Source: Methylobacterium organophilum
GTDB taxonomy: Bacteria > Pseudomonadota > Alphaproteobacteria > Rhizobiales > Beijerinckiaceae
NCBI RefSeq assembly: GCF_022179465.1
Contig: NZ_BPQV01000002.1
Span: 372,001-436,000, forward strand
Direction of reading: 5' to 3'
DNA length: 64,000 bases
Below the pieces are notes generated by a model. That model was not told the DNA's origin. It was given only the letters and a program-made list of their open reading frames with translations, and did not search any database. A program made the position numbers and the translations under genes. Positions within the stretch are counted from its first letter, which is position 1; every line of letters starts with the position of its first letter. Of the stretch, positions 1 through 64,000 are shown in pieces.

Positions 1-68
1 AGACGCATCGTCGCGTCTCCGAAGCGTAGCGATAACCGCCGATCCCGGGAACGCGTTCCGTAGCCGCC

Positions 69-1403
69 TCATGCCAGCGAGGGCGGGTTCGCCTGCGCGC
101 TGCGCAGCACGATGCCCCGGGCGAGCGCGTGGTAGAGCCCTTCCCGGCAGACCAGCTTCGAGACAGCATCCGCGATGAGCGCAGCGATCATCAGCGGAAT
201 CATCATGGCATGGTCCTGGGTCATCTCGGTGACGATGACGAAGGCGGTGATCGGGGCCTGCAGCACACCGGTGAGGTAGGCGACCATGCCGATCAGCACG
301 AGCGCCCCGATCGGCAGGCCGGCGAAGAGCGGATGCAGCGCGGCACCGAGTCCCGCCCCGACCGCGAGGGAAGGGGCGAACAGCCCACCGGGAATGCCGC
401 TGATCGAGGACAGCACCGTCGCGGCGAGCTTCAGGGGGGCGAAGTCGAGCCGGGCGGCCTCCTCCCCGTGCAGGATGGCGCGGGCCTCCTCGTATCCCGT
501 GCCGTAGATCGTTCCCCCCGAAGCCGCGCCGCAGAGGGCGACGCCGAGCCCGCACAGGGCGGCGAAGAGCACGGGCCGGCCGTCCGCGAGCGCGCCGAGC
601 CGCCCGGGCAGGCCCGTACCGAACAGGATCACGATGCGGCTGAACACACCGCCGAGCAGGCCGCCGAGAACTCCGATCACGGGCACGGCGAGCCAGCCGG
701 CGGAGAGCGGCATCCGGGCGTCGGTCGTGCCGAAATACGTGTAGTCGCCGAGGATCGCGAGCGAGGTGAGGCCAGCGGCGATCACCGTGGCCACGATGAG
801 CCCGCTCGACTTGCTCTCGAAGGAACGGGCAAGTTCCTCGATGCCGAAGACGATGCCGGCGAGCGGCGTGTTGAAGGCAGCGGCGACGCCCGCCGCCCCG
901 CCGGCCAACAGAAGGCCGCGCATGCGCTCGGGCGTGAGGTGCCCGACCGCGGCCATGATCGCCGCGCCCACCTGCACGGTCGGCCCCTCGCGGCCGATCG
1001 AGGCCCCGCACAGCAGGCCGAGGCACATCACCACGATCTTGCCGAAGGCGACCCGCAGCGAGACCAGGGAATGCCGCAGTGCCGGCGCGTCGATGGCCCG
1101 GGCAGCGATCACCTGCGGGATGCCCGACCCCTGCGCGTTCGGGAAGACGGTGCGGGCGAGCCAGGCGGCGAGCGCGAAGCCCGCAGGCGCGAGGAGGAAG
1201 GGGATCCAAGACCAGGTGTCCCGCATCTGTCGGAACAGGCCCTGCGCCCCATCGGCGAGCTTCGCCATCACCACCGCCGCCAAGCCGACGCAGAGGCCGC
1301 CGAACAGGAAGAGCAGGCGGTGGCGCCAGGTGGGATAGGCGGCGCGGGAGGCCTGCGCCAGCCGGGCAAGGGGCCGTCGCAGGGACGGGGAGGGCAGCGG
1401 CAT
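69..1403 (-). CDS. ClC-family voltage-gated chloride channel / H+-Cl- exchanger
   Basis: This 444-residue polytopic inner-membrane protein moves chloride, probably in exchange for protons. The three ion-pathway signatures of ClC proteins are present: GSGIP (92-96), GREGP with the external gating glutamate (137-141) and GIPGGLFAP (336-344). The segment FNTPLAGIVFGIEEL (177-191) carries the acidic pair that corresponds to the internal proton glutamate of CLC-ec1, which favours an exchanger over a passive channel. There is no C-terminal CBS pair, so this is the short bacterial form. It is transcribed alone and ends close to the left edge of the window. Family assignment is firm; transport mode is inferred. 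Confidence 0.93.
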   Translation of the reverse strand: MPLPSPSLRRPLARLAQASRAAYPTWRHRLLFLFGGLCVGLAAVVMAKLADGAQGLFRQMRDTWSWIPFLLAPAGFALAAWLARTVFPNAQGSGIPQVIAARAIDAPALRHSLVSLRVAFGKIVVMCLGLLCGASIGREGPTVQVGAAIMAAVGHLTPERMRGLLLAGGAAGVAAAFNTPLAGIVFGIEELARSFESKSSGLIVATVIAAGLTSLAILGDYTYFGTTDARMPLSAGWLAVPVIGVLGGLLGGVFSRIVILFGTGLPGRLGALADGRPVLFAALCGLGVALCGAASGGTIYGTGYEEARAILHGEEAARLDFAPLKLAATVLSSISGIPGGLFAPSLAVGAGLGAALHPLFAGLPIGALVLIGMVAYLTGVLQAPITAFVIVTEMTQDHAMMIPLMIAALIADAVSKLVCREGLYHALARGIVLRSAQANPPSLA

Positions 1404-1494
1404 GGTCTCGGATTGATGGGAGGTGAACGGTGGAGGCCTTCGAGAACCTCACGATCTCATCAAGCGTGGCCGGCGCAAGCGCGAATCATGCCGC

Positions 1495-2883
1495 TCAGCC
1501 CTCCGCCTTGCAAAGTCTGTCGACCGCCGCCTCGTAAGACTTGGCATCGAACTTCCTGAGGGAGTTCTCGCTTTGGTAGCGGACCGTGCCGAAGATCGGG
1601 CGCTTCTTCCAGGGCCGATCGTGCAGGCCATAGATCCAGGCGACGTTGGTGAAGGAGTTCGCGTCACGCCCATCGAGAAAGTAGCGGTTGTTGATCCGCA
1701 GGGTGGTCGCGAAGCCCTCCTCCGGCGAAGGGGACCATTCGAGGATCTTCTTGCCCCAGTACATCCGCAGCTGGTTGTGCATGTAGCCGGTCACACGCAT
1801 CTCGCGCATGGCCACGTTCCAGTAATGGTCGTGCGTTTCGCCGGCCGTCAGCTCGGCCTCGGAATAGGTCCTGGGACGCGGATCGCCCGCATGCTCGGCC
1901 AGCGTCTTGCGCGCCCATTCGGGGATCGCCGTTTCGTAGCGGTCGTAGCCTTGTGTGAAGAACACGTGGTTCATCGCCAGTTCACGGCGGACGATCAGCT
2001 CCTCCAGATAGGCCGAGCGGTCGTCCTTCGACGCCGCCTTCGCCCTGGCGACGGCGAGCGCGATCTCGACCGGTGAGAGCTGCCCGAAATGCAGGTAGGG
2101 ACTCATATGCGAGGCCGCGCCGGCCTCGGGCTTGTTGCGACCGGCGCCGTAGCCCGCGAAGGCGTTGTTCAGGAAGGCTTCGAGGCGCTTCAGCCCCTCC
2201 TTGCGGCCGCCGGAAAAGCGTTTGACCGGCCCGACGCCGGTGTCGAGATGCATCCGCCCGAGCAGCGTGTCGGGATCGGAGACATCGATCTCGCTCTCGA
2301 GCCTCAGCCCGTCGGCCCGATGCGTGACGATGCGTGGCTTCACCGGGTCAAGGTAATCGTCCCAGAGCCGTTGCAGCTTCGGGCGGAGGGTGCGGGCGGC
2401 ATATTCGTGCTTGGCCGAGACCGTCTCGACGGGCACGACGACGTCGCCCTCGACCTGGAGGATCCGGCACGCAGCCCGATTGACGATTGTCTCGTACCAG
2501 CGCCGCTGGATGGTGAGATAGCCGCGGTCGAGGACGAGGAGCTTCGCCTTCTCCGCGAGCGAGAGGGCCACCTCGGCGGGCGTCGCCTTGCGCACCACGA
2601 AACCGATGCCGCGCTCCTTCAGCCCCGCAGCGCATTCGGACAGGCCCTGCAGCAGGAAGGCGTAGTGCCGCGCCGTCGCTTCAGGGAAGCCGCTCTTCCC
2701 GTCGAGCAGGCCGTAACAGGCGACCACGGGACAGCCGAGGCAGTTCGCCTCCTCAATGGCGAGTTCGAGGGCGGGGTTGAACGCCGCACGGCAGGATTGC
2801 TGGAGGAGGTAGAGCACATAGGCGCCCTCCGGCCGCGGCTCCGCTTCCTTGAGGACCCTGATTCGTTCGCGCTGGATCGCCAT
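1495..2883 (-). CDS. Class II deoxyribodipyrimidine (CPD) photolyase
   Basis: This 462-residue flavoprotein is predicted to split UV-induced cyclobutane pyrimidine dimers in DNA using blue light. The N-terminal alpha/beta antenna domain starts near VLYLLQQSCRAAFN. The FAD domain contains a class II type block near the C-terminus (WGKKILEW, then RYFLDGRDANSF, WIYGLHDRPW and RPIFGTVRY), which differs from the class I/cryptochrome block. I did not assign a gene symbol because phr/phrB is used for both classes. Its promoter must lie in the 379-bp gap that also holds a candidate small RNA on the opposite strand. The length is normal for class II enzymes. Confidence 0.92.
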   Translation of the reverse strand: MAIQRERIRVLKEAEPRPEGAYVLYLLQQSCRAAFNPALELAIEEANCLGCPVVACYGLLDGKSGFPEATARHYAFLLQGLSECAAGLKERGIGFVVRKATPAEVALSLAEKAKLLVLDRGYLTIQRRWYETIVNRAACRILQVEGDVVVPVETVSAKHEYAARTLRPKLQRLWDDYLDPVKPRIVTHRADGLRLESEIDVSDPDTLLGRMHLDTGVGPVKRFSGGRKEGLKRLEAFLNNAFAGYGAGRNKPEAGAASHMSPYLHFGQLSPVEIALAVARAKAASKDDRSAYLEELIVRRELAMNHVFFTQGYDRYETAIPEWARKTLAEHAGDPRPRTYSEAELTAGETHDHYWNVAMREMRVTGYMHNQLRMYWGKKILEWSPSPEEGFATTLRINNRYFLDGRDANSFTNVAWIYGLHDRPWKKRPIFGTVRYQSENSLRKFDAKSYEAAVDRLCKAEG

Positions 2884-3165
2884 GCTCGTCCGTTCCGAAA
2901 ATTGCCGGAGGGAAAGCTAGGGCAGCCGAGGCGCCACGCCGACCGGTTTTCAAAAATCCCGTCGAAGCGTGAAAACTGAGGCATGGAAAGATCTTAACCG
3001 CGCCCCTATTCGCGTACGCCCTGCGAAGATTGACGATCGGCCAACCGGAAGCTCTGCGACATTTTGGATACAGACGCGCACCCGTGTGCGCCGGCGCACG
3101 AGAAATGTCAGTGATCCTGTCCCAAACCGCTTGCAATTTCCCGACGAGGGATCAGATTGTGCATT
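2884..3165. other. Intergenic segment upstream of photolyase and candidate sRNA
   Basis: No protein-coding gene is supported here. It contains the divergent upstream regions of the photolyase (minus) and of the candidate small RNA (plus). TTGCAA at 3131-3136 followed by AGATTG at 3154-3159 (17-nt spacer) is a plausible sigma70 promoter for the RNA. A second TTGACG lies at 3030-3035. Confidence 0.4.
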
Positions 3166-3253
3166 GCGAGATCGCGATGGCGTCGTGGTCTCGCTGCCCT
3201 CCTTGGGCGTTTCCTCCCTAGACTTCGGGCCGCTCCTCGGGGCGGCTTTTTTT
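3166..3253 (+). ncRNA. Candidate small regulatory RNA with anti-Shine-Dalgarno motifs
   Basis: A short stem (GCGAGA 3166-3171 with TCTCGC 3189-3194) is followed by an apparently single-stranded stretch (about 3197-3226) holding CCCTCCTT and TTCCTCCC, both complementary to ribosome binding sites. A strong intrinsic terminator closes it. The only annotated neighbours are minus-strand genes, so the plus-strand terminator has no gene to serve unless an RNA starts in this gap. The architecture resembles AbcR/alpha-r15 type and other CUCC-motif sRNAs of alphaproteobacteria, but I cannot assign a family without a covariance search. The 5' end is estimated from the upstream promoter-like boxes. Confidence 0.5.
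3229..3253 (+). terminator. Rho-independent terminator of the candidate sRNA
   Basis: GCCGCTCC (3229-3236) pairs with GGGGCGGC (3239-3246), including one G-T pair, and is followed at once by seven Ts (3247-3253). The T tract is only on the plus strand. Confidence 0.8.
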
Positions 3254-3262
3254 GCCTTCAGG

Positions 3263-4384
3263 TCAGCCGCGGGCGCGGGCGCGGATCATGAAGTTGTCGT
3301 AGGTGTACTCCGCGACCTGGAACCAGAGATATTCCTCGTTCCGGAAGGTCTTCATCGCCTCGTAGACACGCTTGAAGTCCGGGCTCTTGCCGGAGATCTC
3401 CCCGTAGACGTCGTTGGCGTTCTTCAGTGCTGCCTCCATCACATCCTGAGGGAAGGGGCGCAGCTGTGCGCCGCCGGCCACGAGCCGGCGCAGGGCCTGC
3501 GGATTGCGCGCGTCGTACTTCGCCTGCATCTCCGCGCCGGCCTGGGCTGCGGCCGCTTCAAGGACGGCGCGGTATCCCTTGGGCAGGGCCTTCCATTTCT
3601 CGGCATTGAACCAGAAATGCATGAGCGCACCGCCCTCCCAGAAGCCGGGATAGTGGTAGATCGGCGCGACCTTCTGCAGGCCGAGCTTCTCGTCGTCATG
3701 CGGGCCAATCCATTCGGCGGCGTCGAGCGCCTTCGATTCGAGCGCCCCGAAGATCTCCGCACCCGGCGTCGTCTGCGGCTGAACGCCGAATTTGGCGAGC
3801 ACCTGGCCGCCCAGGCCGGCGACGCGGAACTTGAGGCCCTGGAGGTCGGCGAGGCTCTTCACCTCCTTGCGGAACCAGCCGCCCATCTGCGCGCCGGTAT
3901 TGCCGCCGGGCAGGGAGGCCAACCCGTGCTTGGCGAAGATCTCGGAGAAGAGATCCGCCGCGCCGCCCTGGCGCCACCAGGCGTTCTGGCCGCGGGCATT
4001 GAGGCCGAAGGGCATCGCGGTGGCCAGGGCGAAGACCGGGTCCTTGCCCAGGCCGAGGGTCGCGGGCCCATGCCCCATCTCGACCTTACCCGAGCCGACC
4101 GCGTCGAGAAGCTGCTCGGCGGGCACGCTCTCGCCGACGCCTGCCGGCTGGATCTGGAAACGGCCGTCCGTCGCCTCGGTCACGATCCGGGCAAAGGTCT
4201 CGGTGGCGCCGAACAGGATGTCGAGGCTCTTCGGATAGGCGGAGGAGAGTCGCCAGCGCAGCTCCGGAGCGCCCTGCGCGATCGCCGGAGCGGGGAAGGT
4301 CGCGGCCGCGAGGCCCGCGGTAAGAAGGGCGCGCCGTCCAAGCGACTCAGCCATCGAGCGTCTCAGCCATGCGGTTCCATTCAT
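3263..4384 (-). CDS. TRAP transporter solute-binding protein (DctP family), orphan
   Basis: This 373-residue periplasmic protein is of the TRAP solute-receptor type, which captures carboxylate-type ligands and hands them to DctQM membrane subunits. A twin-arginine-like export signal (SLGRRALLTAGLAAATFPAPAIAQG) is visible, so export as a folded protein is likely. The start may be the internal Met at codon 12 (4351), which places the RR motif nearer the N-terminus. The mature part carries typical DctP blocks such as GLKFRVAGLGG, EIFGALESKALDAAEWIGP and a C-terminal YDNFMIRARARG. The domain order and the WIGPHDDEKLG region resemble alpha-keto-acid receptors (TakP-like). No dctQ or dctM lies nearby, so its partner must be elsewhere. 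The ligand is unknown. Confidence 0.87.
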   Translation of the reverse strand: MNGTAWLRRSMAESLGRRALLTAGLAAATFPAPAIAQGAPELRWRLSSAYPKSLDILFGATETFARIVTEATDGRFQIQPAGVGESVPAEQLLDAVGSGKVEMGHGPATLGLGKDPVFALATAMPFGLNARGQNAWWRQGGAADLFSEIFAKHGLASLPGGNTGAQMGGWFRKEVKSLADLQGLKFRVAGLGGQVLAKFGVQPQTTPGAEIFGALESKALDAAEWIGPHDDEKLGLQKVAPIYHYPGFWEGGALMHFWFNAEKWKALPKGYRAVLEAAAAQAGAEMQAKYDARNPQALRRLVAGGAQLRPFPQDVMEAALKNANDVYGEISGKSPDFKRVYEAMKTFRNEEYLWFQVAEYTYDNFMIRARARG

Positions 4385-4500
4385 CGAAGAGCCGATTCCC
4401 GGGGGCGGGCCTCGGCGTCGCGAGGCATATACGCTCGAACCCGGGCTGAGAAAGCCTCCCGCGGCTTCGCCGCCGCGCCGGCCTGTGCTAGCGCAGCCCC

Positions 4501-5079
4501 GTGAACACCTCCGCCATCACCCTCCACACCGTCTGCGGCCTGGACGAACTCGTCGAACACGAGGCGCGGGGCGTGAGCCATGTGCTCTCGATCCTCGATC
4601 CTGACACGCCGGACCCGACCGCCTTCACCGCCTACGGAACGCACAAGCGCACGGTGCTGCGCTTCCACGACGCGATCGAGCCGGGGCCGGACGTGGTGCT
4701 GCCGGAGCAGGAGCATGTCGCCGCGATCCTCGATTTCGGCCGCGCGGTGGCGGAAGTGGGGGCACAGGACGCCCATATCCTCGTCCACTGCCATGTCGGC
4801 ATCTCCCGCTCGACCGCGGCCCTGCTCACGCTGTTCGCCCAGGCCGAGCCGGAAACCTCCGCAGAGGCGCTGGTAGCGCGGCTGCACGCGCAGCGGGAGA
4901 AGGCCTGGCCGAATGCCCGCATGGTAGGCTTCGCCGACGCGATGCTCGGGCGGGCGGGAAGCCTGATCGAGGCGACGCGGCAGCTCCACGCGCTGCAGCT
5001 GCGCAAGCGCCCGCATCTCGAGCCGCTGATGCGCGACCTGAAGCGCGGCGCGGAGATCGACGCGGCGCTGCGCGGTTGA
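4501..5079 (+). CDS. Protein-tyrosine-phosphatase-like protein
   Basis: This 192-residue cytoplasmic protein has a GTG start. It contains the PTP/DSP phosphatase signature HC-x5-R as HCHVGISRS, with the nucleophilic Cys97 and phosphate-binding Arg103. An aspartate-rich segment ahead of it (ILDPDTPDP, 31-39) could supply the general acid. The size and the early position of the domain match a small alphaproteobacterial tyrosine-phosphatase-like family with no known substrate. It is divergent from the TRAP binding protein with a 116-bp gap and convergent with the LivK-like gene. Phosphatase chemistry is likely from the intact motif; the substrate is unknown. Confidence 0.78.
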   Translation: MNTSAITLHTVCGLDELVEHEARGVSHVLSILDPDTPDPTAFTAYGTHKRTVLRFHDAIEPGPDVVLPEQEHVAAILDFGRAVAEVGAQDAHILVHCHVGISRSTAALLTLFAQAEPETSAEALVARLHAQREKAWPNARMVGFADAMLGRAGSLIEATRQLHALQLRKRPHLEPLMRDLKRGAEIDAALRG

Positions 5080-5098
5080 GGCGCGCCTCCGCCTGCCT

Positions 5099-6223
5099 TC
5101 AATTGGACTTGGCGGGGGTGAAGGCGCCGTTCTGCCAAACGTAGAGCACGTAGCCTTGGGCAGTGACGTCGCCCTTGGCATCGAAGCCGACCGCGCCGAG
5201 CACGAGGTCGAAGCGCTCCGTATGCAGGGTGCGGGCGATCTTCGGAGCCTCCAGGGAATGGGCGAAGTTCGCAGCCTCCACCAGGGCCTGAAGCGCCGCG
5301 TAGCCGTAGATCATCGAGCCGTCCGGCTCGATGCCCTGTCCCTTGAAAGCGGCGACCACGCCCTGCGCCTCCGGCTTGCGGCTCGGATCGAGGTAGAAGG
5401 TCATCAGCACGCCGTTGCTGGCGCCCCCGGCGATCTTGGCAAACTCCGGCGTGGCGATGGCCGAGGTGCCGAACCATTGCGGCTTGTAGCCCCGCTCGGC
5501 CGCGATCCGCACCAGACGGCCCATCTCCTGGGCGTCGCCGCCATAATAGACCACGTCGAGGCCGGCGCTCTTCAGCCGGTCGGCCAGCGCTGCGTCGTCG
5601 GCGTCGCTCGGCTGGAAGGCCGCGAACAAGGCCTCGTTCACGCCGATCCGGTTGAGATTGTCCTTGGTCGCCGCGGCGAGGGTGCGGGCGGCCGGGGAAG
5701 GATCGTAGAGGATGGCGATCTTGCGGTCGCGGAACCGCTCCGCCAGCACCGCCGCGGAGAGCCGGGCCTGGTCGTCGTCGCGGCCGCAGACGCGGAAGAT
5801 CGTCGGAAGCCCACGGTCGGTGAGTTTGGCCGCCACGGAGGCCGCCGAAATCATCACGACGCCGTTGGCCGCGTAGATGTCGGAGGCCGTCAGCGAGGCG
5901 TTGGAGCAGACATGCCCGACGACGAGGCGGACATTGGCCTGGACGTAATGGTTGGCGACCGCCGTGGCCTGGTTGGAGTCGCAGGCATCGTCCTGCACGT
6001 CCAGGACGATGGTCTCGCCGTTCATGCCGCCCTTGGCATTGGCATCGCGCGCCGCCGCCTGGACCCCGCGCAGCACCTGCTCGCCGACGCCGACATAGGG
6101 GCCGGACCGCGGCACGGCCACGCCCACCACGACATCCGCCCGGGCTGCAACGGGCAGGCAGGCCGCGGACAGAGCGAACAGGAATGCGGCGAGCGGCGCG
6201 CGCGGCAGGCGTGTAGCGGTCAT
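5099..6223 (-). CDS. Branched-chain-amino-acid-type ABC transporter substrate-binding protein (LivK-like)
   Basis: The 374-residue periplasmic binding protein has a cleavable signal peptide (hydrophobic core AAFLFALSAACLPVAA, cleavage near ARA). The mature start DVVVGVAVPRSGPYVGVGEQVLRG and the blocks VVGHVCSNAS and VMISAASVAAKLTDRG are typical of type I periplasmic binding proteins of the Leu/Ile/Val receptor family. The chosen Met at 6223 puts the signal peptide at the N-terminus and is preceded by the purine-rich GGGGCGGG. Longer in-frame extensions upstream look non-coding. No permease or ATPase genes are adjacent, so it works with components encoded elsewhere. Members of this family also bind amides, urea or aromatic acids, so the ligand is open. 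Confidence 0.86.
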   Translation of the reverse strand: MTATRLPRAPLAAFLFALSAACLPVAARADVVVGVAVPRSGPYVGVGEQVLRGVQAAARDANAKGGMNGETIVLDVQDDACDSNQATAVANHYVQANVRLVVGHVCSNASLTASDIYAANGVVMISAASVAAKLTDRGLPTIFRVCGRDDDQARLSAAVLAERFRDRKIAILYDPSPAARTLAAATKDNLNRIGVNEALFAAFQPSDADDAALADRLKSAGLDVVYYGGDAQEMGRLVRIAAERGYKPQWFGTSAIATPEFAKIAGGASNGVLMTFYLDPSRKPEAQGVVAAFKGQGIEPDGSMIYGYAALQALVEAANFAHSLEAPKIARTLHTERFDLVLGAVGFDAKGDVTAQGYVLYVWQNGAFTPAKSN

Positions 6224-6476
6224 CCCGCCCCCTATAACGCCTGAAGCGGCCCGTCCAAGTCTCCGCGTCTCGAGTCGTGCGATGGAGAACACGTGGTTGC
6301 TCGCGAAGGCGACCTCCGCACGGCCCTCGGTCGCCGCGGGGGCACGGCGCCGCCGATTCGTGCCGCCCACGGCAGCCATGCCGCCGCCATGGAAGACGCG
6401 GGGTGCCCAGCTTGGCAAGCCGTGGCGACGACGTGCGACCCTCGGTCCAGACGTTTCGAGAGGCAGCGGCCTCTGC

Positions 6477-7643
6477 CTACCGCACGGCGGTTGCGATGCC
6501 GGCGCCTGCGGCGACGGGGGATGTGACGGTTGAGAAGACGGAGAGAACCTTCTGGAGTTCGACCAGGGGGGCGTTGGAGACGTAGATCAGGTCGCGGTTG
6601 CGCATGCGGAAGGCCTGCTGCAGGAACAGGCTGTTGGGGTCGCGCATGTTGAAGCGGTAGACCACCGGCACGAGCTTGGCGTTGAGCAGGGGCGAGCGCG
6701 GGCGGAGGCGGCGCACCAGCGAGGCCGGCTCGAAGCGGAAGATGAAGGCGCCTTCCGGATCGGCGGCGAAGGTGGAGAGCCCCGAGGCCCGGGCCAGCGC
6801 CTGGGCGAGGGAGATGCCCTCGGCCCTAAACTCGATCTCGGTGGTGTTGCCGAGCGCCCCCACCGCCAGCACCGTCTGCGGATCGCGCACCAGCGTCAGC
6901 GTGTCGCCCGGGCGCAGGTAGATGTTCTCGCGCGGGTTGGCCACCACCGCCGAGAGCGGCACCGTCACCGTGGTGCCGTTGCGCGACAGGCGCACGAACA
7001 CCTCGTGCACCGGCGCGCGGGTGCCCCCGGCCGAGGCCAGCACGTCGAGCAGCCGGTCGCCCTTCTGCGAGAGCGGGATGCGCGCCCCGGCCACCACCTC
7101 GCCGTTGACGGTCACGCTCTGCGACAGGGGCCGCGACACGCTCACCAGAACCTGCGGCTGGATCGCCTTGCCGGACAGCTCGTTCTCGATCAGCGTCTGC
7201 ACGTCCTGGGCGCGCCGGCCCGCCACCGGGATGCGCCCGGCATAGGGCACCGAGATCGTCCCGTCGCGCGCCACCGGCTGGTCCGGGATCATCGCCGACT
7301 TGGAGCCCGCCGAGAACCGGTCGGCCACCAGCGGGCCGGAGAACAGACCGCCCGAGCCCGCCTCCCAGATCTGCACCGAGACGGAATCGCCCACCCCGAT
7401 CAGCGGCTCCGGCGCACCGCGATTGTCCCCGAAGGTCGAGAGCAGGCTGTCAAGCGGGCGCGCCCGCAGGGCCTCCACCACCGACGCGTCCACGTCCACG
7501 ATCTCGTAGCGCGCAAACAGACCCTCGCTCGTGGCAATGTCCGCCCCCTCAACGACCGCGCTCGTCGTCGGCCCAGAAGCCGGGAGCACCGAACACCCGG
7601 ACACCGCGAGGGCGGTGACCAGGAGAAATGGGATCGCGCGCAT
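6477..7643 (-). CDS. Polysaccharide export outer-membrane lipoprotein (Wza/KpsD-type)
   Basis: This 388-residue protein has a lipoprotein signal ending in the lipobox LAVSGC, so it should be lipidated and sorted to the outer membrane. The Poly_export domain begins near residue 80 (IGVGDSVSVQIWEAGSG, then GTISVPYAGRIPVAGR), followed by two SLBB-like modules (VTVNGEVVAGARIPL and VLAVGALGNTTEIEF). Proteins of this type form the outer-membrane channel for exopolysaccharide or capsule. The start at 7643 was chosen because the lipobox then falls at the expected position. No polymerase, flippase or tyrosine-kinase co-polymerase gene is adjacent, so it is separated from its polysaccharide pathway. 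Confidence 0.9.
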   Translation of the reverse strand: MRAIPFLLVTALAVSGCSVLPASGPTTSAVVEGADIATSEGLFARYEIVDVDASVVEALRARPLDSLLSTFGDNRGAPEPLIGVGDSVSVQIWEAGSGGLFSGPLVADRFSAGSKSAMIPDQPVARDGTISVPYAGRIPVAGRRAQDVQTLIENELSGKAIQPQVLVSVSRPLSQSVTVNGEVVAGARIPLSQKGDRLLDVLASAGGTRAPVHEVFVRLSRNGTTVTVPLSAVVANPRENIYLRPGDTLTLVRDPQTVLAVGALGNTTEIEFRAEGISLAQALARASGLSTFAADPEGAFIFRFEPASLVRRLRPRSPLLNAKLVPVVYRFNMRDPNSLFLQQAFRMRNRDLIYVSNAPLVELQKVLSVFSTVTSPVAAGAGIATAVR

Positions 7644-7905
7644 CCAGGCTCGCCTGTGGTTGCTCTTTGGTTCCGTGCCTAGCTCAAAGGCACGGCACTG
7701 TCCGTGGCGGGTGGGACACAGTCCCTCGAAGAGCCCTGCCGTCTGCCGGCCGTCCCCGCTGACCACAGGAGGCGATGTCGTTCAGGAATTATTGATGTTT
7801 CTTTGTGCTAAGCGTGCGGATGTGTTGCCGAAGATTGCGTTGCGATCTTCGGCAACGGGAGATACTGCCTTTCATGTCGCCGGGGCGGGCGCGTGGGCTG
7901 AGAGC
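7644..7905. other. Divergent intergenic region with a long inverted repeat
   Basis: This gap separates the polysaccharide export gene from the hydrolase gene. No coding gene is supported. It is locally AT-richer around 7781-7810 and holds TTGATG (7792-7797), a possible -35 box for the plus strand. The inverted repeat at 7824-7856 is listed separately. Confidence 0.4.
7824..7856. promoter_or_regulatory. 12-bp inverted repeat between divergent genes
   Basis: GTTGCCGAAGAT (7824-7835) and ATCTTCGGCAAC (7845-7856) are perfect reverse complements around a 9-nt centre. There is no T tract on either side, so it is not an obvious terminator. It lies 49 bp before the hydrolase start, in a position suited to an operator or a 5'-leader hairpin. 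Confidence 0.55.
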
Positions 7906-9189
7906 ATGCAGAAAGCAATCGGCTACACGCCTCCGCATCTTGCGGATCCGCGCCCCGGTCGCGTTTGCCGACGCAGGGTCTTCTACCTGCCGGGCTACGA
8001 CCCAGAGGCCCGCACCCGCTACCGCCTCCTCTTCGTTCGCGAGCTCAGCCGCCGCGCCAAACGCTTCGGCGAGCCCAAGCCGGAGATCGGCCCGGCGAAG
8101 CTGAGCGCGGACGGGTTCGTCCAGAGCTGGACGGTGAAGGCGGGCCCCTCCCTGGGCGACACGCAGACCCGCTACGACGTGCTCCTCTGGGACGATATCG
8201 TCATGCGGGATTTCGCGCGCTCGAAATTCGCGAGCGCCGGGCTTCTGCTGGCCGGCATGCTGCACGCCCTCGCCGCGGGCAAGCTGTTCCAGTTCTACCG
8301 GCTGAATTGGAAATACGGGAACGTTATCGTCTACCCTTTCGTCATGCTCGCCGCGCTCGGCCTCGCAGCGGCGGGCCTCGCGGCCTTCGCCCACGGCCAT
8401 CTCGGCAACGGGTACGACCACAGCCTCGGCCTGCCACCCTGGCTGTCGATCTCGCTCGGCATCGCCCTGGCGATCGGCGCCGTGAAGGCGGTCGAGGTCT
8501 TCCTGAATCGCATCTTCTTCTGGCAGCTCGTCAACGACTGGGTCTTCAACTGGCAGCATGGGCAGGGCTGGCGCCCCGATTACGAGCGCCGCCTCGACGT
8601 GTTCGCCGAGATCGTCCTGGCCGAGATCGCGGCGGATCCGCAGGTCGACGAGATCCTGATCGTGGGCCATTCCACCGGCGGCCTGACAGCAGCGGAGTTG
8701 GCCGCCCGCATTCTCGCCCGCGATCCCGGGCTCGGCGGGGAGGGCAATCCACCCCTGGCACTCGCCACCCTCGGCTCGGCCCTGCCGCTCGTCGCCCTGC
8801 AGCCCCAGGCCGCGCGCCTGCGCGCCGAGATCGCGAGCCTGGTCGCCTCGCGGCGCCTCGTCTGGATCGACTACGCCGCGCCCCAGGACTGGATGAACTT
8901 TCCCGGCTTCAACCCCGCCTTCGACCTCGAAGCCCCCCGGGTCGGCCCCATCGCCAACCCGACGCTGCGCTCACCCTGCTTCAAGGACATCATCGACCCG
9001 GCGATCTATCCAAGGGTCCGCTGGCGCCCGTTCCGAATGCATTTCCAGTTCCTGATGGCCAATGACCGCCCCGGAGAATACGACTTCTTCGCCATGGTTC
9101 TGGGGCCGCAGCGGCTGCGCGAACGCGCCTGCGCGACCGGCCCCGCCACGTCGCCGAAGGCGGGCTCGCCCTTGACGGACGCCGCTTGA
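7906..9189 (+). CDS. Membrane-associated alpha/beta hydrolase-like protein
   Basis: The protein has 427 residues. A cytoplasmic N-terminal part contains FYLPGYDPEARTRYRLLF, an alpha/beta-hydrolase-like first strand. Two predicted transmembrane segments follow (about 142-165 and 178-200 from this start). A hydrolase core then carries the nucleophile elbow GHSTGG with Ser256. A histidine near the C-terminus (RMHFQF) could complete the triad. Membrane insertion within the hydrolase fold is unusual and suggests a lipid or membrane-bound substrate. It is 41 bp ahead of gluconokinase on the same strand, so the two may be co-transcribed. The start was chosen because upstream in-frame sequence is low-quality. 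The substrate is unknown. Confidence 0.72.
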   Translation: MQKAIGYTPPHLADPRPGRVCRRRVFYLPGYDPEARTRYRLLFVRELSRRAKRFGEPKPEIGPAKLSADGFVQSWTVKAGPSLGDTQTRYDVLLWDDIVMRDFARSKFASAGLLLAGMLHALAAGKLFQFYRLNWKYGNVIVYPFVMLAALGLAAAGLAAFAHGHLGNGYDHSLGLPPWLSISLGIALAIGAVKAVEVFLNRIFFWQLVNDWVFNWQHGQGWRPDYERRLDVFAEIVLAEIAADPQVDEILIVGHSTGGLTAAELAARILARDPGLGGEGNPPLALATLGSALPLVALQPQAARLRAEIASLVASRRLVWIDYAAPQDWMNFPGFNPAFDLEAPRVGPIANPTLRSPCFKDIIDPAIYPRVRWRPFRMHFQFLMANDRPGEYDFFAMVLGPQRLRERACATGPATSPKAGSPLTDAA

Positions 9190-9230
9190 GCTTATCTCCC
9201 CGGGCAGGATCAGGCTCCAGGGGAGGGTAG

Positions 9231-9764
9231 GTGGACAGGAAGGCCGACACGCCGCAGGTGCTCCTGGTGATGGGCGTCTCGGGCTCCGGGAAGAGCACGG
9301 TGGCAAGCCTGCTGGCGCAGCGCCTCGCCTGGCCCTTCGTCGATGGCGACGACCTGCATTCCGCCGACCATGTCGCGAAGATGCGCTCCGGCCACGCTCT
9401 CGACGAAGCCGACCGAACGCCCTGGCTCGCCCGGATCGGCGCTTGGATCGACGCCCGGCTGAAGGCGGGCGAATCCGGCGTCATCGTCTGCTCGGCCCTT
9501 CGGCGCGCCTATCGCGACGCCCTGGTGGGGGGCCGCGCGGTGCGCCTCGTCTATCTCGAAGGAAACCGCGACCTGATCGCGGAGCGGCTCGCCGCCCGGC
9601 GCGGCCATTTCATGCCGGGCTCCCTCCTCGACAGCCAGTTCGCCGCCCTGGAGCCGCCCGGGCCCGACGAGGATCCCATCACCGTCTCGATCGAAGACCC
9701 GCCCGACGCGATCGTGGCCACAATCTGCGCCCGGCTGGACCTTCCAGCGGGTGATACAGGTTGA
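9231..9764 (+). CDS. Gluconokinase (GntK family)
   Basis: This 177-residue cytoplasmic kinase is predicted to phosphorylate D-gluconate to 6-phosphogluconate with ATP, feeding the pentose phosphate or Entner-Doudoroff route. The P-loop GVSGSGKST is at 15-23, and the substrate-lid segment FVDGDDLHSADHVAKM and the block CSALRRAYRD are characteristic of bacterial GntK. The length matches the family. Translation starts at GTG (9231) after GGGAGGG. It follows the alpha/beta hydrolase gene closely and precedes a HAD phosphatase gene by 43 bp. No gluconate permease or regulator is adjacent. Confidence 0.93.
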   Translation: MDRKADTPQVLLVMGVSGSGKSTVASLLAQRLAWPFVDGDDLHSADHVAKMRSGHALDEADRTPWLARIGAWIDARLKAGESGVIVCSALRRAYRDALVGGRAVRLVYLEGNRDLIAERLAARRGHFMPGSLLDSQFAALEPPGPDEDPITVSIEDPPDAIVATICARLDLPAGDTG

Positions 9765-9807
9765 GGCGGGCAACCGTTCCGAAACCGCCTCTCGTCGAAG
9801 GTCGCGC

Positions 9808-10611
9808 ATGGACATCGCCCTGGTCGTCTCGGACGTGGACGGGACGCTCGTCACCACCGACAAAAGGCTGACGCCGGCGACCGTCGCAGCGGTGCGGCGG
9901 CTGCAGGCGGCCGGTATCGCCTTCACGCTGGCCTCGAGCCGGCCGCCGATCGGCCTCAAGGCGCTCGTCGAAGCCCTGGACCTCAGCCTGCCGCTTGGTG
10001 CGTTTAATGGGGCTACGATCGTGCGACCGGACCTCAGCCCTGTCGCGCAGACGCTGCTGCAGGAGGATACGGCCCAGGCGGTCGCCGGGCGCCTCGAAGC
10101 CGCCGGGGTGGATCTCTGGATCTTCGCGCAGGGCGCCTGGATCCTGCGCGATCCGGACGGCGCCTATACGGATCTGGAAGCCCGGACGGTCGGCGCCGAC
10201 CCGCGGGTGGTCCCGGACCTCGCGCCCTTCCTGACCTCCGCCTCCAAGCTCGTCGGCGTCTCCCGCGACGTCGGGCTGCTGCATGACCTCGAGCGCGATC
10301 TGTCGGACGCCTTCGCCGGGCGGGCCGCCATCCACCGGTCGCAACCCTACTATCTCGACGTCACCCCGCCCCATGTCGACAAGGGCCGCTTCGTGAGTTG
10401 GATCGCCGAGAGCCTCGGGATCGGCCCGGACCGGATCGCCACCCTGGGGGATGCCGGCAACGACGTCGCCCTGTTCCGGCGCGGCCGGCTCTCCATCGCC
10501 ATGGGCAACGCGGCGCCGGAGGTGCAGCGGGCCGCCTCCGCCATCACCGCCTCCAACGATGCCGACGGATTCGCCGAGGCGGTCGACCGGCTGATCCTGC
10601 CGCGCCGCTGA
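9808..10611 (+). CDS. Cof-type HAD-IIB hydrolase
   Basis: This 267-residue cytoplasmic phosphatase belongs to the HAD superfamily, subclass IIB (Cof/YidA-like). Motif I is DVDGTL near the N-terminus, with both catalytic aspartates. Motif II lies in FTLASSRP, the motif III lysine is in the HVDKGRFV segment, and motif IV is GDAGND. The start at 9808 (MDIALVVSDVDG) places motif I close to the N-terminus as in other members, with GAAGG about 11 nt upstream. Typical substrates are sugar phosphates or flavin phosphates. The position after gluconokinase hints at a sugar-phosphate role, but this is inference. Confidence 0.88.
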   Translation: MDIALVVSDVDGTLVTTDKRLTPATVAAVRRLQAAGIAFTLASSRPPIGLKALVEALDLSLPLGAFNGATIVRPDLSPVAQTLLQEDTAQAVAGRLEAAGVDLWIFAQGAWILRDPDGAYTDLEARTVGADPRVVPDLAPFLTSASKLVGVSRDVGLLHDLERDLSDAFAGRAAIHRSQPYYLDVTPPHVDKGRFVSWIAESLGIGPDRIATLGDAGNDVALFRRGRLSIAMGNAAPEVQRAASAITASNDADGFAEAVDRLILPRR

Positions 10612-10788
10612 CGGGCGGGCGGCCTCGATTCGGACCGCACCGAGGGCCGAAGCTGTGCCATTCCTGCGACAGCCTCCCCCGAAACCGCCACGCCTCCACA
10701 GCCGAGCCTGCCCGAACCGCTTTCTCGCCTCATTTGCCCGCGACCCAGGCGGGAGAACTGAGCCGTTAGAAACAAACCCGGGTCGACC

Positions 10789-11664
10789 ATGCTCCAACGC
10801 GCCCTGCTCGCTGCCTTGATCGCCGCCGCCACGCAGGTGCCCGCGACGGTCCAGGCCCAGGACGGCACCCGGGACAACATCAACCAGCTCATCGAGGAGC
10901 AGGCCCGCGCCAACAAGGTGCCCGCCGCCTTCGTGCACCGCGTGGTCAAGCGCGAGAGCAACTACAACCCGAAGGCCAAGGGCGGCTCGGCCCTCGGCCT
11001 CATGCAGATCAAGCACGCCACCGCCCGCGGCATGGGCTATTCCGGCGATGCGGCGGGCCTGTACGATCCGGCGACGAACCTCAAATACGGCATCGCCTAT
11101 CTCGCCGGCGCCTATCGCGCCGCCCAGGGCGACCTCGATCAGGCCTATCGCTACTACAATCGCGGCTACTACTACGTCGCCAAGCGCCTCGGCATCGTGA
11201 ACGAGACCGCCGAGGTCGACACGGCCTCCCCCCCGGCCGCAGCGCAATCCGCCTCCGGCTTCGACGGCCTGTTCGGCCCGAAGGCGCAGCCCGCCTCCGC
11301 CGCAGCCAATCCGAACCAGGCCCTGGCCTATGCCGGCGGCGCGATGCCCGCTCAGGCAGTCGAGGTGCCGCTGCCGCCGATGCGGCCCGCCGCGCTGGCG
11401 GGTGGGGCCGTCTATACCGCGCTCGAGCCCGCCGCCGCGCCCCAGGCTGCTCCGGTTCCGTCCGCCCCCGCGCCGATGCCGGCCGCCTCCGCGGCAACCG
11501 CGCCCGTGATCGTGGCCGCCGCGGATGCGGTGGAAGTACCCCTGCCGCCGGTGCGGCCGAGCACTATGATGCTGGCCGCGGTCGCCAAGCCTGCTCCAGT
11601 CGCTCTCCGGCTGCGGACGGACATGCCGGTTCTCGAAGCCGCCGCTCTTCCCGCAGCGCAATAA
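10789..11664 (+). CDS. Periplasmic lytic transglycosylase, SLT domain
   Basis: This 291-residue exported protein has a signal peptide (MLQRALLAALIAAATQVPATVQAQ). The SLT domain spans about 30-140, with the catalytic Glu56 in KRESNYNP, the GLMQI motif and a C-terminal helix in AYRYYNRGYYY. It should cleave the MurNAc-GlcNAc bond of peptidoglycan to form 1,6-anhydro-muropeptides. The last 140 residues are an Ala/Pro-rich tail with two copies of EVPLPPxRP (about 192-200 and 248-256). They are probably disordered, perhaps a periplasmic spacer or binding motif. It is a single gene with no secretion-system neighbours, so a housekeeping role is the simplest reading. Confidence 0.9.
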   Translation: MLQRALLAALIAAATQVPATVQAQDGTRDNINQLIEEQARANKVPAAFVHRVVKRESNYNPKAKGGSALGLMQIKHATARGMGYSGDAAGLYDPATNLKYGIAYLAGAYRAAQGDLDQAYRYYNRGYYYVAKRLGIVNETAEVDTASPPAAAQSASGFDGLFGPKAQPASAAANPNQALAYAGGAMPAQAVEVPLPPMRPAALAGGAVYTALEPAAAPQAAPVPSAPAPMPAASAATAPVIVAAADAVEVPLPPVRPSTMMLAAVAKPAPVALRLRTDMPVLEAAALPAAQ

Positions 11665-11930
11665 CGATTGTGTGGGAGCGACCGCGCCTGTAATCGTTTT
11701 CAAGCGATTGTCGGCGCCGCACCCGATTCTTGTCGCCGGCTTTCCGCGGATCGGCTTGATCCCAGGCACGGACGACCTCAGATGGGGATCGAGCGCGGCC
11801 CGCTCGCGTGAAATTGGTCCGGTGGTTGCAGGAGACGGCGCGTATTGCCTTTCCGAATGCCGGATCGGGGCGATATTCTCCATCGGCCGCCGGCGGTCGA
11901 CGCCGGCAACGATTCCCGTTCCGGCGCCTC

Positions 11931-12869
11931 ATGAGTAACGAAGTGACGGACGACGCCATGACCGGCGCCATCGATCAAGAAGCCGCCTTCCTGAGCGAGC
12001 TCGGACGCAGGGTACGCAATGCCCGCACCGTGCGCGGCCTCTCGCGCAAACTGCTTTCCCAGACGTCCGGCCTGTCGGAGCGCTATATCGCGCAGCTCGA
12101 GGGCGGGCAGGGCAACGTCTCGATCATCCTGCTGCGGCGCGTCGCCAATGCCATGGGCGTCCGGCTGGACGATCTCATCGCCGGCCAGGACACACCGGCC
12201 GAGTGGCGCATCGTGCGCGATCTGCTTGAACACGCCACGACGGACCAGGTGGCCGCGGCCAAGGCTGCCCTCGCCGGCACGCCGGCCCTCGGCGCGGGCG
12301 GCGGGCAGCCGCGGGTCGCCCTGGTCGGCCTGCGCGGCGCCGGCAAGTCGACGCTCGGCAAGCTCGCCGCGGCGCGCCTCGGCTGGACCTTCATCGAGCT
12401 CAACGCCGAGATCGAGCGGGAGAACGCCCTCTCGGTGAAGGAGATCTTCGCGATCTACGGCCAGGAGGGCTATCGCCGCCTGGAGCAGAAGGCCCTGCGT
12501 CGCCTCACCGAACATCCCGGCCCGGTCATCCTCGCCACCGGCGGCAGCATCGTCGCCGAGCCGCTCACCTACGATCTGCTGCTCCAGTCCTTCTTCACGA
12601 TCTGGTTGCAGGCCCGGCCGGAGGAGCATCTGCAGCGGGTGCGCGACCAGGGCCATCTCGCCGCCACCGGCGACCAGGCCTCGGCGCTGGAGGATCTGAG
12701 GGCCGTGCTCCTCAGCCGCGAGCCGCTCTATGCCCGCGCCTCGGCCGCGGTCGACACCTCGGAAGTTCCGGTCCCGCAGATGCTGGAGCGGGTCGTGGCG
12801 GCGATCCAGGCGCGCTTCGGCATCGCCGCCCCGGGCAGCGCCTCGGGTCTCGCGCAGGAGTCGGCCTGA
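11931..12869 (+). CDS. XRE-family regulator fused to a shikimate-kinase-like domain (BzdR/BoxR type)
   Basis: The protein has 312 residues. An N-terminal XRE helix-turn-helix (about 25-80, SRKLLSQTSGLSERYIAQLEGG) is joined to a shikimate-kinase-like domain from about 127, with the Walker A motif GLRGAGKST (133-141). This architecture is that of BzdR and BoxR, which sense benzoyl-CoA and control anaerobic or hybrid benzoate catabolism in other proteobacteria. The kinase-like domain acts there as an effector-binding module. No box, bzd or ben genes are in this window, so the target genes are elsewhere or the regulator serves another CoA thioester. The start at 11931 was chosen by domain position. 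It is transcribed alone. Confidence 0.85.
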   Translation: MSNEVTDDAMTGAIDQEAAFLSELGRRVRNARTVRGLSRKLLSQTSGLSERYIAQLEGGQGNVSIILLRRVANAMGVRLDDLIAGQDTPAEWRIVRDLLEHATTDQVAAAKAALAGTPALGAGGGQPRVALVGLRGAGKSTLGKLAAARLGWTFIELNAEIERENALSVKEIFAIYGQEGYRRLEQKALRRLTEHPGPVILATGGSIVAEPLTYDLLLQSFFTIWLQARPEEHLQRVRDQGHLAATGDQASALEDLRAVLLSREPLYARASAAVDTSEVPVPQMLERVVAAIQARFGIAAPGSASGLAQESA

Positions 12870-12871
12870 CA

Positions 12872-12895
12872 CCGCCCCCCTTGATGCGGGGGCGG
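12872..12895 (+). other. GC-rich hairpin after the XRE-shikimate-kinase gene
   Basis: CCGCCCCC (12872-12879) pairs with GGGGGCGG (12888-12895). There is no U tract, so it may be an RNA 3'-end stabiliser or a weak terminator rather than a canonical one. Confidence 0.35.
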
Positions 12896-13090
12896 GAGCG
12901 CACCACGCTAAGCTGCAAGGCCCGTCGGTAGGGAGGACACTCCTTTCCCGGCGGCCAGGAACGGCGATCCGTTCTCCGAGCGGGCGCGTGCAGCACAGGA
13001 TTCGACCGGGTCTTCGCAAAGCGTTACTCCGGTCGTGGCATGCTGACCTCCCTGCCCGGGGTCCCATGCCCGCAGGTCGAGGAGGAGCTC

Positions 13091-13954
13091 ATGTCCGCCA
13101 GCGCGTCCGTCAACCCGACCCACCGGGGGACGGAAGGCATTGCCGGCGTCGTCGATCCGCTCTGGAGCCGCGTCCGCTCGGAGGCGGAATCCGTGCTGCG
13201 GGACGAGCCGCAGCTCGCCTCCTTCCTGGTCTCGACCATCCTCAACCACCCGACGCTCGAGGCCGCGGTCTCGCAGCGGGTGGCGGCCCGCCTCGGCCAT
13301 CCCTCCCTGCCGACCGACCTCGTCGCCCATGGCTTCCATGAGGCCCTCGCCGACGATGCCCGGATCGGGCAGGCCCTGCGCGCCGACATCGCCGCGGTGC
13401 TGGACCGGGATCCGGCCACGACCCGGGCGCTGGAGCCGGTGCTCTATTTCAAGGGCTTCCACGCGATCCAGGCGCATCGTCTCGCCCATTGGTACTGGGG
13501 CCACGGGCGGCGCGACCTCGCCCTCTACCTGCAGAGCCGCTCCTCCGAGGTCTTCCAGACCGACATCCACCCCGCGGCCCGGATCGGCCGCGGCGTCTTC
13601 CTCGACCATGCCACCGGGCTCGTCGTCGGCTCCACCGCGGTGATCGAGGACGACGTGTCGATCCTGCATGCGGTCACCCTCGGCGGCACCGGCAAGCATG
13701 GCGGCGATCGTCACCCGAAGATCCGCCACGGCGTGATGATCGGTGCGGGCGCCAAGATCCTCGGCAACATCGAGGTCGGGGAATGCGCCCGGGTCGCCGC
13801 AGGCTCGGTGGTGCTGCGGGACGTGCCCGCCCACACCACCGTCGTCGGCGTGCCCGCACGGGTCGTCGGCGCGGCCGGCTGCGCGGAGCCCTCCCGCTCC
13901 ATGGATCAGCTCGTCGCGATGAGCGACTTCATCGACATCGCCGGCGGCATCTGA
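13091..13954 (+). CDS. cysE: Serine O-acetyltransferase
   Basis: This 287-residue cytoplasmic enzyme forms O-acetyl-L-serine from serine and acetyl-CoA, the entry step of cysteine synthesis. The N-terminal helical SATase domain (WSRVRSEAESVLRDEPQLASFLVSTILNH) is followed by a left-handed beta-helix of hexapeptide repeats (VFLDHATGLVVGSTAVIEDDVSILHAVTLGG). The active-site residues of the family lie in DIHPAARIG and FLDHATG. The start at 13091 follows a strong AGGAGGAG ribosome binding site. The C-terminus ends in I, as is usual for forms that dock with CysK. It is not adjacent to cysK here. Confidence 0.95.
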   Translation: MSASASVNPTHRGTEGIAGVVDPLWSRVRSEAESVLRDEPQLASFLVSTILNHPTLEAAVSQRVAARLGHPSLPTDLVAHGFHEALADDARIGQALRADIAAVLDRDPATTRALEPVLYFKGFHAIQAHRLAHWYWGHGRRDLALYLQSRSSEVFQTDIHPAARIGRGVFLDHATGLVVGSTAVIEDDVSILHAVTLGGTGKHGGDRHPKIRHGVMIGAGAKILGNIEVGECARVAAGSVVLRDVPAHTTVVGVPARVVGAAGCAEPSRSMDQLVAMSDFIDIAGGI

Positions 13955-14144
13955 ACCCGGATCGGCCGGCCGAGGGATCGCGCGGATGTCCGAAGACGTC
14001 TCGTCTCTCGGCGGGACGCGCTTGCCCGCCGCGCCGCATCATGGCAAGCCGCCGCCATCCCCGCACGTCCCCGGCTGCCGGAAGATCCCGAGGCCGCCGG
14101 TGCGAGCCGTGCCGCACGCCCTCCCGAACCCGAAAGGCCGAAGC

Positions 14145-14360
14145 GTGAACAAGACCGACATCGCGAAGGTGCAGAGCTACCTCCGTCGCACCTTCGCCAA
14201 CACGAACATCCGCGTCGTCGGCCGCCCGAAGAAGGACGATTCCGCCGAGGTCTATATCGGCGAGGAGTTCCTCGGGGTCGTCTCCGAGGACAAGGAGGAC
14301 GGCGACAACTCCTTCCAGTTCAACATGGCGATCCTCGACATCGACCTCGACGAGGAGTGA
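14145..14360 (+). CDS. DUF3126 family small conserved protein
   Basis: This 71-residue soluble protein starts at GTG (14145; NKTDIAKVQSYLRRTFAN). It matches the short alphaproteobacterial DUF3126 family, with a conserved core (IRVVGRPKKDDSAEVYIGEEFLGV) and an acidic C-terminal tail. An earlier in-frame ATG upstream gives a proline/arginine-rich extension that looks non-coding. No function is established for this family. A terminator follows directly, so it is probably transcribed on its own or with cysE, which ends 190 bp upstream. Confidence 0.82.
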   Translation: MNKTDIAKVQSYLRRTFANTNIRVVGRPKKDDSAEVYIGEEFLGVVSEDKEDGDNSFQFNMAILDIDLDEE

Positions 14361-14376
14361 GCCGGAGGGGCAGCGA

Positions 14377-14410
14377 CCTGTGGGCAGCGTTTACCCTGCC
14401 CACGGGTTTT
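14377..14410 (+). terminator. Rho-independent terminator after the DUF3126 gene
   Basis: CCTGTGGGCAG (14377-14387) pairs over 11 positions with CTGCCCACGGG (14396-14406), followed by TTTT. It separates the DUF3126 gene from the next small membrane-protein gene. Confidence 0.8.
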
Positions 14411-14471
14411 GCTTAACACTTCGTTAAAGGGGCGGCAGAGTGCGCGCGTCGGCAAACGCGGAGCGCGCACC

Positions 14472-14801
14472 ATGGGTCTTTCCCCCTCGTCCATCGAGTC
14501 GCTTCAGACCCTCTGCATCGGCCTCGCCCTGGCGGGGCTGCTCGCCAGCGCCTTCGAGCTCGTCACCGAACGCCGGGCGAGCTTCACCCTTCTGGAGAAG
14601 GGCGGCGTCTTCGCGGTGGCGGCGCTGCCGATGCTGGCCTTCAGCGCGCCCTTCATCATCCTGCGCAACACCCTGCGCGGACGCCGCATCGAGCGGCGGC
14701 CGATGCCTTTCGTGATGATCGCGACGATGATCGCCTGCGGCTGGAGCCTGGTCTCGGGCCGCGTCGCCCTCGACCTCGCCCATCTCGTCGTCGGCGGCTG
14801 A
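14472..14801 (+). CDS. Small integral membrane protein (possibly DUF6949)
   Basis: The protein has 109 residues and three predicted transmembrane helices: about 11-30 (LCIGLALAGLLASAFELV), 42-65 (GGVFAVAALPMLAFSAPFIIL) and 79-97. It carries a basic loop RGRRIERRP between the second and third helices. It resembles small uncharacterised Hyphomicrobiales membrane proteins; the DUF6949 assignment is tentative. The start at 14472 places the first helix right after a short polar N-terminus. It is convergent with the downstream protease gene. Function unknown. Confidence 0.7.
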   Translation: MGLSPSSIESLQTLCIGLALAGLLASAFELVTERRASFTLLEKGGVFAVAALPMLAFSAPFIILRNTLRGRRIERRPMPFVMIATMIACGWSLVSGRVALDLAHLVVGG

Positions 14802-14836
14802 GGCGGTCTTCGCCCGGCCTTCCGGAGAGGGGGTCG

Positions 14837-14856
14837 GCCCCGGTCCCGACCGGGGC
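14837..14856. other. Perfect inverted repeat between convergent genes
   Basis: GCCCCGGT (14837-14844) and ACCGGGGC (14849-14856) flank a CCCG loop. It lies between the 3' ends of two converging genes, so it could act as a two-way 3'-end hairpin. It lacks a T tract on either strand. Confidence 0.35.
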
Positions 14857-14872
14857 ACGGAGACCACGTCCC

Positions 14873-15562
14873 CTATCGGTTGGCGGTGGTGACGGGGGAG
14901 GCGCCGTTGTTGAGGGAGACCCAGGCCTTGCCCTCCTGGCCCTCGCGCTTGATGAAGCTGTAGCCGGTGTTCTGCCAGGCCAGCACGGCATTGGTCTTGT
15001 TGTCGAGGATGAAGTCCCCTCGGTCGGTGCGGACCATCAGCACGGCGTGGCCCTCGCCGATATCGTCGATCACCACGGTCATGCGCAGCGCCCGGCGCGG
15101 CAGGCCGCGCTCGACCAGCATGCGGCGCTTGAGCAGCTGCATGTCCTCGCAATCGCCGAAACCGTCATCGGGATAGTCCCAGCGGTCGACCACGCCCCAA
15201 TGGGCCATGTCGGTGATCGGCTTGATGCGGGCGTTCACCCGGCGCGTCACGCTGGAGAGCATGCGCCACACCGCGGGCGTCAGGGTGATCTTCTCCGGCT
15301 CCGCCGTGTTGACGGTGCATTCCGCGGGCATGCGGTTGCAGAAGTCGTTCCAGGCCGCCACCGGCCGGGCGGCCGCCCCCTCTTCCGCGACGCTGCCCTG
15401 GTCCGGAAGCGCCGCGACCGTCCGCGCCTGGGTCGAGGCGCCCCCGATGAGAAGGAGGCTGGCGACCACACTCAGATGCGCGGTGCGGCGGAGGCGGTTC
15501 CGGAGGGCGGCGCGCCCGATCGCCGTGCCGCCATCGACGCAACGCAGAACCGCGTACCGCAT
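14873..15562 (-). CDS. Bacterial transglutaminase-like cysteine peptidase (BTLCP), first of a tandem pair
   Basis: This 229-residue exported protein belongs to the BTLCP family (the LapG-related fold). The catalytic triad can be read as Cys138 in GDCED, His172 in GEGHAVL and Asp187 in FILDNKT. An N-terminal hydrophobic segment (about 30-45) indicates export to the periplasm. It is a paralogue of the next gene, with the shared block CEDxQLLKRR, GLPRRAxRMTVVID. LapG-type members cleave RTX adhesins under c-di-GMP control, but many alphaproteobacterial members lack a LapD/LapA partner, and none is seen here. The start at 15562 was chosen by signal position; a longer N-terminus is possible. Confidence 0.84.
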   Translation of the reverse strand: MRYAVLRCVDGGTAIGRAALRNRLRRTAHLSVVASLLLIGGASTQARTVAALPDQGSVAEEGAAARPVAAWNDFCNRMPAECTVNTAEPEKITLTPAVWRMLSSVTRRVNARIKPITDMAHWGVVDRWDYPDDGFGDCEDMQLLKRRMLVERGLPRRALRMTVVIDDIGEGHAVLMVRTDRGDFILDNKTNAVLAWQNTGYSFIKREGQEGKAWVSLNNGASPVTTANR

Positions 15563-15718
15563 GATCCGGAGCCCAGCCGCCACTTCCCGGTCATGAAGCT
15601 GGCATGACGGTCGCCGGAGCTCAACACGAAAGTTAAACCAGGGGTAACGCGCGACACTGGCTACCCGTTCCACGATAGGACGCCCCAAAATGATGAGCCG
15701 CCCTCGTGAGTCCTGCGC

Positions 15719-16363
15719 TTAGCGATTGGCAGTTGTCGTCGGCGGTGTGACTCCGCCTAGCGAGACCCATGCCACCGCCTCCTGCGACTCGCGCTTGATG
15801 AAGGTGTAGCCGGTCTCCTGCCAGGGCAGAACCGCGCTGGTCTTGTTGTCGAGGATGAACTCGCCGCGGTCGGTGAGCAGAGTGAGGACGGCGTGGCCTT
15901 CGCCCTTCTCGTCGATCACCACGGTCATGCGCATGGCCCGGCGCGGCAGGCCGGCATCGGCCAGCAGACGGCGCTTGAGCAGCTGGAAATCCTCGCAATC
16001 GCCGCGGCCGTCCTCGGCGAGGTCCCAGTGGTCGGGCCGGCCCCAATGCTCGGGGTCCGTGACCGCCTCGATGCTGCGGTTGATCCGGCGGTTCACCGCG
16101 TTGACCATCGACCAGACCGCGGGGGTGAGGACGATGCGCGTGGGCTCGGCGGTGTCGACCGCGCATTCCGTGGCATAGGCCTGGCAGAAATCGATCCAGG
16201 CGGCGAGCGGCTTGGCGGCGCCGAGCACGTCGAGGCTCATCCGAGGCGTGGGCAGGGCCGCGACGGTCTGCGCGGATGCGGTCACCGGGACCAGGGCCAG
16301 CGCCGCCGCGAGCCCCATGCCGAGAACCTTGAGAGAGAAGACCGCCTGCTGCATCGCCGCCAT
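15719..16363 (-). CDS. Bacterial transglutaminase-like cysteine peptidase (BTLCP), second of a tandem pair
   Basis: This 214-residue exported protein has a signal peptide (VLGMGLAAALALVPVTASAQ) and the same Cys-His-Asp arrangement as its downstream paralogue: GDCEDFQ, GEGHAVL and FILDNKT. Conserved cysteines also occur in the N-terminal part of both proteins (WIDFCQAY and ATECAVDTAEP here), possibly a disulfide. The genes lie head-to-tail, 156 bp apart, which suggests tandem duplication followed by divergence. The start is at 16363 or the Met three codons later (16354). The substrate is unknown; no RTX adhesin or GGDEF/EAL receptor gene is in the window. Confidence 0.84.
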   Translation of the reverse strand: MAAMQQAVFSLKVLGMGLAAALALVPVTASAQTVAALPTPRMSLDVLGAAKPLAAWIDFCQAYATECAVDTAEPTRIVLTPAVWSMVNAVNRRINRSIEAVTDPEHWGRPDHWDLAEDGRGDCEDFQLLKRRLLADAGLPRRAMRMTVVIDEKGEGHAVLTLLTDRGEFILDNKTSAVLPWQETGYTFIKRESQEAVAWVSLGGVTPPTTTANR

Positions 16364-16581
16364 CCGCTGGAATGGGGCGAGAATGCGTTGGGCCCTGCTC
16401 CGGCGGCCTGAAGCCGATCCGAACAATTTTATCGAATTTCGGCCTGGACCGGGGCGCTTCGGAGCAGGGGCAACGACACCGTGCGGCTTTTCTTAAAACC
16501 GTCCCGGCCGGATTCAGGATCGGTGAACCATCCGCACGGGGGAAAAGGCATGCGGGGCGGCGGGCCGCCCGGCGGAACGCC

Positions 16582-17208
16582 TCAGAGCGTCAGGCCTTCG
16601 TGGAAGTCGTCGGCCGGGATCGGCAGCATGAACTGGGCGCCGATGCCGCCCTCGAAATAGCGCACCACCCGGCCCGGCGTGTTGCCGACCATCACATGCG
16701 TGCCGAGCGGCGGCGCGATGCTGGTGGCGAGCGCGACGCCCGACATCGACACGTCGATGATGCGCGCCGGCGCCTCGCGGCCATTGTCGAGGCGCAGCAG
16801 AACGGCGCTGCGGGTCGGCACCAGACGCTCGTGGGTCCGGCCCTCCGGCAGGCCCAGCATCTCGCGATTGGCGAGCCAGGTCAGCTGCGAGGCGATCTTC
16901 TCGCGCTTGCGCGCGGTGGCGACGATGCGCGCGGCGAGCCCGGTGCGCGTGTGGCGGACGATCACGCCCTCGATGCGGCCAATCTGCTCGATATAGAGCA
17001 CGATGCGCTCACCGAGCGCGCCGACGACCGCGCAGGTGATGCGGATCCCGCCGGGCGACATGTCCACGGTCTGGCAGGGAAATTCGCGCCGATCCGACAG
17101 CATGTAGCGGCCGAGCAACGCCACCGGCACCCGCTGGTGGCGGCGCTGGTCTGCCGCTCCCACCGGGGCGGGGGCGAAAGCAACGGCACGGGCGGCAGCC
17201 TCGATCAT
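16582..17208 (-). CDS. Tandem PilZ-domain protein (putative c-di-GMP receptor)
   Basis: This 208-residue cytoplasmic protein carries two PilZ modules. The first has RRHQR (22-26) and DMSPGG (49-54); the second has RTHER (124-128) and DVSMSG (152-157). Both therefore keep the RxxxR and D/NxSxxG signatures that bind cyclic di-GMP. There is no attached catalytic domain, so it is probably an adaptor that passes the c-di-GMP signal to a partner. It lies 116 bp downstream of a PAS_5-type gene on the same strand, a pairing that suggests a shared signalling role. The output process is unknown. Confidence 0.85.
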   Translation of the reverse strand: MIEAAARAVAFAPAPVGAADQRRHQRVPVALLGRYMLSDRREFPCQTVDMSPGGIRITCAVVGALGERIVLYIEQIGRIEGVIVRHTRTGLAARIVATARKREKIASQLTWLANREMLGLPEGRTHERLVPTRSAVLLRLDNGREAPARIIDVSMSGVALATSIAPPLGTHVMVGNTPGRVVRYFEGGIGAQFMLPIPADDFHEGLTL

Positions 17209-17324
17209 GTCGTCTCTGCGTTCGAGGGGCGCGGGGTCATACCCTCGAACGTTGCACGACAGAAGTTACCAAAGGCTTGAACCAAAGGAAGTTGGTAACC
17301 CTAGATTATAATCGGTTGTATACT

Positions 17325-17966
17325 TCAAGTCCTGCCGCCGGGATGCACCATCAGATGCCCCCGACGCCAGGGGCGGGAATCGTTGGCCGGCGGCGGGATC
17401 GTCGCGATCAGCGGCATCCGCTCGCCCGGCGGCGGGTCGAGGGGGACGAAGGCGGGGAGGGGGCCCCTCAGGACGCGCTGGGAGACCGCCTCCAGCCGCA
17501 CGATCGGGCGCAGGCCGAACCAGTGCGGCACGTGGAAGGGGCTCAGGGCCCCGAGCAGCCGCGATCGCGTCCGGCCCCGGTGCCGCAGCGGCAGGAGCAG
17601 CAATTCGAGATCGAGCGCCTCGCCCTGCCTGGTCCGGCCCTTCAGCCCGGCGATCAGACCGACCCTGTCGCAGGCGACGGTCTCGACCAGGTGCTGGGGA
17701 TGGGCGAGGGAGGAGGGCGCCATGCCGTCCCCCCACAGGCCGGCGAAGGCGGTGCCGCGCAGCTCGCGCCCGAACATGGCGCAGAGGCGCGTGCCCCCGA
17801 TCCGGATCACCGCCTCCTCCGCCGGGGCCTCGATCTCCAGGATCAGGCTGTCCGCCAGCAGGTTGCGGATCGCCCCGGGCTCGATCTCGCTGCGCTCCGG
17901 GGCGCTGCGCTCGCCCCGCAGGCGATCCCAGTAGGCATGGAGCAATCGGCTCGTCGGATGCTTCAT
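17325..17966 (-). CDS. PAS_5/DUF1457-type PAS domain protein
   Basis: This 213-residue cytoplasmic protein has one PAS-like domain of the alphaproteobacterial PAS_5 type. The conserved N-terminal block is LLHAYWDRLRGERSAPERSEIEPGAIRNLLADSLILE, followed by IRIGGTRLCAMFGRELRGTAF and a strand-rich core. No kinase, cyclase or DNA-binding domain is attached. The start at 17966 gives the family's usual N-terminus. The gene precedes the PilZ-PilZ gene on the same strand, so the two may be co-expressed in c-di-GMP-linked regulation; that link is inferred. No ligand or cofactor can be read from the sequence. Confidence 0.78.
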   Translation of the reverse strand: MKHPTSRLLHAYWDRLRGERSAPERSEIEPGAIRNLLADSLILEIEAPAEEAVIRIGGTRLCAMFGRELRGTAFAGLWGDGMAPSSLAHPQHLVETVACDRVGLIAGLKGRTRQGEALDLELLLLPLRHRGRTRSRLLGALSPFHVPHWFGLRPIVRLEAVSQRVLRGPLPAFVPLDPPPGERMPLIATIPPPANDSRPWRRGHLMVHPGGRT

Positions 17967-18159
17967 GTCGTTCCGAATCGTAGGGGCCGGCGGCCCGACC
18001 CGACGAAGACTCGATTCCCTGCGGGATGGGCGCCGCCAGCGGCCCGCCGCCTCAAGCTCTCGCACAGGCAGACGCCCGAACGGAACCTCGGCTCCGGGAC
18101 GCCAACAATTAAGTTTCTGTTAAGGTTAACGCTCGGTTGACGTTGCCAGAGCGAGGGCA

Positions 18160-18360
18160 GCGGGCGACTATGCCTCATCGGATCGGAGCGCGGATGCCGC
18201 CGAGATCCACGATGGTGATGACCCGAGGTTGCGAAGTCTTGAACAGAGGAGGGGCCGCGTCGCGGTCCACGCCAATCCCAAGGTCCGGTCGGCGTGCCGC
18301 AGCGTTCGTGCGGCGATCCTTTCTGAAAGGGAGAGCGGAAACGCTCTCCCTTCTTTTTTT
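18160..18360 (+). ncRNA. Possible small RNA or short leader transcript
   Basis: The evidence is the unexplained terminator at its 3' end and a TTGACG box at 18137-18142. Purine-rich GAGGAGGGG occurs inside it (about 18248). A short peptide reading frame starting at 18170 runs through the terminator without stopping, which argues against a coding function. The 5' end is a guess. Confidence 0.3.
18327..18360 (+). terminator. Strong rho-independent terminator without an assigned gene
   Basis: AAGGGAGAGCG (18327-18337), a GAAA tetraloop and CGCTCTCCCTT (18342-18352) form a perfect 11-bp stem, followed by C and seven Ts. It lies about 90 bp before the rhomboid-like gene on the same strand. Confidence 0.88.
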
Positions 18361-18452
18361 CTGGAATCCGGCGGATTTCACATGGCCCGCAGGCCGGGAT
18401 GCGGCGCCTGGAGGGCTTGCGGCGGCGGCGCGAGGCCCGACATGGTGACGGC

Positions 18453-19268
18453 ATGGATGCCTCCCCCGATTTCCCGCGCCAGAGCCGCGTGCCCGTCTTC
18501 AACATGCCCGGCATCGTCACGGCGGCGATCGCGCTCCTCCTGGGGCTCCATGCCTTGCGCACGGTCCTCCCGGACAGCTGGGACATCGCGCTGCTGCTCG
18601 ATCTCGCCTTCATCCCCGGCCGCTGGACCGCCGCGATCGACCCCTCCCGGGCCGCCGACATCATCTCCGCCGCCGGGACGGGGAGCGGCGGGACCGAGAT
18701 CGCCGCGGCGCGGGAGGAATTCGCGCGCTATCTCGTCGCCCAGCCCTCGGCGAGCCCCTGGACCTTCGCGACCTACGCGCTGCTGCACGGGTCCTGGATG
18801 CACGTGATCTTCAACACGGTCTGGCTCGCCGCCTTCGGCTCGCCCGTGGCGCGCCGCTACGGCCCCCTGCGCTGGCTGGTGCTGGCGATCGCGGGCGCCG
18901 TGGCCGGCGCGTTCCTGCATCTCCTGATCGATCCCTTGAGCACGATGCCGCTGGTCGGAGCCTCCGCCGGCATCTCCGCGCTGATGGCCGCCGCCGCCCG
19001 CTTCGTGTTTCAGCCGCCGGCCCGCTTCACGCCTTCCGTGCCCTGGCAATTGCCGCCGGAGCCGCGGCTCCAGACCCTGCCCGAGCTGATGCGCAACCGC
19101 ACCGCCGTGCTGTTCCTGGCCGTCTGGCTCGTCACGAACCTGCTGTTCGGCCTCGCCGCCATCCCGCTCGGGGGCGAGGACGGGCCGATCGCCTGGGACG
19201 CGCATCTCGGCGGCTTCGCGGTCGGCTTCTTCCTGCTTCCCCTGCTGGAGCGCCGGATACGCACTTAA
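18453..19268 (+). CDS. Rhomboid-family intramembrane serine protease
   Basis: This 271-residue protein with about six transmembrane segments carries the rhomboid catalytic features. HGSWMHVIFN (112-121) holds the conserved oxyanion histidine and asparagine, GASAG holds the nucleophile Ser171, and AHLGG holds the catalytic His252. A proline-rich loop (about 188-210) separates two of the last helices. The enzyme should cleave membrane-spanning segments of unknown substrates. The start at 18453 gives a short cytosolic N-terminus ahead of the first helix; an upstream in-frame ATG adds only an arginine-rich tail. The gene is monocistronic. Confidence 0.88.
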   Translation: MDASPDFPRQSRVPVFNMPGIVTAAIALLLGLHALRTVLPDSWDIALLLDLAFIPGRWTAAIDPSRAADIISAAGTGSGGTEIAAAREEFARYLVAQPSASPWTFATYALLHGSWMHVIFNTVWLAAFGSPVARRYGPLRWLVLAIAGAVAGAFLHLLIDPLSTMPLVGASAGISALMAAAARFVFQPPARFTPSVPWQLPPEPRLQTLPELMRNRTAVLFLAVWLVTNLLFGLAAIPLGGEDGPIAWDAHLGGFAVGFFLLPLLERRIRT

Positions 19269-19432
19269 GTGCATTATTCCGCAAGATTAGGCACGATTTT
19301 GCTATCAACATCGTGAAGACCGCTTGCCAGGACGGTGCGGTCGACCCACAATCGTGGATGAGATCGGGAGAAACCCGGCCTGCAACCTGCGCCGCAGGGG
19401 CTGGCGGCGCGTCTGTCCAGGGAGGGACATTC

Positions 19433-19864
19433 ATGAGCGTCGCTCGCATCCTTGCCGAGAAGGGGAACGCCGTCGTCACGGTGCCGCCACACCGCACCAT
19501 CGACGAGGCGATCCATCTCCTGGCCGAAAAGCGCATCGGCGCCCTCGTCGTGACCGGCGCCGAGGGACGTGTCCTCGGCATCCTGTCGGAGCGTGACGTG
19601 ATGCGGGCGCTCGCCTCCGATGCAGGCAGCGCCTTCGACCAGCCGGTCTCCCGCTACATGACGAGCAAGGTCGTCACCTGCACCCGCCGCGCCACGGTGG
19701 AAGAAGTGATGGAGACCATGACCGAAGGCCGGTTCCGCCACCTGCCTGTGGTGGAGGAGGGGCGCCTGCTCGGCGTCGTCTCCATCGGCGACGTGGTCAA
19801 GCGCCGGATCGCCGCCGTCGAGGCCGAGCATCAGGCGATGCGCGACTACATCACCATGGCCTGA
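19433..19864 (+). CDS. Two-CBS-domain protein
   Basis: This 143-residue cytoplasmic protein consists of one CBS pair (Bateman module): CBS1 about 8-65 with GRVLGILSERDVMRAL and CBS2 about 75-130 with GRLLGVVSIGDVVKRR. Such modules bind adenosyl ligands (AMP, ATP, SAM, NADH) and regulate partner proteins. The alphaproteobacterial stand-alone type begins, as here, with an N-terminal VARILAEKG block. The start at 19433 follows GGAGGGA. A terminator follows, so it is transcribed alone. The partner and ligand are unknown. Confidence 0.88.
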   Translation: MSVARILAEKGNAVVTVPPHRTIDEAIHLLAEKRIGALVVTGAEGRVLGILSERDVMRALASDAGSAFDQPVSRYMTSKVVTCTRRATVEEVMETMTEGRFRHLPVVEEGRLLGVVSIGDVVKRRIAAVEAEHQAMRDYITMA

Positions 19865-19887
19865 CCCGGCCACGATCGCCGCGACAC

Positions 19888-19919
19888 GAGCCGCAGCCCC
19901 CGGGCCGCGGCTCTTTCCG
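19888..19919 (+). terminator. Terminator after the CBS gene
   Basis: GAGCCGC (19888-19894) pairs with GCGGCTC (19907-19913) across a GC-rich 12-nt loop, followed by TTTCCGTTT. Confidence 0.65.
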
Positions 19920-19934
19920 TTTGCGAGGGAGGCG

Positions 19935-21200
19935 TCAGTGCGCCCACTCGCCGGCGCGCATCACCGGCACCGCCGCGCCGTCGGCGGCGAGGCCGTCCAC
20001 GTCGATCTCGGCCGAGCCGATCATCCAGTCGATATGGATCAGGCTGCGGTTGGCGCCGCGGGCGGAGAGGTCGTCCTCGCTCAGACCCTCGCCACCCTCC
20101 ACGAAGCACTTCGAATAGGCCTGGCCGAGGGCGATGTGGCTCGCGGCGTTCTCGTCATAGAGGGTGTTGTAGAACAGGAGCCCGGAGGCCGAGATCGCCG
20201 AGGAGGCGGGCACCAGGGCGACTTCGCCGAGGCGGGCCGCGCCCTCGTCGGTCTCCAGCACCTTGGCGAGCACGTCCCCGCCGGTGCGGGCACTCGCCTC
20301 GACGATCCGGCCGCCTTCGAAGCGGACGCGGATGCCGTCGATCAGGGTGCCCTGGTAGGACAGGGGCTTGGTGCTCGAAACGAAGCCCTCCACCCGCGCC
20401 TTGTGCGGCGTGGTGAAGACCTCCTCCGTCGGGATGTTGGCGTTGCAGACGATGCCGTTCTTGGCCCGGGCCGCACCGCCGCACCAGGCATGGTCGTCGG
20501 CGAGCCCGACCGTAAGGTCGGTGCCCGGCCCGCGGAAGCGCAGGGCCGAGAAGCGCCGCGCGTTCAGCCATTCCGTGCGGGCATGGAGCGCCCGGTTATG
20601 CGCCTCCCAGGCCGCGATCGGATCCGGCCCATCGACCCGCGAGGCCTTGAAGATCGCCTCCCACAGGCGTGCGACCGCCTCGTGCGGGTCGAGATCCGGG
20701 AAGACCGTCCGCGCCCAGGCCGGGGTGGCGGCGGAGATGATGGTCCAGTTGATCGAGAAACCCGCGATCAATTCCAGGGCCGGCACATAGGCCTTGGAGC
20801 GGGCCCGGTTCGCGCGGGAGACCTTTCCGGGATCCTGCCCGGCCAGCAGGGAGGGATCGTCGCCGGAGATGGCGAGGCGGGCGGCCCCGTTGCGATAGGC
20901 TTCGGCCATGCCGCCATAGAGCCAGCCGGCCGCCGCATCGAAGGCCTCGTCGGGGGCGTGGGCGAAGCGCGCCAAGGTGGCGGCCTCGTCCGTGTAGAGC
21001 GTCGTCACCAGGGAGGCGCCGGCCTTGTAGGCCTGCTCGGTGACCGCGCGGGCGAGGGGAACCGCGTCGAGGGGAGCGGTGACGATGAGTTCCTGCCCCG
21101 GCTCCAGTCCGAGACCGACCCGAACCGCGACCTGCGCGAGGCGGTCGAGCCGCTCCTCGAAGGCAGCGGCCGCCGCCTTCCCATCGAACGCAACGTTCAT
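19935..21200 (-). CDS. M29-family aminopeptidase (AmpS/PepS type)
   Basis: This 421-residue cytoplasmic metallopeptidase is predicted to remove N-terminal residues from peptides. Family features include the N-terminal FEERLDRLAQVAVRVGLGLEPGQEL and the metal-site segments NIPTEEVFTTPH, with glutamates and histidine. Downstream metal ligands lie in the HIALGQAY histidine and in IHIDWMIGSAEIDVDG near the end. The length is normal for M29 enzymes, which bind two Co2+ or Zn2+ ions. It stands alone on the minus strand. Confidence 0.9.
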   Translation of the reverse strand: MNVAFDGKAAAAAFEERLDRLAQVAVRVGLGLEPGQELIVTAPLDAVPLARAVTEQAYKAGASLVTTLYTDEAATLARFAHAPDEAFDAAAGWLYGGMAEAYRNGAARLAISGDDPSLLAGQDPGKVSRANRARSKAYVPALELIAGFSINWTIISAATPAWARTVFPDLDPHEAVARLWEAIFKASRVDGPDPIAAWEAHNRALHARTEWLNARRFSALRFRGPGTDLTVGLADDHAWCGGAARAKNGIVCNANIPTEEVFTTPHKARVEGFVSSTKPLSYQGTLIDGIRVRFEGGRIVEASARTGGDVLAKVLETDEGAARLGEVALVPASSAISASGLLFYNTLYDENAASHIALGQAYSKCFVEGGEGLSEDDLSARGANRSLIHIDWMIGSAEIDVDGLAADGAAVPVMRAGEWAH

Positions 21201-21357
21201 TCCTCAAGTCCCAGGCTGATGGCGATGCGCCATCCTAGCCGATCGGGGCGGAATCGCGCAGGGCGGCGCCATCATTGTCTCGCGAGCGCGCCGAACCGTC
21301 ACAGGCTCCGGGCAACCGGCCCGCGATGGGCCGCCGAAGGGGCGGCGTCCGGCCGTC

Positions 21358-21651
21358 TCAGGCGGCGCGCGACCAGATGATCTCGCCGAGATGCTCGCGG
21401 AAGGCGAAGCGCAGCAGATGATCGGCGACCACGTTCTCGAGCCGGGTCAGGCCGGCGGCATCCGGGGTGGCGACCTTCATCACCAGGGCGTCGGGGCTCG
21501 CATCGAAGGTGCAGATGCGGTCCTCGCCGAAGGGGACGACGCCGTGATCGCCGGTCTCCTCGACGGGAAACTTGTGGCTCCAGTGGCGGCAGAGCTGTTT
21601 CAGGTAGCGGTTGGCTTCCGAGGTCGGCACACGCGCCTGAGACGTCGGCAT
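21358..21651 (-). CDS. DUF2218 family protein
   Basis: This 97-residue soluble protein matches DUF2218, with blocks YLKQLCRHWSHKFPVEE and GLTRLENVVADHLLRFAFRE. Members occur in actinobacteria and proteobacteria, often beside siderophore or iron-uptake genes, but nothing of that kind is next to this copy. A good ribosome binding site (AGGAGA) lies 8 nt before the ATG. The conserved Cys-His pair near the N-terminus (QLCRHWSHKF) hints at metal or redox chemistry, without proof. Confidence 0.85.
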   Translation of the reverse strand: MPTSQARVPTSEANRYLKQLCRHWSHKFPVEETGDHGVVPFGEDRICTFDASPDALVMKVATPDAAGLTRLENVVADHLLRFAFREHLGEIIWSRAA

Positions 21652-21989
21652 CGGTAGGGTCTCCTCATCAAATCGCGAATCGGGGGCCGCTCACGACGGC
21701 CCCGTCGTCATGGGCCGCATCTTCCAACCGTGCGCGGCGATATTGCGGCGCAAGAGGATTCGCGGCCCTCGAAGGGCGATGCTGGCCCAGGGCGGTGCCG
21801 AAACGGTTAACGTGCGTATAATTCACAGGCACGCCCCCTGTGTTCCGCGCATCGTCCCAGAGCGTTGCGGCCGGCGGCTTCCCGCGACCGCATTGCAGCA
21901 TCATGAGAGGATTTTGTGCGATGCACAACACACGTCAATGCCCGCCGGGGGATTAAATGAGCCGGCGCGTCAGTGGGGAATGTGCGGGC
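21652..21989. other. 338-bp gap with a palindrome in a promoter-like setting
   Basis: No coding gene is supported. On the minus strand TTGACG (complement of 21933-21938) and CAAAAT (complement of 21911-21916) form a possible promoter firing toward the DUF2218 gene, about 250 nt upstream of its start. The palindrome at 21914-21928 overlaps this promoter. Confidence 0.35.
21914..21928. promoter_or_regulatory. Operator-like palindrome TTGTGC-gat-GCACAA
   Basis: Perfect 6-bp arms flank a 3-bp centre (TGC-N3-GCA core). It lies over the spacer and -10 box of the putative minus-strand promoter, a typical repressor position. The TGC/GCA core is like sites bound by PhaR-type regulators, which is only a resemblance. 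Confidence 0.4.
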
Positions 21990-23444
21990 TCACACGGGCA
22001 GCGCCGGGGGCGCCTCGTCGGAAAGGGCCACGACCTTGCCGGGATTGAGCAGGTTCTGCGGGTCGAACTCCCGCTTCAGGCGCCGCATCAGGTCGAGGCC
22101 GACCGGATCGCCATAAAGAACGAGCTCGTCGCGCTTGATCAGGCCGATGCCGTGCTCCGCCGAGATCGACCCGTCCATGGCGTGCACAATGTCGTGAACG
22201 ATGCGGTTGAACTGACCCCATTCCGCCAGGAAGGCCGGGCGATCCATCCCGACGGGCTGGCTCAGGTTGAAATGCACGTTGCCGTCGCCGAAATGGCCGA
22301 AGGCGCAGACGCGCAGGCCCGGCATGGCCGCTTCACAGGCGGCGCTCGCGGCCTCGATGAAATCGGGCAGGCGCGAGAGCGGCACCGAGACGTCGTGCTT
22401 GATCGAGCCGCCCTCGGCCTTCTGCACCTCGGGCAGCAGCTCGCGCAGGCGCCAGAGGCCGGCATTCTGCGCCTCGCTCGCGCCGATCGTGGCATCCTCG
22501 GCGAGCCTCGCCTCGAGCGCCTCGGCGAGCAGGCTCTCGAGCTCCGCCCGGGTATCGGCACCGGGGCGGGCCGAGGAGAGCTCGACGAGGGCATAGGCGC
22601 CGTGGTCGCCGGCCAGGGGCCGGGTCACGCCCCGGCCATGGGCGAGCACGATCTCCAGGCCGAAGCGCGGCATGAACTCGAAGGCGGTGAGATCGCGGTC
22701 GGCCGCCCGGCGCAGCCGCTCGAACAAAGCGAGGGCCTCGCGTGCCGAGGCCAGCCCGACGAAGCCGACGCTGCGCGAGAGCGGCTTCGGAAAAAGCTTC
22801 ATGCAGGCGGCGGTGATGATGCCGAGGGTGCCCTCCGAGCCGACGAAGAGGTGCTTCAGGTCATAGCCGGTGTTGTTCTTGCGCAGGCGCTTCAGGCCGT
22901 TCCAGATCCGCCCGTCCGCCAGGACCACTTCGAGGCCGAGCACGAGGTCGCGGGTATTGCCATAGGCGAGCACGGCGGTGCCGCCGGCATTGGTGGCGAG
23001 CGCCCCGCCGATGCGCACCGAGCCCTCCGCCGCCCAGGACAGGGGGAACAGCATGCCCGCGGCCTCCGCCGCCGCCTGCATGTCGGCGAGCACCGCGCCG
23101 GCCTCGACGGTGATGCTGGCATCGATTGGGTCGACGGAGCGGATGGCGTCGAGCCGGGCGAGGGAGAGCACGATGCCCCCCAGCGGAAGGCCGCCGCCGA
23201 CGAGGCCGGTATTGCCGCCCTGGGCGACCACCGGCACCCCGGCCTGAGCACAGGCGGCGACGGTGAAGGCGACCTCCGCGGTATCCTTCGGGCGCACGGC
23301 CGCCAGCGCCTTGCCGCGATAGAGCCCGCGCGATTCGACGAGATAGGGCGCGAGATCCTCCGGCGCCGTGAGCACATGCGCCGGGCCCAGCCGTTCGGCG
23401 AGGGCGGCGAGCAGGGGATGGGGAGTCTCGGAGCCTAGCGTCAT
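21990..23444 (-). CDS. FAD-linked oxidoreductase (GlcD / D-2-hydroxyacid dehydrogenase family)
   Basis: The protein has 484 residues. An N-terminal PCMH-type FAD domain has the pyrophosphate-binding block VVAQGGNTGLVGGGLP, and a C-terminal FAD-oxidase_C domain ends with the metal/substrate block HGIGLIKRDEL. It oxidises a 2-hydroxy acid to a 2-oxo acid and passes electrons to an acceptor, probably cytochrome or ETF. The sequence is closer to the D-2-hydroxyglutarate/D-lactate dehydrogenase branch than to a GlcDEF operon member, since no glcE or glcF is adjacent. The substrate cannot be told from sequence. It is divergent from the FAH-family gene. Confidence 0.87.
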   Translation of the reverse strand: MTLGSETPHPLLAALAERLGPAHVLTAPEDLAPYLVESRGLYRGKALAAVRPKDTAEVAFTVAACAQAGVPVVAQGGNTGLVGGGLPLGGIVLSLARLDAIRSVDPIDASITVEAGAVLADMQAAAEAAGMLFPLSWAAEGSVRIGGALATNAGGTAVLAYGNTRDLVLGLEVVLADGRIWNGLKRLRKNNTGYDLKHLFVGSEGTLGIITAACMKLFPKPLSRSVGFVGLASAREALALFERLRRAADRDLTAFEFMPRFGLEIVLAHGRGVTRPLAGDHGAYALVELSSARPGADTRAELESLLAEALEARLAEDATIGASEAQNAGLWRLRELLPEVQKAEGGSIKHDVSVPLSRLPDFIEAASAACEAAMPGLRVCAFGHFGDGNVHFNLSQPVGMDRPAFLAEWGQFNRIVHDIVHAMDGSISAEHGIGLIKRDELVLYGDPVGLDLMRRLKREFDPQNLLNPGKVVALSDEAPPALPV

Positions 23445-23528
23445 CGTGGATGGCGGCCTGCGTCGAGCCGACTAGATAGCCGTGCAGCGCCGGCTTTGCA
23501 CCCGGTGCCCCCTCCTGGAAATCCGGCC

Positions 23529-24227
23529 ATGCTGTCCGTCATCCCCAATCCCGTCCGCGTCGCGCTCCCCGTCATCGGCACCGAGGATTTCTTTCCGGTG
23601 CGCCGGGTCTATTGCGTCGGGCGCAATTACGGCGCCCATGCCCGCGAGATGGGGTCCGATCCCGACCGGGAGCCGCCCTTCTTCTTCATGAAGCCGGCCG
23701 ATGCCCTCCAGGTGGTGCCGACCGGCGAGACCGTCGCGCATCCCTATCCCCCGGGCACCAGCAACTACCATTTCGAGGTGGAGATGGTGGCCGCCCTCGG
23801 CACGGGCGGCCGCGACATCCCCGTCGACCAGGCGCTGGCCCATGTCTACGGCTACGCGGTGGGCCTCGACATGACCCGGCGCGACCTGCAGGACGAGGCC
23901 AAGCGCCTGTCCCGGCCCTGGGATCTCGGCAAGGCCGCCGACGCCTCCGGTCCGATCGGCCCGCTTCACCCGGCCTCGGCGATCGGGCATCCGGACCGGG
24001 GCGCCATCACCCTCCATGTCGACGGGAGGCTGCGCCAGAGCGGCGATCTCTCGGAGATGATCTGGTCGGTCTCGGAGCAGGTCGCCCTGCTCTCGACCTT
24101 CTTCACGCTCCAGCCCGGCGACCTGATCTTCACCGGCACGCCCTCGGGCGTCGGGCCGGTGGCCCGCGGCGAGACCATGAGGGCCGCCATCGACGGGCTG
24201 GGCGACATCGCCCTGCGGGTCGCCTGA
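23529..24227 (+). CDS. Fumarylacetoacetate hydrolase (FAH) family protein
   Basis: This 232-residue cytoplasmic enzyme has the FAH fold. The metal-binding acids are visible in FEVEMV (two glutamates) and in GLDMTRRDLQ (aspartate). The catalytic region RVYCVGRNYGAHAREMG and the C-terminal GDLIFTGTPSGVGPV are typical of short FAH members, which act as acylpyruvases, oxaloacetate decarboxylases or hydratases/decarboxylases in aromatic catabolism. There are no aromatic-pathway neighbours, so a housekeeping acylpyruvase role is the simplest guess. The start at 23529 follows GGAAATCCGG. Confidence 0.88.
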   Translation: MLSVIPNPVRVALPVIGTEDFFPVRRVYCVGRNYGAHAREMGSDPDREPPFFFMKPADALQVVPTGETVAHPYPPGTSNYHFEVEMVAALGTGGRDIPVDQALAHVYGYAVGLDMTRRDLQDEAKRLSRPWDLGKAADASGPIGPLHPASAIGHPDRGAITLHVDGRLRQSGDLSEMIWSVSEQVALLSTFFTLQPGDLIFTGTPSGVGPVARGETMRAAIDGLGDIALRVA

Positions 24228-24265
24228 GGCGCGCTCGGCCGGGAATCGGGTAAGCTCGGCCCATC

Positions 24266-24742
24266 ATGGCCATCAACCTGAACCGCCCGATCCTGCGCGA
24301 CCTCGCCCACGGCGCCGCCCTGCTGACGCGCGGCATGACGCTCGGCGTGCGCGGCGTCGCCATCGACGCCGCCGGCCACGTCTGCCTCGTGCGCCACACC
24401 TACACCCGGGGCTGGTATCTGCCCGGCGGCGGCATCGAGCCGGGGGAGACGGCGGTGGCGGCGATGGTGCGGGAATTCCGCGAGGAGACCGGCCTCGGGG
24501 TCGAGCCCGAGGCCCTGAGCCTGCACGGCTTCTTCCTGAACAAGGCCCATCGCGGCCGCGACCACATCGCCGTCTACGTCGCCGCAGCCTTCACGCCGCC
24601 GGCCGCGCCCAAGGCGCCGGACCGGGAGATCGCGGAATGCGGCTTCTTCCCCCTCGACGCCCTGCCGGCGGACCTGACCCGGGGCTCCCGCGCGCGCCTG
24701 CGGGAGATCGCCGACGCCGTGCCGGCCGCCGCGCTTTGGTGA
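24266..24742 (+). CDS. NUDIX hydrolase
   Basis: The 158-residue cytoplasmic protein carries a complete Nudix box at 55-77: G-x5-E-x7-REF-REE-TGL, with the metal-binding REFREE helix. It is expected to hydrolyse a nucleoside diphosphate linked to another group. The extra N-terminal segment ([30 protein letters not shown]) matches a proteobacterial subgroup whose substrates are not settled. It is 38 bp downstream of the FAH gene, so they may share a transcript. Nothing in the sequence sets the substrate. Confidence 0.88.
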
Positions 24743-24853
24743 GGCGGCGCAAAAACAGCGTGACCGAACGCTTGCAACGGCCGGCGGAATGGTGTTTAGA
24801 GACGCCACCGGCGGCGCCGGGGCCGCGAGGCCTTGACGAAGCGACGGTTGTGA

Positions 24854-24928
24854 GCGGGTGTAGCTCAGGGGTAGAGCACAACCTTGCCAAGGTTGGGGTC
24901 GAGGGTTCGAATCCCTTCGCCCGCTCCA
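24854..24928 (+). tRNA. tRNA-Gly (anticodon GCC), copy 1
   Basis: The sequence folds as a cloverleaf: acceptor GCGGGTG with CGCCCGC, discriminator T, and an encoded CCA. The anticodon arm CAACC-TTGCCAA-GGTTG gives GCC at 24886-24888, and the T arm holds GGTTCGAATCC. It reads GGC/GGU codons. Confidence 0.96.
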
Positions 24929-25032
24929 GTTTCCAAAAGATTTGAAGGTTCAGCGGCAGGCCGCATTAGCGGTATGTCGTGCAATGGTTTCGGCGTGAGC
25001 CGGGTCGCGAGACCCGACGAAGGCCGGTGTGA

Positions 25033-25107
25033 GCGGGTGTAGCTCAGGGGTAGAGCACAACCTTGCCAAGGTTGGGGTCGAGGGTTCGAATCCCTTCGCC
25101 CGCTCCA
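25033..25107 (+). tRNA. tRNA-Gly (anticodon GCC), copy 2
   Basis: This is identical over its 75 nt to the copy that starts 179 bp upstream, including the encoded CCA. The pair probably arose by tandem duplication and may be co-transcribed. Confidence 0.96.
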
Positions 25108-25138
25108 ATTCTCCAACCGATCCGAATGGCCGCCGAGA

Positions 25139-25160
25139 AGCCGCCTCCGGGCGGCTTTCG
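25139..25160 (+). terminator. Terminator after the tRNA-Gly pair
   Basis: AGCCGCC (25139-25145), a TCCG tetraloop and GGCGGCT (25150-25156) form a 7-bp stem followed by TTCGTCGTT. The T tract is interrupted. Confidence 0.55.
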
Positions 25161-25191
25161 TCGTTCCGGGCCCCGGGCCGAAATGCCGATC

Positions 25192-25539
25192 TCAGTTCGC
25201 GCAGGCGGGCGCCGCGGCCTGCCGGGGCCGGAAGGCGAAGGGCTGCGGCGCCGGCTGGCGGCCCGGCACCTTCTCCCAGCCCGTCCGGTTCTCCTTCAGG
25301 CCGTATTCCAGGAAATGGATGAACGGGTTGATCCGGTCGTCCCGCGCCACGTCGGAATTGGCCTCGAGATAGCCGACCGTGCTGAAATAGGGGCCGGGAT
25401 CCCGCCCCTCGCGCCAGCCGATCAGCAGGTAATGCTCCAGGGGCGACAAACGTTGATGGAGCACGTCCGGGTACGACGAGACGTAATAGCCTTCGTCGAA
25501 GAAACGCAGCTGCGGCGCGATGGGATTCACGGTCGTCAC
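25192..25539 (-). CDS. Small protein with two FDxxYYxxxYPDV-type repeats
   Basis: This 115-residue protein starts at GTG (25539) after AGAGGA. It contains two repeats of a pattern seen in glycan-related proteins: FDEGYYVSSYPDVLHQRLSPLEHYLLIGWREGRDPG, then a second copy with FSTVGYLEANSDVARDDRINPFIHFLEYGLKENR. In larger proteins this module precedes glycosyltransferase or sulfotransferase domains; here it stands alone. There is no signal peptide. The C-terminus is Pro/Ala-rich and ends in ACAN. Longer in-frame N-termini exist but carry basic, low-quality sequence. Function unknown. Confidence 0.68.
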   Translation of the reverse strand: MTTVNPIAPQLRFFDEGYYVSSYPDVLHQRLSPLEHYLLIGWREGRDPGPYFSTVGYLEANSDVARDDRINPFIHFLEYGLKENRTGWEKVPGRQPAPQPFAFRPRQAAAPACAN

Positions 25540-25844
25540 GGACGGGCAATCCTCTTTACACAACTTCGAGAGGAACGCGGGTTCGAGGGAAGCGGAGCGA
25601 AGATGTAGCGCGCGCGTCGTGATGCGGGAACGTGGGCGAAGTACACATTCTCTTGATACGCCCCAGCAATCCCCCGCCACGGCGCGGGCTCCAGACGCGT
25701 TCTGGCCGGTTCTCCCGGGAGATGGGCCGATCGTTTCCGGACTGGACCTTCGTCCAACCCGTCACGGAAGCACCTCGACACCTCGCCGACTTGCGCCTAG
25801 AATTTGAATGCATTCGTTTTCATTCAAAAAAACTTGATGGCCCG
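25540..25844. other. 305-bp divergent intergenic region
   Basis: This region serves as the upstream region of the GntR gene (plus) and the repeat protein (minus). No coding gene is supported. It ends in an AT-rich stretch (25800-25835) with the operator-like repeat listed separately. Confidence 0.35.
25803..25828. promoter_or_regulatory. Inverted repeat TTTGAATG-N10-CATTCAAA ahead of the GntR gene
   Basis: The two 8-bp arms (25803-25810 and 25821-25828) are perfect complements; GAATGCATTC inside the first half is itself palindromic. It ends 16 bp before the GntR start, a position that would block translation or transcription if bound. Autoregulation by the adjacent regulator is the simplest explanation. 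Confidence 0.5.
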
Positions 25845-26540
25845 ATGAATAAAATCGATCCCGGCATCGGCATCAACCGCCGCTACCTGCACGACGAGGT
25901 GGCCGATCGCATGCGCGAGCTCATCCATGCCGGTGAGCTGGAGCCCCGCGCCCGCGTCAACGAGAGCGAGCTGACCGAGAAGTTCGGCATCTCGCGCACG
26001 CCCCTGCGGGAGGCGATCAAGATCCTCGCCACCGAGGGCCTGCTGGAACTGCTGCCGAACCGCGGCGCGCGGGTGGCCAGCATCTCGCAGGAGGAGATCG
26101 AGGAGATGATCGAGGTGATCGCCGGGCTGGAGGCGACGGCCTGCGAGCTCGCCTGCCGCGTCATCGGCGACGACGAGATCGCGGCCATCGAAGAGAAGCA
26201 CGCGGCCATGATCGTCGCCTGGCAGGCCCGGGACGAGGGGAGCTATTTCCGCCTCAACCGCGAGATCCACGAGGGTATCATGCTGGCGAGCGGCAACGCC
26301 ACCCTGCGCGGGATCTATACCAGCCTGTCCGGCCGCACCCAGCGCTCGCGCTACACGGTGCACCAGAGCGAGGCGGAATGGGCCCGCGCCGTCGACGAGC
26401 ACGAGCGCATGATGCCGCTCCTGCGCGCCCGCGACGGCGAGGCGCTCGGCCGGCTGATGCGCTCCCATATCCGCGCCAAGAAGGCCGTCATCGCCGAGGC
26501 CTATGGCGAGGACACGGAGCGCGCGCTGTTGCCGGCCTGA
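25845..26540 (+). CDS. GntR-family transcriptional regulator, FCD (FadR) subfamily
   Basis: This 231-residue cytoplasmic regulator has a winged helix-turn-helix of the GntR type (about 14-78, containing VNESELTEKFGISRTPLREAIKIL) and an all-helical FCD ligand domain (about 90-215). Metal/ligand histidines lie in NREIHEGIM, VDEHERMM and RSHIRAKKA. FCD regulators respond to organic acids or sugar acids. The start at 25845 was chosen because it gives the family's normal N-terminus. It is convergent with bamA, so no operon partner reveals its target. The inverted repeat just upstream is a candidate binding site. Confidence 0.9.
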   Translation: MNKIDPGIGINRRYLHDEVADRMRELIHAGELEPRARVNESELTEKFGISRTPLREAIKILATEGLLELLPNRGARVASISQEEIEEMIEVIAGLEATACELACRVIGDDEIAAIEEKHAAMIVAWQARDEGSYFRLNREIHEGIMLASGNATLRGIYTSLSGRTQRSRYTVHQSEAEWARAVDEHERMMPLLRARDGEALGRLMRSHIRAKKAVIAEAYGEDTERALLPA

Positions 26541-26546
26541 GCCCTC

Positions 26547-29078
26547 TCAGAACTTCGTGCCGCCCGAGAACCGGAAGGCCTGCGTCTGGTCCTTGCCGAC
26601 GCGGCCGTAATAGGTGCCGTCGCTGCCGTAGACGCGGGTGCCTTCGTCCTTGGTGAGGGCGTAGGCGTAGTCGAAGCGGATCGGGCCGAGGGGCGAGTTC
26701 CACAGGATCGAGGCGCCGATCGAGGAGCGGATCGTGGCCTTGTCGCGCACGTTCACGCATTCCGGCTCCACGCCGATCGTGTAGGCGCTGTAGGAGCAGC
26801 CGCTGGTCGGGCTGTAGCCGTTGATGATGCCGTCGCCGTTCACGTCGAAGGTCTTCTTGCCCTTGTAGCCGAACAGGGTGCCGGCATCGGAGAAGAGCGC
26901 GCCCTTCAGGCCGAGATCCTTCGGCACGCCGGGAAGCGGGAACTGCACCTCCAGGGTGCCGCCGAAATAGGTGGTGCCGCCGAGGGCGTTGGAGCGGGAA
27001 TCGGTCGTGCCGACGTCACGCGGGCCGATGCCGTTGATCGCGAAGCCACGCACCAGCGACGGGCCCATGAAGAACTGGTCGGTGACGCGGAGCGGGTTGC
27101 CGTCGGTCGAGCCGATATGGCCGCCCTGGAACTTGATGAAGCCGACCACGTCCTCCCACAATTCCTTGTAGTAGCGGGCCTCGCCGGTCACCCGGTAGAA
27201 GTTCGAATCGCCGCCGAGCCCGGCGATGTCGGGCTTCAGCTCCGCGTAGAACCCGTTCTTCGGCGCCTGGAGATTGTCGAGGGTGGAATAGGCGAGCGTC
27301 ACGCCGACGAGGGAGGTCAGGGTCGAGCCCTGGGACGACTTGATGGCGATGGAGGCCTCGCCGTCCGCCGCGCAGGTCGGGTAGGTGGCCTGCCCGGCGC
27401 TGTTCACGGTGGTGTAGCCGCTGATCGGGTTCGAGCAGTCGTCGTAGGGTTCCTTGAGGGTGTTCGGGACCTTCAGCTCGGTGTTGTAGATCGAGTAGCG
27501 GAAGGTGACGCCGAAAGTGTCGGTCACGGGCAGGCCGAGACGCAATTGCGTGCCGACCACCGTGGTCTCGTAGCGGGAATAGCGGGCGAGATCGCTGTAC
27601 TTGTAGAAGGCGTCGATACCCGCCGCCATGCGATAGCCGAGGAAGTACGGCTCGGTGAAGGACAGGTCGACGCCCTTGGCATATTGGCCCGCCTGCACCG
27701 CCAGCCGGACATATTGCCCCCGTCCGAGGAAGTTGGATTCGGAGACGGAGACCTCGCCGATGATGCCGTCCTGGGTGGAGTAGCCGCCGGCCACCGAGAA
27801 CGAGCCCGTGGGCTGATCCTCGACGTCGATGTTGACCACCACCCGGTCCGGCGCCGAGCCCGGCTCGTTGGAGAAGCGCACCTTCTTGAAGAAGCCCAGC
27901 CCGTTCAGGCGGCGCTCGGCCCGGTCGACCAGAACGCGGTTGTAGGCATCGCCCTCGCCCAGATCGAGCTCGCGCCGGATCACGTAGTCCCGGGTCCGGG
28001 TGTTGCCGCGGATGTTGATCCGCTCGATGTAGACCCGCGGGCCGTCCTCGACCACGAAGCCCAGCGACACCTTGTGGGTGGCCCGGTCGCGCTGGCCCGT
28101 CGGCCGCACCTGGGCGAAGGGATAGCCCTGGCGGTTGACCTCGTTGGTCACCCCCACCAGCGTCTTCTCCACGTCCTCGGCGTTGTAGACGTCGCCGACC
28201 TGGGCGCGCACCTCGCCGTCCAGCGCGCCGGCATCGACCCCCGGAACCCGGGCATCCACCGCGACCGCGCCGACCGTGTACTGCTCGCCCTCGTCCACCG
28301 TGACGGTGATGACCCAGCCGGCATCCTCCGGCGTCTCGACGTAGCGCGCATCGGCGTTGACGATGCGGAAGTCGGCATAGCCGTTCTTGAGGTAGTAGCG
28401 CCGGATGATGTCCAGGTCGTTGGCGATGCGGTCGGGATCGTAGACGTCCGAGGTCTTGATGAACGACAGGAAGTTCATCTCGGAGGAGGTCATCATCCCG
28501 CGCAGGGTCGACTCCGAGTAGGCGTTGTTGCCCACGAAGTGGATCTCGCGGATGCCGGTCTTGTCGCCTTCCTCGATCTGGTAGACCACGTCGGTCCGCC
28601 CGTTCGGAAGGTCCACCAGACGGTAGCTCACCCGCGCCGTCCCACGACCCGAACGCTTGTAAACGTCACGGATCCGATCAACGTCGGCGGCGACCTGGGC
28701 CGGATCGAGGGGGCCGTGGTCGCGGGTGACGGTGGCGGCCTCGAGCGTCGCCTTCTCGATCTTCTTGTTGCCCTCGAAGACGACGCGGCTGACCGCGCCC
28801 TTCTCCTGCACCCGCACCACGATCTTCCCGCCCGCGCTCGCGATCGACACATCCGAGAAATAGCCGCTCGCCAGGAGCTCGCGTCGGGCATCGGCGGGGG
28901 CGTTGCTGACGATGGAGCGGATCACCTCGGTGTCGACGCGCCGGTTGCCCTCGACCACGATCTCGGCCGCCGCCGGCAGGCTCGTCAGCGCGGACAGCGC
29001 ACAGCCGAGGAGAAGGGCATGCCGGAGGGAGGAGGACAGCACCACGATACGCTCGCAAACGACTTCGCTGGGATCCAC
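26547..29078 (-). CDS. BamA/Omp85-family outer-membrane assembly protein, accessory copy
   Basis: This 843-residue outer-membrane protein has a signal peptide, a series of POTRA domains and a 16-strand type beta-barrel ending in the aromatic F of FSGGTKF. The lid-lock motif occurs as VRGF in GPSLVRGFAINGIGP. The first POTRA begins at EIVVEGNRRVDTEVIRSIVSNAP and jumps quickly to ELLASGYFSDV. It appears about 10-15 residues shorter than a usual POTRA1. The gene is not next to rseP, lpxD, fabZ or lpxA, the usual alphaproteobacterial bamA context, so it is probably a second BamA-like protein. Whether it serves the general BAM complex or special substrates is open. Confidence 0.85.
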   Translation of the reverse strand: MDPSEVVCERIVVLSSSLRHALLLGCALSALTSLPAAAEIVVEGNRRVDTEVIRSIVSNAPADARRELLASGYFSDVSIASAGGKIVVRVQEKGAVSRVVFEGNKKIEKATLEAATVTRDHGPLDPAQVAADVDRIRDVYKRSGRGTARVSYRLVDLPNGRTDVVYQIEEGDKTGIREIHFVGNNAYSESTLRGMMTSSEMNFLSFIKTSDVYDPDRIANDLDIIRRYYLKNGYADFRIVNADARYVETPEDAGWVITVTVDEGEQYTVGAVAVDARVPGVDAGALDGEVRAQVGDVYNAEDVEKTLVGVTNEVNRQGYPFAQVRPTGQRDRATHKVSLGFVVEDGPRVYIERINIRGNTRTRDYVIRRELDLGEGDAYNRVLVDRAERRLNGLGFFKKVRFSNEPGSAPDRVVVNIDVEDQPTGSFSVAGGYSTQDGIIGEVSVSESNFLGRGQYVRLAVQAGQYAKGVDLSFTEPYFLGYRMAAGIDAFYKYSDLARYSRYETTVVGTQLRLGLPVTDTFGVTFRYSIYNTELKVPNTLKEPYDDCSNPISGYTTVNSAGQATYPTCAADGEASIAIKSSQGSTLTSLVGVTLAYSTLDNLQAPKNGFYAELKPDIAGLGGDSNFYRVTGEARYYKELWEDVVGFIKFQGGHIGSTDGNPLRVTDQFFMGPSLVRGFAINGIGPRDVGTTDSRSNALGGTTYFGGTLEVQFPLPGVPKDLGLKGALFSDAGTLFGYKGKKTFDVNGDGIINGYSPTSGCSYSAYTIGVEPECVNVRDKATIRSSIGASILWNSPLGPIRFDYAYALTKDEGTRVYGSDGTYYGRVGKDQTQAFRFSGGTKF

Positions 29079-29221
29079 TGATGCGTGGGTAAATTTCCCA
29101 CGTCAATCGAGCGGAGCCGTTCGGCGTGTGCTGGCGCACGCGGACATCATCCGGAAACGGTCGGGAAACCGTCCGGACGCGGAACGGGGAAACGGGACCG
29201 GGAAGCCGGAAGGGACGAGGC

Positions 29222-30046
29222 TCAGCGGCCCTTCCAGTCGGGGGGCCGCTTGGCGAGGAAGGCCTCCATGCCCTCCCGGAAATCAGCGCTGGTGTAGCAC
29301 ATCAGGATCAGGTCCTCGCCGGCCTCCTCCGCGGCGGGGCCGCCCTCGGCGAGGCGGCGCAGGCCCTCCTTGGTGGCGCGCAGGGTCAGCGGCGCATGGG
29401 TCGCGAGCTGCGTGGCGAGCGCCTCGGCGCGGACCGCCAGCGCCTCGGCATCCTCCACCACCTCGGTGACGAGGCCGATGGCGAGGGCCTCCTCCGCCGG
29501 CACGAGGCGGGCGGTGAACAGCATGTCCTTCACCCGCGCCGGGCCGACCAGGGCGGAGAGGCGCTTCAGGGTGGCGAGCGACAGGCAATTGCCCAGGGTC
29601 CGGGCGATGGGGAAGCCGAGCCGCGCATCCCTCGTCGCGAGACGCAGGTCGCAGGCGGCGGCGATGGCCGCCCCGCCGCCGGTACAGGCCCCGGCAATCG
29701 CGGCGACGACGGGCACCCGCACCCGCTCCAGCGTGCCGAGCACGCGGTCCATGAAGCGCTCGTATTCCAGCGCATCCTCGGGCGTGGTCACCTTGCGGAA
29801 CTCGGCGATGTCGGTGCCGGCCGCGAAGGCCTTGCCGCCGGCGCCCGTCACGATGACCGCCTTGATCGCCGGATCCGCCTCGATCCGCGCGCAGAGCGCC
29901 ACCAGCCCCTCGTACATGGCGAAGGTCATGGCGTTGCGCGCCTGCGGCCGGTTCAGGGTGATCCGGGCGACGCCGGTCGCGCCGACCTCAAACAGGAGCG
30001 CGCCATCCGCCTCCTCGATACGCCGCTCGCTGCCCGACACCCGCAT
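29222..30046 (-). CDS. Enoyl-CoA hydratase/isomerase family protein
   Basis: This 274-residue crotonase-fold enzyme has the CoA-binding and oxyanion-hole segments ITLNRPQARNAMTFAMYEGL and GAGGKAFAAGTDIAEF, and the second oxyanion loop in AIAGACTGGGAAIAAACDLRLA. It should hydrate or isomerise an enoyl-CoA. The usual catalytic glutamate positions are not cleanly readable (GACTGGGAA here), so hydratase activity is not certain. The ATG at 30046 directly abuts GGGAGG; the GTG two codons later (30040) gives better spacing and may be the true start. The gene is not in a beta-oxidation operon. Confidence 0.83.
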   Translation of the reverse strand: MRVSGSERRIEEADGALLFEVGATGVARITLNRPQARNAMTFAMYEGLVALCARIEADPAIKAVIVTGAGGKAFAAGTDIAEFRKVTTPEDALEYERFMDRVLGTLERVRVPVVAAIAGACTGGGAAIAAACDLRLATRDARLGFPIARTLGNCLSLATLKRLSALVGPARVKDMLFTARLVPAEEALAIGLVTEVVEDAEALAVRAEALATQLATHAPLTLRATKEGLRRLAEGGPAAEEAGEDLILMCYTSADFREGMEAFLAKRPPDWKGR

Positions 30047-30166
30047 CCTCCCGGATTTGTCCCGTCCGGCGCCTTCTCGCGCAATCCGGGCCGCCAGGGA
30101 ACCGGCATCGGGGAACGGCGCGGCAGCGGTCACGGTTGTGACGGCGGGGCCGAGTTCGAGAGCGGA

Positions 30167-30613
30167 ATGACTCAGATGCGCGCAAGCCAGGGGCGGGGAC
30201 GGGGTGCGGGCGGGATCGCGGGCCTCCTGGCCGCCGGGCTGCTGCTGGCCGCGGCGACGCAGGCCGAGGCCGGCTGCCTGCGCCGGATCGTCAACACGTC
30301 GAACGCCGTCGCCCTGGTGAGCCGGGACGGCGGCCCCGCCGTGCTGATCCCGCCGCATCGCGCCCAGACGATCCGGTACATGCATCCGGGCCGGATCGCG
30401 GTGGCCCTGCATTGCGGCCCGATCGACACGCCGCCGGTCTTCAAGGCCAGCTACGCCACCATGGCCCTGATCGACCGCTGCTACATCGATATCGACGGCG
30501 GCGGCACGCAGCCGCTCACCCTCAACAACCCGCGCCAGGGCGACCTGATCGTCGGCCCCCTCGTCGAGGGCTGCCCGGCCGGGTCCCGCGCGGTGGTGAG
30601 CGCGCGCTACTGA
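30167..30613 (+). CDS. Exported hypothetical protein
   Basis: This 148-residue protein has a signal peptide (hydrophobic GIAGLLAAGLLLAAATQAEAG, cleavage near AEA). The mature part is about 110 residues with four cysteines (GCLRR, ALHCG, DRCYI and EGCPAG), probably two disulfides in the periplasm. I do not recognise the family. The first Met at 30167 or the second at 30176 could be used. It is 130 bp upstream of the FKBP gene on the same strand, so both might be periplasmic and co-transcribed, but there is no firm link. Confidence 0.65.
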   Translation: MTQMRASQGRGRGAGGIAGLLAAGLLLAAATQAEAGCLRRIVNTSNAVALVSRDGGPAVLIPPHRAQTIRYMHPGRIAVALHCGPIDTPPVFKASYATMALIDRCYIDIDGGGTQPLTLNNPRQGDLIVGPLVEGCPAGSRAVVSARY

Positions 30614-30743
30614 GGCGCTTCGAGCGGGTTTCGCCCTGCCCGCCGGTCCGTGTTAAGCCGCGCCCGCGAATGCCGGCAGGGGGCGGCGCGGACAGCGTGG
30701 TCCCGGGCCCGGCCTTTCTCGAACCAGACGGACAGCCGATTCC

Positions 30744-31163
30744 ATGCGCTCGTTCCTCAGCCTCACCGGAGCCCTCGTCCTCGCCATGACCGCATCCGCT
30801 TCCGCCGCCGAACCCGTCAAGCTGCCCTCCGGCCTGTCCTACACCGACGAGGTGGTCGGCACCGGCCCCGCGCCGCAGGCGGGCCAGAAGGTGACCGTCC
30901 ACTATACCGGCTGGCTCGATCAGGGCGGCCAGAAGGGCAAGAAGTTCGACTCCTCCCGCGACCGCGGCCAGCCCTTCACCTTCACCATCGGCGCCGGCCA
31001 GGTGATCCAGGGCTGGGACGAGGGCGTCGCCAGCATGAAGACCGGCGGCCGCCGCATCCTCGTGATCCCGCCGGAGCTCGGCTACGGCCCCCGCGGCGCC
31101 GGCGGCGTCATCCCCCCGAACGCCACGCTGATCTTCGACGTGGAGCTGATCGGCGCCAAGTGA
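30744..31163 (+). CDS. Periplasmic FKBP-type peptidyl-prolyl cis-trans isomerase
   Basis: This 139-residue protein has a signal peptide (MRSFLSLTGALVLAMTASASAAE) and one FKBP domain. Ligand-pocket positions are visible in VHYTGWLDQGGQKGKKFDSSRDRGQPFTF, VIQGWDEGVASM and the C-terminal IPPNATLIFDVELI. It should speed proline isomerisation during folding of exported proteins. The short single-domain form lacks the N-terminal dimerisation domain of FkpA. A strong terminator follows, so it ends its transcript. Confidence 0.93.
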   Translation: MRSFLSLTGALVLAMTASASAAEPVKLPSGLSYTDEVVGTGPAPQAGQKVTVHYTGWLDQGGQKGKKFDSSRDRGQPFTFTIGAGQVIQGWDEGVASMKTGGRRILVIPPELGYGPRGAGGVIPPNATLIFDVELIGAK

Positions 31164-31219
31164 TGGAGCGCGACGTGACGAGCGCCGATTAGGCGGCGCC
31201 GGTCACCGGGTTCTGCATC

Positions 31220-31251
31220 GGCCGCCGCGGGTGTTCCGCGGCGGCCTTTCT
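31220..31251 (+). terminator. Terminator after the FKBP gene
   Basis: GGCCGCCGCGG (31220-31230), a GTGTT loop and CCGCGGCGGCC (31236-31246) form a perfect 11-bp stem, followed by TTTCTC. It lies between convergent genes. Confidence 0.7.
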
Positions 31252-32183
31252 CATGTCGTCTGCCCGGCGAAGGCGCGGGCGAAGGCGGCGCGGGATTGCG
31301 GGAAGCGCTCCGCGTCGAGGCGCGTCGGCCAGGCGCCGTCGACGTCGAAATAGAGCGCGTAGGCGATCTGCCCGGCATTCTCCCGGAACCACTCGGCCAT
31401 CCGGGACACGAAGAGCGGGTTGTCGCCGGCCTGCCCGACCCCCCATTCGGGATAGCTCATCGCCTTGCCGTGCCGGCGGGCAAAGGACCGGTGCCAGTCG
31501 AGGCCGAAGGGCACGTCGCGGGTCGCCTTCACCCAGCGCGTCTCGGGCGGATCCCCCGTGCCGAAATCGTAGATGTCGAGGCCGATCACGTCGACGACGT
31601 CGTCGCCCGGATAGGCCGCGTCGGCCGGGCAGGCCTGCGGCCCCCAGCCGGGGCACCAGTCGAAGCGGAAGCGGGGCGAGGCCTGCCGGAACAGCCCGAC
31701 CACCCGGCGATAGGCGCGGATGTAGTCGGGGGCGCGGCCCTTCGCGAGCCAGAGGCTGCCCGCGACGTTCATCTCCCAGCCGATGCGCAGGGTCGCCTCC
31801 GGCTGCGCCCGGGCGATGACCTCCGCCGCGTGGCGGAAGAACGGATCGAACGAGCCCCGGCCGATCTCGGCGAGGTCGGTCCCGGCCATGGTGAGCGGCA
31901 CCGACCAGACGAGGGCGCGCTTCGGGTTCGCCCGCGCCCGGAAGGCGGGCAGCCAGTCGAGCCGGCGGAAATCCTCCCAGGTCTTGTCGCCGTAGAAGTC
32001 GAGGGCCGGCACGGAGGCGGGGGGCTGGGAGAGCCATGCCTCCCAGGCCGAGAGCGTCGTCTCCCGCCCCTCCGCTCCCCAATCGGTGAAGGCGCCGGCG
32101 AGGCACGGCGGCATGCCCGCGGGGGCGGCGGCCAGGGCAAAGCCGGCCGCGAGGCCGGTCAGGCAGTGGCGGCGGCTGAGCAT
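31251..32183 (-). CDS. GH26-like exported glycoside hydrolase
   Basis: The 310-residue protein begins with a twin-arginine-like signal (SRRHCLTGLAAGFALAAAPA). The fold resembles family GH26 beta-mannanase-type enzymes: the proton donor is likely Glu137 in RIGWEMN and the nucleophile Glu246 in SYPEWGVG, with IGLDIYDF between them. It should hydrolyse or bind a beta-linked glycan in the periplasm or outside the cell. The gene is 57 bp downstream of the MGH1/GH63-like glycosidase gene on the same strand, so an operon is likely. Family placement is by motif, not alignment. Confidence 0.75.
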   Translation of the reverse strand: MLSRRHCLTGLAAGFALAAAPAGMPPCLAGAFTDWGAEGRETTLSAWEAWLSQPPASVPALDFYGDKTWEDFRRLDWLPAFRARANPKRALVWSVPLTMAGTDLAEIGRGSFDPFFRHAAEVIARAQPEATLRIGWEMNVAGSLWLAKGRAPDYIRAYRRVVGLFRQASPRFRFDWCPGWGPQACPADAAYPGDDVVDVIGLDIYDFGTGDPPETRWVKATRDVPFGLDWHRSFARRHGKAMSYPEWGVGQAGDNPLFVSRMAEWFRENAGQIAYALYFDVDGAWPTRLDAERFPQSRAAFARAFAGQTT

Positions 32184-32240
32184 CGGGCGTCTCCGGAGCG
32201 GACCGGCAACCGCCTTAGCAGCGAAAGGTCGAGGAAATCG

Positions 32241-34892
32241 TCACCCCCGCCGCGCCCGGTTGCAGAGCAGGTTGAGGATCAGCGCCGTCCAGCCGGTCTG
32301 GTGCGAGGCGCCGAGGCCCCGGCCGGTATCGCCGTCGAAGAACTCGTGGAACAGGAGCGGCTCCGTCCCGTCCGGGGCCGAGACCGGCGCCGGCGCGCTG
32401 CCGCGATAGGCGCGCCGGCCCTCGGCATCGCGGGTGAACAGGCCGATCAGCCGGTCCTCCAGGGCGTCGGCGATGGCGTTCAGGTTCAGGTGCTCCCCCG
32501 AGCCGGTCGGATACTCGACCAGGAAGTCGTCGCCGTAATAGGCGTGGAAGCGGCGCAGGGCCTCGATGATCAGGTAGTTCATCGGCATCCAGACCGGCCC
32601 GCGCCAGTTGGAATTGCCGCCGAACATGTTCGAGGTGGAATCGGCCGGGTCGTAGCGCACGGTGAAGGAGGCGCCGAGGGCGTTCAGGGAATAGGGCTCC
32701 GCCTGATGCGCCTTGGAGAGCGAGCGCACGCCGTGGGGGGAGAGGAACTCCGCCTCGTCGAGCATGCGCTTCAGGAGCGCCTTCATGCGGTGCCCGCGCA
32801 GGAGCGAGAGCAGCTTGCGGTCGCCGACGCCGCCCTCCGTCCAGCGGGAGACGAGGCGGGCAAGGTGGGGGCGGTTCTCCAGCACCCAGTTCAGGCGCCG
32901 GGCGAAATCCGGCAGCCGCTGCAGCATCGCCGGCTCGATCACCTCGACGGCGAAGAGCGGCACCAGCCCGACCATGGAGCGCACCCGCAGGGGCAGCATG
33001 CGCCCGTCGGGCATGTCGACCTCGTCGTAGTAGAACGCGTCCTCCTCGTCCCACAGGCCGAAGCCCTCGCCGCCCATGTCGGTCATGGCCTCGGCGATGA
33101 GCAGGAAGTGCTCGAAGAACTTCGAGGCGGTGCTCTCGTAGACGTCGTTGTGCTGGGCGAGCTCCAGGGCGATCCGCATCATGGTGAGGGCGTACATCGC
33201 CATCCAGGCGGTGCCGTCCGCCTGGTGCACCATGCCGAAGCCGGGGGGCGGCCGGGAGCGGTCGAACACCCCGACATTGTCGAGCCCGAGGAAGCCGCCC
33301 TGGAAGACGTTGCGGCCGCCCGCATCCTTCCGGTTCACCCACCAGGTGAAGTTGATGAGCAATTTGTGGAACACGCCCTCCAGGAAGGCGAGGTCGCCCC
33401 GCCCTCCGCGCCGGTCCCGGTCGATCTCGAAGACACGGAAGGTCGCCCAGGCATGGACCGGCGGGTTGGTGTCCCCGAACTCCCACTCATAGGCGGGCAA
33501 TTGCCCGTTCGGGTGCATGTACCATTCGCGGGTGAGCAGCAGCAGCTGGTTCTTGGCGAAGGTCGGGTCGAGCAGCGCCAGCGGGATGCAGTGGAAGGCG
33601 AGGTCCCAGGCCGCGAACCAGGGATATTCCCACTTGTCCGGCATGGAGAGCACGTCGTTGGCCGCGAAATGCGCCCAGGTGCGGTTGCGGCCCTCCCGCC
33701 GCTCCGAGGGCGGGCGCGGCATCAGCGGATCGCCCTGCAGCCAGAGGCGGACATCGTAGCGGTAGAGCTGCTTGGTCCAGATCAGGCCGGCGGCGGCCTG
33801 CCGGAAGATGGCGCGGGCATCCGCGTCCTCGATGCCGTCCTGAAGGGAATCGTAGAAGGCGTCGGTCTCGGCGACCCGCTGGCGCAGCAGGCAATCCTCG
33901 CGGTCGACGGGGCGCGGGCTCGCCCCGGCCCGCAACCGCAGGCGGATCGAGGCCTCCTCGCCGGGGCGGAGGCGCAGCACGTAGTGCAGACCGACCTTGG
34001 TGCCGGATTCCTCGCGGATCGCGTCCGCGTCGCCATCGACGATCGCCGCATGGAAGCCGTCCTTGAAGGGGCCGGGCGCGTCGGGCTGGCCGGCATAGCG
34101 GCGCAGGTTCGTCTCGTTCTCGCAGAACATCACCCGCGGCGCGCCCTCGAAGGTGAGGTCGTAGGGGCCGAGCCGGGGATGCTCGCAGGCGACGCTGCCG
34201 TCCGGGCGCAGCCGCATGATGGGATGCGGCTGCGTCCCGTTCGCCTGCCAGGACCAGGTGTTGCGGAACCAAGCCTGCGGGATCAGGTGGAGATCCGCCG
34301 TCTCGGGCCCGCGATTGACCGCCGTGACGCGCATGTGGATGTCCTCGACATCCCCCTTCGCGTACTCGACCGTCACGTCGAAGAAGCGGTTCTGCGCGAA
34401 GACGCCGGTATCCTCGATCTCGTATTCCGGCTGCTCGCGGCTGCGCTCCCGGCCCGCGCGCAGCAGGGCGTCGTAGGGATAGGCGGCCTGGGGGTAGCGG
34501 TAGAGGAACTTGAGGTAGGCGTGGCTCGGGACCGCGTCGAGGTAATGGTAGACCTCCTTCACGTCCTCGCCGTGGTTGCCCTCCTCGTTGGTCAGGCCGA
34601 ACAGGCGCTCCTTGAGGATGTGGTCGCGCCCGTTCCAGAGGGCCAGCGACAGGCAGAGGAAGCCCCGCTCGTCGCACAGGCCCGCGAGCCCGTCCTCCCC
34701 CCAGCGATAGGCGCGGGAGCGCGCATCGTCATGGGTGAGGAAGCGCCAGGCATTGCCGTCGCGGCTGTAATCCTCGCGCACCGTGCCCCACTGGCGCTCG
34801 CTCAGGTAGGGACCCCAGAGGGACCAGGGGCGCTCGCCACGGGTCTGCTCGGCGATGCGGCGGCGCTCCGCCCAGGTCTCGATCATCTCCAT
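32241..34892 (-). CDS. MGH1/GH63-like glycosidase
   Basis: This 883-residue cytoplasmic protein has no signal peptide. It has an (alpha/alpha)6-barrel-type C-terminal half with blocks typical of the mannosylglycerate-hydrolase/GH63 group: [63 protein letters not shown] and [11 protein letters not shown] at the end. The N-terminal beta-sandwich includes [18 protein letters not shown]. These enzymes act on alpha-glucosides or compatible-solute glycosides. The start at 34892 gives the usual [15 protein letters not shown]-terminus. It appears to form an operon with the GH26-like gene. The physiological substrate is unknown. Confidence 0.85.
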
Positions 34893-35226
34893 GCCGATGG
34901 CCCTCAGGCGCGCCGGAGGCCGCGGGCCGGCGCGGCGTCGCGGTGCGCGCGGGAACGGGCACGAACATGTCTCGATAAGGGCTGGGACAACGAACGAAGG
35001 CGCATCGAACTCGGCAGGCGATCGGCTTGGAGCGCCTAACATGCATCATCAGCGCCAGCTCCGGGCTGCGCTGGGCGTCGGGCTGATTTCAACCGCATGC
35101 AGGCGGCCGATGCGGCAGCGCGGCAACGCTCACCCCACCGTGTTCGGGCCGTTAAGAAAGCGGTTACCATGCAGGCCTAGCGCGTGATTCAGAACAGGCG
35201 CCATTCCGGCGCCGCAAGTACGCGCC
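34893..35226. other. 334-bp divergent region upstream of the glycosidase and YgjV-like genes
   Basis: No coding gene is supported. It should hold promoters for both divergent genes; AT-richer sequence near 35150-35168 (GTTAAGAAAGCGGTTACC) is the best candidate region. No clear hairpin or repeat was found. Confidence 0.3.
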
Positions 35227-35793
35227 ATGATTGTTTTCGAGACGGCCCTCCCTACGCTGACATCGGTCACGGCGCAGATCGATATCTTCGGAAGTCTCGG
35301 ACTGTGTTGCGGCTCCGGCGCGGGCCTGATGCCCCGGCGCAGCTGGATTCTTCGGATGTCGGCGCTGTGCAGTGCCTGTTTCGCGCTGCATTTCCTGCGT
35401 CTCGGCGCGCTGACCGGCACCGCCATGTGCAGCATCTCGGTGATGCAGAGCCTGCTCTCGGCGCAGTTCGTGCGCGACGGGCGCCGTCCGGACTGGCTGG
35501 GGCCGCTCTTCGCCCTGAGCTTTCTCGTGGTGATGGCGCTGACCGCCGCGACCTGGGCCGGCTGGCCCTCGGCCTGCGCGGGGATCGGGGCGCTGCTCGC
35601 CACCACCGGCCGGCTCCAGACCCGGACCGCCGCGATGCGCCGCTTCTTCCTGGCGAGCTCGACCTGCTGGGCCGGGCACAACCTGCTCGTCGGCTCGCCC
35701 TTCGGGCTGACCTGCGATCTCCTGACCCTCTCCGGCCTCGCCCTGCACCGCGAGCGGGCCGTCCCGCTGGCGCCGCAGTTGAAGGCGGCCTGA
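35227..35793 (+). CDS. YgjV-like small membrane protein
   Basis: This 188-residue protein is predicted to span the inner membrane five to six times, with short loops. The order of helices and the segments IFGSLGLCCG, SALCSACFALHFLRLG and CWAGHNLLVGSPFG resemble the YgjV family of uncharacterised inner-membrane proteins. It stands alone on the plus strand inside an otherwise minus-strand glycan cluster. No catalytic motif is seen. The family placement is by pattern only. Confidence 0.62.
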   Translation: MIVFETALPTLTSVTAQIDIFGSLGLCCGSGAGLMPRRSWILRMSALCSACFALHFLRLGALTGTAMCSISVMQSLLSAQFVRDGRRPDWLGPLFALSFLVVMALTAATWAGWPSACAGIGALLATTGRLQTRTAAMRRFFLASSTCWAGHNLLVGSPFGLTCDLLTLSGLALHRERAVPLAPQLKAA

Positions 35794-36073
35794 GCGCACG
35801 CGCGGCCGGAGCGGACCACGCGCCCGGGAGCGCCACGTCGCGCCCAAGCCCATGGGCGGTGATGCGTGTCGTATCGGATCGAGGCTCATGCCGGCCCGAT
35901 CCTGTCTGCTGAAGGGTCCGGCCGGGTGACGGGCGGCGCCCCCGGTGTCCCTGTGGATCGCCGCGGCGGCGAAACGTGGCCACGTGCTCCCGAACACAGC
36001 CAAGCCGGGGCGATCCGGTGTCAATCACGACAGACGCCAACAAGACGTCGCACCGACATCAGGAGATCTTCCC

Positions 36074-36325
36074 ATGACCCACCGTGACATGACCGCGATG
36101 ACCACCGATCAGACCATCGGCGCCCAGCCCGTTCTTCTTTCCGACGACGCTCTCGATCAGGTCCATGGCGGCGCCCGCTCGGCGTTCGGAGACCTCGACC
36201 GCATGTTCAACGACATCAAGCGCGGCATCGGCAACGGCGCGACCTATGTGGACTACCACCACGAGAGCAAGACGGTCGGCGGCAACACGACGACGGTCAC
36301 GCAGAGCCGCTTCCGCCGCCGGTAA
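36074..36325 (+). CDS. Double-glycine-leader peptide, candidate secreted or modified peptide
   Basis: This 83-residue peptide has an AGGAGA ribosome binding site eight bases before the ATG. Residues 22-33 read LSDDALDQVHGG, which fits the consensus of double-glycine leaders (LS-x2-x-L-x-x-V-x-GG) recognised by C39-peptidase ABC exporters. Cleavage after Gly33 would release a 50-residue basic product (ARSAFGDLDRMFNDIKRG to FRRR) with no cysteine and a tail of polar residues. No C39 transporter, immunity or modification gene lies in the window. A terminator follows, so it is a single-gene transcript. It could be a bacteriocin-like peptide, a signalling peptide, or an unrelated protein with a chance match. 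Confidence 0.68.
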   Translation: MTHRDMTAMTTDQTIGAQPVLLSDDALDQVHGGARSAFGDLDRMFNDIKRGIGNGATYVDYHHESKTVGGNTTTVTQSRFRRR

Positions 36326-36355
36326 GCCAAAGCCGTCCCAAGCCCTGCCATGTCG

Positions 36356-36390
36356 GCCCGCCCGGTTCGCCGCGGCGGGCTCGTTCGTTT
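36356..36390 (+). terminator. Terminator after the double-glycine peptide gene
   Basis: GCCCGCC (36356-36362) pairs with GGCGGGC (36374-36380), followed by TCGTTCGTTT. The T tract is interrupted. Confidence 0.55.
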
Positions 36391-36510
36391 CTGGCGGATC
36401 GCTGTCCCGGTCCGGCGGCACGGTCCGCTCGACCAAGCGGCCCTTCGTCACCGCCTCCGATGATCGCCTCGCCCCGGTGAGGCGCCGGGCTGCAGGGCAG
36501 CCCGGCTCCC

Positions 36511-38838
36511 TCATTTCAGCAGCGAGATCTGCACGTCGCCGACGCGGCGGGTCACCGCGACGGTGACGTCGTCGTCGTGCCGGTGCAGGCGCAGGTCGGC
36601 GCGGGACTCGCCGAGCTTCAGATTGAACAGGTGCACCGCCTCCAGGAAGGGCGGCAGGATCGGGTCGCGGAAGCGGATCCGGTTGCGCTCATGGTCGAGT
36701 TCGAGGCCGAGGCAGGCGGCCAGGAAGGCGAAGGGTGCCGCCGCCGCCCAGGCCTGGGGCGAGCAGGCCACGGGGTAGTTCACCGGCCCGCGCTGGCGCC
36801 GGCGCATGAAGCCGCAGAACAGTTCCGGGAGCCGCTTCTGGTCGTAGTAGAGGCTGGTGTCGAACATGCCCTGGAACACCCGGGCCGCCTCCGCCTTCAG
36901 GCCGTAGCGGGCGAGGCCGAGGGCGCAGATCGCGTTGTCGTGCGGCCAGATCGAGCCGTTGTGGTAGGACATCGGATTGTAGCGCGCCTCGCCCTTGGCG
37001 ATGGTGCGGATGCCCCAGCCGTTGAAGCCGTCGTTGCAGAGGAGCTGCGCGGCCACCTTCGGTGCCCGCTCCGGCAGGGCGATGTCCGTGAACAGGGCAT
37101 GGCCGGCATTGGAGGAGCGCACGGCGCATTGCCGCTTCTCGCCGTCGAGGGCGAGGGCGTAGGTGCCGATCTCCTCGCACCAGAAGGCGGCGTCGAACTT
37201 CTCGCGCAGGGTGTTGGCGGCGGCGGAGAGCCGGTTCGAGAGCTCGTCCTTGCCGAGCAGGCTCGCCAGTCGGGCCGCGCCGCGCTTGGCCGCGTAGACG
37301 TAGCCCTGCACCTCGCACAGGGCGATCGGCCCCTTGGCCATGGCGCCGTCGGCGTGGAAGATCGAATCGTGGCTGTCCTTCCAGCCCTGGTTGGCGAGCC
37401 CCTTCTCGGTCTCGCGGGCATATTCCACGAAGCCGTCGCCGTCCCGGTCGCCGTAGGTGTCGATCCAGTCCAGCGCCAGCTCGATCGCCGGCCAGATCGC
37501 CTCGATCGTGCCCCGGTCGCCGGTGATCGCGTAATACTGCGCGGCCAGCATCACGAAGAGCGGCGTGGCGTCGATGGTGCCGTAATAGTGGCGGAAGGGC
37601 ACCTCGCCGAGCATCGCCATCTCGCCGCGCCGGGTCTCGTGCAGGACCTTGCCGGGCTGGGCGTCGGCCTCCGGATCGACGGTCTTGGCCTGGGTCGCGG
37701 CGAGGAAGCGCAGGACGCCCTTGCCGAAATTCGGATCGATCCAGAGGGCCATCATCGCGGTGATGATGCCGTCGCGGCCGAACACCGTGGAGTACCAGGG
37801 GATGCCGGCGAAGGGGTAGACGCCCTCCTGGGTGCGGGTCGCCAGCATGTAGAGATCGGCGGTGGCCCGGCAGAGGCCCTCGTTGAACTGGTCGTTCGAG
37901 GAGATGATCGTGGTGATGCCCGCGGTCAGGGCCCGCTGGTCGCGGCGGTTGTCGCGATAGGCGCGGGCGAAGATGCGGCCCTCGGTGATGTGCCGGGCCG
38001 GCCGGTCGGCCAAGCTGCCCGCGGCCCGGGACAGGGCGGCGGCGGCCTCCTCGCCGGCCTTCACCGGGCCGGGGGCCGAGGTGTAGGCGCGGTGCGCGTC
38101 GAAGGCGACGCGCAGGAAGAGCGAGCTGTGGGCGCCGGGCGCCAGCGTCACCTCGAACTCCGCCACGCCGGGCTCGAGCTTCACGGGCTTGGGGCCGAAA
38201 TGCACGGAGGTGGTGCGCACGATCTCATCGAGGCCCGCATAGCGGAACTGCACCTCGGTCTCGCTCGCCACCAGCACGGAGCGCTTGCCGCGATGGGTGC
38301 GGTCGGTGCCGCGCACCTCGAACAGGTCGCGGAAATCGGCGTCGAAGGTCACGCCGATGCGCAGGCGCCGGGTGCGGGTGTCGTAGTTGCGCAGGCCGAT
38401 GCGGTCGTAGCAGGCGCCGCGATATAGGAACTTGGTGCGCTCGATCGCGATCAGCTCGCGGGGGATCGAGGTCTCGTCATGGGCGTCGAGGCGGATGTCC
38501 GGCGTGGTCAGGTCGACGCTCAGCGCGCCGTTGTCGTCCTGCATCGCCGAGGACAGCATCATCGGGCGCTGATCCTCGATGGTCAGCGCCAGGCGCGAGA
38601 GGTAGCGCGTGTCCTGGAAATACAGGCCCTCGGCGCCGGGCACCCAGCCGATATCGCCGTAGGCGTCGAGGACGGCGAAGGCCTCGCCGTATTTCAGCGA
38701 GCGCAGGGGCCGGTCGGTCAGCGAGGTCGTGGCCTCGATGTGGTATTGCGGCAGCGCCTCGTCGGCATCGACGAACCCCGCCGACCCTGCCGCCTCGCGC
38801 GCGTGCTTGGGACCCTGTGCCGCCGTGCCTGCCGCCAT
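36511..38838 (-). CDS. Glycogen-debranching-type glycosidase (GDE_N_bis + amylo-alpha-1,6-glucosidase-like)
   Basis: The protein has 775 residues. The N-terminal GDE_N_bis domain (about 40-230, with KYGEAFAVLDAYGDIGW and GLYFQDTRYLSRLAL) precedes an (alpha/alpha)6 barrel containing PWYSTVFGRDGIITAMMAL, HETRRGEMAMLGEVPF, GWKDSHDSIFHADG and NGSIWPHDNAICALGL. This is the widespread bacterial amylo-alpha-1,6-glucosidase-like family, which acts on alpha-glucans or small alpha-glucosides. The start at 38838 follows AGGAGAGG with good spacing; earlier Met codons lack this. It lies downstream of the GT4 gene on the same strand, a pairing common in alphaproteobacteria. The exact substrate is unknown. 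Confidence 0.87.
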   Translation of the reverse strand: MAAGTAAQGPKHAREAAGSAGFVDADEALPQYHIEATTSLTDRPLRSLKYGEAFAVLDAYGDIGWVPGAEGLYFQDTRYLSRLALTIEDQRPMMLSSAMQDDNGALSVDLTTPDIRLDAHDETSIPRELIAIERTKFLYRGACYDRIGLRNYDTRTRRLRIGVTFDADFRDLFEVRGTDRTHRGKRSVLVASETEVQFRYAGLDEIVRTTSVHFGPKPVKLEPGVAEFEVTLAPGAHSSLFLRVAFDAHRAYTSAPGPVKAGEEAAAALSRAAGSLADRPARHITEGRIFARAYRDNRRDQRALTAGITTIISSNDQFNEGLCRATADLYMLATRTQEGVYPFAGIPWYSTVFGRDGIITAMMALWIDPNFGKGVLRFLAATQAKTVDPEADAQPGKVLHETRRGEMAMLGEVPFRHYYGTIDATPLFVMLAAQYYAITGDRGTIEAIWPAIELALDWIDTYGDRDGDGFVEYARETEKGLANQGWKDSHDSIFHADGAMAKGPIALCEVQGYVYAAKRGAARLASLLGKDELSNRLSAAANTLREKFDAAFWCEEIGTYALALDGEKRQCAVRSSNAGHALFTDIALPERAPKVAAQLLCNDGFNGWGIRTIAKGEARYNPMSYHNGSIWPHDNAICALGLARYGLKAEAARVFQGMFDTSLYYDQKRLPELFCGFMRRRQRGPVNYPVACSPQAWAAAAPFAFLAACLGLELDHERNRIRFRDPILPPFLEAVHLFNLKLGESRADLRLHRHDDDVTVAVTRRVGDVQISLLK

Positions 38839-38931
38839 GTGCCGCCTCTCCTGCGAATTCGGGGTCATGCCTCGCCAAGGCCGCTCGCGCGGGCGCCGCG
38901 CCTCCCGGAAGGCGGCCACGCGCAGCCTTGC

Positions 38932-38971
38932 AAAGACAAGGCCGCCGGTCGCTGACTGCGAGCCGGCGGCC
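38932..38971 (-). terminator. Possible terminator after the GT4 gene
   Basis: GGCCGCCGG (38940-38948) and CCGGCGGCC (38963-38971) form a stem, extended by TCGC/GCGA pairing in the loop. On the minus strand it is followed by TTGTCTTT. It would separate the GT4 gene from the debranching-enzyme gene. Confidence 0.5.
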
Positions 38972-39058
38972 CTGTTTCGAACCGACAGTTAGGCGATGTT
39001 GCGGCGAGGGCGAGGGGCTCCCGCCGCCTTTCTCGAAGGTTCTTCGCGGGGCGCGGCC

Positions 39059-40189
39059 TCAGGCCGGCATCGCGGCGACGTTGATCGCGGGGCGGGAGCC
39101 GTTGGCCTCGCCGTAATGGGGGGTGAAGGCGGCCGCGGTCGGCAGCTTGATCACGTTGCTCGCCCCCGAGAGCAGCTGCTCGTAGGCCGCGAGATACTTC
39201 GAAGCCATCACCTCCGCCGTGAAGCGGCCCTCGAAGTGGCCGCGTACGCCGGCACGGGGCAAGTCCTTGATCTTGCGGCAGGCCTCCACGGCCTCATCCA
39301 GCGTGTCGACAATAAACCCACTAACCCCATCCTTGATCACTTCCGGCACCGAGCCGTTGCGGAAGGCGATGACAGGAGTTCCGGCGGACATGGCTTCGAT
39401 CATTACCAGACCGAAGGGCTCCGGCCAGTCGATCGGGAAGGCGAGAGCCAGGGCGTTACCGAGGAAGTCCTTCTTCTGCTCCTCGTTGATCTCGCCGATA
39501 TACTCGATCAGCGGGTGGTGGATCATCGGCTCGATGACCTCGTCCCAGTAATCCTGGTCGGCCTTGTCGACCTTGGCGGCGATCTTCAGCGGAATGCCCG
39601 AGCGCTTGGCCATCTCGATGGCGCGGTCGGGGCGCTTCTCCGGGGAGATGCGGCCGAGGAAGGCGAGATAGCCGCCCTTGGATTCCGGATAGTAGGGGCA
39701 GTTCTCCTTGGGCAGGCCGTGATGGATCGTGGCCAGCCAGTTGGAGTTCTCCGGCATCGGCTCGCGCTGGTTGTCGGAGATCGAGACAAGCGGCATGCCC
39801 GTGAAGGTCCGGTAGACCGGCATGAAGTCCGGCACGTCCAGGCGACCATGCATGGTCGTGAGGCACTTGTGGTACAGGTCCTCGAACATCGGGTACTGCA
39901 GGAGATCGATGTGGAAGTGGATCACGTCGAACTCATGCGCCCGGCGATGAACGTGGTGCAGCATGGCGAGGTGGCCGGCGGTGTGGTCCCGGTAGCCGAG
40001 AAGGCGCAGGCCTTCCGGATGGCAGGCCGCGAGCTTGGCCGAAGTCTGGGAATCGCCACTGGCGAACAGGGTCACGTCATGACCCTGACGGACGAGTTCT
40101 TCGGTGAGCCAGGACACGACACGCTCGGTGCCGCCATAGAACTTGGGGGGAACAGCTTCCGCTAGCGGAGCGACCTGAGCGATGCGCAC
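39059..40189 (-). CDS. Glycosyltransferase family 4 protein
   Basis: This 376-residue cytoplasmic enzyme has a GTG start (40189) after AGGAG. It has two Rossmann-like domains: the acceptor-side block PPKFYGGTERVVSWLTEELVRQGHDVTLFASGDS and the donor side with YLAFLGRISPEKRPDRAIEMA. The retaining-GT E-x7-E motif appears as EPFGLVMIEAMSAGTPVIAF. It transfers a sugar from a nucleotide-sugar donor, probably with retention. Together with the neighbouring debranching-type and MGH1-like glycosidases it suggests synthesis and turnover of an alpha-linked glucan or glucoside. Donor and acceptor are unknown. Confidence 0.88.
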   Translation of the reverse strand: MRIAQVAPLAEAVPPKFYGGTERVVSWLTEELVRQGHDVTLFASGDSQTSAKLAACHPEGLRLLGYRDHTAGHLAMLHHVHRRAHEFDVIHFHIDLLQYPMFEDLYHKCLTTMHGRLDVPDFMPVYRTFTGMPLVSISDNQREPMPENSNWLATIHHGLPKENCPYYPESKGGYLAFLGRISPEKRPDRAIEMAKRSGIPLKIAAKVDKADQDYWDEVIEPMIHHPLIEYIGEINEEQKKDFLGNALALAFPIDWPEPFGLVMIEAMSAGTPVIAFRNGSVPEVIKDGVSGFIVDTLDEAVEACRKIKDLPRAGVRGHFEGRFTAEVMASKYLAAYEQLLSGASNVIKLPTAAAFTPHYGEANGSRPAINVAAMPA

Positions 40190-40544
40190 GAAAACGTCTC
40201 CTGTGACGAACGAAGTGTTGCGCAGGGTTTTACCGACACGGCCTGAGCGGGACATGAACGAAACCCGCAGCCGAGGTTTATGGTTCCGCTTCCCCCCTTG
40301 CCGCCAGGGCGGCCACGCCTAGACACCCGCAATCCTCAGGCCAGGACGGCGCGTCCGAGCAGGCCGCGCTTGCGACGCGCGTGCACCGCAAGCATTGAAA
40401 CCTGGGAAAGCATCTGCCATAAGCCGCTCCGCGTCGAACCGCCCGGCCGATAGGGCTGCCGTGGCGGTTCTCGTTGCTCCAGCAGCATTCACGCGCAAGG
40501 CCCCGGCTCTCCGGCCGGGACGCCGTTGCGTTCAGGAGAGCCAA
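40190..40544. other. 355-bp divergent region upstream of rpmI
   Basis: No coding gene is supported. It must hold the promoter of rpmI-rplT and a leader of unknown length. infC, usually just upstream of rpmI, is absent from this position. I see no clear terminator or attenuator. Confidence 0.3.
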
Positions 40545-40748
40545 ATGCCCAAGCTGAAGACCAAGTCGGGCGCCAAGAAGCGCTTCAAGATCACCGGCAC
40601 CGGCAAGGTGATGTATGCCCAGGCCGGCAAGCGCCATGGCATGATCAAGCGGACCACGAAGCAGATCCGCAACCTGCGCGGCACCACGACCCTGTTCGAG
40701 GGCGATGCCGCCAACGTGAAGAAGTACTTCCTGCCGAACCAGCGGTAA
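40545..40748 (+). CDS. rpmI: 50S ribosomal protein L35
   Basis: This 67-residue, strongly basic protein begins [18 protein letters not shown] and contains the conserved [20 protein letters not shown] block of L35. The ribosome binding site is AGGAGA. It is 50 bp upstream of rplT and surely co-transcribed with it. The usual first gene of this operon, infC, is not here; the preceding gene is a divergent glycosyltransferase. Confidence 0.97.
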
Positions 40749-40798
40749 GCCTTCACGCAAACGCCGAATCTGTTTTCTAGAATTCCAGGAGATCTCCC

Positions 40799-41164
40799 AT
40801 GGCCCGCGTCAAGCGTGGCGTGACCAGTCACGCGAAGCACAAGAAGGTTCTGAAGGCCGCCAAGGGCTATTACGGCCGCCGCAAGAATACGATCCGCATC
40901 GCCAAGCAGGCGGTGGAGAAGGGTCTCCAGTACGCCTACCGCGACCGGAAGAACAAGAAGCGCACCTTCCGCGCCCTCTGGATCCAGCGCCTCAACGCCG
41001 CCGTGCGCGAGCATGGCCTGACCTATTCCCGCTTCATCGACGCCCTGTCGAAGTCGGGCATTCAGGTGGACCGCAAGGCGCTCTCCGAGCTCGCCATCCA
41101 CGAGCCGGCCGCGTTCGCCGCCGTCGTCGAGAAGGCCAAGGCCGCGCTCCCGAAGGCTGCCTGA
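40799..41164 (+). CDS. rplT: 50S ribosomal protein L20
   Basis: The 121-residue protein has the standard L20 start [30 protein letters not shown] and the conserved segments [21 protein letters not shown] and [17 protein letters not shown]. It binds 23S rRNA early in 50S assembly and in many bacteria represses its own operon. The ribosome binding site is AGGAGA. A strong terminator follows at 41203-41241, so pheS and pheT may depend on read-through or their own promoter. Confidence 0.97.
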
Positions 41165-41202
41165 TCCGGATTCCGCCCGGACGGGCGGAGCCGACGTTTT
41201 CC

Positions 41203-41241
41203 AGAAAGGCGCGGCGCGGACAGCGCCGCGCCTTTCTCTTT
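41203..41241 (+). terminator. Terminator after rplT
   Basis: AGAAAGGCGCGGCGC (41203-41217) and GCGCCGCGCCTTTCT (41223-41237) form a perfect 15-bp stem around GGACA, followed by CTCTTTT. Confidence 0.85.
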
Positions 41242-41344
41242 TCCGGCCACACCGCGCGGCCGGGCCCTCCCGTCGCGACGCCGCCCTTGCAGGATGGCGC
41301 GCGACGCGCAAAAGCACCCGCGACGATCTCGAAGGACAGCGGTG

Positions 41345-42424
41345 ATGGATCTCGACGCTCTCGAACGCGACCTCGTCGGGCAGGTCGGGCAGGCCGGTGA
41401 CGAGGCGGCCCTGGAAGCCGTGCGCGTCGCCGCGCTGGGCAAGAAGGGCAGCGTCTCGGAGCTGCTCAAGACTCTGGGCGCCATGAGCCCGGAGGAGCGG
41501 CGTGAGCGCGGCCCCCTGATCAACGGCCTGCGCGACCGGGTCAGCGGCGCGATCGCAGCCAAGCGCGAGGCCCTGGCGGAAGCCGCCCTCGAGGCGCGCC
41601 TGAAGGCGGAGCGGGTCGACGTCACACTGCCCCTGCGCGAGGCGCCGCAGGTGCGCGGTCGCATCCACCCGATCTCCCAGGTCATCGACGAGATCACCGC
41701 GATCTTCGCCGATATGGGCTTCTCCGTCGCCGAGGGGCCGGACGTCGAAACGGACGAGCTGAACTTCACTGCGCTCAACTTCCCCGAGGGGCACCCGGCG
41801 CGGGAGATGCACGACACCTTCTTCCTGGCGCCCGACCATCTCGGCAAGCGCAAGGTGCTGCGCACCCATACCTCGCCGGTGCAGATCCGGACCATGCGCG
41901 CCCAGGAGCCGCCCCTGCGGGTGATCATCCCCGGCCGCACCTACCGGCACGATTCCGACCAGACCCACACCCCGATGTTCCATCAGGTCGAGGGGCTGGT
42001 GATCGACCGCTCCGCCAATATCGCGAACCTCAAATGGGTGCTGGAGGAGTTCTGCAAGGCCTTCTTCGAGGTCGAGGGCGTGACCATGCGCTTCCGGCCC
42101 TCCTTCTTCCCCTTCACCGAACCCTCGGCGGAGGTCGACATCCAGTGCTCGCGCAAAGGCGGTGAGATCCGCTTCGGCGAGGGCACCGACTGGCTGGAGA
42201 TCCTCGGCTGCGGCATGGTGCACCCGAACGTGCTGCGCAATTGCGGGCTCGACCCGGATCAGGTCCAGGGCTTCGCCTTCGGCATGGGCATCGACCGGAT
42301 CGCCATGCTGAAATACGGCATGCCGGACCTGCGCCCCTTCTTCGAGGCGGATGTGCGCTGGATCGAGCATTACGGCTTCCGTCCCCTCGACGTGCCGAGC
42401 CTTGTGGGCGGGCTGACCGCCTGA
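41345..42424 (+). CDS. pheS: Phenylalanine-tRNA ligase, alpha subunit
   Basis: This 359-residue cytoplasmic catalytic subunit charges tRNA-Phe as an alpha2-beta2 complex with PheT. The N-terminal coiled coil ([14 protein letters not shown] to [14 protein letters not shown]) binds tRNA. The class II core holds [12 protein letters not shown], motif 2 in [25 protein letters not shown] and motif 3 in [18 protein letters not shown]. The start is ATG 41345, with GTG one codon earlier as an alternative; AAGGA lies upstream. pheT follows 70 bp downstream. Confidence 0.97.
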
Positions 42425-42494
42425 CGCCGACGCCTTTCTCTTCCTCGCCGGCCGGGCGCGTCGCGACACGCCCGCGTGCCGAAGGACAGGACCG

Positions 42495-44915
42495 ATGAAG
42501 TTCACCCTCTCCTGGCTCAAGGACCACCTCGACACCGAGGCCTCGCTCGCGACCATCGCCGAGACGCTGACGCGGATCGGGCTGGAGGTGGAGGGCATCG
42601 CCGACAAGGCGGCCGACCTGCGGCCCTACGTCATCGCCAAGGTGCTCACCGCCGAGCAGCATCCCAATGCCGACCGGCTGCGGGTCTGCACCGTCGATTC
42701 CGGCGACGGCCAGCCGCTGCAGGTCGTCTGCGGCGCGCCGAACGCCCGGGCCGGCATGCTCTCGGTCTTCGCGCCTCCCGGCACCTACGTGCCGGGTAAG
42801 AACATCACCCTCTCCGTCGGCACCATTCGCGGTGTCGAGAGCCGCGGCATGCTCTGCTCCGGGGCCGAGCTCGGCCTGAGCGAGGATCATGACGGCATCC
42901 TCGACCTGCCCGCCGATGCGCCGATCGGCACGCCCTATGCCCTCTGGGCCGGGCTCGACGATCCGGTCATCGAGATCAACCTGACCCCGAACCGCTCCGA
43001 CTGCGCCTCGATCCACGGCATCGCCCGGGATCTCGCCGCCACCGGTATCGGCACCCTGAAATCCGCGCCTCTGCCGCCGGTGCGGGGGGAGGGCGCCTGC
43101 CCGGTGAGCGTGCGCCGCGAGTTCGGCCCCGGCGACGAGGGCGCTTGCCCGCTCTTCGCCCTGCGGCTCGTGCGCGGCGTGAAGAACGGCCCCTCGCCGG
43201 AATGGATGCAGAAGCGCCTGCGCGCCATCGGCCTGCGCCCGATCAACACGTTGGTCGACATCACCAACTACGTCACCTTCGACCGGGGACGGCCCCTCCA
43301 CGTCTTCGACGCCAACAAGGTCGCGGGCGGCCTCGTGGTCCGTCGTGCCCATCCCGGCGAGACGCTCGAAGCCCTCGACGGCAAGACCTACCGCCTCGAC
43401 GACGCGGTGGTGATCGCCGACGAGCGCGGCGTCGAGTCGATCGCCGGCATCATGGGCGGGCAGGCCTCGGGCTGCGACGAGGGCACCACCGACGTGCTCA
43501 TCGAATCCGCCCTCTGGGACCCGCGCGACATCGCCAGGACCGGACGGCGGCTCGGCATCGTCACCGATGCTCGCTACCGGTTCGAGCGCGGCGTCGATCC
43601 GGCCTTCGCCCTGCCGGGCCTCGACCTCGCCACCCGCCTCGTCCTCGACCTCTGCGGCGGCACCCCGAGCGAGGCGACCGTCGCCGGCGACGTCCCGGAG
43701 AACGAGCACATCATCGATTTTCCCTGGACGGAGGTGCGTCGCCTCGCCGGTATCGAATTGTCCCGGGCCGAGATGAAGGTGAGCCTCGAGTCTCTCGGCT
43801 TCCATCTCGCCGGCTCCGGCGACCGGGTGAAGGTGCTCACTCCCTCCTGGCGGCCGGACGTGGAAGGCAAGGCCGATCTCGTCGAGGAGATCGTGCGCAT
43901 CGCCGGGCTCGATCGCATCGAGTCCAAGCCGCTGCCGCGCAAGGAGGCCACGATCGTCAAGCCGACGCTCACCGTGCTGCAGAAGCGCACGCGCCTCGCC
44001 AAGCGGGCGCTGGCGACCCGCGGCATGCTGGAGGCGGTGACCTGGTCCTTCATCCCGCATGACGATGCCGTGCTCTTCGGCGGCGGCGGCGCGGATCTCG
44101 CGCTCGCCAACCCGATCGCGGCCGATCTCTCCGACATGCGCCCGAGTCTGGTGCCAAGCCTGCTGCGCGCCGCCCAGAGCAACGCCGATCGCGGCTTCGG
44201 CGACGTGGCCCTGTTCGAGGTCGGGCAGTGCTTCGCCAACGACCAGCCGGAGGGCCAGAGCATCCGCGCCGCCGGCATCCGCCGCGGCAATGCCCGCCAC
44301 GAGGGTGGCGGGCGCCACTGGAGCGGCACGGCCGAAGCCGTGGACGCCTTCGAGGCCAAGGCCGACGCCCTCGCCCTCGTCGCGGCCCTGGGCGTACCGA
44401 CCGGCGGCCTACAGGTCGTGGCTGGCGGCCCGGCCTGGCTGCATCCCGGCCGCTCCGGCACGCTCCAGTTCGGGCCGAAGGGCGTGGTCGGCCATTTCGG
44501 CGAGGTGCATCCCCGGGTGATGAAGGCCCTCGACCTGAAGGGGACGCTGGTCGCCTTCGAGATCGTGCTCGATGCGCTGCCCCTGCCGAAATACAAGCCG
44601 ACCAAGGTGAAGCCGCCGCTCGCCCTCTCGGATCTTCAGGCGGTGTCCCGCGACTTTGCCTTCGTCGTCTCCCGCGACGTTGCCGCCGCCGATCTGCTCA
44701 AGGCGGCGCAGGCCGCCGAGCGTAAACTGATCGTGGGCGTCGACGTGTTCGATCTCTACGAGGGACCGGGCGTGCCGGAGGGATCGAAGTCGGTTGCGGT
44801 GGCAGTCCGGCTTCAGCCGATCGACAAGACCTTGACCGATGCCGAGATCGAGGCCGTGAGCGCCAAGATCGTCGCCGAGGTCGCCAAGAAGACCGGCGCA
44901 ACCCTGCGGGCCTGA
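42495..44915 (+). CDS. pheT: Phenylalanine-tRNA ligase, beta subunit
   Basis: This 806-residue partner of PheS has the full domain series: an EMAP-type tRNA-binding domain (about 40-150, [20 protein letters not shown]), B3/B4 editing domain (about 210-380), B5 domain (about 405-480), a degenerate class II core, and the C-terminal FDX-ACB anticodon-binding domain (from about 710, [19 protein letters not shown]). It supports tRNA recognition and removal of mischarged tyrosine. The length and order are normal. A GC-rich hairpin lies just after the stop. Confidence 0.97.
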
Positions 44916-44931
44916 CCGGGAGCGCGATGCA

Positions 44932-44952
44932 GAGGGGCGCAATCCGCCCCTC
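44932..44952 (+). other. Hairpin after pheT
   Basis: GAGGGGCG (44932-44939) pairs with CGCCCCTC (44945-44952) around CAATC. There is no U tract, so it could stabilise an mRNA 3' end or partly terminate before the SEC-C gene. Confidence 0.4.
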
Positions 44953-44983
44953 GCACCGCCCGCGAACACGACAAGGAGCGGCC

Positions 44984-45862
<879 letters not shown>

Positions 45863-46710
45863 GCGGGTTCTCCGGGTCACAGGCATAGGCCAGGGTCTCG
45901 AAGCGCATGGAGCGGGCGTCCACCATCAGCAGGCGCCCGACCAACGGCTCTCCGAAGCCGGTCACGGCGCGGATCACCTCCATCGCCATCAGCGAGCCCA
46001 TCACTCCGGCGAGCGCCCCGAGCACACCAGCCTCCGCACAGGCCGGCACCGCGCCGGGGGGAGGGGGGTTCGGGAACAGGCAGCGATAGGTCGGGTTCGG
46101 GCTGCCATCGGGGCCGCGTTCATGGGCGCGGATCGTGGTGAGCGAGCCGTCGAAGCGCCCGAGCGCTGCGGTCACCAGCGGGCGCTGCGCCCGGAAACAA
46201 GCATCCGAGACCGCGTAGCGGGTCGCGAAATTGTCCGAGCCATCGGCGACGAGGTCGTAGCGTGCGATCAGCCCGGCCGCGTTCTCCGCCGTCAGCCGAA
46301 AGGGGTGCGCCTCGACCGTGACATGAGGGTTGAGGCGGGCGACGGCCTCGGCCGCGCTCTCCACCTTCGGCCGTCCGAGATCGGGCGTGCCATGGATGAC
46401 TTGCCGCTGCAGGTTCGAGAGCGAGACCGTGTCGTCGTCGGCGATGCCGATGGTACCGATGCCGGCCGCGGCGAGATACTGGATCAGCGGCGCGCCGAGG
46501 CCGCCGGCTCCCACCACCAGCACCCGGGCCGCCTTCAGCTTCGCCTGGCCGGGGCCACCCACCTCCTGCAGCACGAGGTGGCGGGCATAGCGTTCGATTT
46601 CGTCGGACGAGAGGGCCATGAGAGGGATGTAAGCCGCGAAGGGCCGACAAGGAAGCGCCGTTGCGCCGGCTCGCCGTGCGGCCTAGGCCAGCATCAGGCT
46701 CGAGACCGAC

Positions 46711-47877
46711 ATGATGACCGACACCTCCCCCCTCGCCCTCGCCCAGGCGCTGATCCGCTGTCCCTCCGTCACCCCGGAGGAGGGGGGCGCCCTGTCGCTC
46801 CTGGCCGGCCTGCTGTCGGAGGCAGGCTTCGCGGTCGAGCGGCCGATCTTCTCGGCCGAGGGGACGCCGGCCATCGAGAACCTCTATGCCCGCTTCGGCA
46901 CAGGCGCCCCCTACCTGCTCTTCGCCGGCCATACCGACGTGGTGCCCACGGGAGCGGAAGCGCAGTGGACGCACGGCCCCTTCGCCGGCAACATCGCGGA
47001 CGGCCAGCTCTATGGCCGCGGTGCCGTGGACATGAAGGGCGGCATCGCCTGCATGCTCTCCGCCGCGCTCACCTTCCTGAAAGCGCGAGGCGATGATTTC
47101 TCTGGCTCGATCGGCTTCCTCATCACCGGGGACGAGGAGGGGCCGGCGATCAACGGCACCGTGAAGCTCCTCGACTGGGCCAGGGCCCGGGGCGAGCGCT
47201 TCGACCATTGCCTGCTCGGCGAGCCAACCAACCCGACCACCCTCGGCGAGATGATCAAGATCGGGCGGCGCGGCTCGCTCACCGGCACGCTGACCGTGCA
47301 CGGGCGCCAGGGCCACGTCGCCTATCCGCATCGGGCCGAGAACCCGATTCCCGGCCTCCTGCGCCTCGCCTCGGTCCTGATCGCCGATCCGCTCGACGGC
47401 GGCACCGCGCATTTCGACGCCTCGAACCTCGAATTCACGACCATCGATGTCGGCAACCCGGCGACCAACGTGATCCCGGCCTCGGCCAAGGCGGTGTTCA
47501 ACATCCGCTTCAACGATACCTGGACCGCCGACAGCCTCGGTGCCGAGATCCGCGGGCGGCTGGAAGCGGCCGCGGGCAACGCCGTGCGCTTCAGCCTCGA
47601 CCTGCAGCCCTCGAACGCCCCCGCCTTCCTCACCGAGCCCGACCGCTTCGTCGATCTGGTGACGGACGCCATCAAGGCGGAGACCGGCCTGCGGCCCCAG
47701 CTCTCCACCACGGGCGGCACCTCGGATGCCCGCTTCATCAAGGATGCCTGCCCGGTGATCGAGTTCGGCCTCGTGGGCGAGACCATGCACCAAGTCGACG
47801 AGCGGGTGGCCGTGGCGGATCTGGAGCGGCTGACGGCGATCTACGGGCGGGTGCTGGAAGCTTACTTCCCCTCGTAA
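46711..47877 (+). CDS. dapE: Succinyl-diaminopimelate desuccinylase
   Basis: This 388-residue cytoplasmic M20-type zinc hydrolase frees LL-diaminopimelate in the lysine and peptidoglycan route. The metal ligands lie in [23 protein letters not shown] and [11 protein letters not shown], with another in LLGEPTNPT and the last histidine in GETMHQVDE. The domain order and length match DapE. It is divergent from the ThiF/MoeB gene, and its end overlaps the 3' end of truA by 16 bp. Confidence 0.95.
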
Positions 47878-48620
47878 TCCACGCCCACAAACGTCAGTCC
47901 GCAGGCCGGGGCCAGCGGGCCGCAGCGGTGCTTGGCCTTGGTGGCCAGGATCTCGGCCACGTCGTCGGCGCTGAGGCGGGCGCAGCCAGCGAGCATCAGG
48001 GTACCGACCATGGCGCGGACCTGATGGTGCAGGAAGGAGCGGGCGGAAGTCGCGACCACGATCTCCTCGTGCAGCCCCATGCCCTGCCGGATCACGTCGA
48101 GCTGTTCGAGGGTGCGCACGGGAGAATTCGCCTGGCACTCGGCGGCGCGGAAGGCGGAGAAGTCGTGCCGGCCGAGGAGCCTGTTCCCCGCCGACTGCAT
48201 GAGCCCGACATCGAGGGGCCAGGGCACGTGCCAGACATGGGCCCGGGTCAGGGCGGCGGGGCTGCGCCGGTTGAGGATGCGGTAGCGGTAGTGCCGGCGG
48301 ATCGCCGAGTGGCGGGCGTCGAAGCTCTCCGGCACCACCTCCGCCGAGACCACCGCGACCGGTTGAGGGCGCAGATGGGCGTTCAGCGCATCGCGCACCG
48401 TGTCGGTGCGCCAGTCCCGGGCGAGGTCGAGATGAGCGACCTGATGGGTCGCGTGCACGCCGGCATCGGTGCGGCCGGCGCAGGTCAGGCGTACCTCCTC
48501 TCCGGAGAAGCGGGTCACGGCAGCCTCGATCGCGCCCTGCACGGTCGGGTCTTCCGCCTGCCGCTGCCAGCCGCAGAAGGGCGCGCCGTCATATTCGATG
48601 ACGAGCTTGTAGCGGGGCAT
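47862..48620 (-). CDS. truA: tRNA pseudouridine(38-40) synthase
   Basis: This 252-residue enzyme isomerises U38-U40 of the tRNA anticodon arm to pseudouridine. The catalytic aspartate lies in the conserved [17 protein letters not shown] block. The N-terminal [21 protein letters not shown] and C-terminal [21 protein letters not shown] are hallmark TruA segments. It is the last gene of a def-fmt-truA unit, starting 9 bp after fmt, a gene order common in alphaproteobacteria. Confidence 0.96.
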
Positions 48621-48629
48621 GTCAGGCCC

Positions 48630-49559
48630 TCACCCGACCTGCGCCCCCGGCGCCAGCCGCGCCCCGCGCAGGAAGTCCTCGCCACTGGCGATGCCCCCCT
48701 TGCCGGCCCTGCGCAGTTCGACGAGGCGCACGGCGCCGCTGCCACAGGCGAGGGTGGCGGCGGAATCGAGCAGCGTGCCCGGCGCGCCGGAGCCCTCCGC
48801 GGGCAGCGCCCGCAGCACCTTCACCCGTTCCGAGCCCTTGCCGAGATCAGCTTCGAAGAAGGCGCCGGGGAAGGGCGACAACCCGTTGATGTGGCGCGCC
48901 ACCTCATGGGCCGGGCGCGACCAGTCGATCCGCGCCTCCTCGTTGGTGATCTTGTGGGCGTAGGCCACGCCCTCCTCCGACTGCGGCACGAAGGTGAGAC
49001 CTTCGCGCCCGAGCCGGTCGAGGGCTTGGCCCATCAGGTCGGCGCCGAGCGGCATCAAGGCGTCGTGGAGCTCGCCCGCGGTCATGCCCTCTTCGATCGG
49101 GAGACGAGCCTCCAGAGCGACGGGGCCGGTATCGAGCCCGGCCTCCATGCGCATCACGCCGACGCCGCTCTCGGCGTCGCCCGCCATCACCGCCCGCTGG
49201 ATCGGGGCGGCGCCGCGCCAGCGCGGCAGCAGCGAGCCGTGCAGATTCAGGCAGCCGTGCCGGGGCAGATCGAGGATCGCCTGCGGCAGCAGCATCCCAT
49301 AGGCGACGACGACGGCGACGTCGGCGGCATGCGCGGCGAAGGTCTCTGCGGCCTCCGGCGTCTTCAGGGTCGAGGGCGTCAGCACCGGCAGCCCCAGGGC
49401 CTCGGCCTTTGCATGGACCGGCGAGGGCTTCAGCGCCATGCCGCGCCCGGCCTTGGCCGGCGCGCGGGTATAGACCGCGACGACGGCGTGCCCATCCGCA
49501 TGCAAGCGCGCGAGGGTCGGCACCGCGAAGTCCGGGGTGCCCATGAACACGACGCGCAT
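48630..49559 (-). CDS. fmt: Methionyl-tRNA formyltransferase
   Basis: This 309-residue enzyme formylates Met-tRNA(fMet) with 10-formyl-tetrahydrofolate. The N-terminal catalytic domain starts MRVVFMGTPDFAVPTL; the folate and active-site block is HGSLLPRWRGAAPIQRAVMAGD with conserved Asn-His-Asp positions (NLHGS). The C-terminal OB-type tRNA-binding domain starts near residue 205. It is 7 bp downstream of def, so deformylase and formyltransferase are co-expressed. Confidence 0.96.
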   Translation of the reverse strand: MRVVFMGTPDFAVPTLARLHADGHAVVAVYTRAPAKAGRGMALKPSPVHAKAEALGLPVLTPSTLKTPEAAETFAAHAADVAVVVAYGMLLPQAILDLPRHGCLNLHGSLLPRWRGAAPIQRAVMAGDAESGVGVMRMEAGLDTGPVALEARLPIEEGMTAGELHDALMPLGADLMGQALDRLGREGLTFVPQSEEGVAYAHKITNEEARIDWSRPAHEVARHINGLSPFPGAFFEADLGKGSERVKVLRALPAEGSGAPGTLLDSAATLACGSGAVRLVELRRAGKGGIASGEDFLRGARLAPGAQVG

Positions 49560-49566
49560 GGGAGCC

Positions 49567-50085
49567 TCAGGCCGCAGCGTCGCGTTTGGCCGCCTTGGCG
49601 AATTTCTTCATCACCCGGTCGCGCTTCAGCTTCGACAGGTGGTCGATGAAGAGCACGCCGTTGAGATGGTCGATCTCGTGCTGCAGGCAGGTGGCGAGCA
49701 GGCCGTCCGCCTCCTGTTCCACGATCTGGCCGTCGAGGTTCATGTAGCGCACGCGCACCCGGTCCGGCCGCTCCACCTCGCCGTAGAATTCGGGGATCGA
49801 CAGGCAGCCCTCGTCGTAGACCCGCTTCTCCTCCGAGGCCCAGACGATCTCCGGATTGAGATAGACGGTGGGATTGCGCGCGTCCTCGTCCTTCGAGGTG
49901 TCGATGGTGACGACCCGCTTCGGCACCCCGATCTGGATCGCGGCGAGGCCGACGCCGGGGGCGTCGTACATGGTCTCGATCATGTCCTGCGCGAGTTCGC
50001 GGATCTCCGCGGTCACCGTCTGCACCGGCTCGGAGGTCAGGCGGAGCTGAGCGTCGGGAAGGATGACGAGAGGGCGGATGGTCAT
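49567..50085 (-). CDS. def: Peptide deformylase
   Basis: This 172-residue metalloenzyme removes the N-formyl group from nascent proteins. All three motifs are present: GVGLAAIQ (44-51), EGCLS with metal ligand Cys94 (92-96) and HEIDH with ligands His136 and His140 and catalytic Glu137. The C-terminal extension ([24 protein letters not shown]) is the basic helix usual in Gram-negative enzymes. It heads the def-fmt-truA unit, 75 bp after recR on the same strand. Confidence 0.97.
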
Positions 50086-50160
50086 GGCTCGGGCCGGGCT
50101 GTCGGGAGGCGATTTCCGGCAATACGGTCCGTGCCGGAACGGGTCAAATGGACGGAATGG

Positions 50161-50766
50161 TTAGAACGCCGTGCGGCTGCGGATCGCCGCCGAAAGGGTG
50201 CCCTCGTCGAGATAGTCGAGCTCGCCGCCCACCGGCACGCCATGGGCGAGCCGGGTCACGGTGAGGTTCAGGGGACGCAAGGCCTCGGTCACGTAATGGG
50301 CCGTGGTCTGGCCGTCGACGGTGGCGTTGAGGGCGAGGATCACCTCCCGCACCCGGGGGTCGGAGGCCCGCTCCACCAGCCTGTCGATGTTGAGATGCTC
50401 CGGGCGCACCCCGTCCAGGGCCGAGAGCACGCCGCCGAGCACGTGGTAGCGGGCGCTCACCGCGCCGGAGCGCTCCAGCGCCCAGAGATCGGACACGTCC
50501 TCCACCACGACGAGGGTGGTCGGATCCCGGTTCTCGTCCCGGCAGACGGTGCAGGGATCGCTGGTATCGACATTGCCGCAGGAGGTGCAGGTGACGATCC
50601 GCTCGGAGGCGACGCGCATCGCCTCCGCCAACGGCCCGAGCAGGGTCTCCCGCTTCTTGATGAGCTGGAGCGCGGCACGACGGGCCGAGCGGGGGCCGAG
50701 CCCCGGCATGCGCGCAAGCAGCTGGATCAGGCGCTCGATCTCCGGGCCGGCGACGGCTTGCGGCAT
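50161..50766 (-). CDS. recR: Recombination protein RecR
   Basis: This 201-residue DNA-binding protein works with RecF and RecO to load RecA at gaps. It has a helix-hairpin-helix near the N-terminus ([20 protein letters not shown]), a four-cysteine zinc finger ([16 protein letters not shown]) and a Toprim domain ([19 protein letters not shown]). dnaX and ybaB, frequent upstream neighbours in other proteobacteria, are not adjacent. It lies upstream of def on the same strand and might share transcripts with def-fmt-truA. Confidence 0.96.
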
Positions 50767-50934
50767 GGTCTCTCTGCTTCGCGGGGATGCTTCACGGATG
50801 CGGCGGCGCGGACGGGCCGCATCCGCCTGTAGATAGGCATTTCCGGAGCCGGCTGCATCCGCTTCGCGCCTGTTGGCACAGGCCTCGCCCCCCGGCTAGA
50901 GCGAAGGCCTGTTGCCGCCTCCGGAGACGCGCCC

Positions 50935-51369
50935 GTGGCCCATTGGCTGTTCAAGTCCGAGCCCTCGACCTGGTCCTGGGACCAGCAGGTGGAGGCCGGG
51001 GAGGCGGGCACCTTCTGGAACGGCGTGCGCAACCACCTTGCCAAGAACCAGATGCAGGCGATGCGGGTCGGCGAGCGCGGCTTCTTCTATCATTCCAACG
51101 AGGGCAAGGCGGTGGTCGGCATCGTCGAGGTGATCCGGCCCTATTACCCCGACCACACCGACGAGAGCGGCCGCTTCGGCATGGTCGATGTCCGCGCCGT
51201 CACCGCGATGCCGAAGCCCGTGACGCTCGAGGCGATCAAGGCCGAGCCGGCCCTGAAGGGCATGGCCCTGGTCACGAATTCCCGCCTCTCGGTCCAGCCC
51301 GTCACCGATGCGGAATGGAAGACCGTCTGCGCCATGGGGGGACTGACCGGCGGCCTCTCCGAGGACTGA
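50935..51369 (+). CDS. EVE-domain protein
   Basis: This 144-residue cytoplasmic protein with a GTG start is a single EVE domain (PUA-like fold): MAHWLFKSEPSTWSWDQQ, FWNGVRNHLAKNQMQAMRVGERGFFYHS and IVEVIRPYYPDHTDE. EVE domains bind modified bases in DNA or RNA. Stand-alone members are widespread in alphaproteobacteria with no known role. The gene lies 116 bp upstream of a ParB-like gene on the same strand. Nothing shows a link to restriction or defence genes. Confidence 0.87.
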   Translation: MAHWLFKSEPSTWSWDQQVEAGEAGTFWNGVRNHLAKNQMQAMRVGERGFFYHSNEGKAVVGIVEVIRPYYPDHTDESGRFGMVDVRAVTAMPKPVTLEAIKAEPALKGMALVTNSRLSVQPVTDAEWKTVCAMGGLTGGLSED

Positions 51370-51484
51370 TCCCGGCCGGGATCCGAAATCCCGAAAATGT
51401 CTCCCGGGAACGTGAAGCGCGACCGCTTGCCGTGGGCGGCATTGCGCCCTTCCTCTTGCCGACCTTTCAGGAGGAGTGAGTCCG

Positions 51485-52102
51485 ATGGCGCCCCGTGAAC
51501 CCCTGCTCAAGCCCGTGCCGATCGCTGAGTTGCGCCCGACGCAGATGACCGTCGGCTACCGCGAGGTCGAGGAAAAGCGCAGGCGTTGGCGCGAGCACGA
51601 TCCCGAGAAGAAGGCCGCCTTCCTCGGCTCGCACATGATCCCGACCCTGCTCGGACCGAAAAAGCGCCATTACGTCATCGATCACCACCACCTGTCCAGG
51701 GCACTGCTCGAGGAGGGCGTCGAGAGTGTGCTGGTGACCGTGGTGGCCGACCTGCACAAGCTCGACAAGGACGCCTTCTGGACGGTGGCCGATCACAAAT
51801 CCTGGGTGCACCCTTACGACTCGGACGGCGTGCGGGTCGGCTTCTCCGACATCCCGAAGGCGATCAGCGACCTGTCCGACGATCCCTTCCGCAGCCTCGC
51901 CGGCGAGCTGCGCCGGGCCGGCGGCTTCGCCAAGGACACGACCCCGTTCAGCGAGTTCCTCTGGGCGGACTTCCTGCGGCGCAACCTCAAGCGCAAGCAA
52001 GTCGAGCACGACTTCACCCAGGCCGTGGAGGAGGCGCTGGCGCTCGCCAAGTCCCAGGATGCCGGCTACCTGCCAGGCTGGTGCGGGCCGATCGAGAGCT
52101 AA
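51485..52102 (+). CDS. ParB-like nuclease-type (ParBc_2) protein
   Basis: This 205-residue cytoplasmic protein has the ParB-like_2 domain. It begins EPLLKPVPIAELRPTQMTVGYREVEEKRRRW and has a conserved HHH segment (KRHYVIDHHHLSRALLEEG) and VADHKSWVHPYDSDGVRV. It is not the partitioning protein itself: there is no helix-turn-helix or parA neighbour. The start at 51485 follows AGGAGGAG; a GTG three codons earlier is possible. Its 3' end overlaps the 3' end of dsbB by 4 bp. The ParB fold can use CTP or cleave nucleic acids, so its activity is open. Confidence 0.82.
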   Translation: MAPREPLLKPVPIAELRPTQMTVGYREVEEKRRRWREHDPEKKAAFLGSHMIPTLLGPKKRHYVIDHHHLSRALLEEGVESVLVTVVADLHKLDKDAFWTVADHKSWVHPYDSDGVRVGFSDIPKAISDLSDDPFRSLAGELRRAGGFAKDTTPFSEFLWADFLRRNLKRKQVEHDFTQAVEEALALAKSQDAGYLPGWCGPIES

Positions 52103-52581
52103 TTCCGCGCGCGAAGCGCCGCGCTGCCCGACAGTGCGGCGAGGGCCAGGGAGATCAGCGCGCTCCAGCCGGCGAGGGAAATCCCGAGGACGCGCAGGGC
52201 CGCCGTGCTGCAATCCACCACCCGGACCGAGTCGAGGTTCTTCAGGAAGTCGCCGACATCGGCGGGGGTAGCCCCGGCGCCGCCCCCGCAATCGCTCGGA
52301 CCCAGCCAGAAACCCCATTCCGCCCCGGCATGGTAGGCGCCCAGAGCCGCGCCGTAGAGCAGAGCCAGCGCGCAGAAGCCGAGGGCCAGCCGTGCCGCCC
52401 GCGCCGGCAGGATCGCAGCGAGCAACGCCACCGGGACGACGGCGTAGTACGGGATGCGCTCTTGCAGACAGAGCTTGCACGGCACGTAGCCGAAGCCATG
52501 CTCCAGGACGAGGGCGCCACCCACCGTGAGCGCTGCGGCGAGGGCGACGGCGAGCGCCGCGAGGCGGAGCGTCGGCCGCAT
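52099..52581 (-). CDS. dsbB: Disulfide bond formation protein DsbB family
   Basis: This 160-residue inner-membrane protein with four predicted helices re-oxidises DsbA and passes electrons to quinone. It has the CxxC pair Cys35-Cys38 (VPCKLCLQ) after the first helix and a second periplasmic pair, Cys98 and Cys124 (SDCGGG and VDCSTA). Its ATG overlaps the stop codon of the upstream YqaA/DedA-like gene (TAATG), so the two are translationally coupled. The alphaproteobacterial form with CKLC is typical. Confidence 0.9.
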   Translation of the reverse strand: MRPTLRLAALAVALAAALTVGGALVLEHGFGYVPCKLCLQERIPYYAVVPVALLAAILPARAARLALGFCALALLYGAALGAYHAGAEWGFWLGPSDCGGGAGATPADVGDFLKNLDSVRVVDCSTAALRVLGISLAGWSALISLALAALSGSAALRARN

Positions 52582-53162
52582 TACAGCATCGCCTTGAAGG
52601 CGACGAAGCCGAGGATCACCACCGCAGCGAACAAGGCCACGGCCACGTTCAGGTGCCGGTCGAGCACCGAGCGAATGCTCACTCCGTAGCGGCCGAGCAG
52701 CCCCGCCAGCACGAAGAAGCGGGCGCCGCGGGTGATCAGCGACAGCAGCACGAACCAGAACAGGTCGTAATGGGCGAAGCCCGAGGTGATGGTGACGAGC
52801 TTGTAGGGGATCGGAGTGAGGCCTTTGAGCAGGATCACCCAGTGGCCGTATTTGGCGTAGGAGGCCTGGAAGGTCTCGGCCTTGTCGGCGAGTCCGTAGA
52901 GGTTGAACAGCCACTGCCCGACCGAATCGAACAGGAGGGCGCCGATGGCATAGCCGAGCAGCCCGCCGAGCACCGAGGCGACCGTTGCGATGCCAGCGTA
53001 GAACCAGACCCGGTCCGGCCGGCTCACCCCCATCGGCACCAGCATCGCGTCCGGCGGCACCGGGAAGAACGAACTCTCGGCGAAAGAGACCGCCGCGAGC
53101 GCCCAAGGGGCGGAGGGCTTGGCGGCGAGCGCGAGGATCCACGCGTAGAGGCGGCGAAGCAT
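52581..53162 (-). CDS. YqaA/DedA-like membrane protein (VTT domain)
   Basis: This 193-residue inner-membrane protein has the SNARE-associated/VTT fold. The FAESSFFPVPPDAMLVPMG and LKGLTPIPYKLVTITSGFAHYD segments match the YqaA branch. DedA-fold proteins act as lipid (undecaprenyl phosphate or phospholipid) translocases in other bacteria; for YqaA members this is unproven. It is translationally coupled to dsbB. Its promoter must be in the AT-rich gap 53163-53523. Confidence 0.85.
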   Translation of the reverse strand: MLRRLYAWILALAAKPSAPWALAAVSFAESSFFPVPPDAMLVPMGVSRPDRVWFYAGIATVASVLGGLLGYAIGALLFDSVGQWLFNLYGLADKAETFQASYAKYGHWVILLKGLTPIPYKLVTITSGFAHYDLFWFVLLSLITRGARFFVLAGLLGRYGVSIRSVLDRHLNVAVALFAAVVILGFVAFKAML

Positions 53163-53523
53163 GGTCTCTCGTCCGGAGGGAAAGGCCGCGCCCTTTCAGC
53201 ACAAGCGCGGGCGGAAGGCGAGGGCGATCCCGCAGACGGGGTTTTTCGCGAGCGGGGCGCGCAGCCCTCACGAGCGCCGGACCGGTCTCTGAATAGAGCA
53301 GACAAGGCAATGCCGTGGGACTTTTGGTTTATCAGAGCGATCCTTGGCACGACAAGCGTATTTCGAATTCCAGGGCCGCTAATTCACAAAGCATCTATAT
53401 GATATCATAAAATCAGAAAATCAATTTTCAGATAATATTATGCCGATTTTGAAATGAAAACCCACTTCACCGGATTGAACAGGAAAGATATGATGGCAGA
53501 GTGACGTGAGGGAGGGGGCTACC
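53163..53523. other. AT-rich divergent gap beside the acyltransferase gene
   Basis: From about 53330 to 53480 the sequence is far more AT-rich than its surroundings. It contains a 12-bp palindrome TATGATATCATA (53398-53409) and the inverted repeat GAAAAT-ca-ATTTTC (53416-53429). It probably carries promoters for the genes on either side. Such AT-rich stretches are typical targets of MucR/Ros-type silencers in alphaproteobacteria; that is an inference. Confidence 0.45.
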
Positions 53524-54120
53524 TTGCCGATAACAATCAACGAGCAATATCCAGGAGCAAACAAGATCTATTTGCCAGAGTCAGTGCGAGAAAGTGGAAA
53601 TGGTGCATTAGAGATATTTGGCAAAAATAACACGATAGAAATCCTAAACCCTATTGCTTGCGCGCATTTATATATTAAAATTACAGGCGACAACTCTATT
53701 AAAATAAATCATAACTGTGTGCTCAATGGGGTAAACATCCACCTCCTTCAACCCGGATCTCTGGATATCGGGGAGGGAACGGGCTTCAACGGCCATTCCA
53801 ACATCCATATGCACGAGAGCGCAAAAATCACGATCGGACGGCATTGCTTGATTGCTGCCGGAACGAATTTCGCATCATCGCATGTTCACAAGATCGTTGA
53901 CGCCGCTACAGGCGAAAGATTGAATCCACCCGGCGACATTACCTTGGAAGATCACGTCTGGAGCGCGGGATCGGTCCATTTCTGGGGCGGCTCGTATATC
54001 GGTCGAGACAGCGTTGTTGGTCAGGGAACAATGGTGTCCAGAAAGAAATTCCCCCCGAACAGCCTCATTGTCGGAACTCCCGCGCGAATTGCGCGCGAAG
54101 GAATCAACTGGGAGTTCTGA
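53524..54120 (+). CDS. Hexapeptide (left-handed beta-helix) acyltransferase-like protein, atypical composition
   Basis: This 198-residue protein most likely starts at TTG (53524), because a strong GAGGGAGGGGG lies just upstream; GTG 53506 gives 204 residues. Hexapeptide-like repeats (GVNIHLLQPGSLDIGEGTGFNGHSNIHMHESAKITIGRHCLIAAGTNF) and a C-terminal GTPARI segment identify a left-handed beta-helix transferase, probably acetylating or succinylating a sugar. Histidine in the SSHVHK loop may be catalytic. The codon use is AT-rich, unlike its neighbours, especially in the first half. It is followed by glmM 326 bp later. The acceptor is unknown; surface-glycan modification is the simplest guess. 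Confidence 0.72.
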   Translation: MPITINEQYPGANKIYLPESVRESGNGALEIFGKNNTIEILNPIACAHLYIKITGDNSIKINHNCVLNGVNIHLLQPGSLDIGEGTGFNGHSNIHMHESAKITIGRHCLIAAGTNFASSHVHKIVDAATGERLNPPGDITLEDHVWSAGSVHFWGGSYIGRDSVVGQGTMVSRKKFPPNSLIVGTPARIAREGINWEF

Positions 54121-54446
54121 CCAGCTGGGACTTCGACAGAATCTCTACGGAAGAAGCTTCGCGATAAATTTTGAGCCATATCCTGAAATCTGGTGCCGCC
54201 CCTTCGATTGAGGCCACAGCGGAGGCAGGAATCGCGACGCAGCAAAGGGCGGTCACCTCTTGCGCGTCGCAACGACGCGCGCCCCTGGCATGCGCCCCAC
54301 AGACGCCCGCCGAGATCGCCGCCCATGCCCGACAGGTTAAGGCAGCCCCGATGCGGTCACCATCGATTTGCCACGCTTCGATACCAGCCCTCCAGAACTT
54401 TGCGGTAAAAGGGCACCGAGGGGCCCACGCGAGCGGGATCGAGAAC
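54121..54446. other. 326-bp gap between the acyltransferase gene and glmM
   Basis: Base composition rises back to the local norm here. No coding gene, hairpin or repeat is convincing. It presumably holds the glmM promoter. Confidence 0.3.
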
Positions 54447-55787
54447 GTGCGGAAATATTTCGGAACCGATGGCGTGCGCGGACGGGCGAATGGCGTGATC
54501 ACGCCGGAGCTCGCCCTCAAGGTGGGCCAGGCGGCGGGCGTTATCTTCCAGCGCGGCGATCACCGCCACAGGGTCGTCATCGGCAAGGACACGCGCCTCT
54601 CCGGCTACATGATCGAGACCGCCCTCGTCGCCGGCTTCACTTCGGTCGGCATGGACGTGCTCCTTCTCGGTCCGATGCCAACCCCGGCCGTTGCCATGCT
54701 CACCCGCTCCATGCGGGCCGATCTCGGCGTGATGATCTCCGCCTCGCACAATCCCTTCGAGGACAACGGCATCAAGCTGTTCGGTCCGGACGGTTTCAAG
54801 CTCTCCGACGAGGTCGAGCTGGAGATCGAGGCGCTGATCGACGGCGACATGCGCAAGAGCCTCGCCGGCGCGCAGGATCTCGGCCGGGCCAAGCGGATCG
54901 AGAGCGTGCATGCCCGCTACATCGAGTTCGCCAAGCGCACGCTGCCCCGCCACGTCACCCTGGAGGGACTGCGCGTTGTGGTCGATTGCGCCAACGGCGC
55001 CGCTTATCGCGTCGCCCCGGAGACCCTGTGGGAGCTCGGCGCGGAGGTGATCTCCATCGGCGTCGAGCCCGACGGCTTCAACATCAACCGTGACGTCGGC
55101 TCGACCGCACCGAACGCCCTCATCAACAAGGTGCGCGAGCTGCGCGCCGATGTCGGCATCGCGCTGGACGGCGATGCCGACCGGGTGCTCATCGTCGACG
55201 AGAAGGGCCAGAAGGTCGATGGCGACCAGCTCATGGCCGTCGTCGCCCGCTCCTGGAAAGAGGACGAGCGGCTGACCCAGCCAGGGCTCGTGGCGACAAT
55301 CATGTCGAATCTCGGCCTGGAGCGCTATCTCGGCGGACTCGGCCTGACCCTGGCTCGCACCGCGGTCGGCGACCGTTACGTGCTCGAGCACATGCGCGAG
55401 CATGGCTACAATCTCGGCGGCGAGCAATCCGGCCACATCATCATGTCCGACTACGCCACCACCGGCGACGGACTGGTGGCCGCCCTGCAGCTCCTCAGCG
55501 TGGTCAAGCGCCTGGAGCGGCCGGTGAGCGAGGTCTGCCACTGTTTCGACCCGCTGCCGCAGATCCTCAAGAACGTCCGCTTCCGCTCCGGCGAGCCCCT
55601 GCGGGCCGACTCGGTCGTCACCGCCATCGCCCAGGCCAAGCAGCGCCTCGGCAATGGTGGCCGGCTCGTCATTCGCCCCTCCGGCACCGAGCCGGTGATC
55701 CGCGTGATGGCCGAGGGCGACGATCACGACCTGGTGGCGGAGGTCGTCGACGAGGTCGTCGATGCGGTGGCCCGCGCGGCCGCCTGA
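54447..55787 (+). CDS. glmM: Phosphoglucosamine mutase
   Basis: This 446-residue cytoplasmic enzyme converts glucosamine 6-phosphate to glucosamine 1-phosphate for peptidoglycan and LPS precursors. It begins at GTG (54447), giving the standard [14 protein letters not shown]. The phosphoserine is Ser100 in MISASHNP, the Mg site is in DGDADR, and the phosphate-binding C-terminal loop is [12 protein letters not shown]. The four-domain order is complete. The usual upstream neighbours folP or ftsH are absent; instead the AT-rich acyltransferase gene lies upstream. Confidence 0.97.
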
Positions 55788-55799
55788 GATCATGGGGCG

Positions 55800-55820
55800 G
55801 CGGGCGGCCGCGCCGCCCGC
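55800..55820 (+). terminator. Weak terminator or 3'-end hairpin after glmM
   Basis: GCGGGCGGC (55800-55808), a CGC loop and GCCGCCCGC (55812-55820) form a 9-bp stem. Only TTGTCG follows, so termination would be weak or Rho-assisted. Confidence 0.4.
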
Positions 55821-55970
55821 TTGTCGCAGAAGCATTTGGACGAGCGAGCGCTTCGTCAAGCTTAGTTTTTAACGTTAAGCTGGACTTAACCGAAGCGGAG
55901 CAAAGTCACACGCGTCTTCTGATGGCCGGCTCTCGGATTCCGGCGCTGCACGACGAGTGAAGGACAGTCC

Positions 55971-56837
55971 ATGAGCCGCCCCACGCTCTCCGCACTGGCG
56001 GGGTGCCTCACGCTCCTCGCGAGCGTCGCCGCCCCCAGCCTCACCTACGCCGCCGATCTGCTTCCTCCGCCGCCGCCCCCGCCCGCGCCCATCCCCGTCG
56101 AGGTCGGCGGCGGCTGGTACCTGCGCGGCGATGTCGGCGTCGGCGCGACGGAGTTCGACAGAATCGCGCTTCGCACCAGCGGCGGTATCCCCGGTGGCTA
56201 CCACACGGAAGGGGAGTCTTTCGGCAGCACCTACTTCGCCGGCGCCGGCATCGGCTACCAGTTCAACAGCTTCCTGCGCGGCGACGTGACCGGCGAGTAT
56301 CGTGGCGGCGGCCGCGTGAGCTTCACGGACGTCTATAACAGCGCCTACGGCGACGGCACGCCCGGCACGGGCCTCGACTACAACAGTGGCAACGTCTCTT
56401 CCGTCGTCGTGATGGCCAACGCCTATTTCGACCTCGGCACCTGGTACGGCCTCACCCCCTATATCGGCGGCGGCGCCGGCTCGGCCTTCCACCACCTGAG
56501 CGGCTTCACCGATATCGGCGCCGGCACCGCCATGGGCGGCTACGGCATCGCCCGGCCGAAGAACACCACCAGCTTCGCCTGGAACCTGCAGGCAGGCATC
56601 ACCTACGACATCACCGCCAATTTCAAGGTGGATGTCGGCTATCGCTACATGAACCTCGGCAATTTCAGCACTGGTACGGTGAACTGCTTCAACAACGGCT
56701 GCTCGGATTCCTATGGCTACAAGGTCAAGGATCTGACCTCACACGATGTGAAGATCGGTCTGCGCTATCTGATCGGCGCAGCCGCCCCGGTCTACGTGCC
56801 GGACTACGCGCCGGGCCCGCTGGTAAGGAAGTACTGA
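55971..56837 (+). CDS. Outer-membrane beta-barrel protein, Omp25/31-like (first of three)
   Basis: This 288-residue exported protein has a signal peptide (GCLTLLASVAAPSLTYAADLL), a proline-rich mature start ([27 protein letters not shown]) and an 8-strand-type barrel with alternating strands such as TPYIGGGAGSAF and FKVDVGYRYMNLG. It resembles Omp25/Omp31-like proteins of Hyphomicrobiales; such proteins stabilise the envelope. The C-terminus (LGPLVRKY-like, ending VRKY) lacks a terminal phenylalanine but ends in an aromatic residue. A very strong terminator follows, so it is a separate transcript. Confidence 0.85.
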   Translation: MSRPTLSALAGCLTLLASVAAPSLTYAADLLPPPPPPPAPIPVEVGGGWYLRGDVGVGATEFDRIALRTSGGIPGGYHTEGESFGSTYFAGAGIGYQFNSFLRGDVTGEYRGGGRVSFTDVYNSAYGDGTPGTGLDYNSGNVSSVVVMANAYFDLGTWYGLTPYIGGGAGSAFHHLSGFTDIGAGTAMGGYGIARPKNTTSFAWNLQAGITYDITANFKVDVGYRYMNLGNFSTGTVNCFNNGCSDSYGYKVKDLTSHDVKIGLRYLIGAAAPVYVPDYAPGPLVRKY

Positions 56838-56860
56838 TCTTTCGCCTGCGACGTCATCGA

Positions 56861-56896
56861 GGCGGCACAGGCAACCTGTGCCGCCTTTTTATTTTT
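56861..56896 (+). terminator. Strong terminator after the first Omp gene
   Basis: GGCGGCACAGG (56861-56871), a CAA loop and CCTGTGCCGCC (56875-56885) form a perfect 11-bp stem followed by TTTTTATTTTT. Confidence 0.95.
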
Positions 56897-57009
56897 AGAA
56901 ACACGCCTTTAAGCAAATTATAACCCTTAGAAAGCAACAATATGCAAGCTTGAAGATGGTTTTTCGCGCCGTCTTCCATCTCCTCGAACTCGATCGGAAG
57001 CCCGTGGCC

Positions 57010-57849
57010 ATGGCGGTATCGCGTCCATGCTGGAACCGGCTTGCCCTGGCCCTGCTCGCTACCGGCACAGCCAATGGCGCGCGCGCCGCGGACCTTCTGC
57101 CGCCTCCCGCGCCCATCGCCCAACCCGTCGCCGTCGGGAGCGGCTGGTACCTGCGCGGGGATTTCACCGAGAGCGTGTTCGACCGTCCTCACGATGCCAC
57201 CCGGCCGGATCCGAACGACCCGGGCATGCCGCCCCTGGTCGGCCTCCGCCTCAGTCGGGAACCCGGCTATGGCGGCGGCGTCGGCTACCGCGTCAACGAG
57301 TGGCTGCGGGTCGACGCAACCATCGACCAGCGCACCCCGGCGGCCTTCTCGGCCTATTCCTCGCGTTCCAACTTCGTGACCGGTCGCAACCTCGAAGCGG
57401 GCGAACTGAGCGCGCTGACGGGCTTGGTGAACGTCTATGCCGATCTTGGCACTTGGTGGGGCTTCACGCCCTATATCGGGGCTGGGGTCGGCGTGGCGCA
57501 GAAGGACGTCCACAACGCCTATACGCAGACGACCTGCTTCGTAGATGGCTGCGACGGTGCCCCGGGCAGCGGGGCCCGCACGGCCGTGGCGCGCCCGGAC
57601 AAATCCGTCGCTTCCCTGGCCTGGGCGCTCACGGCCGGCCTGTCCTACGCGGTCGGCGCCGGCTTCAGCATCGACGCGGCCTACCGCTACGTCGATCTCG
57701 GACGCGCCAAGAGCGGAACCGATCCCTATGGCGGCAGCACCCGCCTGAAGGATCTCACCGCAAACGAGTTCCGCATTGGCCTGCGCTACCAGTTCGCCGG
57801 CGGACTCCTGCCGGGCGCCTTCGAGCCGGCCTCGCCCTACGGCAACTGA
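57010..57849 (+). CDS. Outer-membrane beta-barrel protein, Omp25/31-like (second of three)
   Basis: This 279-residue exported protein has a signal peptide (NRLALALLATGTANGARAADLL) and the same proline-rich start as its upstream neighbour, LLPPPAPIAQPVAVGSGWYLRGDFTESVFDR. The barrel pattern agrees, with TPYIGAGVGVAQKD and FSIDAAYRYVDLG at matching places. The two are paralogues, probably from tandem duplication. The start is uncertain: an upstream ATG (56950) adds 20 residues, and I chose the Met that puts the signal peptide at the N-terminus. The last residues (SPYGN) are not the usual aromatic end, so barrel insertion may use an internal signal. Confidence 0.82.
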   Translation: MAVSRPCWNRLALALLATGTANGARAADLLPPPAPIAQPVAVGSGWYLRGDFTESVFDRPHDATRPDPNDPGMPPLVGLRLSREPGYGGGVGYRVNEWLRVDATIDQRTPAAFSAYSSRSNFVTGRNLEAGELSALTGLVNVYADLGTWWGFTPYIGAGVGVAQKDVHNAYTQTTCFVDGCDGAPGSGARTAVARPDKSVASLAWALTAGLSYAVGAGFSIDAAYRYVDLGRAKSGTDPYGGSTRLKDLTANEFRIGLRYQFAGGLLPGAFEPASPYGN

Positions 57850-58052
57850 GACTCTCGGATCCGACACCACGGGAGGCAACCGACGCCCTGAGCCGCCGGT
57901 CGCCTCCGGACGTTTGTTCAAAATCGGGACAAGTAGGACTTGCTCCGATTGCTTCAGCGGAAAGATCAATACCGAAAATTAAGGTTACCAAAGTAAGACG
58001 TCATCATCGCTCGGCAACGGACGCTCGCGTTGCTGCCCTGAGGACGTTGAAG

Positions 58053-58964
58053 ATGCGTAGACCAGCCCTCGGTTTCCTGGCCGTCCTGACCCTGCCGGGC
58101 GCCGCTGCCGCGGCCGATCTGGATTACGGCGTGCTGCGTGGGCCGGAATATGAGGAGAGCTACGCCTCCAGCACAATCGACTGGAGCGGCGTCTATGTCG
58201 GCGGCCACGGCGGATACTCGTCGGGTGCCTTCGGCTTCCGGAACACCTTCCAGCCTATCGTCGCCAACATGCTACGCTCAACCGTAGTCGAAAACGACAT
58301 GAGCGCGTCGACTCTGCTCCAGGCGCACACCGATCGCCAGGGCGGAAGCACATTCGGCGGATTTGCTGGCTATAATGTGCAATTCGACGATATCGTTCTT
58401 GGTGTGGAGGTCGACTACACACGGGCGGGACTCATCGGCGCGACCACAGACTCCATCCGCCGGTACATGACGACGCCGAGCGACGGCTATCTTACCCATG
58501 TAAATCTATCGGGGCTGGCGGGCACCAAGATCGAGGATTACGGCACGATCCGCGCCCGCGCAGGCTATGCTCTCGGCAACTTCCTGCCTTTCGTAACGGG
58601 CGGTCTCGCAATCGGCCGCGCCCGAATCACCGACAACGTTGCCGTGCAGACCTACGGCTACGATCAGGCCGCTTACAAAGCCAATATTGGCCTCGACGCG
58701 AGCAAGCAAACCTACGTCAACCACTACGGCTATTATAGCTTCGATCAGGCAAATCCGGCTGCTGGTACTCCCTTTAATCCAGAGTTTTTTGGTCGCACGA
58801 AAACTAAGGTCGTTGGCGGCGTCGCACTCGGCACAGGTCTCGAATACGCGATCACGTCGAATGTTCTTCTGCGTGGCGAGTACCAGTATGTCTATTTTAA
58901 CGATTTCGACGGCCACAAGCTGAACCTGAACACCGTGCGCGGAGGCGCGGCCGTCAAGTTCTGA
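58053..58964 (+). CDS. Outer-membrane beta-barrel protein (third of three)
   Basis: This 303-residue exported protein has a signal peptide (GFLAVLTLPGAAAAADL) and a barrel ending in the canonical aromatic F (GGAAVKF). It begins with the Omp25/OmpA-like pattern IDWSGVYVGGHGGYSSGAFGF and continues with GGFAGYNVQFDDIVLGVEVDYTRAGL. This is a different branch from the two upstream genes, with a long loop region rich in Tyr and Asn (about 200-245). The gene's second half is slightly AT-richer than the average of the window. The ATG (58053) follows GAGGACG. It may carry its own promoter near 57960-58010, which is AT-richer. Confidence 0.85.
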   Translation: MRRPALGFLAVLTLPGAAAAADLDYGVLRGPEYEESYASSTIDWSGVYVGGHGGYSSGAFGFRNTFQPIVANMLRSTVVENDMSASTLLQAHTDRQGGSTFGGFAGYNVQFDDIVLGVEVDYTRAGLIGATTDSIRRYMTTPSDGYLTHVNLSGLAGTKIEDYGTIRARAGYALGNFLPFVTGGLAIGRARITDNVAVQTYGYDQAAYKANIGLDASKQTYVNHYGYYSFDQANPAAGTPFNPEFFGRTKTKVVGGVALGTGLEYAITSNVLLRGEYQYVYFNDFDGHKLNLNTVRGGAAVKF

Positions 58965-59048
58965 TCTCAGCTTAACCCTTTTGGAAAACCCGCCGCGCTA
59001 GCCTTGCCGAAGGTGCCGGCTCACGGCTCCCATCACCACGAGCGGAAC

Positions 59049-59327
59049 ATGCGGCGCACGCTTCTCATCTCCGGCAGCCTGATCCTGGGGCTCGCCGGCT
59101 TCGCGCCGGGGATGGCACAGGCTCAGGGTTACGGGGAGGGGAGCTACGCGGCCCCTCGGTACCGCCCCCATCCGCCCCGCCGCCTGCCGCCCCCGGACGT
59201 GCGCTACCGTGATCCGCGGGGCGAGTTGCAGCTCCGGGCGGCGCACGTCTCCACGATCCAGGCCTATCTCCCACGGCCGACCGACGTCCCGATCTACAAC
59301 GCGCCGCCGCCGCGCTTCCCGCAATAG
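59049..59327 (+). CDS. Small exported proline/arginine-rich protein
   Basis: This 92-residue protein has a signal peptide ([25 protein letters not shown]) and a mature part of about 67 residues rich in Pro, Arg and Tyr ([14 protein letters not shown]). It may be a periplasmic or surface protein with little fixed structure. I do not recognise the family; similar short Tyr/Pro-rich exported proteins are common in Methylobacterium-like genomes. An upstream ATG at 59004 is less likely. It is 84 bp after the third Omp gene on the same strand. Confidence 0.6.
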
Positions 59328-59352
59328 ATCGCTCTCCCCCTCGCCGGCGGCC

Positions 59353-59901
59353 TTAGCTGTCGAGTTCGCTGTCCCAGTACAGGTAGTCGAGCCAGGTGTG
59401 GTGGTATTGTCGGTGGTCGAATTCCGGCTGGCGGCGATGCAGCTCGTAGCGCGTCGGTCGACGGGGCTCGTTGAGCAGCGGCATCTCCGCCTGTTCCGGC
59501 GTGCGGTTGGCCTTGCGCAGATTGCAGGGGCTGCAGGCGGCAACCACGTTTTCCCAGCTCGACAGGCCGCCCTTGGAGCGCGGCACCACGTGGTCGAAGG
59601 TGAGGCCGCCGGAGGGTAGGCGCAGGCCGCAATACTGGCAGGAAAAGCCGTCGCGCAGATAGATGTTGTAGCGGGTGAAAGCCGGGCTGCGCGCGAGCGT
59701 CACGTAGTTCTTCAGCGCCACCACGCTCGGCACCTTGAGCGAGCGGCTCGGCGAGCGCGCCTCGGTGTCGTAGCTCGCGACCAGGGTAACACGGTCGAGG
59801 AACAGGGCGGTGAAGGCGTCCTTCCAGGACCAGAGCGAGAGCGGATTGTAGGAGAGTGGCCGATAATCCGCGTTGAGGACGAGTGTCTGGAGATCCATCA
59901 T
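59353..59901 (-). CDS. HNH endonuclease family protein
   Basis: This 182-residue protein has the HNH zinc-nuclease core: CQYCG (Cys88, Cys91), [11 protein letters not shown] with metal-ligand His104, and ACSPCNLRK (Cys123, Cys126, Asn127). The N-terminal [30 protein letters not shown] is typical of a conserved alphaproteobacterial family that is not linked to phages or restriction systems. Its target is unknown; DNA repair is a frequent guess. The start at 59901 gives this standard N-terminus. It is transcribed alone on the minus strand. Confidence 0.88.
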
Positions 59902-60397
59902 CGGCACGGTTCTCGACTTGCGGGGAAACGGGGGCAACGCGTCGGATCGAACGATCGCGCTGCCCCGAGCGGGCGATAGAGGGGCGCCCTCCGGCCCGCC
60001 TGCCGGCGGACTGACGGGGTGGGCGCGCGGCGCGACCGAGTTCGAAAATCGAGGGGACCAAAAGGCCGGATCGCGGCATCGTCCGCGCTCCAGGGGAGAG
60101 CGGAGAACCTGAAGTTCGCGCGCCAGCCAGCGTATCCGGCGGCCAGCGCCGCTTCCTCGCGGAATGAGGAAAGGGCCAAGTCCATCGCCGCTTAGTCTAA
60201 TATCAGGGTGACAGGCTTGTGAAGATTGTTCGACGGCGGCACGACACCGCGCCCACAGGCCGCATGGGTTCAAACCCTCGCTCGGTTTCGGCCATATTGC
60301 GGCGCAAGACTCGGCAGGGCCGCGTGAGGCCCTAGCTGACGGGTCGGCCCGCGGCCACGCGGCATGACATGGCCGCGCGTTAGGTCCCTGACCAAGG
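59902..60397. other. 496-bp divergent gap between the HNH and mechanosensitive-channel genes
   Basis: No coding gene or terminator is supported. AT-richer sequence occurs at 60190-60230 (CTTAGTCTAATATCAGGG and then GTGAAGATTGTTCG), the best place for promoters. GGGTTCAAACCC near 60267 looks like a tRNA T-arm, but no tRNA fold exists around it. Confidence 0.35.
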
Positions 60398-63148
60398 ATG
60401 ATGATGGTTCGACGGTTCTTCCTTTCCCCGCGGACGGCCACCTTCGCCGCCCTTCTTGCGAGCGTGGTGGCTCTCTCCCCCGCTGCCGTCACGGCGCAGG
60501 GAACGGCGCCCGCCCCGGCGCAGACGGTGCCACCGGCACAGGGCACCGCACCGCCCGCACAACCGCAACCAGGGCACGAGCAGGGAAAGACGGCTCCGGC
60601 ACAGCCACCACAGGGTCAGGCGCCCGCCGCCGCGGCACCGCCCCCCAAGCCGGTGGTGAAGGCGCCGACGGCGGAAGCGCTCCAGAAGATCCGGGAGCGC
60701 CTCGACGAGATCAAGAACGATCTCGATGCCCGCGAGAAGACGGTCACCGGGCCAAATGTCGCCGCCGGGGATTTGACTCGTGCGCGCGACGGACTGGACG
60801 CCGTCTCCGACCGGATCCGCGGAATCATCGACTTACTCACCCCCCGCCTCGAAGCGGCTCGGGAGCGTCTTACCCAGCTCGGCCCGAAGCCGAAGGAAGG
60901 TGAGGAAGACGCGGATCTCGCCAAGGAGCGGGCCGAGCGCGAGCAGGCCGTAACCGACATCGACGGCACCCAGCGCCTCGCCAAGTCGCTCCTCGTCCAG
61001 AGCGAGCAGATCGTCGATCAGGTGACGAACCGCCGCCGGGCGGCCTTCACCCGCGGCCTGTTCGAGCGCACCTCCGGCCTCGTCAGCCCGGATCTTTGGA
61101 TGCGCGTCGCCAACGACGTGCCCCGCGATCTGCGCGGCCTCCAGAGCGCCTTCGAGGACATCGCCTACCTGTTCTCGCGCAACGGCACGATCTGGAACCT
61201 GCTGCTCCTCGGCCTCGCCTTCGGCGTGTCGATCGCCCTCTATATCGGCCGGCGCAACATCGCCCCGGCGTTGGGGCGGCGCGATGCCAGCGTGACCAAT
61301 CCGTCCCGGCACAGGAAGCTCCTCGCCGCGTGGCGGGTGCTGCTGCTCGGCACCGGCCCGGCGATCGCGGGCAGCTACGCCATCTACTACGCTCTGGACG
61401 TGACCGACCTGCTGCCGCAGCGGCTCCTGCCGGTGGCGAGCGCGATCCTGATCGGCCTCGCTTTCATCGCCTTCGTCCAGGCGCTCTGCGATGCCCTGCT
61501 CGCCGTCGGCAAGCCCGCCTGGCGCCCGGCGCCGGTCTCAGACGCCGCCGCTTGGCGCATCTCCACCCTCGCGGTCAGCATCGCCGTGGTCATCACGGTC
61601 TCGAAATCGGTCGAGGCCCTGAATGCCGGGATCTCGGCGGCCTTGCCGATCTCGATCGCCACCCGCGGCATCGGCGCGGTGGCCGCGGCCCTGCTGCTGG
61701 CGATCGGCCTTCACCGCTTCGCCGATACGGCGGAAAAGGAGGAGGCCTGCTTCGGCCCCTACGTCGCCACCGAGACCTCCACGGGGATCGGCGGCCCGCT
61801 GCGCATCCTCGGCTGGGTCGCGGTGGCCGTGGTCGGGCTCGCGCCCCTCGTCGGCTACGTTGCCCTCTCGGCCTTCCTCGTCGACCAGCTCATCTGGACG
61901 GCGAGCCTGATCGTGCTGCTCTGGCTGTTCATCGCCAGCGCGGACACCTTCATCGGCAGCACGCTGACCGAGGACACCAAGCTCGCCACCGCGCTCCAGG
62001 CCAATACGGGCCTGCGCAAGCGCTCCCTCAACCAGATCGCGGTGCTCGGCACGGGCGCCGCCCGCGTCGTGCTCATCGCCATCGTCGCGCTTCTGGTGCT
62101 CGCACCCTGGGGGCTCGATTCCACCGACGTGTTCTCATCAGTGCGCAGCGCCTTCTTCGGCTTCAAGGTCGGCGACGTCACGATCTCGCTCTCCTCGATC
62201 GTGTTCGGCGTCGGCATCCTGGTGCTCGGCGTGGTCATCACCCGCGCGGTCCAGCGCTGGTTGGAGAACACCTACCTGCCGGCCACGGATCTCGATGCGG
62301 GCCTGCGCAACTCCATCGCGACGGTCGTCGGCTATTTCGGCTTCCTCCTGGCCCTGGCCCTGGCCTTCTCCTATCTCGGCCTGAGCCTCGAGAAGCTCAC
62401 CATCGTCGCCGGTGCCCTCTCGGTCGGTATCGGTTTCGGCCTCCAGTCGATCGTCAACAACTTCGTCTCCGGCCTCCTCCTGCTCTGGGAGCGGCCGATC
62501 CGGGTCGGCGACCAAGTCGTCATCGGCGACAGCGAGGGCATCGTGCGGCGCATCTCGGTGCGCTCCACGGAGATCCAGACCTTCGACCGCTCGGCGGTGA
62601 TCGTGCCGAACTCGAACCTGATCTCCGGCGTGGTGAAGAACCGCGTCCGCGGCGACCGCACCGGCCGGGTCATCATCTCGGTCAGCGTCCTGCGCAATCA
62701 GGATCCGGTGCGGGCCGCCGAGATGATGGTGTCCTGCGCCGCCGCCCATCCCGACGTGCTGAAGGAACCGCCGCCCCGGGTGGTGTTCAAGAAGATCGGC
62801 GACCCGTTCCTCGACTTCGACCTGATCGCCATGGTGACCGACGTCAATCTCGGCCAGAAGGTGCAGAGCGACCTCAACTTCTCGGTCTTCGCGACCCTGT
62901 CCGAGGCGGGCTTCATCCCCGCCATGGGCCCGGCCTCGAGCTTCGTCACCGTGCAGGGCCTCGAACCCGTGCGGGACGCTCTCAGCCAGATCGCCGGCGC
63001 GGTCGTGGTTCAGAGGCCCCCGGACGGCGCGCAGGATACGACGGAGGGCGATGCCCGCGAGCTCCCGCCGGGACGCGACGAGGTACGGCGCGCTACGCCA
63101 CGCGAAGGCAGCCGCGACACCGGCGGGCGCACGCTCGGCACGAACTGA
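60398..63148 (+). CDS. Large mechanosensitive ion channel (DUF3772 + MscS)
   Basis: The protein has 916 residues. A signal peptide is followed by a disordered Ala/Pro/Gln-rich stretch (about 33-88) and a periplasmic DUF3772 domain (about 95-210). About ten membrane helices then lead to the MscS core: pore helix near 667 (VAGALSVGIGFGLQSIVNNFVSGLLLLWERPI), beta domain (VGDQVVIGDSEGIVRRI, TEIQTFDRSAVIVPNSNL) and C-terminal cage domain. It should open under membrane tension to release solutes on osmotic downshock. The start may be ATG 60398, 60401 or 60404. The C-terminal tail (about 865-916) is charged and probably flexible. Confidence 0.9.
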   Translation: MMMVRRFFLSPRTATFAALLASVVALSPAAVTAQGTAPAPAQTVPPAQGTAPPAQPQPGHEQGKTAPAQPPQGQAPAAAAPPPKPVVKAPTAEALQKIRERLDEIKNDLDAREKTVTGPNVAAGDLTRARDGLDAVSDRIRGIIDLLTPRLEAARERLTQLGPKPKEGEEDADLAKERAEREQAVTDIDGTQRLAKSLLVQSEQIVDQVTNRRRAAFTRGLFERTSGLVSPDLWMRVANDVPRDLRGLQSAFEDIAYLFSRNGTIWNLLLLGLAFGVSIALYIGRRNIAPALGRRDASVTNPSRHRKLLAAWRVLLLGTGPAIAGSYAIYYALDVTDLLPQRLLPVASAILIGLAFIAFVQALCDALLAVGKPAWRPAPVSDAAAWRISTLAVSIAVVITVSKSVEALNAGISAALPISIATRGIGAVAAALLLAIGLHRFADTAEKEEACFGPYVATETSTGIGGPLRILGWVAVAVVGLAPLVGYVALSAFLVDQLIWTASLIVLLWLFIASADTFIGSTLTEDTKLATALQANTGLRKRSLNQIAVLGTGAARVVLIAIVALLVLAPWGLDSTDVFSSVRSAFFGFKVGDVTISLSSIVFGVGILVLGVVITRAVQRWLENTYLPATDLDAGLRNSIATVVGYFGFLLALALAFSYLGLSLEKLTIVAGALSVGIGFGLQSIVNNFVSGLLLLWERPIRVGDQVVIGDSEGIVRRISVRSTEIQTFDRSAVIVPNSNLISGVVKNRVRGDRTGRVIISVSVLRNQDPVRAAEMMVSCAAAHPDVLKEPPPRVVFKKIGDPFLDFDLIAMVTDVNLGQKVQSDLNFSVFATLSEAGFIPAMGPASSFVTVQGLEPVRDALSQIAGAVVVQRPPDGAQDTTEGDARELPPGRDEVRRATPREGSRDTGGRTLGTN

Positions 63149-63209
63149 CCTTGAGCGGACGGGCAGGGCATCCCATTTGGGAAAGTCCTGCCTGCCCGAG
63201 ACCCGTTTC

Positions 63210-63707
63210 GTGACCGGACGCCTGCCGCTTCTCGCCGCGCTCTGCGCCGCCGCCTTCATGCTCGGCGGTTGCGCCGGAGAGGTCTCGCCGAATGCGGCGG
63301 TCCCGAGCATGTACCTGCCGCTCACCACGCAGAGCGCCGCCGTCGACACGGCGGCGGCCCGGGACATGATCTCGGCCTATCGCCGCAACAACGGCGCGGG
63401 GACACTGACGATCGACCCCGAATTGCAGAAGCTTGCCGAGACAGAGGCCGCCGCCATGGCGGTGGCGGACAAGCCCAGCAACAGCCAGACCGTACGCAAC
63501 GCGATCGGTCGGCTCGGCTATGCCGGAGCGGAGGCGAATCTCTCCGCCGGATATCACACCCTGGCGGAAGCCTTTTCCGGCTGGCGGGAGAGCAAGCCCC
63601 ACAACGCGGTCATGCTGGATCCCAACGCCACGCGGATGGGGATCGCCACAGCCTACGCGCCGGGCTCCAAGTACAAGGTCTACTGGGCCCTGCTCGTCGC
63701 CCGATGA
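63210..63707 (+). CDS. CAP/SCP-domain lipoprotein
   Basis: This 165-residue protein has a GTG start. The signal ends in the lipobox MLGGC, so it is likely lipid-anchored. The mature part is a single CAP/SCP (PR-1-like) domain: ARDMISAYRRNNGAGTLTIDPELQKLAETEAAAMA, then EANLSAGYHTLAEAFSGWRESKPHNAVML and RMGIATAYAP. The second conserved histidine (HNAVML) remains, but the first His of the usual site is replaced in the PSNSQT region, so the classic metal site looks incomplete. The role of bacterial CAP proteins is poorly known. It is 61 bp after the channel gene on the same strand. Confidence 0.78.
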   Translation: MTGRLPLLAALCAAAFMLGGCAGEVSPNAAVPSMYLPLTTQSAAVDTAAARDMISAYRRNNGAGTLTIDPELQKLAETEAAAMAVADKPSNSQTVRNAIGRLGYAGAEANLSAGYHTLAEAFSGWRESKPHNAVMLDPNATRMGIATAYAPGSKYKVYWALLVAR

Positions 63708-63773
63708 GGAACGGGCGGCCCCTCGCGGAAGCCGCCCGTCGAGACATCTCAGGGCTGGTGCAGCGCCCGGGGC

Positions 63774-64000
63774 TCAGTGCCGCGTCGCCGATTCCGTGAA
63801 GCGGTTCGCCGAACGGACGATGTCGCTGATGCAGGTCAGCGAAGCGTCGGCGACACGCTGAAGCTCGTCCACTTGAAGACGGATCACCTCGGCGGGAGAG
63901 GTCGCCTTCGACAGCGCCTGGATATGGGCCAGGGCCGCAGCCCCCTCGTTGCGGGCATAGGCAACGAGGGTCGCGTTGATCTCGTTGAGGGGCGCGAGGG
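63774..64000 (-). CDS. Phasin family protein, C-terminal part (runs off the window edge)
   Basis: The last 75 codons of a minus-strand gene are visible, ending in TGA at 63774-63776. The reading frame gives LAPLNEINATLVAYARNEGAAALAHIQALSKATSPAEVIRLQVDELQRVADASLTC and ends SANRFTESATRH. This fits the amphipathic helix pattern of the phasin_2 family (KATSPAEVIRLQ is typical), proteins that coat polyhydroxyalkanoate granules. The start is beyond 64000. Because only the C-terminal part is present, other helical granule- or membrane-associated proteins cannot be excluded. Confidence 0.72.
   Translation of the reverse strand, partial: LAPLNEINATLVAYARNEGAAALAHIQALSKATSPAEVIRLQVDELQRVADASLTCISDIVRSANRFTESATRH

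Follow-up and report, generated by a model that had tools for sequence, protein, structure and literature searches.

Why a gene for a peptide with the signature of an export substrate should stand apart from any exporter is the question raised by this locus. The gene lies on contig C2 of a 5.06 Mb draft genome (113 contigs; here G000), within the 64 kb stretch of DNA that was analysed (the window), and its neighbours encode, by Pfam, a GH63/MGH1-like glycosidase, a YgjV-type membrane protein, a glycogen-debranching-type enzyme and a glycosyltransferase. It appears most plausible, at roughly 60%, that the product is a secreted and probably unmodified peptide resembling the class II microcins, encoded in one of several dispersed, exchangeable cassettes and served by a distant C39 exporter, most likely the NHLM system on contig C5.

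The 83-residue open reading frame named in the preliminary description was confirmed at 36074-36325 on the forward strand, with the double-glycine leader motif LSDDALDQVHGG at residues 22-33 (L22-S-D-D-A-L-D-Q-V-H-G-G33), and the ribosome binding site that had been proposed for it is borne out 7 bases before the ATG (Table 1). Leaders of C39 (PCAT) substrates carry hydrophobic residues at -4, -7 and -12 and end in GG, or in GA or GS (PMC6363468). The present leader has V-4, L-7 and L-12, the positions that dock into the C39 peptidase (PMC6363468), and ends in GG. The double-glycine reading is further supported by the four family members found, all of which keep GG though leader or core varies. 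A scan of the window for GG leaders returned this peptide as its sole candidate; among 30 simulated order-3 Markov windows the strict motif did not occur, and a looser motif occurred 0.1 times per window. The leader matches no nitrile-hydratase-like (NHLP) or Nif11-like model in Pfam or NCBIfam, the peptide as a whole has no Pfam match up to E 10, and the NCBIfam search returned only BLP_Lacticasei and XyeA, both below their cut-offs. The predicted 50-residue product is basic, as had been described (pI 10.4, charge about +4, C-terminus FRRR), and its sequence is free of cysteine. It would begin with ARSAF and have a mass of about 5,661 Da. If the leader acts as its sequence suggests, a C39 domain would dock the leader helix via V-4, L-7 and L-12, cut after the GG and then export the basic core.

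The preliminary description had seen no exporter nearby and expected the peptide to depend on machinery elsewhere. A PF03412 search of the genome agrees with it: the window holds no C39 exporter, and the only two matches, on contigs C5 and C3 (126.6 and 123.1 bits), mark two C39-peptidase ABC exporters in the same genome. The exporter on C5 is a complete NHLM system consisting of HlyD, peptidase-ABC and second ABC subunits (TIGR03794, TIGR03796 and TIGR03797; 960, 811 and 229 bits against cut-offs of 853, 709 and 156), and its peptidase domain has, by eye, the C, H and D of the C39 triad. The C3 transporter scores below the cut-off for each of the best 25 families listed.

The gene had also been called an orphan. 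This is true locally, but the genome contains eight other clear GG-leader peptides, two of them near paralogues of the window copy. Combining a leader profile, a family-1 profile and follow-up scans, we count at least nine such peptides: the window copy, its paralogues A and B, a member of core family 2 on contig C6, a pair next to the C3 exporter, and single ones on C12, C6 and C2. A nearly identical tandem pair on contig C4 (L117 and L118, about 306,500-306,930; leader end LDDAALDAVSAAGG), whose leaders end in SAAGG, was left out of the nine. The C12 and C6 peptides L121 1465-1710 (+) and L123 1498-1698 (+) have the core start WSFFPxPD in common and form a further small core family of this genome. 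The two peptides near the C3 exporter (L011 5621-5839 (-) and 7974-8195 (+)) are glycine-rich, and one of those beside it reaches 20.3 bits against Bacteriocin_IIc (PF10439; cut-off 27.1). For the core-family-2 peptide of this genome (L048 4479-4715 (+)) there is a sub-threshold match to the Ntox6 toxin domain (19.9 bits against 25), which did not recur in the other four of the five members scanned.

Paralogues A (76 aa) and B (79 aa) are likewise on C2, some 0.3 Mb from the window copy and, judged by the alignments, the window copy is a leader/core mosaic, with a B-like 5' half and an A-like core. Its leader is 98% identical to that of B and 46% to that of A, and its core is 71% identical to that of B and 90% to that of A. 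The 5' region upstream of the ATG behaves as the leader does, with identity at 135/141 bases to B (96%), 128/142 to a homologue in genome G111 and 63/142 to A, and the block over which it resembles B extends from about 35932 to 36405. The best split between the two halves lies at most 17 bases past the GG codons, and none of 10,000 shuffles gave one as good. Paralogue A (L007 10721-10951 (-)) differs from the window copy in leader and upstream sequence, and its core is nearly identical. Because the G111 homologue resembles both halves of the window copy (leader 85%, core 88%), the window arrangement may predate A and B, which would then be the rearranged copies, though the direction is not settled. 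The paralogues seem to have traded halves through recombination near the GG codons. In the LahT study the recognition motif was placed in the final 13 residues of the leader, and cores of very different kinds were accepted (PMC6363468); a new core joined to the present leader could therefore still be exported, which would make an exchange near the GG functional.

Table 1. Features of the peptide locus, in window coordinates.
Feature	Position	Strand	Evidence
5' region common to B and the G111 homologue, missing from A	35932..36073	+	alignment
Conserved non-coding 5' element, about 97 bases, ending on the ATG	35980..36076	+	covariance model R1
GTG-N8-CAC dyad in the element	35984..35997	+	3 pairs invariant, 12 sequences
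GACG-N9-CGTC hairpin or inverted repeat	36033..36049	+	97.9% of cells paired
Ribosome binding site AGGAGA	36061..36066	+	sequence
Double-glycine leader, 33 codons	36074..36172	+	97/99 bases as in B, 46/99 as in A
GG codons, predicted cleavage after 36172	36167..36172	+	GG in 4/4 family members
Core peptide, 50 codons and stop	36173..36325	+	135/150 bases as in A, 100/141 as in B
Recombination seam, B-like to A-like	36178..36189	+	best split, 99 informative sites
Terminator-like stem-loop with T-rich tail	36356..36391	+	scan stem 36364-36381; flank conservation, four copies

The mosaic is accompanied by a conserved element that ends on the start codon. Searching DNA with the 5' region plus leader, and then with a covariance model built from 12 copies, gave 12 strong sites spread over 4 of the 112 genus genomes (G000, G039, G103 and G111, three apiece). 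Their scores (76.1-107.7 bits, the next match in the genus genomes being 25.8) are high by construction because the model was built from those same copies, and no further copies were found in the 112 genomes. A laxer search of 11 genomes returned nothing between the strong sites and the 25.8-bit match, and a search of 398 sampled family genomes returned three of the same four genomes along with one chance match. Matches in G015 (25.8 bits) and G206 (27.3 bits) were dropped as chance since a scan found no GG-leader gene there.

All 12 elements precede a small open reading frame, with a GG leader in ten cases and an AG leader in two, so that in the genomes searched the element is restricted to genes of this kind. 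Behind the elements stand four core families with no evident mutual similarity: family 1 (the window copy, B and the G111 homologue), family 2 (GGHWDHSGK..., three genes, the element carriers lying in G000, G039 and G103), family 3 (DLFGVLHHT..., three genes) and family 4 (glycine-rich, three genes). Paralogue A has no such element. Within family 3 the leader ends in AG (VSAGD) in L013 (G103 C18) and L050 4977-5219 (G111 C211) and in GG (VAGGD) in G039, and genes with either ending sit behind the same 5' element. Element and leader together would make up a module joined to different cores.

An in-frame upstream extension of the peptide gene exists (GTG at 35945), but a coding role was rejected and the element is treated as non-coding because the spacing from ACAGCC to the ATG (77, 78, 79 or 81 bases) is out of frame in 4 of the 12 copies. 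Of the five matches to known RNA families at E 10 or better, none came close to its gathering score. In most other copies the hairpin reads GACGC/GCGTC or GATGC/GCATC; one of its four pairs is doubly changed in 3 of the 12 sequences and broken in one. The dyad is uninformative on pairing either way because its three pairs are invariant. Across the element 98.8% of cells are paired, against at most 62% when the pairing is slid, but 361 of 500 shuffles reach the observed count of doubly changed pairs; base pairing therefore has modest support. A scan limited to the sigma-70 type found no consensus promoter in 35000-37500; the element may be a promoter, an operator or an RNA. It is tempting to go further and to imagine, in some Methylobacterium-group bacteria, a dispersed arsenal of secreted peptides built on a portable unit of element and leader that captures and swaps cores at the GG, all feeding one distant NHLM exporter, in which the element would serve as a dedicated regulatory RNA or an operator and switch on the whole set together. 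We put forward this more ambitious scheme, and the co-regulation it entails, only tentatively.

If the peptide is a secreted microcin-like one, which exporter would serve it? Transporters at least 71% identical to the NHLM one occur in 10 of the 112 genus genomes (20 at E 1e-100), and C3-type transporters at least 74% identical in 44 (one in two pieces); all four element genomes are included in each case. With kinship uncorrected, the probability that such an overlap with the element genomes arises by chance is 3.4e-5 for the ten NHLM genomes, 7.8e-4 for the wider set of 20 and 0.022 for the 44 with a C3-type transporter. It is possible that the peptide leaves through the C3 exporter and that the NHLM system handles other cargo, since the C3 transporter, too, has a C39 domain, has its two glycine-rich peptides beside it and has relatives in every element genome. 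However, 40 of the 44 genomes with such a transporter are without the element, the overlap is the weaker of the two, and no element-bearing core family was found beside the exporter at the one locus inspected (L011). We regard the C3 route as unlikely, albeit as the alternative that survives best.

The loci of the NHLM exporters point to the C5 system instead. Six of the ten that were inspected have a nearby GG-leader gene (G103, G111, G110, G011, G032 and G002), and the scan returned none in G039, in G100 or on the 7 kb contig of G079. None was found beside the NHLM exporter of the window's own genome either, where one GG match at the C5 locus was dropped because it lies inside the second ABC gene in another frame. 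In G103 and G111 the exporter-adjacent gene belongs to core family 2, being 65% and 79% identical, respectively, to the element-bearing family-2 gene of the window's genome, and a GACGC-N7-GCGTC hairpin stands 15-16 bases 5' of its start (L102 12957-13196 (+) and L103 4840-5088 (-)); the covariance model did not find the rest of the element at these two genes. The presence of family 2 beside the NHLM exporter, together with the hairpin there, ties the element-bearing set, and hence the window gene, to this exporter. In G039 about 16 kb separates an element-bearing gene (C11:22,543) from the exporter, both being on one contig. The association of element and NHLM exporter rests on four genomes. 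In a PheT tree covering 30 of these 112 genomes, ten of them labelled rows, these four do not form one clade and the starred branches force at least two changes: G103 clusters with G012 and G042, both of which have neither element nor NHLM exporter. When the labels of those ten rows are shuffled, they cluster at least as much as the element does. A strong element is missing from six of the ten NHLM genomes, including G100, although G100 falls inside the clade of G000, G111 and G039. Overall, the C5 NHLM-type system would be the most likely exporter of the window peptide.

A different objection is that the core could be modified before export by an enzyme encoded elsewhere, so that the peptide would be a RiPP. 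NHLM exporters commonly carry modified precursors, whose modification genes may be distant (PMC2887384), and the leader has its XyeA (RiPP) match, sub-threshold at 15.1 bits against a cut-off of 33. The cysteine-free core speaks against it, as does the failure to recognise a modification enzyme among the neighbours scanned, in agreement with the preliminary description. The core is probably unmodified, and we consider a RiPP improbable. Nor was an immunity gene identified, again as described before: the adjacent genes match the YgjV and glycogen-debranching families, although a short unannotated immunity gene may have escaped notice.

A terminator had been claimed, and there is indeed one candidate stem; however, shuffles of the same stretch yield 0.9 candidates on average, so that the call is weak on its own. 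By eye a longer stem can be drawn, pairing 36356-36362 with 36374-36380, and the 3' flank as a whole (36326-36405) is 84-95% identical across the four related copies. Further downstream, a comparison of 17 Methylobacteriaceae loci (80 fetched) found DNA similarity to 34800-36700 restricted to the debranching-type gene and stopping at 36501-36591, and the YgjV protein had no match across the same 17 loci. By the end of the debranching-type gene the nearest named relatives are Methylorubrum zatmanii (92%) and M. salsuginis (88%), in a collection from which the closest records to this genome may be missing. The gene that follows at this locus in M. zatmanii is one that we take to be IF-3. Gene order switches within 36325-36511 of the window. 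Because what the relatives share is the debranching-type gene and nothing upstream of about 36501, the peptide gene appears to sit at a rearrangement boundary.

The family to which the gene belongs is rare, with members in 3 of the 112 genus genomes at E 1e-3, that in G103 being found mainly via the leader. Among the 398 sampled family genomes the family-1 profile matched five at E 0.01 (G000 in full, G103 and G039 in the leader only, G118 and G159 weakly), and G111 appears neither in this result nor in that for the element. Searches for relatives gave no matches in plasmids or PHROGs at E 0.1, none in viral_contigs and none in genome_contigs, a collection that may leave out the closest records to this genome; the PDB search gave one sequence, at E 0.71. 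Homologues keeping the C-terminal half and lacking the GG, which would have told against a double-glycine leader, were not seen among the four members. Between species the leader looks constrained, and more so than the core: the window copy and the G111 homologue differ in the leader by dN 0.13 against dS 0.32, and for the core three comparisons gave dN 0.12-0.15 against dS 0.06-0.11, on small counts. Because core dN is at or above dS, the core may be drifting. That the copies are decaying remnants without a functional product, in which recent duplication preserves the leader as the core drifts, would accord with these core values and with the rarity of the family, but it is improbable given that four copies keep the reading frame, the GG, FRR near the C-terminus and the 3' flank, that the leader looks constrained, and that a fixed leader with fast-changing cores is also seen in such peptide families (PMC2887384).

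As to what a secreted, microcin-like peptide would be for, antagonism of competing bacteria is the likeliest role and our best guess, held at slightly less than even odds; it fits best because the product would be a basic secreted peptide from a set with fast-changing cores. A signalling role comes next and seems rather unlikely. Whatever its activity, the apparent orphan now belongs to a modular set of methylotroph peptides for which there is a candidate exporter, and the mosaic offers a concrete example of exchange at the leader/core boundary. The 5' element provides a handle for finding more peptides with dissimilar cores.

In the open-licence literature we found no description of this peptide set, of its shared 5' element or of exchange at the GG within it, and its closest counterparts are partial ones. 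NHLM systems pair conserved leaders with hypervariable cores and have multiple precursors in a genome (Haft, Basu and Mitchell 2010, PMC2887384), and precursors distant from modification genes are known, including a Gly-Gly (NHLP) precursor of Methylobacterium sp. 4-46 (PMC2887384). The present set resembles NHLM systems with NHLP/Nif11 precursors in the three-part exporter family, the conserved leader ending in GG, the variable cores and the multiple precursors (PMC2887384). However, its leader is short (33 residues) and matches no NHLP/Nif11 model, and the shared 5' element and the core exchange are features that the part of that account drawn on here does not describe (PMC2887384). The glycine-zipper bacteriocin CdzC/CdzD of Caulobacter (PMC5380434) is likewise alphaproteobacterial, and family 4 and the C3-adjacent peptides are glycine-rich; the window core is instead basic and not glycine-zipper-like. 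The class II bacteriocins of PF10439 have a similar type of leader, although a Pfam search with the window peptide gave nothing at E 10. Double-glycine peptides are known in Gram-negative bacteria, for which a 2004 screen is cited (PMC9746304). Whereas the window gene is distant from its putative exporter, has no identified immunity gene and is known from sequence alone, it shares with the class II microcins of Enterobacterales a GG-type leader, a C39 ABC exporter with a membrane fusion protein, and a variable core (PMC9746304).
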